A stretch of DNA of 32,786 bases, taken from an uncultured Clostridia bacterium (GTDB lineage: Bacteria > Bacillota > Clostridia > Oscillospirales > Acutalibacteraceae). Positions 1-32,786 of the stretch are shown piece by piece. Each line of letters begins with the position of its first letter. The first letter of the stretch is position 1. The position numbers were made by a program, and so were the translations under genes. The stretch is taken from assembly GCA_946406145.1 (NCBI GenBank), contig CAMJJL010000023.1, positions 1 to 32,786 on the forward strand. The letters run 5' to 3'. The notes beneath the pieces are model-generated. The model did not search any database and had not been told where the DNA came from. It saw only the letters and a program-made list of their open reading frames with translations.

Positions 1-302
1 AATGTAAGGATTGTTTTATCAGCATTTAGATTTTTAAAACAATGAAATAATTTCGTGAGTTCAAGTCCCTGAAACAAATCCGCCGAAAAAAATCTTTTTT
101 ATACACATAGGACAAACGGGTATTGGACGAACACCTATTTCTTCTGCGGAGGCTTCGCGGTGAGGGTTTCGATCTGATACAAGAAGGAATGTCATCTTAG
201 AACATCTAAGGTGGCATTTTTCTTTTGTCTGAAAATCCACACATTCGGCTTTCGATTCCTTCCATAATATAATGGTGTTACCAAACCAAAGGAGGTAAGC
301 GG
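1..302. other. Left-edge region without a supported gene
   Basis: No convincing coding region is visible. The stretch contains a terminator-like hairpin (188-226) and, just before the first gene, a -10-like TATAAT at 268-273 with no good -35 partner. A short GTTCAAGTCC string near 60-70 resembles a tRNA T-loop but has no pairing stem. The window may start inside a larger mobile-element relic. Confidence 0.5.
188..226 (+). terminator. Intrinsic terminator-like hairpin
   Basis: AATGTCATCTTAGA pairs with TCTAAGGTGGCATT across a 3-nt loop, a 14-bp stem with two G-U wobbles, followed by a T-rich tail. It would end transcription entering from the left, before the small gene at 303. No upstream gene is visible. 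Confidence 0.6.
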
Positions 303-479
303 ATGAAGAAGAAATACCATCTATACCTGACAGCCGATGAACGGAGAATCATTCTTGACAGCTTGATTGATAAGAAGAACGAACTAATCAGAACAGGACA
401 CTATACTGACGCAATCGATGAAATTATCATCAGGGTTATGAAAGCGAAAACCAAGAGGGTGCTCGTAAAGGAGGTTTAA
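303..479 (+). CDS. Small mobile-element-associated protein (58 aa), paralogue of 21251-21481
   Basis: A 58-residue protein beginning MKKKYHLYLTADERRII, with an AAGGAGG site upstream of the ATG. It is closely similar over most of its length to the product of 21251-21481; both share a YH.YLT.DER start and the block ELIRTGHYTDAIDEII / DLIRTGHYTDAVDEII. It is followed after 2 nt by the start codon of a broken tnpV, whose ribosome binding site (AAAGGAGG) lies inside the last codons of this gene, so the two were probably co-translated. Function unknown. Similar small proteins travel next to TnpV in Clostridia mobile elements, as far as I recall; I infer mobile-element origin from that association and from the duplication within this window. 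Confidence 0.75.
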   Translation: MKKKYHLYLTADERRIILDSLIDKKNELIRTGHYTDAIDEIIIRVMKAKTKRVLVKEV

Positions 480-481
480 CC

Positions 482-528
482 ATGAGCACAGAGATTACTT
501 ATTCCAGACAGGGAGACTACAACCTGCC
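482..528 (+). pseudogene. tnpV: TnpV N-terminal fragment
   Basis: The frame starts MSTEITYSRQGDYNLP, matching the beginning of the intact TnpV at 20790 (MGITYTRQGDYNLP). The similarity stops after the NLP residues, at about 526-529, and the DNA then continues in another frame as a MalT-like regulator. The residual frame runs into a TGA soon afterwards. This is a truncated gene created by a rearrangement. The junction position is estimated from where similarity ends. Confidence 0.75.
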
Positions 529-1758
529 TATTGGGAAGAAAACGCCTTTGCACGGCTGGACGCGGACTTCATCGATTTTTTGATGAAAATGTACCCATAC
601 CGAGACTTTACGCCCGATATGGCACGCTATATGACCGGAGTCGCCAATCCACTGGAAATAATCGCAGAAATTGTCGATGTGGGCTCTTTTGTAACTCGAA
701 CGGATCAAAATACTTTCTCGTTCCGAGAAGAAGCTATCACGTTTTTGGATTCACGGCGCAACACGTATTTTACCGATACTGAGAGTAAAAACAACTATAA
801 ACGCGTGGCAATGTATTACGCAAAACACAATGACTTGCTGAACGCTGTAAGGTATTATGACAAGGCTAAGGCTTACGATGATGTCGTAGATATTCTGATT
901 CAAAATTCACAACTGCACCCCGGCACAGGTTATTACCGAGATTTAAAGCTGTATTATTTATCTTTGCCCGAGGATATTGTCCTGAAGGTTCCCGAACTAA
1001 TGGCAGGATTATCTATTTTATATTCCATGATGCTGCGTCCGGACGAATCCGAGCAATGGTACAGCGCTTTGAAAGACTATGTCGATGACAGGAGCAAAAA
1101 AGCGTCAGACAGAAAAAGAGCAAAAGAAAGGCTGCTATACTTGGATATCGCCTTGCCGCATCGTGCAGGAAAGGGACTCATCAAAATGTTCGCCGATTTT
1201 TGGCGACTCTGCACAGGCAAGGGCTTTATGATACCTGAATTATCCGTCACCCCCAACATGCCGTCCGTGATGAACGGCAGTCTGGATTTTGCATCGTGGT
1301 CAAAGCACGATACCATTCTTGCCAATCACCTGGCCAAGCCGTGCGAGGCGATACTCGGCAAATCCTTCAAGGGGCTTGTCAACACCTCGCTTGCCGAAAG
1401 CGGTTTTGTAAAAGCAAGCGCCGGCTCATACGAAATTCTGACAAGACTCAACAATGCCTATTTTGACGCTTCCAACAGCGGAACGATCGAAATATGCTTT
1501 GCCGCGGTGGGACTAACAGCAAAGCTACATTTGTATGAGGGACAATATGCCACCGCTGTCGGGCGGTTTGAATCCTTTTGAGAGTACGCACACAGTCAGA
1601 ATGCCGTTCAGCTTTATGATAATCTCGAAGCTTTTCGCGTGTGGCTGTCGCTTTATATGAATTGCGACAGCGCCGAGGACTATTTACAGACAGCGCCGAA
1701 TGAAAAAACCGATTTCTTCATCACTGACCGCTACATGCTGATCATAAAGCTGCGTTGT
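529..1758 (+). pseudogene. Fragment of a MalT/LuxR-type regulator (helical-repeat part)
   Basis: The frame reads YWEENAFARLDADFIDFL from the junction with the tnpV fragment, then about 400 residues typical of the middle of large MalT-like LuxR-family ATPase regulators: short helical, TPR-like segments such as YYAKHNDLLNAVRYYDKAKAY. The N-terminal AAA/NB-ARC ATPase and the C-terminal LuxR helix-turn-helix are both missing. An in-frame TGA at 1579-1581 interrupts it, and recognisable sequence (HSQNAVQLYDNLEAF, then DSAEDYLQTAPNEKTDFF) continues in the same frame to about 1758. No start codon with a ribosome binding site is seen. I read it as a decaying gene fragment with no likely function. Confidence 0.75.
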
Positions 1759-2055
1759 CTGATTATTTTCATCGGCGGCTTGTTTGTTGTGTATGCTGCA
1801 GAAAAAGGAGAACTGAGCAGAACCGAGGGCGATACCTTAGTCGTCGCTGAAATTGTTCCCGAAAGCCCCCCGACAAATCCGCCCACGCCTGACGATACCA
1901 ATCCGACATCTTCTACAGAGTCTTCTAAAGTGATAGTGGATGACGGCATTGTGCAAACGGGCGATTTGCAAAACATTAAAATCATCCTCTGGAGTCTGCT
2001 TCTTCTGAGCATCTTACTGCTGGTTGTTTTTGTTCGAAGAAGCAGAAATCAATAG
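1759..2055 (+). pseudogene. C-terminal tail of a surface protein fused to the MalT-like fragment
   Basis: From about residue 41 of the frame entered at 1639, composition changes sharply. A Pro/Thr/Ser-rich linker (PPTNPPTPDDTNPTSS) leads to VQTGDLQN, then a single hydrophobic segment (IILWSLLLLSILLLVVFV) and a basic end RRSRNQ. That is the layout of a Gram-positive surface-protein anchor, with a degenerate sorting motif (VQTGD rather than LPXTG). The preceding ectodomain is absent and the frame is fused to the regulator fragment, so this is probably a second gene end brought in by recombination. Whether the fused frame is expressed cannot be told. Confidence 0.6.
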
Positions 2056-2252
2056 CTGTTAAGATTGTTAAAATATGACACCGACAAAACGAAACACCTC
2101 CGGATGATTTACCTCGGTTTGTGACACATATCTTTTGATACCGGATTTGCGTCACACCGAATCAATATACTCTGAAAACTTTTACTTGTAAAGCCTCCTT
2201 ACCTAAGCTATCTCCGGTTGAGGAGGATCCCACATCTTGCAAAAACCGCGTA

Positions 2253-2897
2253 TCACATCAACATCGTGCGCATTTTTAATAATATCTTCTTCTCCCGGCG
2301 AGAGATCTGCACCTGTGTGGTGCCAAGGGTATCGGCGGTCTGCTGTTGGGTCTTGCGGCGATAATAGCGCTGGATGATCAGCATGCGTTCTTCGTCGCTC
2401 AACGCGTTGATTACCTCGCGCAGGGAGAGGTGCTCGGTCAGCTTTTCTTCGGGCGACGGCACAGGCACGTCCACTCCGCCCGATTCATCCTCGCCCGAGA
2501 GGGACAACACCGCCTTGGACACGGACAGCGCCTCTGCTGCCTGATATACGTCGACCCCAAGCTGCGCCGCGAGGTCGGCAATCGTAATCTCACCGTCATG
2601 CTCTGCGCGGTAGCTCTCACAGATCTTCTGCGCGCGGATGCTCAGCTCCTGCAGGGAACGCGATACCTTCACACTGCCGCCGGAGCGGAAAAGCTGTTTG
2701 ATCTCACCGAGGATCACGGGTACCGCATAGGTCGACAGCCGGAAGCCCTTGCTCTCATCAAAGCGATCCACCGCCTTAATGAGTCCGACACATCCTGCGG
2801 AATAGAGGTCGTCATACTCGATCCCCTTGCCCGTGAAACGGTGGGCACAGGCGTGAACCAGACGTAGGTTTTGTTCGATCAACTCATTTCTGTCCAT
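2253..2897 (-). CDS. sigF: RNA polymerase sporulation sigma factor SigF
   Basis: A 214-residue sigma-70 family protein with region 2 (EYDDLYSAGCVGLIKAVDRFD, residues about 27-47, and FRLSTYAVPVILGEI), the SVKVSRSLQEL stretch at the start of region 3, and a region 4 helix-turn-helix (TQQQTADTLGTTQVQISRREKKIL) near the C-terminus. SigF directs forespore-specific transcription and is held inactive by SpoIIAB. It is shorter at the N-terminus than the B. subtilis protein, beginning close to the LIEQNLRLV segment. The start overlaps the end of spoIIAB by 14 nt and has no obvious ribosome binding site, so it is probably translationally coupled. It is last in the spoIIAA-spoIIAB-sigF operon. No clear terminator is seen downstream. 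Confidence 0.95.
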   Translation of the reverse strand: MDRNELIEQNLRLVHACAHRFTGKGIEYDDLYSAGCVGLIKAVDRFDESKGFRLSTYAVPVILGEIKQLFRSGGSVKVSRSLQELSIRAQKICESYRAEHDGEITIADLAAQLGVDVYQAAEALSVSKAVLSLSGEDESGGVDVPVPSPEEKLTEHLSLREVINALSDEERMLIIQRYYRRKTQQQTADTLGTTQVQISRREKKILLKMRTMLM

Positions 2898-3327
2898 AAG
2901 CGGCGCGGATAAAGTTCTTTTCGAGCGTGACGGTGGTGCCCTTACCGACCGTGGAGCGCACCTTGACGTTATCCATAAAGCTCTGCATCACCGCAAAGCC
3001 CAGTCCGGCGCGTTCATCGGTGGAGGTGGTATAGAGCGGCTCCATCGCCTGCTTGATATCGGGGATACCGACGCCTCTGTCGCGGATCTTGATGACGGCA
3101 TGTCCCTTATCGGTGAGCTTTGCTTCGATGATGACCGTACCGAAGGTATCGGGGTAGGCATGCACAACGGCGTTGGTGACTGCTTCACTCACAGCGGTCT
3201 TGACGTCGGCAATCTCGGCTACGGTCGGATCGAGCGGCAGTAAAAATGCCGCTACGGCGGATCGGGCAAAGCTCTCGTTGGCGCTTTTTGAAATAAAGCT
3301 GAGCTTCATTTCATTGACCGTTTTCAT
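2884..3327 (-). CDS. spoIIAB: Anti-sigma F factor / serine kinase SpoIIAB
   Basis: A 147-residue GHKL-fold kinase. The N box (SEAVTNAVVHAY, about residues 48-59), the G1 motif (DRGVGIPD) and the G2 motif (ERAGLGFAVMQSF) are all present, so ATP binding should be intact. In the family SpoIIAB binds SigF with ATP and phosphorylates SpoIIAA on serine, forming the switch that confines SigF activity to the forespore. Its start overlaps the spoIIAA stop as ATGA, and its end overlaps sigF, so the three genes form a tightly coupled operon. The length matches the family. Confidence 0.96.
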   Translation of the reverse strand: MKTVNEMKLSFISKSANESFARSAVAAFLLPLDPTVAEIADVKTAVSEAVTNAVVHAYPDTFGTVIIEAKLTDKGHAVIKIRDRGVGIPDIKQAMEPLYTTSTDERAGLGFAVMQSFMDNVKVRSTVGKGTTVTLEKNFIRAAYGQK

Positions 3328-3626
3328 TTCATCACCCCCAGTTTTTCCAGTCCCGACAGGACGAAGATCTTTTGCAGGTTGGGCGGCACGTTGACGACCT
3401 CGAGCTTACCGCCGAGGAGCGAGATCATGCGGTAGCGCCCCATCACCAGTCCGATGCCTGATGAATCCATGAACCCGACCTTGCCGAAATCCAGCACCAG
3501 CCGCGAGGGTCGGCTGTGCTCACACTGCGCGTCGATATCACCGCGGATCCGAGGCGCGATATGGTGGTCGATCTCGCCGTACAGCTTCGCCGTGACCACC
3601 CCGTTTTTGTATGTCATATCAACCAT
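3324..3626 (-). CDS. spoIIAA: Anti-anti-sigma factor SpoIIAA (STAS domain)
   Basis: A 100-residue STAS-domain protein with the conserved GFMDSSGIGLVMGRY motif at about residues 53-67; the DSSG serine is the residue phosphorylated by SpoIIAB in the family. Unphosphorylated SpoIIAA, generated by SpoIIE in the forespore, displaces SigF from SpoIIAB. The ATG follows a GGAGG site (TTGGAGGAACATA). It is first in the operon. Its upstream region is occupied by the composite repeat at 3649-3824, so the sigma-H-type promoter expected for this operon is either very short-range or inside repeat DNA; I could not identify it. Confidence 0.95.
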   Translation of the reverse strand: MVDMTYKNGVVTAKLYGEIDHHIAPRIRGDIDAQCEHSRPSRLVLDFGKVGFMDSSGIGLVMGRYRMISLLGGKLEVVNVPPNLQKIFVLSGLEKLGVMK

Positions 3627-3648
3627 TATGTTCCTCCAAGTTTATGCA

Positions 3649-3824
3649 GTTGAAAGTTGACAACGGAAAGTGGAAAGTTATAACTGATTTCATTAATGGG
3701 TGCGGGTTTCCCACCCAATAAGCCTCCCTTTGGTAAAGGGAGGTGCCTCCGAACGGAGGCGGAGGGATTGCATCAATGCTGCGCAGCAGCCACCTTAATT
3801 TTCCACTTTCCACTTTCAACTTTT
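3649..3824. repeat. Composite intergenic repeat upstream of spoIIAA
   Basis: Outer arms GTTGAAAGTTGACA.. (3649-3677) and ..TTTCCACTTTCAACTT (3801-3824) are near-inverted copies. Between them lies a copy of the CTCCCTTTGGTAAAGGGAG palindrome family (about 3721-3775), ending in GGAGGGATTGCA. The same outer-arm sequence recurs at 7022-7080 and the inner palindrome recurs at several other sites in the window. Confidence 0.75.
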
Positions 3825-3827
3825 CAC

Positions 3828-3872
3828 TAAAAAAGCCTATCCTGCTACTAATAGTAATAGGATAGGCTTAAA
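3828..3872 (-). terminator. Intrinsic terminator downstream of folC
   Basis: AGCCTATCC (3834-3842) pairs with GGATAGGCT (3860-3868). On the minus strand the stem is followed by TTTTTT, so it fits termination of the folC transcript. An A-rich flank on the other side could make it act weakly in both directions. Confidence 0.8.
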
Positions 3873-3937
3873 AAGATTGTCATATTCTGTTATCCGGATT
3901 ATTTATCGGTTGAGATTGCCGCAGCCTAAAAAGCTTT

Positions 3938-5212
3938 TCAGGCTTCGCAATGACGATCCATGATATACGGCCGCATTTCTGACGCGAGGTAGAGCGAGCC
4001 GCAGACAAAGATATCGTCGCCGTAAGAGAGCGCCTTATCATACGCCTCAAGAGGACTTTCGATGACCTCGATGTTATCGCTCACGCCGCCGAGTCTGCGT
4101 GCCAGATCTGCCGCGGGCAGGGCTCTGGGGCTATTGATATCGGTCACAATAATGCGCTTGAACAGCCCACCCAGCAGGCTCAGCGAGGTGCTGTCCTTGT
4201 CGGCGAGGATGCCGATGATCAGCGTCTTGTCACCCTCTGCATAATAGGTGCGCACCGCCGTCGCGAATGCCTGTAAGCCGTTGGGATTATGTGCGCCGTC
4301 AAGGATCACCGTGGGATTCTCGCGCAGCTTTTCGAACCGCGCCGGATGGTGGGTGTTTTGCAAGCCGTCGCGGATGTTCTCGACCGAGATGTTCTTGCGG
4401 TGTTCCTTTTGCAGTACCTCGATGACTGTCAGCGCACAGCGCAGGTTGTCGATCTGGTGCGAGCCGAGCAGGGGCAGACGCATCGGCAGCTCGCGGTAGA
4501 CAAAGCTTGTACCGTTGCGATCCATCTCGGTGACGGTCAGTCGGATATCCTCGGCGCGGTAGAGCGTGTTGTGCTCCAGACGCGCCTTTTCTTCGATCAC
4601 GGCGAAGGCCTCACGCGGCTGCGGCGCAGTCACGGTGGTACCGTAGCTTTTGATGATGCCAGCCTTTTGGTAGGCGACCGCCTCAACGGTCTCGCCGAGG
4701 ATAGCAGTGTGGTCAAGGTCGATGCGCGTGATCACCGAGCACAGCGGAAACGGGATCAGGTTGGTGGAATCCAGCAGACCGCCCATGCCGACCTCACAGA
4801 CGACGATGTCGCAGTTCAGCTTTTTGAAAATGTAAAAGCTCAGTACGGTGATGAACTCAAATTCCGTGATGACGGTGCCCTGCTCATTGAGTTTTCTGAG
4901 CTTTGGCTCAAAGAAGGTGACCGCCTCGGCGAGGGTCTCTTTGTCGATCATCTGATTGTTGATCTGGATGCGCTCGCGGAAGTCAACGATATATGGCGAG
5001 GTGAACAGTCCGACCTTGTAGCCTGCCTGTTGCAAAACAGCGCTGAGCATAGCGCAGACAGAGCCCTTTCCGTTCGTGCCGGCAACATGGATGAAGGATT
5101 GCCCCAGCACCTCGGGAACGGTTCGAAAGAGCTTTTTGACGCGGTCAAGCCCGGGGCGTGAGCCGAATTTGTCGAGTGAGTGGATCAATCGCAGGCTTTC
5201 TTCGTAATTCAT
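3938..5212 (-). CDS. folC: Bifunctional folylpolyglutamate / dihydrofolate synthase FolC
   Basis: A 424-residue Mur-ligase-like enzyme that adds glutamate to folates. The ATP-binding loop HVAGTNGKGSV is at residues 42-52. The family motifs KVGLFTSPYIVDFRERI, CEVGMGGLLDSTN and ILDGAHNPNG follow in the expected order. The frame is open further upstream, but I chose the ATG at 5212 because AAGGAGG lies just before it and the protein then begins MNYEESLRLIHSLDKFG, the usual FolC start. It is last in the minus-strand series trmN6-like, rsmI, folC. The final codons (DRHCEA) fall in a sequence reading TCATTGCGAAGC on the minus strand, which resembles the ATTGCGAGG repeat family, so the last residues may be repeat-encoded. 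Confidence 0.95.
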   Translation of the reverse strand: MNYEESLRLIHSLDKFGSRPGLDRVKKLFRTVPEVLGQSFIHVAGTNGKGSVCAMLSAVLQQAGYKVGLFTSPYIVDFRERIQINNQMIDKETLAEAVTFFEPKLRKLNEQGTVITEFEFITVLSFYIFKKLNCDIVVCEVGMGGLLDSTNLIPFPLCSVITRIDLDHTAILGETVEAVAYQKAGIIKSYGTTVTAPQPREAFAVIEEKARLEHNTLYRAEDIRLTVTEMDRNGTSFVYRELPMRLPLLGSHQIDNLRCALTVIEVLQKEHRKNISVENIRDGLQNTHHPARFEKLRENPTVILDGAHNPNGLQAFATAVRTYYAEGDKTLIIGILADKDSTSLSLLGGLFKRIIVTDINSPRALPAADLARRLGGVSDNIEVIESPLEAYDKALSYGDDIFVCGSLYLASEMRPYIMDRHCEA

Positions 5213-5308
5213 GGGAATCCTCCTTAACATAGCGGAAAAGGTCGGATAAAGCGGAAACCTTTTCACATTTTCTATAAAAGTGATCGAATGGAAGTGCTTC
5301 CACCTCAT

Positions 5309-5360
5309 CCGTCACCGCCTTAGTCGGCGGCGACGCCTTCCCCTCAAGGGGAAGGCTTGA
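5309..5360. repeat. Palindromic intergenic repeat between rsmI and folC
   Basis: Contains GCCTTCCCCTCAAGGGGAAGGC, a perfect palindromic hairpin, preceded by a GCCTTAGTCGGCGGC segment. The layout (GC hairpin plus a second short palindrome) is like the CTCCCTTTGGTAAAGGGAG family, but the sequence differs. It ends directly at the rsmI stop codon. Confidence 0.6.
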
Positions 5361-5361
5361 G

Positions 5362-6186
5362 TTACATCAATTCCTTATAGATATCGTTCTTCTTAAGCCC
5401 TGCCATCGCCGCGGCTTGCTTGGCGGCTTCGGTGGGGCGCATACCGCCGTCGATCAGCTTCTGCGCAAAGGCAACGGCGTCCGATAGAGTGATCTCGGAT
5501 TTTTCTTCGGTCTTTTTGCCCTCTAAGACGAGGACGATCTCTCCCTTAAGTGATCCGTCGGCATATCGTTCCGCCGCCTCCTTGGTGGTGGTGCGGATGA
5601 TCTGTTCATGCACCTTAGTCAGCTCACGCGCAATGGTGAGCCTGCGGTCGCCGAATGAGGAGTAAAAATCCTGCAAAGTATGGGCGAGCTTGTGAGGCGC
5701 TTCATAAAAGATCATGGTGCGGCGTTCGCCGAGCAGGCTCTCGAGATGCTCCGTGCGGCTCTTTTTGTTCACGGACAAAAAGCCCTCAAAGGTGAAGCGG
5801 CCTGTCTCGAGACCGGACACCGCCAGCGCGGAGATCACGGCGCTCGGACCGGGTACGACCACGGTCTTGATGCCTGCCCCTTCACACTGCTTGATCAGAT
5901 CCTCGCCGGGATCGGAGATGCATGGCATGCCTGCGTCGGTGACGATCGCACAGCTCTCACCGGCTAAAATACGGTCGATGATCTTCTCACCCTTATCGTG
6001 TTTGTTATGCTCAAAATAGCTGATCATCGGCTTTTTGATACCGAAGTGATTCAGCAGCTTGACGGTCACGCGCGTATCCTCTGCGGCAATAAAATCAGCC
6101 TGTTCCAGCGTCGCGACCGCACGGGGTGACAGATCGCCCATATTGCCGATCGGCGTACCAACGACATATAATGTATTCTTTTCCAT
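5362..6186 (-). CDS. rsmI: 16S rRNA (cytidine-1402 2'-O)-methyltransferase RsmI
   Basis: A 274-residue tetrapyrrole-methylase-fold enzyme. It has the start YVVGTPIGNMGDL, the AAEDTR motif, the DAGMPCISDPG loop, PGPSAVISALAVSG and an IFYEAPHKL segment, all RsmI signatures. RsmI uses SAM to methylate the ribose of C1402 in the ribosomal decoding centre. I chose the ATG at 6186 over an upstream start in the same frame because AAGGGAG lies 6-7 nt before it and the protein then starts MEKNTLYVVGTPIGN. The stop is directly followed by a palindromic repeat. Confidence 0.95.
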   Translation of the reverse strand: MEKNTLYVVGTPIGNMGDLSPRAVATLEQADFIAAEDTRVTVKLLNHFGIKKPMISYFEHNKHDKGEKIIDRILAGESCAIVTDAGMPCISDPGEDLIKQCEGAGIKTVVVPGPSAVISALAVSGLETGRFTFEGFLSVNKKSRTEHLESLLGERRTMIFYEAPHKLAHTLQDFYSSFGDRRLTIARELTKVHEQIIRTTTKEAAERYADGSLKGEIVLVLEGKKTEEKSEITLSDAVAFAQKLIDGGMRPTEAAKQAAAMAGLKKNDIYKELM

Positions 6187-6212
6187 AGGGAATCTCCCTT
6201 CGGTCAATCAAT

Positions 6213-6274
6213 TAATGCAATCCCTCAGCTTCGCGTTGCTCAGCAGTTCCCTTTACCAAAGGGAGCCTGATATC
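6213..6274. repeat. CTCCCTTTACCAAAGGGAG-family repeat overlapping a gene end
   Basis: Reads TGCAATCCCTCAG...TTCCCTTTACCAAAGGGAGCCTGAT. It matches the right half of the paired elements at 10051-10224 and 10879-11140. The last codons and the stop of the TrmN6-like gene (stop at 6240) lie inside it. Confidence 0.75.
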
Positions 6275-7004
6275 CGTCCTTATAGCTTCCGTAGATTTCT
6301 CTCATTTCGGGGGTGAAGCCGTTGTCATCCTCGATCATCAGCACAGGCAGTACGTCCATATAGCCGGGCTTTGCGCCGCGTTTTGCCTCACATAAAAAGA
6401 GCTTAGGCGCCTTGTCCGCCCTGCCCTGTACCATGCGCAGGCATTTTGGCTCCATGCCGTGGGTGCGCATCGTCGCGAGCACATCCGTCAGTCGTTCGGG
6501 ACGTTGGCAAAGGACAAACCGTCCGCCGAAGCGGAGCAGTCGACTTGCCGCCGCGCAGATGTCATCGAGCGTACATTCCGTTTCATGCAGAGCGATCTTC
6601 TTCGCGTTGTCGGGACTGATGAGCCCCGAGCCGCCGAGCTTATACGGCGGATTGCAAATGACAAGATCGCACTCGCCGGCAGACAAACGCGTGTGTATTT
6701 CTTTGATATCTCCCAAAACAGGATGAATGAGCGCCGCGCGCTCGATCCCGTTTTCCGTGTTGCGGCGAATACTATTCTCCAGCAGCTCGATCGCCTCGGG
6801 CTGGATATCAACGGCGGTGATATGACGCGGCGCGGTATCGCGGATCAACAAGAGAGGGATCGTACCGCAGCCTGTGCCGAGCTCCACGATCCTGTCGCCG
6901 TTTTTCGGCGCGGCAAAATGCGCCAGGAGTATCGTATCGGTGGAAAAATGATGGGCGTCGGTGACATAGACCTCAACCCCGTTGCCCAGCGGCTCCAAGC
7001 GCAT
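6240..7004 (-). CDS. tRNA1(Val) (adenine-37-N6)-methyltransferase-like (TrmN6/YfiC family)
   Basis: A 254-residue class I methyltransferase. SAM-binding motif I is VELGTGCGTIPLLL, motif II-like AVDIQPEAIELL follows, and the catalytic NPPY (CNPPYKLGGSG) marks an amino-group methyltransferase. The start MRLEPLGNGVEVYVTDAHHFSTDTILLAHF is typical of the YfiC/TrmN6 family that methylates N6 of A37 in tRNA1(Val). I chose the ATG at 7004: GAGGGG lies 8 nt before it, whereas the alternative GTG at 7013 directly abuts that site. The C-terminus (GYQAPFGKGNC) is encoded by an intergenic palindromic repeat rather than by ancestral sequence. It lies just upstream of rsmI on the same strand, a pairing common in Firmicutes. 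Confidence 0.88.
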   Translation of the reverse strand: MRLEPLGNGVEVYVTDAHHFSTDTILLAHFAAPKNGDRIVELGTGCGTIPLLLIRDTAPRHITAVDIQPEAIELLENSIRRNTENGIERAALIHPVLGDIKEIHTRLSAGECDLVICNPPYKLGGSGLISPDNAKKIALHETECTLDDICAAASRLLRFGGRFVLCQRPERLTDVLATMRTHGMEPKCLRMVQGRADKAPKLFLCEAKRGAKPGYMDVLPVLMIEDDNGFTPEMREIYGSYKDGYQAPFGKGNC

Positions 7005-7021
7005 TTGATTCACCCCTCTTT

Positions 7022-7080
7022 ACAGTTGAAAGTTGACACTTTTCTTACTTTCCACTTTCCACTGTCAACTTTCAACTTAT
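7022..7080. repeat. GTTGAAAGTTGACA / TGTCAACTTTCAAC inverted repeat
   Basis: CAGTTGAAAGTTGACA at the left pairs with TGTCAACTTTCAACT at the right, with CTTTCCACTTTCCAC between. It is the same family as the outer arms of the element at 3649-3824. It lies directly upstream of the TrmN6-like gene and could form a hairpin in its leader. Confidence 0.75.
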
Positions 7081-7112
7081 ATATTACCATACTCATTCAC
7101 ACTTGTAAACGG

Positions 7113-7143
7113 CAAAAAAATAACCGAGGCAAAATGCCTCGGT
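7113..7143 (-). terminator. Intrinsic terminator of the ferredoxin gene
   Basis: ACCGAGGC pairs with GCCTCGGT across a TTTTG-type loop; on the minus strand it is followed by TATTTTTTT. It sits about 20 nt past the ferredoxin stop. Confidence 0.88.
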
Positions 7144-7160
7144 CGTTTTCTTTAGTTCGA

Positions 7161-7331
7161 TTACTCTGCAGCAGGAGCGCTTACAGGGCAAGCATCCGCG
7201 CAAGAACCGCAGTCAATGCAAGCGTCAGCGTCGATAACATACTTACCGTCGCCCTCGGAAATAGCGTTTACGGGGCACTGGTCAGCACAAGCACCGCAAG
7301 AGATGCAATCGTCAGAAATCTTATAAGCCAT
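7161..7331 (-). CDS. 2x[4Fe-4S] ferredoxin
   Basis: A 56-residue clostridial-type ferredoxin. Two CxxCxxCxxxCP motifs (CISCGACADQCP, about residues 9-20, and CIDCGSCADACP, about 38-49) supply the eight cysteines for two [4Fe-4S] clusters. Such proteins carry low-potential electrons for pyruvate:ferredoxin oxidoreductase, hydrogenase and similar enzymes. The start MAYKISDDC is preceded by AAGGAGG; the frame is open upstream, but the added residues have no ferredoxin character. It is monocistronic, with a strong terminator downstream. Confidence 0.97.
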   Translation of the reverse strand: MAYKISDDCISCGACADQCPVNAISEGDGKYVIDADACIDCGSCADACPVSAPAAE

Positions 7332-7445
7332 GAAATTGACCTCCTTGTATTTATTGACTACATTGTAGCACATCGAATGAAAAAATCAAGGTTTTCAGTC
7401 GAAAATTAGCGGCAGCTAACCAAATTTACCTCCCACTTCCGACTC

Positions 7446-8390
7446 TTAGATTTCGTTTTCCGCCTCATACATTTTCTTGAGATCCTCCAGATCATACGGT
7501 GTTTGCTGATACAAATAATAGTTCAGCCAGTTCGAATACAGGAGGGACGCATGGGAGCGCCATGTCATCACGGGCTTGCGGTTGACGTTGTCATCAGGAA
7601 AGTAATTGTACGGCTTGCTGATCTTGATTCCCTTCTCCACATCGCGGTAATACTCCTTGGCGAGGGTATCATAATCATATTCGCAGTGACCGAGCAGATA
7701 GAACTCCCTGCCGTTTTTGGAGCAGATGATCGCAACGCCTGCCTTCTTGGAGGTAGCTAAGATCTCCAGCTCCGGTACCTTCTCAACATCCTCGGTACGG
7801 ATACCCGTATAGCGCGAGTGTGGGATCAGGAAATAGTCGTCAAAGCCGCGCATCAAAGGATGCTTGGGGTTGAGGATCATGTGATTATAGATGCCGAAGA
7901 GCTTCTGAGGCAGATCGACCTTGTCAATGCCGTACCGATAGTACAGCCCTGCCTGAGCGCCCCAACAGATAAACATCGTGGAATAAACATGCTTTTTTGC
8001 CCATTCAAAGACCTCGCACAGCTCATCCCAGTAGTCGACCTCCTCAAAGGGCATTTGCTCAACGGGAGCGCCGGTGACGATCATGCCGTCAAAGCGTTCC
8101 TCACGGATCTCATCGAGGGTCTTGTAGAACTTCATCAGGTGCTTTTCACTGGTGTTCTTCGATCGATGGCTCGCCATCTGCAGCAGTTCCACATCCACCT
8201 GCAAGGGTGAGTTACCGAGCAGACGCATGAGCTGGGTCTCGGTCGTGATCTTGGTGGGCATGAGGTTCAGGATGACGATTCTGAGCGGTCGGATATCCTG
8301 CGTCATCGCGCGATCTTCCTGCATGACAAAGATATTCTCGCTTTCGAGAATTTGCGTGGCAGGCAGATCATTGGGTATTTTGATCGGCAT
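7446..8390 (-). CDS. metA: Homoserine O-acetyltransferase (MetA family)
   Basis: A 314-residue MetA-type enzyme that activates homoserine for methionine synthesis. Catalytic Cys142 lies in [11 protein letters not shown]; the family His and Glu are in PHSRYT and [10 protein letters not shown]. Residue 111 is Glu ([17 protein letters not shown]). In MetA proteins Glu at this position goes with acetyl-CoA and Gly with succinyl-CoA, so I call it an O-acetyltransferase despite the common succinyltransferase label. The start [11 protein letters not shown] has an AAGGAG site upstream; the frame extends nine codons further without support. No SAM riboswitch or T-box is seen upstream: that gap is filled by repeat DNA up to proS. 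Confidence 0.94.
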
Positions 8391-8422
8391 ATTACCGCTC
8401 CTTTCCTTATCAATCAATAAAC

Positions 8423-8575
8423 CTTATGTGGCCCCCTTTCCTAAGGGGGCTGTCACCGCAGGTGACTGGGGGTTGCATATCGTGTTCCTATCCGATTATT
8501 CAAATGGTAATAAAACGAAACGAAGCAACCCTCCGCCGCTTTGCGGCACCTCCCTTAGAAAAGGGAGGCTGATTA
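8423..8575. repeat. Paired palindromic repeat element between proS and metA
   Basis: The left part reads GGCCCCCTTTCCTAAGGGGGC...GGGGGTTGCA and the right part TGCAACCCTCCGCCG-like...CTCCCTTAGAAAAGGGAGGCTGAT. It has the same architecture as the CTCCCTTTGGTAAAGGGAG elements but a diverged hairpin. Its right edge coincides with the proS stop codon (8573-8575). Confidence 0.65.
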
Positions 8576-10012
8576 ATACTGTTTTCCCCAATACACCATG
8601 TGCTTGGCAGGCTTGCCGCAGCAGGCGCAGACGTCGCCGAGGTTCTCTTCCTCGAAGGGGATGCAGCGGGATTTTACGCCGCCGGTGACGTCCTTGATCT
8701 TATCCTCGCACTCAGTCTCACCGCACCACATGGCTTTGATAAAACCGGGCTTGTTCGTGGCGATTTCGACGAACTCGTCGAAATTGTGAGCAACATAGGT
8801 CTTTTCTTTCATATTCTCGAGTGCGCGGTTATACATATCGTCGTGAATCTGTACCAGCAGATCGGCGATGGTCTGCTCGAGGTTGTCGAGCGATACAAAG
8901 AGCTTTTCTCTGGTATCACGGCGCACCAGCACACACTGGTTCTTCTCGATATCCTTGGGACCGATCTCCAGACGGACAGGAACGCCCTTCATCTCATACT
9001 GGGCGAACTTCCACCCCGGGCTCTGGTCGGAATCATCGAGCTTGGTGCGGAATTTTGTCTTTAACGCTTCATACAGCTCATTTGCTTTATCGAGAACACC
9101 TTCCTTATGCTGAGCGATCGGGATGATCGCGAGCTGGATGGGAGCGACCTTGGGCGGCAGTACCAGACCGTCGTCATCGGAATGTACCATGATCAGCGCG
9201 CCGATCATACGGGTGGACGTACCCCATGAGGTCTGGTGCGGATGATGGAGCTTGTTATCTCTGCCGGTGTAGGTGATGTCGAACGCCTTGGCAAAGCCGT
9301 CGCCGAAGTAGTGCGAGGTACCGCCCTGCAGCGCGACGCCGTTGTGCATCATCGGCTCGATGGTGTAGGTCTCCTTTGCGCCGGCAAAACGCTCCTTCTC
9401 GGTCTTCTCACCGACGACCGCAGGGATCGCGAGGGTCTCTTTATAGAAGTCCGCATAAACCTGCAGCATGCGCAATGTCTCCTCACGCGCCTCTTCCTCA
9501 GTCTCATGGAGGGTGTGACCCTCCTGCCAGAGAAACTCGCTGGTACGCAGGAACGGACGGGTGGTCTTCTCCCATCTGACGACGGAGCACCACTGGTTAT
9601 AGAGCTTGGGCAGATCGCGGTAGGTGTTGACGATCTTGGCGTAATGCTCGCAGAAGAGCGTCTCGGAGGTCGGGCGCACGCACAATCTCTCGGTCAGCTT
9701 CTCACTGCCGCCGACTGTGACCCATGCGCATTCGGGCGCAAAGCCCTCGACATGATCCTTCTCCTTCTCGAGCAGGCTCTCGGGAATGAACATCGGCATA
9801 TAGACATTCTCGTGACCGGTCTCCTTAAAACGGCGGTCCATATCGTTACGCATATTCTCCCAGATCGCGAAGCCGTAGGGTCGGATGACCATACAGCCCT
9901 TAACATTAGAGTAATCTACCAGCTCCGCCTTTTTGACGATGTCGGTATACCATTTTGCGAAATCCTCGTCGCGGCTCGTGATCGCCTCGACCATTTTCTT
10001 ATTCTGAGCCAT
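8573..10012 (-). CDS. proS: Prolyl-tRNA synthetase (short, ProS type 3)
   Basis: A 479-residue class II synthetase. It shows the class II motif 1 region ([20 protein letters not shown]), motif 2 ([16 protein letters not shown] and [28 protein letters not shown]), and motif 3 with an anticodon-binding domain ([11 protein letters not shown]). The C-terminal Cys-rich zinc-like domain ([20 protein letters not shown]) ends in tyrosine. Length and this C-terminus fit the archaeal/eukaryotic-like type found in many Clostridia, which lacks the editing insertion of E. coli ProS. The true start [18 protein letters not shown] has GGAGG just upstream; the longer open frame before it is translated repeat DNA. 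Confidence 0.95.
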
Positions 10013-10050
10013 CTTTTTCCTCCATAGCATTGTTATCGTTGAGTAAGGGT

Positions 10051-10224
10051 GACTATGCCTCCCTTTGGTAAAGGGAGGTGGGCTCGCTTGCGAGCTCGGA
10101 GGGATTGCAAAATTGATCGAGTATTGCGAGAAACCAATTGAGAATAGGTTGGTCGCTACGCTCCATTCATACAATCCCTCACCCGCTCTCGCGGGAGCTC
10201 CCTTTACCAAAGGGAGCCTGATGT
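10051..10224. repeat. Paired palindromic element upstream of proS (MITE-like)
   Basis: The left end reads GCCTCCCTTTGGTAAAGGGAGG followed by GGCTCGCTTGCGAGCTCGG and GAGGGATTGCA. The right end reads ACAATCCCTCACCCGCTCTCGCGGG and CTCCCTTTACCAAAGGGAGCCTGAT. The ends are inverted repeats and the centre (about 55 nt) is unrelated, as in a small non-autonomous element. It is the best-preserved copy in the window. Confidence 0.8.
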
Positions 10225-10330
10225 ACGAAAGCTTAATCAAAAAGTATTATACTATTAATAAGCGGTTTTGACAAGTGCCAAACTGCGCCAACCCTATACG
10301 GAAAGCCCGATAAAATTGGTTATTTTGCGC

Positions 10331-10358
10331 AAAAAATAAGGCGGCACAAAGCCGCCTT
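10331..10358 (-). terminator. Intrinsic terminator of acpP
   Basis: AAGGCGGC (10338-10345) pairs with GCCGCCTT (10351-10358); on the minus strand it is followed by ATTTTTTG. It lies about 55 nt past the acpP stop. Confidence 0.85.
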
Positions 10359-10411
10359 CATCTTTTGTCGGACAGGAAGCCGGACACGCATGTCTCGCCT
10401 CCTCTGCAAAA

Positions 10412-10639
10412 TCAGGTTTTTGATTCGATGTAATTGACAAGATCAGCTACAGTACGAATATTCTCGATCTCCTCGTCGGGGATCTCGATCTCAAACTCGT
10501 CCTCGATGGACATCAGCAGGTCTACAACATCAAGAGAATCCGCGCCTAAATCATCCTGCAGATCGGTCTCGGGCTTGATAGAATCCTCTTCTACATCAAA
10601 CTGCCCGGCAAGGATAACCTTAATCTTTTCTAATACCAT
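10412..10639 (-). CDS. acpP: Acyl carrier protein
   Basis: A 75-residue, acidic four-helix protein. The phosphopantetheine attachment motif is DDLGADSLDVVDLLMSIED, with the modified serine at residue 35. It carries growing acyl chains in type II fatty acid synthesis. The ATG follows a GGAGG site. It stands alone here, with its own promoter (10752-10780) and terminator, and no fab genes are adjacent. Length and motif match AcpP. Confidence 0.96.
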   Translation of the reverse strand: MVLEKIKVILAGQFDVEEDSIKPETDLQDDLGADSLDVVDLLMSIEDEFEIEIPDEEIENIRTVADLVNYIESKT

Positions 10640-10751
10640 TGTGTCTCCTCCTAATTGAATAAGCGTGTGATACTGCGATCTCCGACATGGGAATCCTTAC
10701 AAGCCTCAAAGACCGCGCCGAAAACAGGTGGCTGTTTTCATATACAACAAC

Positions 10752-10780
10752 ATATTATTAGTAATATCGCTCTTTGTCAA
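10752..10780 (-). promoter_or_regulatory. Probable sigma-A promoter of acpP
   Basis: On the minus strand, TTGACA (10780-10775) is separated by 17 nt from TAATAT (10757-10752). The leader to acpP would be about 105 nt, with no obvious secondary structure. Confidence 0.6.
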
Positions 10781-10878
10781 GGATTATGTCAATTTTTTAA
10801 CCGTTAGTGCTGATTGGGAATTAAGAAGCGTACATTTTGTGTCATTTCTGACAGCTTGTAACAATATTTAGAGTTCAT

Positions 10879-11140
10879 CAAGCCTCGCTTTGGTAAAGGA
10901 AGGTGGGCTCGCTTGCGAGCTCGGAGGGATTGCATCAATCGACCGACCAAAGGAAGATACTCTGTTATGATACTTTGCTATAACATCAAGGTAATAGTAT
11001 TGAGATACTCGCTTCGCTCAAACAATTTAGTACAATCCCTCAGTCGGCATTGCCGACAGCCTCCTCGCCGGAAGCGGCTCCCCCCTTGTCCTTCGGACAT
11101 TCCCCCAACGGGGGTACCTTTACCAAAGGGAGCCTGATTC
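10879..11140. repeat. Paired palindromic element overlapping the 3' end of the phosphohexomutase gene
   Basis: The left end (10879-10935) reads GCCTCGCTTTGGTAAAGGAAGG, GGCTCGCTTGCGAGCTCGG and GAGGGATTGCA. The right end (about 11031-11140) reads ACAATCCCTCAGTCGGC...CTTTACCAAAGGGAGCCTGAT, expanded by an extra segment. It is the same family as 10051-10224. The coding frame of the mutase runs through its right end before stopping at 11040. Confidence 0.78.
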
Positions 11141-12629
11141 CGCTTTGGGTTTTTAGGAAATCCATGACCTTTTGCTCAATGACCTTTACGCCGCCTTCAC
11201 TGTCGCTCTCGATGTTCAGCGGCAGGATCGGATCATGCACCGATAATCGAAGCAGGAACCAGCCGTCGCCGCCGTCCCTGTCAAAGCTGACACGGATACC
11301 CTCGCGGTTATCGGGCGCGATGTGCCAGTCGGGCTGCTTCTCAGCAAACGCCTCCAGCTCGTCGATCACGCGCTGACCGGTGGTTTTGAAATCCTTGTCG
11401 GTGATCCTGATGCGGATCTCCTTTTCTTCGACCGGCTCCTTCAGCGCGGCAAGCAGACTGTCAAGGCTCTCGCCCTTTTGGCTCAGCTGAGCCGCCTTGA
11501 TGATGATCTTGGTGCACAGGTACGCGCCGTCGTCGAGATAGTAGTTTTCCTCCATCGCGGCATGACCCGAGGTCTCGATCGCGAGAGGAGCGCAGATACC
11601 CTGCGCTTTCAGCTCGATCGCCTTGTTGATCACGTTTTTATAGCCGCGGCGATAACGGTAGTGCTTGCCGCCGAGGTGCTTTTCGATGAATTCATTCAGC
11701 CCCGTGGAGGTGATGGAATCGGTCACCACCGTGCCGCCGGGATTATTCTCGAGTGCCAGACATGCCGCCAGCGCTACCAGGCGATTGCGGTTGATCTCCT
11801 TGCCGTATCGATCCACCGCGCCGCCGCGGTCAACATCGGTGTCGAAGATCACGCCGAGGTCGGCTTTGCTCTGTAAAACCGCCTCACAGATGGACGCCAT
11901 CGCCTGCTCGTTCTCGGGATTGGGAACATGATTCGGGAACATGCCGTCGGGATCGAGGTAACGCGAACCGCTCGTATCGGCTCCCAGCGGCTCCAGTACC
12001 GACGCCGCATAGAAACCGCCTGCACCGTTGCCGGCGTCCACCACGATGTGAAAGCCTTTGAGCGGCAGGTCATATTGCTCGGCGTTCACCTCGCGCTTGA
12101 TCAGCTCGCGCAGGTGCGCGGAATAGTTCTCCATATAATTGATCGGCGATACGGTGCCGCCCATCGCCTTTTCAGGCTGATCACCGTCCTGAGCGTGTTG
12201 TAAGATCACCTCGATATCGGGCGCGTCCAGACCGCCGTCACGGGTGAAGAATTTCAGCCCGTTGCGGTTGAACGGATGGTGCGACGCGGTGATCTGCACC
12301 GCCGCGTCACAGCCGAGATCAACAGTCGTCATGAACATCGCGGGGGTGGATGACAAGCCGCAGTCATAGACCTTCACGCCGGCTCTTGCCAGTCGTCGGA
12401 TCACGATATCGGCGATATGCTCGCCCGAGATACGGCAGTCGCGGCCGACAGAGACCGCCAGCTGTACAGCGGGCTTGCCGATTTTCTGCTCCGCCCACAG
12501 GATGAAGCCGTCCGCCATCGCGGAGAGGATATCGTCGGTGAGATTGACGGGCTCATCCGCTACGCCCTCGCTCGCGATGCCGCGGATATCGGTGCCGCTT
12601 TTGAATATTTTATAGGTATCGTTTAACAT
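11040..12629 (-). CDS. Phosphomannomutase/phosphoglucomutase family protein
   Basis: A 529-residue alpha-D-phosphohexomutase. The phosphoserine loop is QITASHHPFNRNGLKFF, the metal-binding loop DTDVDRGGAVDR, and the sugar-binding loop AIETSGHAAMEEN; all are intact, so activity interconverting hexose 1- and 6-phosphates is likely. The C-terminal phosphate-binding region includes IRVSFDRDGGDGWFLLRLS. The ATG has CGGAGG upstream. The last ~30 residues, from about IRLPLVKVPPLGECP to the end, are a translation of the intergenic repeat at 10879-11140, which evidently replaced the original stop. Substrate preference cannot be decided from sequence. Confidence 0.9.
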   Translation of the reverse strand: MLNDTYKIFKSGTDIRGIASEGVADEPVNLTDDILSAMADGFILWAEQKIGKPAVQLAVSVGRDCRISGEHIADIVIRRLARAGVKVYDCGLSSTPAMFMTTVDLGCDAAVQITASHHPFNRNGLKFFTRDGGLDAPDIEVILQHAQDGDQPEKAMGGTVSPINYMENYSAHLRELIKREVNAEQYDLPLKGFHIVVDAGNGAGGFYAASVLEPLGADTSGSRYLDPDGMFPNHVPNPENEQAMASICEAVLQSKADLGVIFDTDVDRGGAVDRYGKEINRNRLVALAACLALENNPGGTVVTDSITSTGLNEFIEKHLGGKHYRYRRGYKNVINKAIELKAQGICAPLAIETSGHAAMEENYYLDDGAYLCTKIIIKAAQLSQKGESLDSLLAALKEPVEEKEIRIRITDKDFKTTGQRVIDELEAFAEKQPDWHIAPDNREGIRVSFDRDGGDGWFLLRLSVHDPILPLNIESDSEGGVKVIEQKVMDFLKTQSGIRLPLVKVPPLGECPKDKGGAASGEEAVGNAD

Positions 12630-12960
12630 AATGACCTCCGTAGTGATGGATGATGATAGATATCGTTAGTATTCTAACAGATAACCGCCGTCAAGGCAAG
12701 GCAAATCCGCTTTGTTTCGCGTAAAAACACCGATTTTCCTGTCGATTTCGGCTTAGACAAGCGATTTTGGAGATTGCGACAGTAATCCTTGACATTGTCA
12801 GTTTGAAATAGGCAAACTACACAGAATAATTATAACAATATTTATCAGTCGAAAAGTTTTTGTCGATTTCTTTGTGCAATCTATACTAATAATGTTCCCT
12901 TGAATTATTAAAAGTCATCATGCCTTTAGCGGTATGCACAAAGAAAACACCAAATTATTG

Positions 12961-12988
12961 TTGACTTTCACGAAAAGCGGGCTATAAT
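12961..12988 (+). promoter_or_regulatory. Sigma-A promoter for the gene at 13272
   Basis: TTGACT (12961-12966), a 16-nt spacer, and TATAAT (12983-12988). It is the strongest promoter match in this gap. Confidence 0.75.
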
Positions 12989-13077
12989 AATAACTGTCAA
13001 GACAAAGTCCGCTTGACTACTGAGCCGCGCGGCCAAGGCGGCACGGTATTTTTAGGAGGGACTGAACATACAATATA

Positions 13078-13130
13078 TTGTCATTGCGAGGACTTGACAC
13101 ACGTGTCGACCCGCGATAACGGCAATCGAT
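13078..13130. repeat. ATTGCGAGG...GGCAATC palindromic repeat
   Basis: TGTCATTGCGAGGACTTGAC...GATAACGGCAATCGA, with CACGTGTCG in the centre. The ends (ATTGC/GCAAT) are inverted. The same family occurs at 14367-14414, and a partial copy overlaps the folC 3' end. This widespread bacterial repeat type is usually intergenic; here it lies in the leader of the gene at 13272. Confidence 0.7.
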
Positions 13131-13271
13131 TGTTTTCAGTTTTAGCCAAATGGTAAATGGCGGCACGAAAAAAAGAATATACCGGATCGGATCATTCGCC
13201 TTTATATGAGAATTCCTCTTTCATTTTATTGCGTAAATGACTGATCTGTTCGGTAAAAGGAGGCTGATAGT

Positions 13272-13535
13272 ATGATGACTTCTGTAATGGGTTTACACGA
13301 CATTGATGTTTCTGAATTCTTGAACGTGCTTGACAGTTGCGAAGGCAATGTATACCTTGTCACCCGTGAGGGCGATAAGCTCAACCTGAGAAGCAGACTG
13401 AGCCAGCTGCTCGGGATCACCCGACTGATGGAAGGCGGCAGAATCACTGAGGCGTTCATCCTCTGTGACAAGCCTGCCGATGAACAGAAGCTTTTCAGAC
13501 TGAATATGTTCGGTACGACCGAGCATACCGCCTGA
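13272..13535 (+). CDS. Conserved small protein of unknown function (87 aa)
   Basis: An 87-residue soluble protein beginning MMTSVMGLHDIDVSEFLNVLDSCEGNVYLVTREGDKLNLRSRLSQLLG; no signal peptide or membrane segment. AAGGAGG precedes the ATG by 8 nt (a second ATG at 13275 is also possible). The compact, well-formed sequence, its own promoter and a strong terminator argue for a real, independently expressed gene. I believe homologues occur across spore-forming Clostridia but I do not know a function. The unusually long leader is its most distinctive property. Confidence 0.8.
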   Translation: MMTSVMGLHDIDVSEFLNVLDSCEGNVYLVTREGDKLNLRSRLSQLLGITRLMEGGRITEAFILCDKPADEQKLFRLNMFGTTEHTA

Positions 13536-13626
13536 GCAACCTGACTACCTATCAGGCAATGCGGTAAAACAGAAACCACTTTTTTCATTTGCTAATCACT
13601 ACTTTTTTCATGTTAATTTAAATCCT

Positions 13627-13672
13627 AAAGCAAAAGGGGCGTTCCTTCGGGAGCGCCTCTTTTGCTTTATCA
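13627..13672 (+). terminator. Strong intrinsic terminator
   Basis: AAAGCAAAAGGGGCGTTCC pairs with the GGAGCGCCTCTTTTGCTTT arm across a TTCG loop. The A/T flanks make it potentially bidirectional. It ends the transcript of the gene at 13272. Confidence 0.85.
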
Positions 13673-13673
13673 T

Positions 13674-13792
13674 GTTGTCATTCTGAGCCTGCGGCGAAGA
13701 ATCTTAATGCGCCCTTTTTCCTTTCTTCGATGCCGGAAAGGTATGATAAAGCATACGGAGAAGATCCTTCGGCAAGCTCAGGATGACACATT
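13674..13792. repeat. TGTCATTCTGAGC...GCTCAGGATGACA repeat element
   Basis: TTGTCATTCTGAGCCTGCGGCGAAGAATCTT at the left and AGATCCTTCGGCAAGCTCAGGATGACACA at the right are imperfect inverted repeats bounding about 60 nt. This is a known style of dispersed repeat in many bacteria; it is probably a small non-autonomous element. It lies upstream of the tspO-like gene. Confidence 0.7.
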
Positions 13793-13877
13793 ACAAAGGA
13801 TCGTTATCTCTTCAGACTGTATATTTTTCCCCTGTCTGACATATATTAGAATCAGTATATCACTAAGGAGAATTATT

Positions 13878-14354
13878 ATGTCAATCAGTCTCAACAAGGA
13901 AAAAATCAAAACCTACGTCTTTTCCATCCTCGTGCCGCTGGTGCTCGGGGCGATCGTCGGCGTGCTGACCACGCGCACCATGCACTATGAGAATCTCATC
14001 AAACCTGCGTTAGCGCCGCCGGCGATCCTCTTCCCCATCGCGTGGAGCATCCTTTACATCCTGATGGGGGTCTCACACGGGATGCTCAAATGGAGCCGTC
14101 TCGACTCACCGGACACCGAGATCATCTACTACGCCCAGCTCATCGTCAACCTGATCTGGCCGATCCTGTTCTTCTCGCTGGAATGGCGGCTGTTCGCGTT
14201 TGTCTGGATCATCCTCCTGGATGTGCTGGTGGGGATTATGACCGTGCGTTTTTACCGCAAGGATAAGACCGCCGGACGGCTGCAGATCCCCTATTGCATC
14301 TGGCTGCTGTTCGCCACCTACCTCAACCTCGCGACCTATCTGTTGAACCGATAA
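13878..14354 (+). CDS. TspO/MBR-family membrane protein
   Basis: A 158-residue protein with five hydrophobic segments, the layout of TspO. Family features are the PPAILFPIAWSILYILMGVSHGM stretch at the first periplasmic loop and second helix, and the conserved NLIWPILFFSLEWRLFAFVWIILLD. TspO proteins bind tetrapyrroles and cholesterol-like ligands and are linked to porphyrin handling and stress; the role in anaerobes is unclear. The ATG is preceded by TAAGGAG. The open frame extends upstream through repeat DNA but has no further ribosome binding site. The gene is single. Confidence 0.9.
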   Translation: MSISLNKEKIKTYVFSILVPLVLGAIVGVLTTRTMHYENLIKPALAPPAILFPIAWSILYILMGVSHGMLKWSRLDSPDTEIIYYAQLIVNLIWPILFFSLEWRLFAFVWIILLDVLVGIMTVRFYRKDKTAGRLQIPYCIWLLFATYLNLATYLLNR

Positions 14355-14366
14355 GCATCCTCTTGC

Positions 14367-14414
14367 TGTCATTGCGAGGAGCCGGGCACATGCCCCACGA
14401 CGTGGCAATCCCAC
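14367..14414. repeat. ATTGCGAGGAGC...GTGGCAATCC repeat
   Basis: TGTCATTGCGAGGAGCCGGGCACATGCCCCACGACGTGGCAATCCC: ends inverted, with GGGCACATGCCC as an inner palindrome. Second full copy of the family seen at 13078. It begins 13 nt after the tspO stop codon. Confidence 0.75.
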
Positions 14415-14457
14415 AAAAGGAACAGCATTTTTCTGACGCATTAATCAGTTCGATCTC

Positions 14458-14502
14458 AGGCAGAACAGACAGGGAAGCACTATCTCCTTGTCTATTCTGC
14501 CT
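14458..14502. repeat. Long imperfect palindrome
   Basis: AGGCAGAACAGACAGGGA (14458-14475) and TCCTTGTCTATTCTGCCT (14485-14502) pair over about 18 positions with one mismatch and one wobble, loop of 9 nt. No T-run follows, so it is more likely a repeat or RNA hairpin than a terminator. Confidence 0.6.
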
Positions 14503-14768
14503 AATTTGATGCCCGATTTTTTGGATTGCCAACCAAATCACAATATGATACAATGAAGTTGCCAACTATTCTACAATTTAATATTCAGCGCAACTCATAT
14601 ACATATGGTATAACTGTGTTTGTTTTGCTTAACCTGTATAATGGGGTGTTTTTTCTATGTAAAAAACACGGCTCTTTTATACAGCTCTATTATGCATGGT
14701 TGATATAACAAACATGGTTATGCTGATATTGTAGAATTGTTTGGCGACGATTTGGGCTGGTGTTTTTT

Positions 14769-14800
14769 GGCGCGCGCTCAGTCGTGCGCCTTTTTTATTT
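14769..14800 (+). terminator. Terminator-like hairpin upstream of the LRR-dockerin gene
   Basis: GGCGCGC (14769-14775) pairs with GTGCGCC (14784-14790) with one G-T wobble, followed by TTTTTTATTTT. No gene precedes it closely, so it either ends a short untranslated transcript or attenuates the following gene. Confidence 0.6.
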
Positions 14801-14884
14801 TAAATTCGGTAGCACAAAGCGCCGGAAGGTACCCACAACCAACGTCCATCCAAAAATCTCATTATCCGATCAAAGGAGGAACCC

Positions 14885-17800
14885 ATGAAAAGAGTATTCA
14901 AAGCAATCAGTGTCTTATTGTGCATAGTCATGCTTTTGAGTGTATTCAGCATTATTCCGGTATCGGCGGCTACAGCTGGCGAGTACACATATGTGGTACT
15001 CAGCGACGGCACCGCTAAGATCACAAAAGCCACCGCGACCGGTGATGTTGTCATTCCATCCGCTCTCGACGGCTATACGATCACGGTGCTCGACAACCGA
15101 TCATTTTATAATCACAAGGATATAACCTCTGTAGTGATTCCCGACACGGTCACGACCATCGGAGAAAACGCGTTTATTAATTGCAGTGAACTTATCTCCG
15201 TCACAATCGGAAATTCTGTCACTTCGCTTGGAGACAAGTCTTTTTCCGGCTGCGGAAAGCTGACCTCCGTGACCATCCCCGATTCTGTCAAAACAATTGG
15301 GGATAATGCGTTCTATAATTGCACCGGCTTGACCTCTGTGACAATCGGTAAAACTGTCGAGACTATTGGAAACAGGGCGTTTTTAGGTTGCACCGGCCTC
15401 GTCACCGTGACTATCCCCGACTCTGTTATTATGATCGGTAATAGTTCATTCCAAAGTTGTACAGGCTTGACCTCCGTAACCATCCCTGATTCTGTTACGA
15501 CGATCGGTGCTTCCGCATTTAGCAAATGCAGCAGTTTGAGTTCTGTTACCATCCCCGACTCCGTCACAGATATTGGTAATTCTGCGTTTAGAGATTGCAG
15601 TGGGCTTACCTCTGTGAAGATCGGTAAAGCTGTCGAGACGATTGGCGAAGATGCCTTCTTGTGTTGCAGCAGCTTAACCGCCGTGACAATTTCCAACTCA
15701 GTTACAACTATTGGAAACTATGCGTTTTCGAGATGCAGTAGCTTAACCACCGTGACCATTCCTAAATCGGTTACTACTCTCGGGAATGGGGTGTTCAGCG
15801 ATTGCATCGGTCTAAATGCTGTTATGATCTCAGACATCGGCGCATGGTGCGCGGTCAGTTTTGTGGGCACTTCCAGTAACCCTCTTTATTATGCGCATAA
15901 TCTTTACTTGAACGGTGAGCTTGTAACAGAGTTGACCATTCCTGATTCGGTCAAGACAATCGGGAATAATGCGTTTTGTTATTGTACCGGATTGACCTCC
16001 GTAACCATCCCTGATTCTGTTACGACGATCGGTGCTTCTGCATTTAGCGAATGTAGCGGTTTGACCTCTGTGACCATCCCCGACTCTGTCACAAGTATCG
16101 GTGCTTCTGCATTTAGCGAATGTAGCGGTTTGACCTCTGTGACCATCCCCGACTCTGTCACAAGTATCGGTAACTATGCGTTTTATAATTGCAGCAGTCT
16201 AACCTCCGTGACTATTCCCGACTCTGTCACAAGTATCGGTAACTATGCGTTTTATAATTGCAGCAGTCTAACCTCCGTGACTATTTTCAACTCTATTACA
16301 ACGATCGGTGAATATACGTTTTATCATTGCGACAGCCTGATCGATGTTTATTTTGAAGGTTCACAGGAAGAGTGGAAAAAGGTTAATGTCAAAACCGGTA
16401 ATACGGCATTGAAAAACGCAACTATCCATTTCAGCGTAGGTCCTACCAATGGCACAGATGAAGAAGGAGGCTTCGAATACTATTGGGATTCTATATCCGG
16501 TACAGCAATGATCCTTAAATATACCGGTTCTGATACCGACGTGACAATTCCGTCAACGCTGAATGGATATACAGTCACAGCCATCGGATCTACAGCGTTT
16601 TGTAATAACAAAACGCTTGAATCGGTAACGTTCCCGGATAGTGTAGAAACCATTGCGGACGGATATGTTACGACTCATATTCTCTTTAGAGAATTTGAGA
16701 AAGATGATGAACGTCGTTTCGTAAATTATGTTCCTTATGGGGCTTCTGGTGAGAGTTTCGGCGCATTTAGCGATTGTGAAAACTTAAAAAGCGTTGATCT
16801 CGGACTCGGTATCAAAACGATCGGATCGTATGCATTTCATGGATGTGCTGGTTTGGAATCCGTCACCTTTCCGGAAAGTCTGATATCGATCGAAAAATGT
16901 GCATTTGAGTTTTGTGACTCCATACAAAGCGTTACCATACCCCGAAACGTAACAACAATCGGAGATGGTTCATTTTTAGGCTGCGACTCCTTACAAAAGG
17001 TTGAAATACTTGGCGACGCATCGATTGGTACCTATTGTTATAGTAATACAGAAGCAACCACTGTTAGCATCATTTGGCAGGGTAGCGGATACGATTATAC
17101 AGGGGCGGAAAATCCGATGGATGAAGAATATTATAGCAATTACACACTGCAAGAAGCGACAATTAGGGAAGGAGCATTTGCATATTGCGTTAACTTAACA
17201 GAGGTACATTTAGGAGATAGTGTTACTTCAATCGGATATGCTACTTTCCAATCTTGTGCAAATCTCAAAAGTATTATCATTCCCGATTCTGTCACAAGTA
17301 TCGGCGGCTCTGCTTTTGCGTATTGCGATTCTCTCGAATCTATCAATCTATCAGGCGAGTCTTTAGAAAGATATGGCGAGAATGCACTTTATCAATGTAA
17401 TAGTTTGATCACCGCTTATATCAATATACCGGTCATTGATGACTATATGTTCATGGATTGCAAATCCTTGAAGGAAGTGACCCTCGGAAATAATGTTGAG
17501 TGGGTCGGCGAAAAAGCGTTCCACGGATGTATCAATATGAAGAGAATCACCATCCCAAAATCTGTCAAGCATATCGGCGATCGGGCGTTCGGCTTCTATT
17601 ATGACGTTATCGGCGCTCAATATCACTCAGCGCCGTATGATAACTATTTTACGATCCAAGGCTATAAAAACACTGTGGCTGAACTGTACGCCAAAGAGAA
17701 TGGATTTATCTTTAAAGCTCTCGATACAGTATCCAAGCCCGGCGACGCGGACGGTGACGGTCAGATCACGGTGAAGGACGTCACCGAGGTTCAGTTTTAT

Positions 17801-17941
17801 CTTTCGAACACGACAACCCAAGCGGATGAAGAAACGCTGATGTATGCCGACATCGATAAAAACGGTCGTCTTGAGGTCATCGACACGACATGGCTCCAGC
17901 GCCATCTGGCAGGCATGGAGATCCCCTATACGATTGGATAA
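14885..17941 (+). CDS. Secreted BspA-type leucine-rich-repeat protein with type I dockerin
   Basis: A 1018-residue exported protein. It has a signal peptide (basic MKRVFK, hydrophobic core AISVLLCIVMLLSVFS, cleavage near VSAATA). Two long runs of 23-residue BspA-like LRR_5 repeats follow, with consensus LTSVTIPDSVTTIGxxAFxxCSG, separated by a repeat-poor stretch (about 500-560). At about residue 315 is the AWCAVSFVGTSSNPLYYAHNLYLNGELV insert often seen in these proteins. Residues from about 950 form a type I dockerin: DADGDGQITVKDV and ADIDKNGRLEVID are its two calcium loops. Dockerins bind cohesins, so it is probably displayed on a scaffoldin or cell-surface cohesin. GGAGG precedes the ATG. 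Target of the LRR region unknown. Confidence 0.93.
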   Translation: MKRVFKAISVLLCIVMLLSVFSIIPVSAATAGEYTYVVLSDGTAKITKATATGDVVIPSALDGYTITVLDNRSFYNHKDITSVVIPDTVTTIGENAFINCSELISVTIGNSVTSLGDKSFSGCGKLTSVTIPDSVKTIGDNAFYNCTGLTSVTIGKTVETIGNRAFLGCTGLVTVTIPDSVIMIGNSSFQSCTGLTSVTIPDSVTTIGASAFSKCSSLSSVTIPDSVTDIGNSAFRDCSGLTSVKIGKAVETIGEDAFLCCSSLTAVTISNSVTTIGNYAFSRCSSLTTVTIPKSVTTLGNGVFSDCIGLNAVMISDIGAWCAVSFVGTSSNPLYYAHNLYLNGELVTELTIPDSVKTIGNNAFCYCTGLTSVTIPDSVTTIGASAFSECSGLTSVTIPDSVTSIGASAFSECSGLTSVTIPDSVTSIGNYAFYNCSSLTSVTIPDSVTSIGNYAFYNCSSLTSVTIFNSITTIGEYTFYHCDSLIDVYFEGSQEEWKKVNVKTGNTALKNATIHFSVGPTNGTDEEGGFEYYWDSISGTAMILKYTGSDTDVTIPSTLNGYTVTAIGSTAFCNNKTLESVTFPDSVETIADGYVTTHILFREFEKDDERRFVNYVPYGASGESFGAFSDCENLKSVDLGLGIKTIGSYAFHGCAGLESVTFPESLISIEKCAFEFCDSIQSVTIPRNVTTIGDGSFLGCDSLQKVEILGDASIGTYCYSNTEATTVSIIWQGSGYDYTGAENPMDEEYYSNYTLQEATIREGAFAYCVNLTEVHLGDSVTSIGYATFQSCANLKSIIIPDSVTSIGGSAFAYCDSLESINLSGESLERYGENALYQCNSLITAYINIPVIDDYMFMDCKSLKEVTLGNNVEWVGEKAFHGCINMKRITIPKSVKHIGDRAFGFYYDVIGAQYHSAPYDNYFTIQGYKNTVAELYAKENGFIFKALDTVSKPGDADGDGQITVKDVTEVQFYLSNTTTQADEETLMYADIDKNGRLEVIDTTWLQRHLAGMEIPYTIG
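16020..16280 (+). repeat. Nearly perfect 69-bp tandem repeats inside the LRR gene
   Basis: The string GGTGCTTCTGCATTTAGCGA recurs at 16031 and 16100; GACTCTGTCACAAGTATCGG at 16082, 16151 and 16220; TAACTATGCGTTTTATAATT at 16171 and 16240. All offsets are exactly 69 bp, one LRR unit of 23 codons. The near identity at DNA level points to recent unit duplication. Confidence 0.9.
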
Positions 17942-17956
17942 GTCATGATAACCAAC

Positions 17957-17986
17957 CACGCCCCCGAGCGATCGGGGGTGTTTTTG
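17957..17986 (+). terminator. Intrinsic terminator of the LRR-dockerin gene
   Basis: CACGCCCCCGA pairs with TCGGGGGTG (one bulged G) across GCGA, followed by TTTTT; starts 15 nt after the stop codon. Confidence 0.88.
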
Positions 17987-17998
17987 GGAAAGGAAACG

Positions 17999-18142
17999 TT
18001 TATTGTAGGGGAGTGCCTCGGCGCTCCCGGTACATCGGACACGCGTGTCGGCGCCGTACCCTACAACATGCACCTCTCCTCAACGGAAAATGCGATTTGA
18101 CCACCGCCCTGCGGCGGGAGGGTCAAGACCCTCCCCTACAAA
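17999..18142. repeat. GTAGGGG...CCCTACA intergenic repeats
   Basis: Two adjacent units: TTGTAGGGGAGTGCCTCGGCGCTCCCG...GCCGTACCCTACAA (about 18002-18066) and GCGGCGGGAGGGTCAAGACCCTCCCCTACAAAA (about 18105-18140). Both are palindromic and carry a CCCTACA or GTAGGGG edge. Another dispersed repeat family; no gene in this gap. Confidence 0.65.
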
Positions 18143-18250
18143 ACGTACATCCTCTCAACGGACGTCGTATTTTGACCAACGTCCTATCGGCTACAGTGCC
18201 GATCACCCACTATCTTCTCTCCTCTTTTTCAACAAAATTAACAGCAAAGG

Positions 18251-18281
18251 ACATCGGGTTTTGTACCTGATGTCTTTTTTC
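18251..18281 (+). terminator. Terminator-like hairpin upstream of queT
   Basis: ACATCGGGT (18251-18259) pairs with ACCTGATGT (18265-18273) with one wobble, followed by CTTTTTT. It lies just before the queT promoter and insulates it from upstream transcription. Confidence 0.75.
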
Positions 18282-18301
18282 TGAAAAAGAAACAAAATTT
18301 C

Positions 18302-18330
18302 TTGACTCCTTCGTTTTTTCATGATACGAT
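18302..18330 (+). promoter_or_regulatory. Sigma-A promoter of queT
   Basis: TTGACT (18302-18307), 17-nt spacer, TACGAT (18325-18330). Transcription would start near 18337, leaving a leader of about 88 nt. Confidence 0.7.
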
Positions 18331-18337
18331 AATACAC

Positions 18338-18424
18338 GGTCAGTTCGTAACCATCCTGACTTGGCGCGTATCCAACACTCAACCGATACGATCGTCTAAA
18401 TCAAAACTAAGGAGACAAAAGAAT
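18338..18424 (+). ncRNA. Structured queT leader, possible preQ1 riboswitch
   Basis: The leader holds two hairpins: GTCAG/CTGAC with a 13-nt loop (TTCGTAACCATC region), and CGTATC/GATACG with a 12-nt loop, followed by an A-rich stretch AAAACTAAGGAG that contains the ribosome binding site. A CCA in loop 1 could pair with TGG just after the first hairpin. queT genes are commonly controlled by preQ1 riboswitches, so a translational riboswitch is plausible, but I could not match the sequence to preQ1-I, -II or -III by eye. Confidence 0.4.
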
Positions 18425-18961
18425 ATGAAAGACAAACGTGTGTTATACATCACACAGGCGGCGGTCATCGCCGCGCTTTACGCCGTGCTCACGATCGGAC
18501 AGAACACGCTTTTGCCCGGTACAGCGTCGGCAGCGGTGCAGTTCCGCGTCGCGGAGGTGCTTTGCGTCCTCGCGATCTACACCCCAGCAGCGATCCCCGG
18601 TCTGACGATCGGCTGTATCATCGCCAACATCAGCTCCGTCACCGCGGGTCTGGGCTTCTATGACATGATCTTCGGCTCTCTTGCGAGCCTGCTTGCGGCG
18701 CTCACCATGTATGGGCTGCGCAATATCCGCATCAAAAACACCCCCTTCCTCGCGCTCCTGATGCCCGCGCTCTTCAACGGCGTCATCGTCGGCTTGGAGA
18801 TCTCGATCTTCTTCAGCGATACCGGCTTCAGCTTCATCACCTTTTTGATCACTGGCGGCTGTGTTGCGCTGGGCGAGCTCGTCGTACTGCTGGTACTGGG
18901 CATCCCCGCCTGCATCCTGCTCAATAAGCAAGGCAAAAAGATGGGCGTCGTGCTCGACTGA
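18425..18961 (+). CDS. queT: QueT-family queuosine precursor transporter
   Basis: A 178-residue integral membrane protein with about five or six helices. Family features are the start ITQAAVIAALYAVLTI, the segment VQFRVAEVLCVLAIYTPAAIPGLTIGCIIANI, and GLGFYDMIFGSLASLLAAL. QueT is the substrate-binding component of an ECF-type importer for a queuosine precursor such as preQ1. The ATG follows AAGGAG; the frame extends upstream across the promoter and leader and should not be used. It is monocistronic, with its own promoter, structured leader and terminator. The ECF energising module is not in this window. Confidence 0.9.
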   Translation: MKDKRVLYITQAAVIAALYAVLTIGQNTLLPGTASAAVQFRVAEVLCVLAIYTPAAIPGLTIGCIIANISSVTAGLGFYDMIFGSLASLLAALTMYGLRNIRIKNTPFLALLMPALFNGVIVGLEISIFFSDTGFSFITFLITGGCVALGELVVLLVLGIPACILLNKQGKKMGVVLD

Positions 18962-18967
18962 TAGTAA

Positions 18968-19007
18968 AAAAATGCTCCCACTAACGGTTACATAGTGGGA
19001 GTTCTTT
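18968..19007 (+). terminator. Intrinsic terminator of queT
   Basis: CTCCCACT (18975-18982) pairs with AGTGGGAG (18994-19001), followed by TTCTTT and preceded by A7. The tail is imperfect but the position, 14 nt after the stop, fits. Confidence 0.75.
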
Positions 19008-19206
19008 GGATTTCGGCGCATGGTAAAGGTCGGGCTTGATGATTGGGATAGCCGAGGGTTAGGATCCTGTTCTCCCCTGCCGTTTTACGCGTTATCGCTC
19101 CGCATAGATTCAGCGATCCATCCGCATAAATCCGGTGATAAGACTGGATGAATTCGTCGATCAGACTGCATAAAATCGGCGAATTGAAAATATTTTCAAT
19201 AAATGC

Positions 19207-19235
19207 TTGCATTTGTCGGCGGTTTATGTTATGAT
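19207..19235 (+). promoter_or_regulatory. Promoter of tRNA-Pro
   Basis: TTGCAT (19207-19212), 17-nt spacer, TATGAT (19230-19235), 23 nt upstream of the mature tRNA 5' end. Confidence 0.7.
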
Positions 19236-19258
19236 ATCTCTTGCAGTAAAAACTGTAT

Positions 19259-19335
19259 CCGGGTGTGGCGCAGTTTGGTAGCGCGCTTGAATGGGGTTCA
19301 AGAGGCCGCTGGTTCGACTCCAGTCACTCGGACCA
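19259..19335 (+). tRNA. tRNA-Pro (anticodon GGG)
   Basis: A full cloverleaf of 77 nt. The acceptor CCGGGTG pairs with CACTCGG; the D arm is GCGC..GGTA..GCGC; the anticodon stem CTTGA/TCAAG encloses loop ATGGGGT with anticodon GGG at 19293-19295. The T arm GCTGG/CCAGT has loop TTCGACT. Discriminator A and the CCA end are encoded. GGG reads the CCC and CCU proline codons. It has its own promoter and terminator and marks the start of the accessory region, but its 3' end does not match the att-like fragment at 31193. Confidence 0.96.
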
Positions 19336-19337
19336 CG

Positions 19338-19367
19338 GAGGGAAGTTTTCGAACTTCCCTCTTTTTT
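19338..19367 (+). terminator. Intrinsic terminator of tRNA-Pro
   Basis: GAGGGAAGTT (19338-19347), loop TTCG, AACTTCCCTC (19352-19361), then TTTTTT. Perfect 10-bp stem. Confidence 0.93.
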
Positions 19368-19597
19368 ATGCCAACTTTACTCAAAATGGCTTAAACAGTG
19401 ATTTTACGCGGATTTTCAAAGTCATTTTAGGGTCGTTTGGGAAAAGGAAAAGTAAGGAAACTCACACTCAAAATCCGATTTTTTGACCGATTTTGCAAGC
19501 CCGATTTTTGAAAAAACGTTGAAATCCGGAAAAATCGGACTTCCTGTTTTTTGCCTTTTGGGTTCTTGCCCCACGGATTTCAACCGAAATCGCACAA
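19368..19597. other. Noncoding stretch with repeated CCGATTTT motifs
   Basis: No credible gene. CCGATTTT or close variants occur several times between about 19470 and 19510 (ATCCGATTTTTTGACCGATT, then GCCCGATTTTTG), and TCCGGAAAAATCGGA (about 19526) is an inverted repeat of the same motif. This may be a protein-binding region next to the parB-like gene. Confidence 0.45.
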
Positions 19598-19627
19598 TTT
19601 ACAAAGCTTTCTGCCTCGGGTTATAAT
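19598..19627 (+). promoter_or_regulatory. Promoter of the parB-like gene
   Basis: TTTACA (19598-19603), 18-nt spacer, TATAAT (19622-19627). The leader to the ATG is about 120 nt and contains the hairpin at 19663-19699. Confidence 0.6.
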
Positions 19628-19662
19628 AACACAGAGGCGAGAAAACCGAATATTCAACCGAC

Positions 19663-19699
19663 GAAGCGTTCACTTCATTTTAGAAGTGGGCGCTTTTTT
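19663..19699 (+). terminator. Terminator-like hairpin in the parB leader
   Basis: GAAGCGTTCACTTC (19663-19676) pairs with GAAGTGGGCGCTT (19683-19695) with small internal mismatches, followed by TTTTC. Its position between promoter and gene suggests attenuation, or readthrough control by a factor not visible here. Confidence 0.6.
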
Positions 19700-19756
19700 C
19701 ATTTCCGAAATGTATCGGAATCTCGTAATCAATTTTATTTTAAGGAGGAATTTATT

Positions 19757-20701
19757 ATGACAAGAACAAGTGATTTTTCGCTCCCGAAGTTCGAGGACAT
19801 CTTCTCGACGCAGGAGGAGCGTGACGAAGCGAAGCTCGACAAGATCAGGGATATCCCGCTGTCGGAAATCGATCCGTTCCCCGACCACCCGTTTCATGTG
19901 CGTGACGATGAGGATATGCTGCAGCTGGTCGAGAGCATCAAGGAACACGGCGTGATGACACCCGCTGTTCTCCGATTGAAGGAGGACGGGAGATATGAGC
20001 TGGTGGCGGGACATCGCCGCAAGCGTGCCTGTGAGCTGGCGGGGCTGGATACCCTGCGCTCCGAGGTCAAGGATCTGATCCGCGACGAAGCGGTCGTCTA
20101 TATGGTGGAAAGCAACTTTCAGCGTACTACCATCCTGCCAAGCGAGAAAGCGTTTGCTTATCGGATGAGGTTGGAGGCGCTTAACAGGCAAGGGCATCGC
20201 TCAGATTTAACTTCTGCCCCACTGGGGCAGAAGTTGTCACGTGAGGAGTTAGCCAGTCAAACAGGAGAAAGTCATTCTCAAATCCAACGCTATATCCGCC
20301 TCACCTACCTCATCCCCGAGTTGTTGAAGCTGGTAGATGAGGGCAGGATGAAAATGCGCCCGGCTGTGGAGCTCTCCTACCTCAACCCGTATTATCAACA
20401 ATTCGTTCTGGACGAAATCGAACTCAACGAGTGTACGCCGTCTCACGCTCAGACCATCCGTATGCGAAAGCTCGCGGATGAACACGCTTTGGATGCGGAT
20501 ATCATCTCCGACATCATGTCGGAAGAGAAACCGAACCAGAAAACGGAGCGGTTGGCATTTAATGCCGCGAGGGTAAGAAAGCTCCTGCCGGATGACTTAC
20601 CGAAAGAAAAGACCGAGGATTTCATCTGCGAGGCGATCACCTTCTACCGCAAGTATTATCGTGAGCGTTCTGCCCGCAGTTCCGATCGGGATGCACGCTG
20701 A
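19757..20701 (+). CDS. ParB/RepB/Spo0J-family DNA-binding protein
   Basis: A 314-residue protein. The N-terminal ParB-like nuclease/CTPase fold begins DIPLSEIDPFPDHPFHVRDDEDM (about residue 33) and contains the hallmark GRYELVAGHRRKRACELAG and VESNFQRTTILPSEKAFAYRMRLEAL. A helix-turn-helix follows (SREELASQTGESHSQIQRYIRLTYL, about 163-187). ParB proteins load on parS-like sites; this one lacks an adjacent parA, and homologues of this type sit on plasmids and integrative elements rather than at chromosomal origins. AAGGAGG precedes the ATG. It lies just upstream of tnpV, supporting a mobile-element context. Confidence 0.9.
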   Translation: MTRTSDFSLPKFEDIFSTQEERDEAKLDKIRDIPLSEIDPFPDHPFHVRDDEDMLQLVESIKEHGVMTPAVLRLKEDGRYELVAGHRRKRACELAGLDTLRSEVKDLIRDEAVVYMVESNFQRTTILPSEKAFAYRMRLEALNRQGHRSDLTSAPLGQKLSREELASQTGESHSQIQRYIRLTYLIPELLKLVDEGRMKMRPAVELSYLNPYYQQFVLDEIELNECTPSHAQTIRMRKLADEHALDADIISDIMSEEKPNQKTERLAFNAARVRKLLPDDLPKEKTEDFICEAITFYRKYYRERSARSSDRDAR

Positions 20702-20789
20702 AAATCTGCGATTATGATTTTTGCAACGTTGTTATTCCCTCGGAAAGTCACTACAATGAGCTTATCACAAAACGAAGGGAGAATAAATG

Positions 20790-21143
20790 ATGGGAATTAC
20801 TTATACGCGACAGGGCGATTACAATCTGCCCGACCTGACCTTGCCCGATCAGCCAAAGGTCGAGCTCGGCGTCTACGCACAAATGCGGCGGAGATTCCTC
20901 CGTGATCATCACAGAATCCTGTACTACAATCTCCTGACGCACTGTGCGCTGACTCAGCACCTTTACGATATCGAACAGGCTGCCATGGATATGGAGGAAA
21001 GACTCATTCGTCAGATGGCGGATCAACAGAAAGTGACCGAAGCGCTGAAAGCGCAGGATCAATTGATGTGGGTTCAGAAGATGAACCACATCCGCAACGC
21101 GGCGCGGGAGATAGTTCTGCACGAGATCATCTACGCCGTATAA
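20790..21143 (+). CDS. tnpV: TnpV, transposon-encoded protein
   Basis: A 117-residue protein matching the TnpV family of Clostridia mobile elements (Tn4451-type): start GITYTRQGDYNLPDLTLPDQPKVELGVYAQMRRRFL, middle LTHCALTQHLYDIEQAAMDMEERLI, and end LMWVQKMNHIRNAAREIVLHEIIYAV. Its biochemical role is not established. I prefer the ATG at 20790, 8 nt after AAGGGAG, over the one at 20787 (5 nt). Only 16 residues of a second copy survive at 482-528. No large serine recombinase (TnpX) or relaxase is in the window, so the element is incomplete here. Confidence 0.9.
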   Translation: MGITYTRQGDYNLPDLTLPDQPKVELGVYAQMRRRFLRDHHRILYYNLLTHCALTQHLYDIEQAAMDMEERLIRQMADQQKVTEALKAQDQLMWVQKMNHIRNAAREIVLHEIIYAV

Positions 21144-21146
21144 CAC

Positions 21147-21176
21147 AGCAGGAGCAGACACACGCCTGCTCCTGCT
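21147..21176 (+). terminator. Hairpin downstream of tnpV
   Basis: AGCAGGAGCAG (21147-21157) and CTGCTCCTGCT (21166-21176) form a perfect 11-bp stem. The following sequence is AAAACATC rather than a T-run, so termination would be weak on the plus strand. Confidence 0.6.
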
Positions 21177-21250
21177 AAAACATCATTTTCTTTTCGGATA
21201 GTAACAAATCAAGAAGTCATTAAGTCGACACACCCGTCGAGGAGGGCAAT

Positions 21251-21481
21251 ATGAAAAAGTATCACATCTATCTTACTTATGATGAACGACAGGAGATCGT
21301 TTACGCCATGATGAATAAAAGAAACGATCTGATCCGAACCGGTCATTACACGGATGCCGTTGACGAGATTATCGGCAAAGTGGTAAATGCAAAGATCAAG
21401 AGGGTGAAAGTGTTATTACAAAAAAAACAAATATTCAATGTCGTTAAGATGACACTATTTCAGACGCAAGTATTCGATTGA
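21251..21481 (+). CDS. Small mobile-element-associated protein (76 aa), paralogue of 303-479
   Basis: Begins MKKYHIYLTYDERQEIVYAMMNKRNDLIRTGHYTDAVDEIIGK, closely matching the 58-residue product of 303-479 as far as the KAKTKRV / NAKIKRV segment. Beyond that the paralogue stops after a few codons, but this frame continues for about 22 residues (LLQKKQIFNVV..) across an A8 run at about 21420. The extra tail is probably readthrough of noncoding DNA after loss of the original stop, by mutation or slippage. GAGGAGG lies upstream of the ATG. Function unknown. Confidence 0.7.
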   Translation: MKKYHIYLTYDERQEIVYAMMNKRNDLIRTGHYTDAVDEIIGKVVNAKIKRVKVLLQKKQIFNVVKMTLFQTQVFD

Positions 21482-21596
21482 TACTTGCGTTTACTTTTAC
21501 AAAAAGTCTCGAACAAAGTTTCTTTTCAGAGAAGCGTTTATGGGACTTTATTTTTTGTATAATGGGTATAGAGAGAAATCTACAAGGAGGATCATT

Positions 21597-22004
21597 ATGC
21601 TTGACGATTTATTTGGCGGAATATTTGACTTTAACGGCGATGGTCATACCGATTTCGGCGAAGAGATGCTGGGCTTGGCAATAATAGACGATATGACGAA
21701 GTCTGAGCAGAAACCAGAAAACAGTTCCGGCTATCTTTCTGACGATTACGACGGTGACATCGGCACATCTGCTTTTAGCTCCAATGTTAGTTCTTCCGAC
21801 GATTCTGAGGAAGAAATTGAGGAGCGTCGCGAGGAGATCGAATCAAAGAAAGACGATCTGGAAAATGAACTTTTTGATCTTAGTTTCGAAGAGCCGGACT
21901 TTGATGACTTCGATGCTCATGAAGAGTGGAGTGAAAAAGTCAGCGATCTTGAGAGTAAAATCTCTGAGCTTGATGATGAGCTGTTTGAATTAGATCTATT
22001 ATAA
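21597..22004 (+). CDS. Acidic protein with EF-hand-like loop and coiled coil
   Basis: A 135-residue, very acidic soluble protein. The start MLDDLFGGIFDFNGDGHTDFGEEMLG contains a DFNGDGHTDFGEE calcium-loop pattern like that of an EF hand. A Ser/Asp-rich middle follows, then a predicted coiled coil (EEIEERREEIESKKDDLENEL and KVSDLESKISELDDELFEL) at the end. The ATG has AAGGAGG upstream, and a TATAAT lies at 21558-21563. Proteins that start this way are frequent in Oscillospiraceae, as far as I recall, but I know no function. It immediately precedes the SAM-like RNA and the small-gene cluster. Confidence 0.75.
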   Translation: MLDDLFGGIFDFNGDGHTDFGEEMLGLAIIDDMTKSEQKPENSSGYLSDDYDGDIGTSAFSSNVSSSDDSEEEIEERREEIESKKDDLENELFDLSFEEPDFDDFDAHEEWSEKVSDLESKISELDDELFELDLL

Positions 22005-22016
22005 ACAAATCAATAA

Positions 22017-22128
22017 CCTATAGAGAGTGCGCGAGGGACAAGCCCGTTGACCGCACACCAACCTGCCGGATCTCACGCCGGTAAGGTGGTAATGCTTGAC
22101 CGATAGGTTCCGTCGCGTCTCTCATAGG
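22017..22128 (+). ncRNA. SAM-I-superfamily-like riboswitch (SAM-I/IV type)
   Basis: A long P1 brings together CCTATAGAGAGTGCGCGA (5') and TCGCGTCTCTCATAGG (3'). Inside it the order and spacing of conserved blocks follow the SAM-I core: GAGGGACAAGCCCGTTGACC (SAM-I: GAGGGAC..GCCC..UGA), CACCAACC (SAM-I: GGCAACC), a GCCGG/CCGGT hairpin, then TAAGGTGGTAA (SAM-I: AAGGUGC.AA). The GCAACC/GGUGC pair of SAM-I appears here as CCAACC/GGTGG, a compensated change that supports the fold. The wording AAGCCC and TGACCGATAGG resembles the SAM-I/IV variant. It ends 9 nt before an AAGGAGG, so translational control is possible. No terminator follows. Confidence 0.68.
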
Positions 22129-22137
22129 AAATATAAT

Positions 22138-22154
22138 AAGGAGGCGCGAATACG
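22138..22154 (+). promoter_or_regulatory. Ribosome binding site facing an ACG at the start position
   Basis: AAGGAGG (22138-22144) is followed at the ideal 7-nt spacing by ACG (22152-22154), in frame with the well-formed protein ending at 22448. No ATG, GTG or TTG occurs in this frame between the RBS and TTG at 22203. Either translation starts at ACG, or an original ATG has mutated. Confidence 0.6.
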
Positions 22155-22448
22155 CGTACAATCAGCAGTTTACTAAAATACGAAGGAAGAGTTTATATCT
22201 ACTTGAACAGTCCGGCGATCAGCCGACAATTCCGAGTAGATGCCGCGAGAGAAGGTTTCACCTTGTCCGGTAACGGTGAGAGCGATATCTACGCGCTTAA
22301 CCACAACAAGACGATGAACACCGTCGGCTTCGTAGGACATGTTCTCTTCCACAACACCAGCCAAAATCTCGCGGACGGTACACCGGTGATCCGCGTGGAT
22401 TATGAAAAGTATATCGCCGGTGCCGATGATTACCATTACAAAAAATAG
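22152..22448 (+). CDS. Small protein of unknown function (98 aa from ACG, 81 aa from TTG)
   Basis: Reading from ACG: TRTISSLLKYEGRVYIYLNS, then PAISRQFRVDAAREGFTLSG, ending IRVDYEKYIAGADDYHYKK. The GRVYIYLNS segment, upstream of the first standard start (TTG, 22203), looks like real protein (a beta strand followed by an amphipathic helix), so the gene very likely extends to 22152. The pattern EGRVYIY..SxxISxxFxxDAxxEGFTL..GVGHVLFH resembles small proteins often found in Oscillospiraceae accessory regions; no function is known to me. It is the first gene after the SAM-like RNA and the head of a closely spaced run of four genes. Confidence 0.65.
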   Translation, partial: TRTISSLLKYEGRVYIYLNSPAISRQFRVDAAREGFTLSGNGESDIYALNHNKTMNTVGFVGHVLFHNTSQNLADGTPVIRVDYEKYIAGADDYHYKK

Positions 22449-22460
22449 GAGGGATTTTCT

Positions 22461-22748
22461 ATGGTAAAAGTATCTATTGATTTTAGAGTGACATTTCCAC
22501 CGGAGGAGGACATCCATGCAGAGGTGCCACGTTTCTACAAGTATTTCTCTGATCACGACGTCACCGTTCTCGACGAACGCTATGTCGGGCGTAACATAAT
22601 CTTTTCGGTGGAATGTAATAATCATCTCATCAATGCTCTGTCAGATCTCGTTGATAATATGATGACAGATACCGAGACGCTTGAGATGATTGTTGATCTG
22701 AAGCCGGAGGCTACCAAGGTACCTGTTCTCGGTACCGTGACCACATAA
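22461..22748 (+). CDS. Small acidic protein of unknown function (95 aa)
   Basis: Begins MVKVSIDFRVTFPPEEDIHAEVPRFYKYFSDHDVTVLDERYVG and ends LKPEATKVPVLGTVTT. Soluble, no signal peptide or membrane helix. Predicted alternation of strands and helices (VKVSIDFRVTF, HAEVPRFYKYFSDHD, IIFSVECNN, INALSDLVDNMM) suggests a small ferredoxin-like fold, an inference from pattern only. AGGAGGG lies upstream of the ATG. It starts 12 nt after the previous gene and ends 12 nt before the next, so it is cotranscribed with them. Confidence 0.75.
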   Translation: MVKVSIDFRVTFPPEEDIHAEVPRFYKYFSDHDVTVLDERYVGRNIIFSVECNNHLINALSDLVDNMMTDTETLEMIVDLKPEATKVPVLGTVTT

Positions 22749-22760
22749 ATGGAGGGCGCT

Positions 22761-23168
22761 ATGGAAACCATTATGAAGCCGGACATCGATGCGATCCGGC
22801 CCGATGATATCTTGTTCTTCCTCTTTGCCGAAGGAGGCGCCATGGGGAGCCCGGGCAGTATCGAGTTCGTGGTAAAATCCGATACCGGCATTATCCGCAA
22901 CATTTCATATTATCTGCCATTTCTGCCGAATCATATTACTAATGATGATATCGTCAGGCTGTTCCCTCCAATGGAGAATATCCGGCTTGAGATGTTCGGA
23001 GGCTGTACCGGCTTACCGGAAACTTGGCGATATATCAGCCTCGGTGCCGGTAATCACCTGTTTGTAAGAACAGAATACTATGATACTTTTTCACAACACA
23101 TGAAAGAAAAGTCTCCGTCAGAGATACACGGTTGTTGGTATGAAACTGCCGTAACAATCCTTTCATAA
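22761..23168 (+). CDS. Hypothetical protein (135 aa)
   Basis: Begins METIMKPDIDAIRPDDILFFLFAEGGAMGSPGSIEFVVKSDTG. Soluble, with a GSPG turn and a C-terminal CWYETAVTIL segment. I chose the ATG at 22761: GGAGG (22751-22755) precedes it, while the alternative ATG at 22749 overlaps that same site. It continues the small-gene run with 12 nt spacing. Not recognised; no catalytic motif seen. Confidence 0.72.
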   Translation: METIMKPDIDAIRPDDILFFLFAEGGAMGSPGSIEFVVKSDTGIIRNISYYLPFLPNHITNDDIVRLFPPMENIRLEMFGGCTGLPETWRYISLGAGNHLFVRTEYYDTFSQHMKEKSPSEIHGCWYETAVTILS

Positions 23169-23189
23169 ACAGCACAAGGAGGTGCTGAT

Positions 23190-23708
23190 ATGTTATTTGA
23201 TGACGACGATTTCGTTGACGAGTATCTCGAGTATAAAATCTTTGAAAAAAGTCTGAAGGAATCTGAGGCAAAAAGAAAAGCACGGCAAGGCAAGCCGACA
23301 TCGCCGCCTCCGATGAGGATGACGAAGAAGTCCTCGGACTTAGGCTGTGGTGGCTGGATCGCGCTGATTTGTGTCGTGATTGCGGCTATATCTATCTTCG
23401 GCTCATGTGAGAACAGGCATAAGAGCTCTTACAACGGCACCTCTCGCAGCAGTTACAGTTCATCAAGCCGCAGTTATTCATCCGGCTACAACTCATCATC
23501 CAACAGTAAAGCATATTCAAGCACTAAACCTTCCTCGGGAAGTACCGTCAAGTCTTACTCGGGGAACAGCAGCAAATCTAAGAGCACTTCCGACCCTTAT
23601 GATGCTAAGTCCTATGCTCATCCGGAGGATCTGTATTACGATTATCCCGATGATTTCTGGGATTATGAGGATGCGGAGGATTATTGGGAGGAGCATCAAG
23701 ATAATTGA
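23190..23708 (+). CDS. Single-pass membrane protein with serine-rich extracellular region
   Basis: A 172-residue protein. It starts with an acidic, then basic cytoplasmic segment (FDDDDFVDEYLEYKIFEKSL and KESEAKRKARQGK), has one hydrophobic segment (GGWIALICVVIAAISIFGSC, about residues 53-72), a long Ser/Tyr/Lys-rich low-complexity region (SSYSSSSRSYSSGYNSSSNS), and an acidic aromatic end (YYDYPDDFWDYEDAEDYWEE). The SIFGSC placement is not a lipobox at the N-terminus. AAGGAGG precedes the ATG. It is last of the run behind the SAM-like RNA; a new promoter for the next gene overlaps its final codons. Function unknown. Confidence 0.75.
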   Translation: MLFDDDDFVDEYLEYKIFEKSLKESEAKRKARQGKPTSPPPMRMTKKSSDLGCGGWIALICVVIAAISIFGSCENRHKSSYNGTSRSSYSSSSRSYSSGYNSSSNSKAYSSTKPSSGSTVKSYSGNSSKSKSTSDPYDAKSYAHPEDLYYDYPDDFWDYEDAEDYWEEHQDN

Positions 23709-23732
23709 CAGTAGCCAAAACCCTGCTATAAT
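23705..23732 (+). promoter_or_regulatory. Sigma-A promoter of the Nudix-yaaA group
   Basis: TTGACA (23705-23710), 16-nt spacer, TATAAT (23727-23732): both hexamers match consensus exactly. The -35 overlaps the stop codon of the preceding gene. Confidence 0.82.
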
Positions 23733-23769
23733 TGTACTCATAGAAACGTGATTGAATGAGAGGAATAAC

Positions 23770-24180
23770 ATGACCGAAGTAGTAGCGGCGCTGATATGGG
23801 ATGGGGATCGGTTCCTGATCTGTCAGCGGCCGGCGCATAAGGCGCGTGGATTATTATGGGAATATGTCGGCGGGAAGGTTGAGGCTGGAGAGACAAAGCA
23901 AGCGGCGCTCATCCGGGAGTGTCGTGAGGAGTTAGGTATTACTATATCAGTTGGCGACGTCTTTATGGATGTAGTGCATGAGTACCCCGACATCACCGTC
24001 CACTTGACCTTGTTCCATGCTGAGATCACCGATGGTACGATCCAGCTATTGGAGCATAACGCCGTCGCATGGATCACACCCGATGAGATCCCAAACTATG
24101 ATTTCTGCCCGGCGGACAAGGATATCAACGAGAGAATCCAAGCTGAAAATTTCGTGCAGATGGCAGGTGAATCAAAATGA
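23770..24180 (+). CDS. Nudix hydrolase, MutT-like
   Basis: A 136-residue Nudix protein. The Nudix box is intact: GGKVEAGETKQAALIRECREELGI (G-x5-E-x7-REUxEExGU pattern) at about residues 33-56. The start MTEVVAALIWDGDRFLICQRPAHKARGLLWEYVGG matches MutT-type (8-oxo-dGTP / dNTP-sanitising) enzymes, though substrate cannot be fixed from sequence. The ATG has GAGAGG upstream; an earlier TTG in frame has no site. It overlaps yaaA as ATGA, so the two are translationally coupled; with YaaA this makes an oxidative-damage-themed pair. Confidence 0.93.
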   Translation: MTEVVAALIWDGDRFLICQRPAHKARGLLWEYVGGKVEAGETKQAALIRECREELGITISVGDVFMDVVHEYPDITVHLTLFHAEITDGTIQLLEHNAVAWITPDEIPNYDFCPADKDINERIQAENFVQMAGESK

Positions 24181-24947
24181 GGATCATCATCTCTCCCGCA
24201 AAGCAGATGCGTGTCGACACCGATACGCTCGCGTGTCCGGATTTGCCCGTCTTTCTTGAGAAAGCCACCGTTCTCAAAGACTATCTGAACAGCTTGTCTT
24301 ATGACGAGCAGAAAAAAATCTGGGCGTGTAACGATAAAATCGCAAGTGAGAATCATGAGCGATTCGCGCATATGGATCTGCATAAGAATCTCACGCCGGC
24401 GCTGCTCGCTTACGATGGAATCCAGTACACCTATATGGCGCCGTCGGTATTTGAGGACGCGTACTTCGATTATGTGCAGGAGCGCCTGCGTATTCTTTCG
24501 GGCTTTTACGGAGTGCTGAAGCCGCTGGACGGAGTGATTCCCTATCGTTTGGAAATGCAGGCAAAAGCATCGGTGAACGGCTTTAAAAATCTATATGATT
24601 TCTGGGGCGATTCTTTGTATCGTGAGGTGCTTTCAGAGGACAGGGTCATTATCAACCTTACGTCAAGAGAGTATTCGAAATGTATCGAAAAATATCTGCA
24701 GCCACAGGATACATACATCACCGTCGTGTTCGGCGATCTGAACCATGACAAGGTTGTGACCAAGGGCGTATACGCGAAGATGGCACGCGGCGAAATGGTA
24801 CGGTTTATGGCTGAGATCGGCGCGCAGCATCCCGAACAGATCAAAGCCTTTGATCTGGGATATCGGTTCGATGAAAAGCGCTCAACGGATACGGAGTTTG
24901 TCTTTATCCGTAACGTGGACAAATCACACACTGAGGAAAGAACATGA
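24177..24947 (+). CDS. yaaA: Peroxide stress protein YaaA (UPF0246)
   Basis: A 256-residue protein with YaaA family signatures: start MRIIISPAKQM, the AYDGIQYTYM motif, RILSGFYGVLKPLDGVIPYRLEM, NLTSREYSK, and VVTKGVYAKMARGEMVRFM. YaaA limits intracellular unincorporated iron during peroxide stress in E. coli and has a DNA-binding helix-hairpin-helix-like region. Length matches. Its start overlaps the Nudix stop by 4 nt. Its end overlaps an ATG at 24944 that may begin the next frame. Confidence 0.95.
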   Translation: MRIIISPAKQMRVDTDTLACPDLPVFLEKATVLKDYLNSLSYDEQKKIWACNDKIASENHERFAHMDLHKNLTPALLAYDGIQYTYMAPSVFEDAYFDYVQERLRILSGFYGVLKPLDGVIPYRLEMQAKASVNGFKNLYDFWGDSLYREVLSEDRVIINLTSREYSKCIEKYLQPQDTYITVVFGDLNHDKVVTKGVYAKMARGEMVRFMAEIGAQHPEQIKAFDLGYRFDEKRSTDTEFVFIRNVDKSHTEERT

Positions 24948-25006
24948 AACCATGCTTTCCGAGATTGTTTTTTAGGTTAGAAAGAGCTGATAACGGAGCG
25001 AGCAAA

Positions 25007-25975
25007 ATGACATTTTCAGAAGCGCTGAAAAGCGGTAATATAGAAAACATCAGAAGATTCCCGAAGCCGGATGTGCATAATCATTTTGTGCTCGGCGGGA
25101 GCAGGGATTATATTTTCCAAAAAACGGGAGTTGAAATCAAGCCGATCACAAAACCGCTGAATTCCATGAACGAGATGGATGCTTGGAGTAGCCAATATAT
25201 AGGGAATCGCTTCAATAATTCAGAAGGACGCAAACTGTTGATAGAAGCAGCCTTTGCACAGGCAAAATCGGACGGTGTTACCGTTCTGGAGATCGGCGAG
25301 GACGTTTGGGGACTGAGCGAGTTTTTCAACAATGATATCAGAGAATTGATCGCGGCTTTTCAAGAGGCGAATGAAATGATCTCGCCTGAGATCGAACTGC
25401 GCCTGCAGATCGGCTTGTCGCGTCATTGTCCCATCGATTATCTGGAGAACTGTCTGAAACACTTTTGGGGACATAAGGAGTTTTATTCGATCGATCTATA
25501 CGGCGATGAGCTGGCGCAGCCGATCGAAAACTTCATCCCGATATACAGGAAAGCCGAGGAAAACGGCTTAGTGCTGAAGGCGCACGTCGGCGAATGGGGC
25601 ACGGCACAGGATATCTTGACAGCTGTCAAAACCCTGCACCTCGACGAAGTGCAGCACGGCATCGCCGTTGTCCGGGATGAAAGCGTTGTGGGTTTCCTTA
25701 TAGAAAACAAGATCAGGCTGAACATCACACCTTCGAGCAATGTCCTATTGGGGCGTGTTCCCGATATGGCGCACCACCCGATCGCCGAACTGTACCGTAA
25801 AGGTGTGAACGTCACGATCAACTCCGACGATGTGCTGATCTTCGATTCCGATGTTTCAAAAGAGTATTTGCGTTTGTATCAGTCGGGCTGCCTGACAGCG
25901 GATGAGCTGGACGATATCAGAATGAATGGATTGAGGGATCAAAATGAATGTTCAAATCAAAAAAGCCTACGCTGA
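25007..25975 (+). CDS. Adenosine deaminase-like metal-dependent hydrolase
   Basis: A 322-residue amidohydrolase of the adenosine/adenine deaminase family. Expected active-site positions are present: HNHF (zinc HxH) at about residue 25, KAHVGEWG (the His and catalytic Glu of the HAGE motif), DEVQHGI, NITPSSNVLLG, and NSDDVLIFDS (the Asp pair). So it should be catalytically competent; adenosine is the likeliest substrate but adenine or a modified base is possible. I start it at ATG 25007 where the family homology begins; the frame also opens at 24944, overlapping yaaA as ATGA, and that start would add 21 residues. Its 3' end overlaps the next gene by 32 nt. Confidence 0.85.
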   Translation: MTFSEALKSGNIENIRRFPKPDVHNHFVLGGSRDYIFQKTGVEIKPITKPLNSMNEMDAWSSQYIGNRFNNSEGRKLLIEAAFAQAKSDGVTVLEIGEDVWGLSEFFNNDIRELIAAFQEANEMISPEIELRLQIGLSRHCPIDYLENCLKHFWGHKEFYSIDLYGDELAQPIENFIPIYRKAEENGLVLKAHVGEWGTAQDILTAVKTLHLDEVQHGIAVVRDESVVGFLIENKIRLNITPSSNVLLGRVPDMAHHPIAELYRKGVNVTINSDDVLIFDSDVSKEYLRLYQSGCLTADELDDIRMNGLRDQNECSNQKSLR

Positions 25976-26387
25976 AAGCTCGGAAGCTATCGCAATAATG
26001 GCAGTAAAGATGTGGACGAGCCATACGGTTGAAGAATTGGCGGAAGGTTTTGCTAAAGCCGTCAACGATCCCGACAGTGCGGTGTTTATTATGACGGACG
26101 ACAACAAAGCTGTAGGATTCGCTCAGTGCGGACTGCGACATGATTATGTCGAAGGAACCCAAAGCAGTCCGGTCGGTTATCTTGAAGGGATCTTTGTGGA
26201 GGAACCTTACCGAAAGCAGGGCTGTGCCAAACAGCTTTTGGCTCGCTGTGAAGAATGGGCGCGGGGGAAAGGCTGTTCGGAGTTCGGGAGCGACTGCGAG
26301 CTGGATAACGAGCTCAGCCGACAGTTCCATCTCGGAGCAGGCTTCCGGGAAGCGAACAGGATCATCTGCTTTACGAAGAATTTGTAA
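25944..26387 (+). CDS. GNAT acetyltransferase, AAC(6')-I-like
   Basis: A 147-residue GNAT protein. The segment DYVEGTQSSPVGYLEGIFVEEPYRKQGCAKQLL contains the acetyl-CoA loop (here RKQGCA) and the SPVGYLEGI block typical of aminoglycoside 6'-N-acetyltransferases of the AAC(6')-Ig/Ih type. The ending GCSEFGSDCELDNELSRQFHLGAGFREANRIICFTKNL follows the same pattern (FASDxxLDNxxSxxxHxxLGFxET). It may modify aminoglycosides or an unknown amine; resistance cannot be asserted from sequence. It starts inside the 3' end of the deaminase gene, so it is probably translationally coupled. Confidence 0.85.
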   Translation: MNVQIKKAYAESSEAIAIMAVKMWTSHTVEELAEGFAKAVNDPDSAVFIMTDDNKAVGFAQCGLRHDYVEGTQSSPVGYLEGIFVEEPYRKQGCAKQLLARCEEWARGKGCSEFGSDCELDNELSRQFHLGAGFREANRIICFTKNL

Positions 26388-26402
26388 ATGGAAGGAACTT
26401 CC

Positions 26403-26540
26403 ATGAATTATCCGTATGAAAACGAAGTCCGTGAGCGCCGGGGCAATACCACGGCTTACCGAGAGAGCGGGCAGCGTGCGGTAAATGAGTACATCAGCAA
26501 GTGCATCAAGAATGATTGCAGCCGGGCGAGTGAATCATGA
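26403..26540 (+). pseudogene. Short ORF resembling a TipAS-domain fragment (45 aa)
   Basis: Begins MNYPYENEVRERRGNTTAYRESGQRAV and ends KCIKNDCSRASES. The first part looks like the opening of TipAS effector domains of MerR-type regulators (pattern YExEVRERWGxTxAYRES), but the DNA-binding domain and the rest of the domain are absent. GGAAGGA precedes the ATG, so it could be translated. I judge it a remnant; it could also be a genuine small protein. Confidence 0.45.
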
Positions 26541-26562
26541 TTGTATTTGAGGAGGGTTCGGT

Positions 26563-27099
26563 ATGTCACGCTTTGTAGTATTCGACGTGGAAACGCCGAA
26601 CCGATACAACAATCGAATGAGCGCCATCGGCATCGCTGTGGTCGAGGACGGTGTGATCGTCAACGAGTATTACTCCCTCGTCGATCCGGAACAGCCCTTT
26701 GATTATTTCAACACACGCCTCACGGGTATCAGCGAAGAAACGGTCATAGGCGCGCCGACCTTCCCGGAGCTTTGGGAGAGGATCGAGCCGCTGTTCTCAA
26801 GCGGTCTGCTCGTGGCGCACAATGCCGTGTTCGATATGGGTGTGCTTAAAAAGTGCCTGCGCGATTACGGGATCGACTGGAGGCCGTATGTGCGCTATAT
26901 CTGCACGGTTCAGATGGGCAGACGACTGCTCCCCGGCATCAGCCACAAGCTCAACGATATGTGCGAGCATTACGGCATCTCTCTCAGCCACCATCAGGCT
27001 GACAGCGACAGCCGCGCCTGCGCCGAGATCCTGTTGCACTATTTAGATGAGGGAGCGGACGTCAGGCAGTACATAAGGACTTGCTCACTGAACAAGTGA
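26563..27099 (+). CDS. DnaQ-like 3'-5' exonuclease
   Basis: A 178-residue DEDDh exonuclease. Motif I is FVVFDVETPN, motif II LLVAHNAVFDMGVLKKCL, and motif III HHQADSDSRACAEILLHYL; all four acidic residues and the histidine are present. Such proteins act as proofreading subunits or free-standing nucleases; this one lacks polymerase or BRCT domains, so it is free-standing. GGAGGG precedes the ATG. Immediately downstream lies an array of palindromes (27108-27169). Confidence 0.92.
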   Translation: MSRFVVFDVETPNRYNNRMSAIGIAVVEDGVIVNEYYSLVDPEQPFDYFNTRLTGISEETVIGAPTFPELWERIEPLFSSGLLVAHNAVFDMGVLKKCLRDYGIDWRPYVRYICTVQMGRRLLPGISHKLNDMCEHYGISLSHHQADSDSRACAEILLHYLDEGADVRQYIRTCSLNK

Positions 27100-27107
27100 T
27101 AGATAAC

Positions 27108-27169
27108 ACGCAATTATTGCGTATAATCTTTTGAAAAAACACGCAATTTTTGCGTAAACTTCTTGCGTA
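27108..27169. promoter_or_regulatory. Operator-like array of ACGCAAT.ATTGCGT palindromes over a -10
   Basis: ACGCAATTATTGCGT (27108-27122) and ACGCAATTTTTGCGT (27141-27155) are 15-bp palindromes whose starts lie 33 bp apart, about three helical turns. A third half-site, TTGCGTA, is at 27163-27169. TATAAT at 27122-27127 abuts the first palindrome. This has the look of a repressor-controlled promoter for the genes that follow. Confidence 0.65.
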
Positions 27170-27186
27170 TTTCTTCCTTTTGTGGT

Positions 27187-27336
27187 GAGAAGACGGTGGA
27201 GTATGAAGGCAAGACCTATTCGCTCACCGGGCTTGCCAAACAGCTGTCCGGGAAGAAGTATGCTGTAGCAGGCCCGCGATTCTTCAAGTACAACGGCGAG
27301 TGGCTCATCGACATCCGGCATAGGTTGGGAGTGTAA
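27187..27336 (+). pseudogene. Fragment of an unrecognised gene
   Basis: An open frame reads EKTVEYEGKTYSLTGLAKQL, then SGKKYAVAGPRFFKYNGEWLIDIRH, and stops at 27336. It has convincing protein-like composition but no start codon with a ribosome binding site; GTG at 27196 is the only candidate. It looks like the C-terminal domain of a larger protein whose N-terminal part is missing. Not identified. Confidence 0.45.
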
Positions 27337-27387
27337 TTCCGGCAGACAAAGGGATCAGCAAGCGGATCGCGGCAAAGCACGGACATC

Positions 27388-28164
27388 ATGAATGATAAAA
27401 TGAACAATGAACAAACCGAAAGAAGAATATGCGAGGCGATCTGTCAAAGCGAGGGCATCAAAGCCCGTGAGATCGCCCGAAAGCTCGACCTCGACCGCAA
27501 CACGGTGAACCATGTCCTGTACAATTCGCCGCTGCTCAGAGAGCTGTGCTATCAGGACGCGTCCTACCGCTGGCACGGAATCATCCGCCAGTCAAGACCT
27601 CATGCGGGCTTGTACGATTTCTCAGGCTACTATGCCTCTGTCGCCGAATTCCTCGAGCTGACCGAGGACGAATGGATGAACAGGATGACCGAGGGCTGTA
27701 AAAGGATCGGTCGGAATCTGAACGATACGCGAGGCCTGCTCCATTCCTTCCGCGACTGCCGTGGGCAAATGGTGGGACTGTTCCATGACCTGCGCGAGAT
27801 GATGGGCGAAAGCTGTCTTGATTGGGAGATCGCCTTTGAGTTCCGCTTGAAGCGTGCGCGCTATGTGCGGATCTACGCGGATGTTCTGGTCATCACCGAG
27901 AACCGCGTGTTCTCGCTGGAATTCAAGATGAAGGACAAGGTCGACCCCGACGAGGTGTCTCAGGCAGCTAAGTATCTGCCGTATCTGGAGATCGTGTTCG
28001 GCACGGACTATGAGGTGATCCCGGCGCTTGTACTCACCACGGCGAGCGAGCTGTTTGAGTTCGCGTCGATCGGCAAGAGCAATTTCATCCTCCCTGTTTG
28101 CTCGGGAGATATGCTCTTCAATGTGTTCGACGAGTATCTGGGATTCCTCTCAGATGACGAATGA
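27388..28164 (+). CDS. Winged-helix protein with PD-(D/E)XK-like nuclease domain
   Basis: A 258-residue protein. Residues about 10-70 form a winged helix: ICEAICQSEGIKAREIARKLDLDRNTVNHVLYNSPLL, then a YRWHG wing. The C-terminal half has the spacing of a PD-(D/E)XK nuclease core: FRLKRARYVRIYADVLVI (motif Asp), then VFSLEFKMKDKVD (ExK), then helix DEVSQAAKYLPYLEIVFG. Proteins that recognise DNA or RNA by a winged helix and cleave it, or former nucleases used as scaffolds, share this layout; assignment is from motif spacing only. There is no clear ribosome binding site. It lies downstream of the palindromic operator array and may be its target or its regulator. Confidence 0.6.
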   Translation: MNDKMNNEQTERRICEAICQSEGIKAREIARKLDLDRNTVNHVLYNSPLLRELCYQDASYRWHGIIRQSRPHAGLYDFSGYYASVAEFLELTEDEWMNRMTEGCKRIGRNLNDTRGLLHSFRDCRGQMVGLFHDLREMMGESCLDWEIAFEFRLKRARYVRIYADVLVITENRVFSLEFKMKDKVDPDEVSQAAKYLPYLEIVFGTDYEVIPALVLTTASELFEFASIGKSNFILPVCSGDMLFNVFDEYLGFLSDDE

Positions 28165-28198
28165 TAAAGGAACAATAAGGGTGAATTGAGGTTAATCA

Positions 28199-28987
28199 AT
28201 GAGTAACAACACATTCTTGGAAAACTATTATAGCGGATATGATGAAGAGGGAAGGCTCGAAAACAACCGCGTCGGCATGGTGGAATATCTCACCACGCGC
28301 CGGTATCTTGATCCTCTGTTGACCGCAGACTGTAAGATCGCCGAGATCGGCGCAGGCACAGGCAGATACAGCGTTACACTCGCCAAAGAGGGATACGACG
28401 TCACAGCTGTGGAGCTGGTGCAGCACAATCTGGATATCCTTACCGGTAAGCTCGACGGCAGTGAGAATATCAATATGTACCTTGGTAACGCGCTCGATCT
28501 GCATATGCTCGGGGACAACACCTATGACGTCACGCTCCTACTCGGCCCGATGTATCACCTGTATTCCGAGGAGGATAAGATCGTCGCGCTCAGAGAGGTC
28601 GTCAGGATCACGAAGCCGGGCGGTCATATTCTGGTCGCATATTGCATGAATGAAGCGACGGTGATCCAGTATGTGTTCGGGTGCAATCAGCTTCGATCGG
28701 TCATGGAATTGAATATGCTCACAGACGATTGGAAGTGCGTCAGTGAACCGAAAGACCTTTTTGAAATGATTCGAACAGAGGACATCGAGCGACTGAATGC
28801 TGCTGTCCCGGTCGAGCGGGTGAAGCTCGTCGCCACAGACGGCGCAAGCCGCTATATCCGCGAGTATCTGGAAGAAATGGACGATTCGACATTCGACAAA
28901 TGGCTGTCCTATCATTTCGCGACCTGCGAGAGGCAGGATCTGATCGGCGCGACCAATCACAGCTTGGATATATTGAAGAAACGATAA
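28199..28987 (+). CDS. Class I SAM-dependent methyltransferase
   Basis: A 262-residue Rossmann-fold methyltransferase. Motif I is KIAEIGAGTGRYSVTLA (about residues 45-61), followed by DVTAVELVQHNLDIL (acidic residue binding the SAM ribose), NAL.LHMLGDNTYDVTLLLGPMYHL (motif IV region), and the REVVRITKPGGHILVAYCM segment. The substrate is unknown; the family includes small-molecule and ubiquinone-type methylases. GAGG precedes the ATG at moderate spacing. Followed after 19 nt by the DUF1801 gene. Confidence 0.88.
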   Translation: MSNNTFLENYYSGYDEEGRLENNRVGMVEYLTTRRYLDPLLTADCKIAEIGAGTGRYSVTLAKEGYDVTAVELVQHNLDILTGKLDGSENINMYLGNALDLHMLGDNTYDVTLLLGPMYHLYSEEDKIVALREVVRITKPGGHILVAYCMNEATVIQYVFGCNQLRSVMELNMLTDDWKCVSEPKDLFEMIRTEDIERLNAAVPVERVKLVATDGASRYIREYLEEMDDSTFDKWLSYHFATCERQDLIGATNHSLDILKKR

Positions 28988-29006
28988 GACTGCAAAGAGG
29001 CGCAAC

Positions 29007-29345
29007 ATGACCATCTCAGATTATATCAATGAACAGGATGAGGCGATCCGTCCGCGTTTGCTTCAGGTTTACAATGCCATCCGCACGGCGATCCCCGACG
29101 CGGAGGAATGTATCTCATGGCAGATGCCGACCTTTAGAAAAGGCAGGAACATCATTCATTTTGCCGCGTATAAAAAGCACATCGGGCTCTACCCCGGGCC
29201 TCAAACGGTGGAGGGATTCGCCGATCAGCTCAATGGATATAAGACAAGCAAGGGCGCGATCCAATTCCCTCACGATCAGGAGATCCCGCTCGATCTGATC
29301 GCTCAGATCGCGAAGCGGAGTTACAAGATAAATACCAAACAGTGA
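29007..29345 (+). CDS. DUF1801 protein (YdhG-like)
   Basis: A 112-residue protein with DUF1801 features: MTISDYINEQDEAIRPRLLQVYNAIRTAIPDAEECISWQMPTFRKGRNIIHFAAYKKHIGLYPG. The fold is like that of YdhG, described as an iron-chaperone-like (frataxin-type) protein in B. subtilis; function here is unproven. AGAGGCG precedes the ATG. The next gene's upstream GTG overlaps this stop (GTGA), though its better start is 29360. Confidence 0.88.
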   Translation: MTISDYINEQDEAIRPRLLQVYNAIRTAIPDAEECISWQMPTFRKGRNIIHFAAYKKHIGLYPGPQTVEGFADQLNGYKTSKGAIQFPHDQEIPLDLIAQIAKRSYKINTKQ

Positions 29346-29359
29346 GGGGCAAATTTGAC

Positions 29360-29767
29360 ATGATGAAAAGCATTTTTAAGCAATCCGACAGGATCGAAAA
29401 TTTTGAGGTCGTCACGCTTCGGGTGAGCACGATGCGGAATGTCGCCGAGTATGAGATCGTGATGAAGGACGGCAAGGCGGAGGTTTCCCGTTACTCGATC
29501 AGATTCACGCACAGCGAGGATGAACGCGTCCTTGAAAAACGTGTCGAGGTGGATGAAGCGTACGCGCTGAAGCTGCTGAATGACTGCGGCGTGCTTGCGT
29601 GGGACGGCTTTCACGGCGCTCATCCGCGGGGCGTCACGGACGGCACGATGTTCAACCTGCACGCGACCGTCAACGGCGGGAAAAAGATCTACGCGACAGG
29701 CTCGCAGAACTTCCCGAGGCATTACCGTGACCTGACGGACGGCTTGTATGAGATTTTGAATAACTAA
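29360..29767 (+). CDS. Conserved hypothetical protein (135 aa)
   Basis: Begins MMKSIFKQSDRIENFEVVTLRVSTMRNVAEYEIVMKDGKAEVSRYSIRF and ends SQNFPRHYRDLTDGLYEILNN. Mostly beta structure, soluble, no signal peptide; the end GGKKIYATGSQNFPRHY looks conserved. I do not recognise a named family. ATG 29360 is preceded by GAGGGG; the overlapping GTG at 29342 has none. It sits in an operon-like run between DUF1801 and DUF4256 genes. Confidence 0.75.
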   Translation: MMKSIFKQSDRIENFEVVTLRVSTMRNVAEYEIVMKDGKAEVSRYSIRFTHSEDERVLEKRVEVDEAYALKLLNDCGVLAWDGFHGAHPRGVTDGTMFNLHATVNGGKKIYATGSQNFPRHYRDLTDGLYEILNN

Positions 29768-29793
29768 GTCGGCTATAAACTATTCAGCCGACT
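29767..29793. repeat. Perfect hairpin just upstream of the DUF4256 ribosome binding site
   Basis: AGTCGGCT (29767-29774) and AGCCGACT (29786-29793) form an 8-bp stem with an 11-nt loop. It begins at the stop codon of the preceding gene and is followed by CAGGGAGG. No T-run; may stabilise the mRNA or separate expression of the two genes. Confidence 0.6.
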
Positions 29794-29809
29794 CAGGGAG
29801 GATAAAACA

Positions 29810-30331
29810 ATGCTGGAAATACTGAAAAACAGGTTTAACGAAAATATGGATCGCCACCCGAATCTCGAATGGGAGGTTGTCGAAAGCCGACTGAAAGATA
29901 ATACTGCCGCGCTAAAGGCTTTGCAATATATGGAAGAAAGCGGCGGCGAGCCTGATACGATCGGCTTTGATGAAGCCGGAGAGAAGCTCATCTTCTGCGA
30001 CTGTTCCAAAGAATCTCCCACCGATCGCAGAAGTCTGTGCTACGATGATGAGGCTTTGCAAAAGCGAAAGAAGAATCCGCCGACAGGCAGCGCGGAACAA
30101 CTGGCGAAGGAAATGGGTATTGAGCTTCTGACGGAAGGCCTCTACTACAAATTGCAGCAGATCGGAGAATTTGACTTGAAGACGTCGAGCTGGATCCATG
30201 CGCCAGAGTCGATCAGAAAGAAAGGCGGAGCCTTGTTCTGTGAGCGTCGGTACGGCAGGGTGTTTACCTTTCACAACGGAGCGGATTCTTATTATTCATC
30301 CCGCGGTTTCAGAGGATATATTTGCGTGTGA
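29810..30331 (+). CDS. DUF4256 protein
   Basis: A 173-residue protein matching DUF4256: RFNENMDRHPNLEWEVVESRL at the start, the FCDCSKESPTDRRSLCYDDEAL block, EQLAKEMGIELLTEGLYYKLQQIGEFDLKTSSWI, and the end DSYYSSRGFRGYICV. Function unknown for the family. CAGGGAGG precedes the ATG. Length fits. Confidence 0.9.
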   Translation: MLEILKNRFNENMDRHPNLEWEVVESRLKDNTAALKALQYMEESGGEPDTIGFDEAGEKLIFCDCSKESPTDRRSLCYDDEALQKRKKNPPTGSAEQLAKEMGIELLTEGLYYKLQQIGEFDLKTSSWIHAPESIRKKGGALFCERRYGRVFTFHNGADSYYSSRGFRGYICV

Positions 30332-30381
30332 ATCTTGATCTGTTTATGAGTTGAGAACAAAATCGATCGGTGTGAGGAACA

Positions 30382-30951
30382 ATGAAAGAAAATATCCTGC
30401 AAGTGAATAACCGATATGAATTCAGGCAATGGCTCTCATACCATTCATCAAAAGAAACGGAATGTTGGATCAAGGTAAAGCGAGGCAGACCGATCAGTCC
30501 GGATGTATTCTATTATCTGGACGCTGTAGAAGAGGCGCTCTGCTTTGGCTGGATAGACAGTACCCATGCAGTTGTTGACGGAGTACGGATGCAGAGATTT
30601 TCACCAAGAAAAAAGAACAGCCCGTGGACGGAGCTGAACAAAGAGCGGGTACGCCGTCTGGAAAAGCTGGGCTTGATGACTGACGCCGGCAGAGCAGTCC
30701 TTCCCGCAATGGGCGCTCGGAGCTTTAAAGTCGACCGTGATATTGAGAAAGCGATGAAAAACGCGCGGTGCTGGTCAAAATTCCGGAGCTTCCCACCATT
30801 ATATCAGCGGGTTCGCGCGTATAACGTAGCTTTTTTCAAGAAGCGGGATCCCGCCATGTATGAACAAACGCTTGCTCACTTGATCGCGGAAACCAAAAGA
30901 GGGCGATTGTTCGGAGAATGGAATGACTATGGCAGGCTACTGGACTACTGA
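30382..30951 (+). CDS. YdeI/OmpD-associated family protein
   Basis: A 189-residue protein with the family pattern RYEFRQWLSYHSSKETECWIKVKRG, then AVEEALCFGWIDSTHAVVDGVRMQRFSPRKKNSPWTELNKERV. The conserved GWIDS and RF.PRK..S.W blocks are present. The E. coli relative is linked to antimicrobial-peptide and bacteriocin protection, and the biochemical role is unresolved. GTGAGGAAC lies before the ATG. It is the last gene before the integration-site relic. Confidence 0.88.
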   Translation: MKENILQVNNRYEFRQWLSYHSSKETECWIKVKRGRPISPDVFYYLDAVEEALCFGWIDSTHAVVDGVRMQRFSPRKKNSPWTELNKERVRRLEKLGLMTDAGRAVLPAMGARSFKVDRDIEKAMKNARCWSKFRSFPPLYQRVRAYNVAFFKKRDPAMYEQTLAHLIAETKRGRLFGEWNDYGRLLDY

Positions 30952-31044
30952 TTTCTGTTTTATCTGCTGATCAAAAGCAAGAGATGAGAGTACTGCTGTA
31001 CCTATCGCAAGGTCTCATAGCTCTGTTTGAAAAAGCTTTCATTT

Positions 31045-31077
31045 TTGATGTTCATTTGATGTTTATTTGTTGTTTAT
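31045..31077 (+). repeat. Three contiguous 11-bp direct repeats
   Basis: TTGATGTTCAT (31045-31055), TTGATGTTTAT (31056-31066), TTGTTGTTTAT (31067-31077), head to tail without gaps. An 11-bp period presents each copy on nearly the same DNA face. Their position beside an att-like tRNA fragment suggests arm-type integrase or excisionase sites. Confidence 0.7.
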
Positions 31078-31101
31078 TGCCACGATAAACAGCAAGAAAC
31101 T

Positions 31102-31174
31102 ACCTAAGACTACAAATAGTTCATCGCTCAGAAACGGCTTGGACAAGCCATTATTTGAGGTTGCCTAAGATTAC
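31102..31174 (+). repeat. Spaced direct repeat ACCTAAGACTAC / GCCTAAGATTAC
   Basis: Two 12-nt near-identical copies at 31102-31113 and 31163-31174, spaced 61 bp start to start. The second overlaps GATTACG, which pairs with CGTAATC (31195-31201) around an inner GGCGA/TCGCC stem. Likely recombinase arm or core sites. Confidence 0.55.
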
Positions 31175-31192
31175 GGCGAGGTTGATTCGCCA

Positions 31193-31237
31193 TTCGTAAT
31201 CAATAGGTCGTGGGTTCGAGTCCCATCTCTAGCTCCA
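31193..31237 (+). pseudogene. 3' half of tRNA-Thr (CGT), attachment-site remnant
   Basis: From 31193 the sequence is a perfect tRNA 3' half: anticodon loop TTCGTAA with CGT at 31195-31197, anticodon-stem strand TCAAT, T arm GTGGG/TTCGAGT/CCCAT, acceptor strand CTCTAGC, discriminator T and CCA. The 5' half is absent: no GCTAGAG acceptor strand or D arm precedes it, and the bases before the loop do not pair with TCAAT. Fragments of this form mark the far end of elements integrated into tRNA genes. The attached terminator downstream looks native to the tRNA, so the element should lie to the left. Confidence 0.8.
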
Positions 31238-31243
31238 AACCTT

Positions 31244-31281
31244 AATAATGCCAGTGATACAATTCGCTGGCATTATTTTTT
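31244..31281 (+). terminator. Intrinsic terminator behind the tRNA-Thr fragment
   Basis: AATAATGCCAG (31244-31254) pairs perfectly with CTGGCATTATT (31267-31277), followed by TTTT. It is placed as a native tRNA terminator would be, 6 nt after CCA. Confidence 0.9.
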
Positions 31282-31417
31282 CGCTTATTTAAGCCGTTTT
31301 CTGTGCATTTGCTGTTTCGTAATCGCTAATAATCACACGAAAAATAGCCCTGTTCCACGGATTTTGACATGATCCTTAAAGCTGGGCTTTCGTTTTTTGC
31401 GGCTAAAAATCTATGGC

Positions 31418-31492
31418 CGGTCGGTCAAAAGGGTAGCCCGGTCGGTCAGAAGCCTTATACGGTCGGTGAAATAGGGGGTGCGGTCGGTGAGA
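31418..31492 (+). repeat. Four direct repeats of CGGTCGGT(C/G)A at exact 21-bp spacing
   Basis: Copies start at 31418, 31439, 31460 and 31481: CGGTCGGTCAAA, CGGTCGGTCAGA, CGGTCGGTGAAA, CGGTCGGTGAGA. Spacing of 21 bp is two helical turns, as in iterons or cooperative operators. It also equals seven codons (PVGQKGS, PVGQKPY, TVGEIGG, AVGEIVF) in an open frame from 31369, but that frame has no ribosome binding site. Confidence 0.75.
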
Positions 31493-31609
31493 TAGTTTTT
31501 TATTCTCCTTACAACGCTAATAGTGGGTATGTGGGTTTACATATCTGTATTTGTGTGGCTTTTCATTTTATACTATGTATTAGCAAATGAAAGGCACATG
31601 GTGGCGTTT

Positions 31610-31936
31610 ATGATAGATAAAAGTATAGGAAGGCGGATAAAGCAGCGCCGGGAAGAATTAGGTTATACCCAGGAACAATTCGCTGAAAAGACCGGTTTGA
31701 CGATCAATTACATCTCTACCATCGAGAGAGGCGTTTCTTTTCCCCGGTACGACAAACTCATTTTGATTCTGAATACATTACAGACATCTGCCGACGCTAT
31801 ATTTTATGATGTGCTTGACTACGCATGTGAAGCAAAGTCATCTGTTCTATCCGAAATGATCGGTAAGCTGCCTGTAGAAGAACAGAAACGGATTCTTAAC
31901 ACCGTAGAATTTATGATAAAACAAGCTGAGAATTGA
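31610..31936 (+). CDS. Xre-family transcriptional regulator
   Basis: A 108-residue protein with an N-terminal helix-turn-helix of the Cro/CI type: IGRRIKQRREELGYTQEQFAEKTGLTINYISTIERGVSFPRYDKLILI, residues about 5-52. A C-terminal helical tail (PVEEQKRILNTVEFMIKQAEN) probably serves dimerisation. I start it at ATG 31610 (MIDKSIGRRIK), with ATG 31598 as an alternative; the longer frame upstream is probably not translated. The region before it carries TATTAGCA (31578-31585) and CGCTAATA (31515-31522), the same half-sites as found upstream of the next gene. A terminator follows. Confidence 0.88.
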   Translation: MIDKSIGRRIKQRREELGYTQEQFAEKTGLTINYISTIERGVSFPRYDKLILILNTLQTSADAIFYDVLDYACEAKSSVLSEMIGKLPVEEQKRILNTVEFMIKQAEN

Positions 31937-31942
31937 TCACTA

Positions 31943-31976
31943 TGCTGCATAGTTAAGGCTATGCAGTATTTTTTTG
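31943..31976 (+). terminator. Intrinsic terminator of the first Xre gene
   Basis: CTGCATAG (31945-31952) pairs with CTATGCAG (31959-31966) with a TTAAGG loop, followed by TATTTTTTT. Confidence 0.88.
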
Positions 31977-32026
31977 TTTATCGACAAAGTTCGTGCTGTT
32001 TCTGCTTTTCGTTGTGCTAAACTCTG

Positions 32027-32055
32027 TATTAGCGAATGAAAGACAATCGCTAATA
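32027..32055. promoter_or_regulatory. TATTAGCG...CGCTAATA inverted repeat, probable operator
   Basis: TATTAGCG (32027-32034) and CGCTAATA (32048-32055) are perfect inverted copies 13 nt apart, 21 bp start to start. The longer string TGTATTAGCGAATGAAAGACA resembles TGTATTAGCAAATGAAAGGCA upstream of the Xre gene at 31610, and further CGCTAATA copies occur at 31324 and 31515. A shared regulator, most simply one of the two Xre proteins, is inferred. Confidence 0.6.
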
Positions 32056-32076
32056 CACATTTAGGAGTATGATGTA

Positions 32077-32541
32077 ATGAAAAGGACCTGCGGCTTTATT
32101 TGCCCTTCTGATGATTCTATAACTAATGATTCGGAATTAAAAAAATTGATCGTTGAGGAGTTGAAAAGACTCATAACACATAAGCATATAACTCGATTCC
32201 TTAGCGGAATGAACCTTGGAGGTGATTTATTATGTTCTGAGGCTGTTCTTCAGCTAAAGAACTCTTATCCCCATATCTCGCTCGAATCTGTGTTTCCTTA
32301 CGAAAACCAAGCGGAACGTTGGACTGAAGATCAGCGGGATCAGTATTACGAGATTGCCTCCCAGTGCGACAAAGAAACCCTATTGCAGTATCATTTCGAT
32401 GAAAAATGCTTGTTTCGGCATAGAAGGTATATCGCAGACAAATCAGATATCATTCTAACCGTTAACCAAACCGAAGGATTAGATAATCTGTTCCAATTCA
32501 AGAAAGAGATTATCCGTTTAACATCTGAGAATAGTAGGTAA
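32077..32541 (+). CDS. YpsA-like SLOG-superfamily protein
   Basis: A 154-residue Rossmann-like protein. The pattern matches the YpsA/DUF1273 branch of the SLOG superfamily: CGFICPSD at the first strand, HITRFLSGMNLGGDLLCSEAVLQLKNSYPHISLESVFPYENQAERWTEDQRDQYYEIASQCD, and RHRRYIADKSDIILTVNQTEG. The SGMNLGGDLL loop is the expected nucleotide-binding GG turn. SLOG proteins have been proposed to bind or process nucleotide-derived signals, often in phage-defence and mobile-element contexts. TTAGGAG lies upstream of the ATG. It stands between two Xre genes and is separated from the next by 4 nt. Confidence 0.85.
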   Translation: MKRTCGFICPSDDSITNDSELKKLIVEELKRLITHKHITRFLSGMNLGGDLLCSEAVLQLKNSYPHISLESVFPYENQAERWTEDQRDQYYEIASQCDKETLLQYHFDEKCLFRHRRYIADKSDIILTVNQTEGLDNLFQFKKEIIRLTSENSR

Positions 32542-32545
32542 TTAA

Positions 32546-32749
32546 ATGTCTGAGCTGTTTGGTGCGCACCTTAGGTTTATTAGGGAGAGTCATACGGATT
32601 ACTCTCAAACGGATGTTGCTCGAATGCTATACATGGATAGATCGACCTACTCAAACTATGAACTAGGGAACTCCGAGCCTTCTATTGATACTCTGAAAAA
32701 GCTGTGTTGTATATTTCGTGTTGATGCTACGATCGTAACCGTCAAATAA
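32546..32749 (+). CDS. Xre-family regulator (short)
   Basis: A 67-residue helix-turn-helix protein: MSELFGAHLRFIRESHTDYSQTDVARMLYMDRSTYSNYELGNSEPSIDTLKKLCCIFRVDATIVTV. It is a complete single Cro/CI domain with no effector domain. It starts 4 nt after the SLOG gene, so the two are cotranscribed; GTAGG is the only possible ribosome binding site and is weak, suggesting coupling. The window ends 37 nt downstream, so further genes of the operon may follow. Confidence 0.85.
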   Translation: MSELFGAHLRFIRESHTDYSQTDVARMLYMDRSTYSNYELGNSEPSIDTLKKLCCIFRVDATIVTVK

Positions 32750-32786
32750 ACCACCGTATTGCCCTCCGCCCGGTGAATGTGAGAAA

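What the first reader, a model, noticed from the sequence alone, without database searches (positions are those of the whole stretch)
22017..22448. SAM-I-like riboswitch in front of a gene with no link to methionine
Seen: a long P1, GAGGGAC..GCCC..TGA, CACCAACC, a GC hairpin and TAAGGTGGTAA in SAM-I order, with a compensated change of the GCAACC/GGUGC pair to CCAACC/GGTGG. Known: SAM-I and SAM-I/IV riboswitches normally precede methionine, cysteine or SAM genes. Inferred: this copy controls a run of small unknown proteins, while metA in the same window has no riboswitch. That suggests a SAM-responsive, or altered-ligand, accessory module.
Basis: partly seen in the sequence, partly recalled or inferred. 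Interest (0 to 1): 0.75.

Follow-up and report, generated by a model that had tools for sequence, protein, structure and literature searches.

The report
SAM-controlled small gene on mobile elements
A genuine RNA switch of the kind that senses the methyl donor SAM sits in front of a small protein of unknown function, and the same switch-plus-gene pair recurs in many gut and rumen bacteria and in phages, which suggests that mobile DNA reads the host's SAM level to decide when to make this protein.

Summary
Window 22015-22109 is a SAM-I (S-box) aptamer, 57.2 bits against a gathering score (GA) of 44.4, the window's only SAM hit. It lies 42 nt before a 97-98 aa orphan protein (22152-22448). The pairing is conserved: in the genus (Ruminococcus, R. 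bromii group) 42 of 48 family members have a SAM riboswitch at GA directly upstream; so do 8 of 9 genomes elsewhere in the sampled order, 23 of 29 further named loci including Lachnospiraceae and 12 of 12 phage loci scanned. These aptamers form a subtype: no P4 helix, a covarying CAAGC/GCUUG pseudoknot, a conserved SAM pocket. The genome's other SAM riboswitch precedes metK. In the window, P1 formation is predicted to hide the ribosome-binding site (openness 0.02 with P1, 0.69 without), so SAM should switch the gene OFF; 59 of 77 leaders also hold a terminator-like hairpin. The protein has no usable Pfam, NCBIfam or PADLOC match. An altered ligand is not supported. A first sign of a phage SAM-supply link (metK in 11 of 20 records) did not survive a control. 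The protein's function remains unknown.

The parts
22015..22109 (+). SAM-I (S-box) riboswitch aptamer, P4-less subtype
   Evidence: RF00162 57.2 bits, gathering 44.4; covariation in 55 relatives; P4 spacer test
22015..22021 (+). P1, 5' strand (pairs with 22103-22109; in the predicted SAM-free fold its inner part pairs downstream)
22103..22109 (+). P1, 3' strand
22039..22042 (+). pseudoknot strand in the P2 loop (CAAG), pairs with 22095-22098
   Evidence: pairs kept in 55 rows with two-sided changes at two of four pairs
22095..22098 (+). pseudoknot strand in J3/4 (CUUG)
22057..22090 (+).
22112..22128 (+). switching strand: pairs with the aptamer's 5' side in the predicted SAM-free fold
   Evidence: free and P1-blocked folds
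22113..22122 (+). anti-ribosome-binding-site strand, pairs with 22140-22149 when P1 is enforced
22140..22144 (+). ribosome-binding site GGAGG
   Evidence: sequence; predicted unpaired 0.02 with P1 enforced, 0.69 with P1 3' strand blocked
22152..22448 (+). orphan protein of the riboswitch-linked family (97-98 aa); codon at the expected start is ACG
   Evidence: alignment to relatives; purifying selection in the family
22461..22748 (+). 95 aa ORF of unknown function, possibly cotranscribed
   Evidence: no Pfam match
22761..23168 (+). 135 aa ORF of unknown function, possibly cotranscribed
   Evidence: no Pfam match
23190..23708 (+). 172 aa Ser-rich protein with a hydrophobic stretch, possibly the last gene of the unit; a consensus promoter-like site follows at 23705-23732
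   Evidence: similar proteins near the gene in 15 of 83 loci

Best explanation
A P4-less subtype of the SAM-I riboswitch controls a small orphan protein. In the window it acts on translation: when SAM binds, P1 forms, strand 22113-22122 is left free and pairs with the ribosome-binding site (22140-22149), and the gene is OFF; when SAM is scarce, the aptamer's 5' side pairs with 22112-22128, the ribosome-binding site opens and the gene is ON. In most relatives a terminator-like hairpin suggests the usual transcriptional OFF layer. Riboswitch and gene travel together as a cassette on phages and other mobile elements of gut and rumen Clostridia, so the element makes the protein when the host's SAM pool is low. 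Shown by computation: the aptamer, its conserved pairing with the gene, the conserved pocket, the predicted two-state fold, purifying selection, residence in phages. Inferred: that the ligand is SAM, the direction of the switch in cells, that the window's own copy is mobile, and that the protein acts in SAM shortage. The protein's activity is not known.
For: RF00162 over threshold. Of 56 SAM hits of the genus that I fetched outside the strongest class (window included), 4 end at a contig edge; of the other 52, 43 precede the family gene. Of 48 family members in 40 of 161 genus genomes, 42 have the riboswitch at the gathering score directly upstream. 8 of 9 genomes elsewhere in the sampled order, 23 of 29 further named loci and 12 of 12 phage loci scanned also have it. 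Starting from a riboswitch pattern in viral contigs, 11 of 15 have the gene behind it. Pocket segments invariant or nearly so in 55 aptamers; covariation. Window ribosome-binding site 0.02 open with P1 enforced, 0.69 with the P1 3' strand blocked. 59 of 77 leaders have a terminator-like hairpin. Median dN/dS 0.21 in 122 pairs, none above 1. Resolvase, relaxase and MobC among neighbours; TnpV and a ParB-like gene upstream in the window.
Against: No ligand binding or expression data. Translational switching is clear in few relatives: site opening changes by more than 0.2 in the expected sense in 16 of 77 leaders, in the opposite sense in 2, little in the rest. A simple complementarity test between the aptamer's 5' end and the pre-start region reached p<=0.02 in 26 of 77 leaders and not in the window. 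Four of 48 genus members and one named locus (L125) lack the riboswitch altogether. The window gene has ACG at its expected start. No att site or complete element was delimited around the window's copy, and no plasmid carries the gene.
Confidence: 0.8

Rival explanations
1. The aptamer is a variant that senses another ligand (for example SAH or another adenosyl compound), and the gene belongs to that ligand's biology.
For: The target gene has no methionine link, the subtype differs from the host's metK riboswitch in pseudoknot and P4, and one P3 pair is swapped in 19 of 55 relatives.
Against: The segments that line the SAM pocket do not vary or hardly vary in 55 aptamers, the swapped pair is compensated, and RF00162 is the best model of its clan (only the best of a clan is printed).
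Confidence: 0.07
2. The cassette belongs to a phage SAM and DNA-methylation module: the protein assists or replaces methylation-linked functions of phages that carry their own SAM synthetase and DNA methylases.
For: In several phages the gene lies next to a C5 DNA methylase, then a ParB_N/N6_N4 methylase, in three of them also S-adenosylmethionine synthetase in the locus; PF00438 occurs in 11 of 20 viral records with the cassette or its riboswitch, against 133 of 50,697 GenBank phage records found with one query.
Against: Control: of 80 loci chosen by the terminase of one such phage, 25 carry the synthetase (24 of the 45 of 12 kb or more) and none carries the family gene, so the synthetase goes with the lineage, not with the cassette. 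The window's own genome has no PF00145 match.
Confidence: 0.15
3. The window's copy is a decaying remnant: the family is functional elsewhere, but here the gene is hardly translated and the riboswitch regulates little.
For: ACG at the expected start, the only one of 83 unique leaders. The second copy in the same genome (contig C86, L095) has its aptamer interrupted by about 150 nt between inverted repeats.
Against: The frame is open to its stop; relatives are up to 96% identical over the full length; the two-state leader is intact.
Confidence: 0.25

Closest known systems
SAM-I riboswitch (S-box), Rfam RF00162
   Same: Score over the gathering threshold, P1-P2-P3 core, divided P2, loop-J3/4 pseudoknot, conserved pocket, P1-driven OFF logic with terminators in many relatives.
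   Different: No P4 helix (spacer 10-11 nt against 20-23 nt in the metK class); target is an orphan gene on mobile elements, not a methionine or SAM gene. Surveys tie SAM riboswitches to methionine and cysteine genes (PMC3766115, passages read).
SAM-IV riboswitch (RF00634)
   Same: Also lacks P4 and has divided P2 and PK-1 (PMC6890682, passages read).
   Different: SAM-IV has P5 and a second pseudoknot using the P3 loop; many P3 loops here are only about 3-5 nt. RF00162 is the best clan match.
SAM-I/IV riboswitch (RF01725; accession recalled)
   Same: Shares the SAM-binding core (PMC6890682, passages).
   Different: SAM-I/IV has undivided P2, lacks PK-1 and has P4 (same passages); here P2 is divided, PK-1 covaries and P4 is absent.
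Glutamine riboswitches of marine phages (PMC9004378, passages read)
   Same: A metabolite riboswitch carried by phages; the authors call riboswitches rare in phages.
   Different: Other ligand and hosts; there linked to a tmRNA gene.

Membership tests
SAM-I riboswitch (RF00162) | Covariance-model score over the curated threshold | tested here: met
   57.2 bits against 44.4
SAM-I riboswitch (RF00162) | P1, P2a/P2b, P3 and the P2-loop to J3/4 pseudoknot | tested here: met
   94.5% of cells paired, two-sided changes at 12 of 28 pairs, in P1, P2, P3 and the pseudoknot
SAM-I riboswitch (RF00162) | SAM-pocket nucleotides | tested here: met
   Segments corresponding to the pocket residues listed in PMC6890682 are invariant or nearly so in 55 rows; the correspondence of positions is mine
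SAM-I riboswitch (RF00162) | P4 helix of canonical SAM-I (peripheral; the Rfam model tolerates its absence) | tested here: not met
   J3/4 to P1 spacer 10-11 nt in 62 of 69 aptamers (7 unresolved) against 20-23 nt in 31 of 31 of the metK class. Hence filed as a P4-less variant, not as canonical SAM-I
SAM-I riboswitch (RF00162) | Selective SAM binding | not testable with these tools
   Needs in-line probing or calorimetry
SAM-I riboswitch (RF00162) | Control of methionine, cysteine or SAM genes (typical, not structural) | tested here: not met
   Target has no usable Pfam or NCBIfam match; the genome's other copy precedes metK
SAM-IV riboswitch | P5 and second pseudoknot with the P3 loop | tested here: inconclusive
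   Judged by eye from P3 loops of about 3-5 nt in many rows; no SAM-IV model was run separately, only best-of-clan
SAM-I/IV riboswitch | Undivided P2 and no PK-1 | tested here: not met
   Divided P2 and PK-1 kept in 55 aptamers
Any named protein family for the product | Match to a curated profile or a solved structure | tested here: inconclusive

The most novel reading that the evidence does not exclude
Phages and other mobile elements of gut Clostridia carry a dedicated SAM-gated cassette: a mobile subtype of the SAM-I riboswitch that turns on small effector proteins (this family, a second 138-140 aa family, perhaps an 11-residue peptide) when the host runs short of SAM, the state in which DNA methylation, and with it restriction-modification and phage self-marking, falters. 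The protein would act on that state, for example as a guard against restriction or as a modulator of methylation.
Probability: 0.2. Interest if true: 0.85.

Novelty: new variant of a known kind. Interest (0 to 1): 0.63.

Why it matters
SAM-I is among the best-studied riboswitches and is taken to serve the host's methionine and SAM genes. Here one subtype is tied, in Oscillospirales-type and Lachnospiraceae genomes and in several phage types, to an orphan gene on mobile DNA. That gives a handle on a large unnamed protein family (677 clusters at E 1e-3): it should be made when SAM is low. It would also add SAM to the metabolites that phages appear to sense with riboswitches, in abundant gut bacteria of the R. 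bromii group.

Tried and rejected
Altered ligand: not kept as the main reading because the pocket is conserved.

Phage SAM and DNA-methylation module: first looked strong. The gene lies beside a C5 DNA methylase and a ParB_N/N6_N4 methylase, in some loci with S-adenosylmethionine synthetase, and the synthetase occurs in 11 of 20 viral records that hold the gene or its riboswitch subtype (one of the 20, L205, has the riboswitch without the gene), against 133 of 50,697 GenBank phage records found by one tblastn query.

C5 methylases in 24 of 40 genus genomes with the gene were listed but not tested for closeness; the window's own genome has none.

A simple complementarity test between the aptamer's 5' end and the pre-start region reached p<=0.02 in 26 of 77 leaders and not in the window; the window's alternative helix appears in full folding.

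Literature: the PMC searches that ran listed no paper whose title or shown abstract start deals with SAM riboswitches on phages or with this protein family; I saw listings, plus passages of PMC9004378, PMC3766115, PMC6890682 and PMC2258182. Most subscription papers are not held, so this is not proof of absence from print.

Full report
What is there. The window (Ruminococcus, R. bromii group, judged from named records that hold the same contigs as other genomes of its genus) has one SAM riboswitch at the gathering score, 22015-22109 on the plus strand, 57.2 bits against 44.4. The genome has two: this one and a 76.5-bit copy before metK. metA (7446-8417 minus) has none.

The gene behind it. The conserved product is 97-98 aa, 22152-22448. 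The window reads ACG at the expected start, 42 nt after the aptamer and behind a GGAGG; of 83 unique family leaders 77 were assigned ATG, the window alone ACG, and 5 starts were not resolved or not ATG in my script. Close relatives known only as proteins begin with M. The protein has no usable Pfam, NCBIfam or PADLOC match. A profile search found 677 related clusters; the 120 listed show no Pfam domain. The predicted structure is confident (pLDDT 89.6, pTM 0.81), a small alpha/beta protein without a clear solved relative in what could be searched. Coding sequences are under purifying selection: median dN/dS 0.21 over 122 pairs, none above 1.

The pairing is conserved. In 161 genomes of the genus 138 have a SAM riboswitch over the cut-off. 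Of 31 read from the strongest class (the 30 best and the genome's own), 29 have metK within 600 nt. I fetched 56 others, window included: 4 end at a contig edge; of the remaining 52, 43 precede the family gene, 3 metK, 3 an 11-codon frame, 1 another orphan, and 2 that lie below the gathering score precede nothing recognised. In reverse, 48 family members occur in 40 of 161 genomes: 42 have the riboswitch over the gathering score directly upstream, one at 39.7 bits, one (own genome, contig C86) has an aptamer interrupted by about 150 nt between inverted repeats that Rfam does not report, seen by eye, and 4 have none found (G064, G125, G159, G180). In 394 sampled genomes of the order, 9 outside the genus carry the gene: 8 with the riboswitch over threshold, one at 30.1 bits. 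In 398 sampled genomes of the phylum only one besides the window's own has it. Of the six without, two isolates (Oliverpabstia L135, Merdimonas L158) keep only what looks like 3' remnants, two (L166, L175) lack the N-terminal part of the gene, L173 is cut by the contig start and L125 simply lacks it.

Mobile DNA. Ruminococcus phage NatCom_28274 carries the gene, as do 14 IMG/VR contigs, at least one of them from an isolate genome. All 12 phage loci scanned, of 15, have the riboswitch directly upstream. Starting from a riboswitch pattern alone, 15 viral contigs were found and 11 have the gene behind it. Bacterial loci have resolvase (8 of 83), relaxase and MobC (3 of 83 each) and HTH_17 (4 of 83) clusters nearby (Pfam on one representative each). 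The window has TnpV and a ParB-like gene upstream, but its element was not delimited. No PLSDB plasmid has the gene.

The aptamer. Pocket segments are invariant or nearly so. The subtype lacks P4: the J3/4 to P1 spacer is 10-11 nt in 62 of 69 aptamers of up to 100 nt (7 unresolved) against 20-23 nt in 31 of 31 metK-class aptamers. Thirteen longer hits were not in that set; 12 of the 13 show the short GCUU..GAU form in the printed sequence, and the model seems to have run on to a terminator arm (my reading).

How it works. Folding 22015-22165 freely gives a helix between the aptamer's 5' side and 22112-22128 with the ribosome-binding site mostly open (0.71). Enforcing P1 frees 22113-22122, which pairs with 22140-22149 and closes the site (0.02); blocking the P1 3' strand leaves it open (0.69). 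The 166-nt leader folds better than 200 of 200 shuffles (z -4.3). This predicts SAM-OFF control of translation. Among 77 unique leaders (6 of 83 dropped for unclear or distant starts), 59 have a terminator-like hairpin by a simple rule. Site opening differs by more than 0.2 in the expected sense in 16 and in the opposite sense in 2; mean openness is 0.13 with P1 and 0.23 without. OFF control is the likely common theme, with termination as the main layer elsewhere and translation in the window.

What the protein does. Unknown. Phage neighbours suggested DNA methylation and SAM supply, but a control within one phage lineage found the SAM synthetase equally common without the gene (24 of 45 long loci), so I do not use it as support. 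What remains is inference from regulation: the protein should be made when SAM is low.

Verdict. A real and conserved SAM-I variant on a mobile orphan gene, a new variant of a known kind. Ligand and protein function await the bench.

Noticed in passing
L057 6487-6690, L063 5592-5800, L064 (minus strand, RS 2550-2638), L138 6485-6690, L140 6443-6640, L149 3340-3540: A second SAM riboswitch about 1.5-2.8 kb after the family gene, followed by a terminator-like hairpin and a conserved 11-codon frame MxxxKRxYxPP-stop with mostly synonymous variation in its second half: a possible SAM-controlled micro-ORF.
   Followed up: partly
L071 3323-3916 and L194 8349-8943: The same riboswitch subtype precedes another orphan family of 138-140 aa (32% identity over 93 aa); L198 has a third, 149-150 aa product.
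   Followed up: partly
L095 70-320 (contig C86 of the window's genome): A second family gene in the same genome whose aptamer is interrupted by about 150 nt between inverted repeats GCCCTGTGAT/ATCACAGGGC in the P2 loop.
   Followed up: partly
L154 3644-4267: The family domain fused behind an N-terminal region of about 115 aa without a Pfam match, under the same riboswitch.
   Followed up: no
L110 and L111: Two genus members whose gene follows an upstream gene directly, without any riboswitch; in L110 the expected start codon is not a standard one.
   Followed up: no
L185 9818-10600 and L197 1336-2118: Phage proteins of 260 aa that match only the N-terminal domain of S-adenosylmethionine synthetase.
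   Followed up: no
window 14885-17941: A 1018 aa leucine-rich-repeat protein with a dockerin domain.
   Followed up: no
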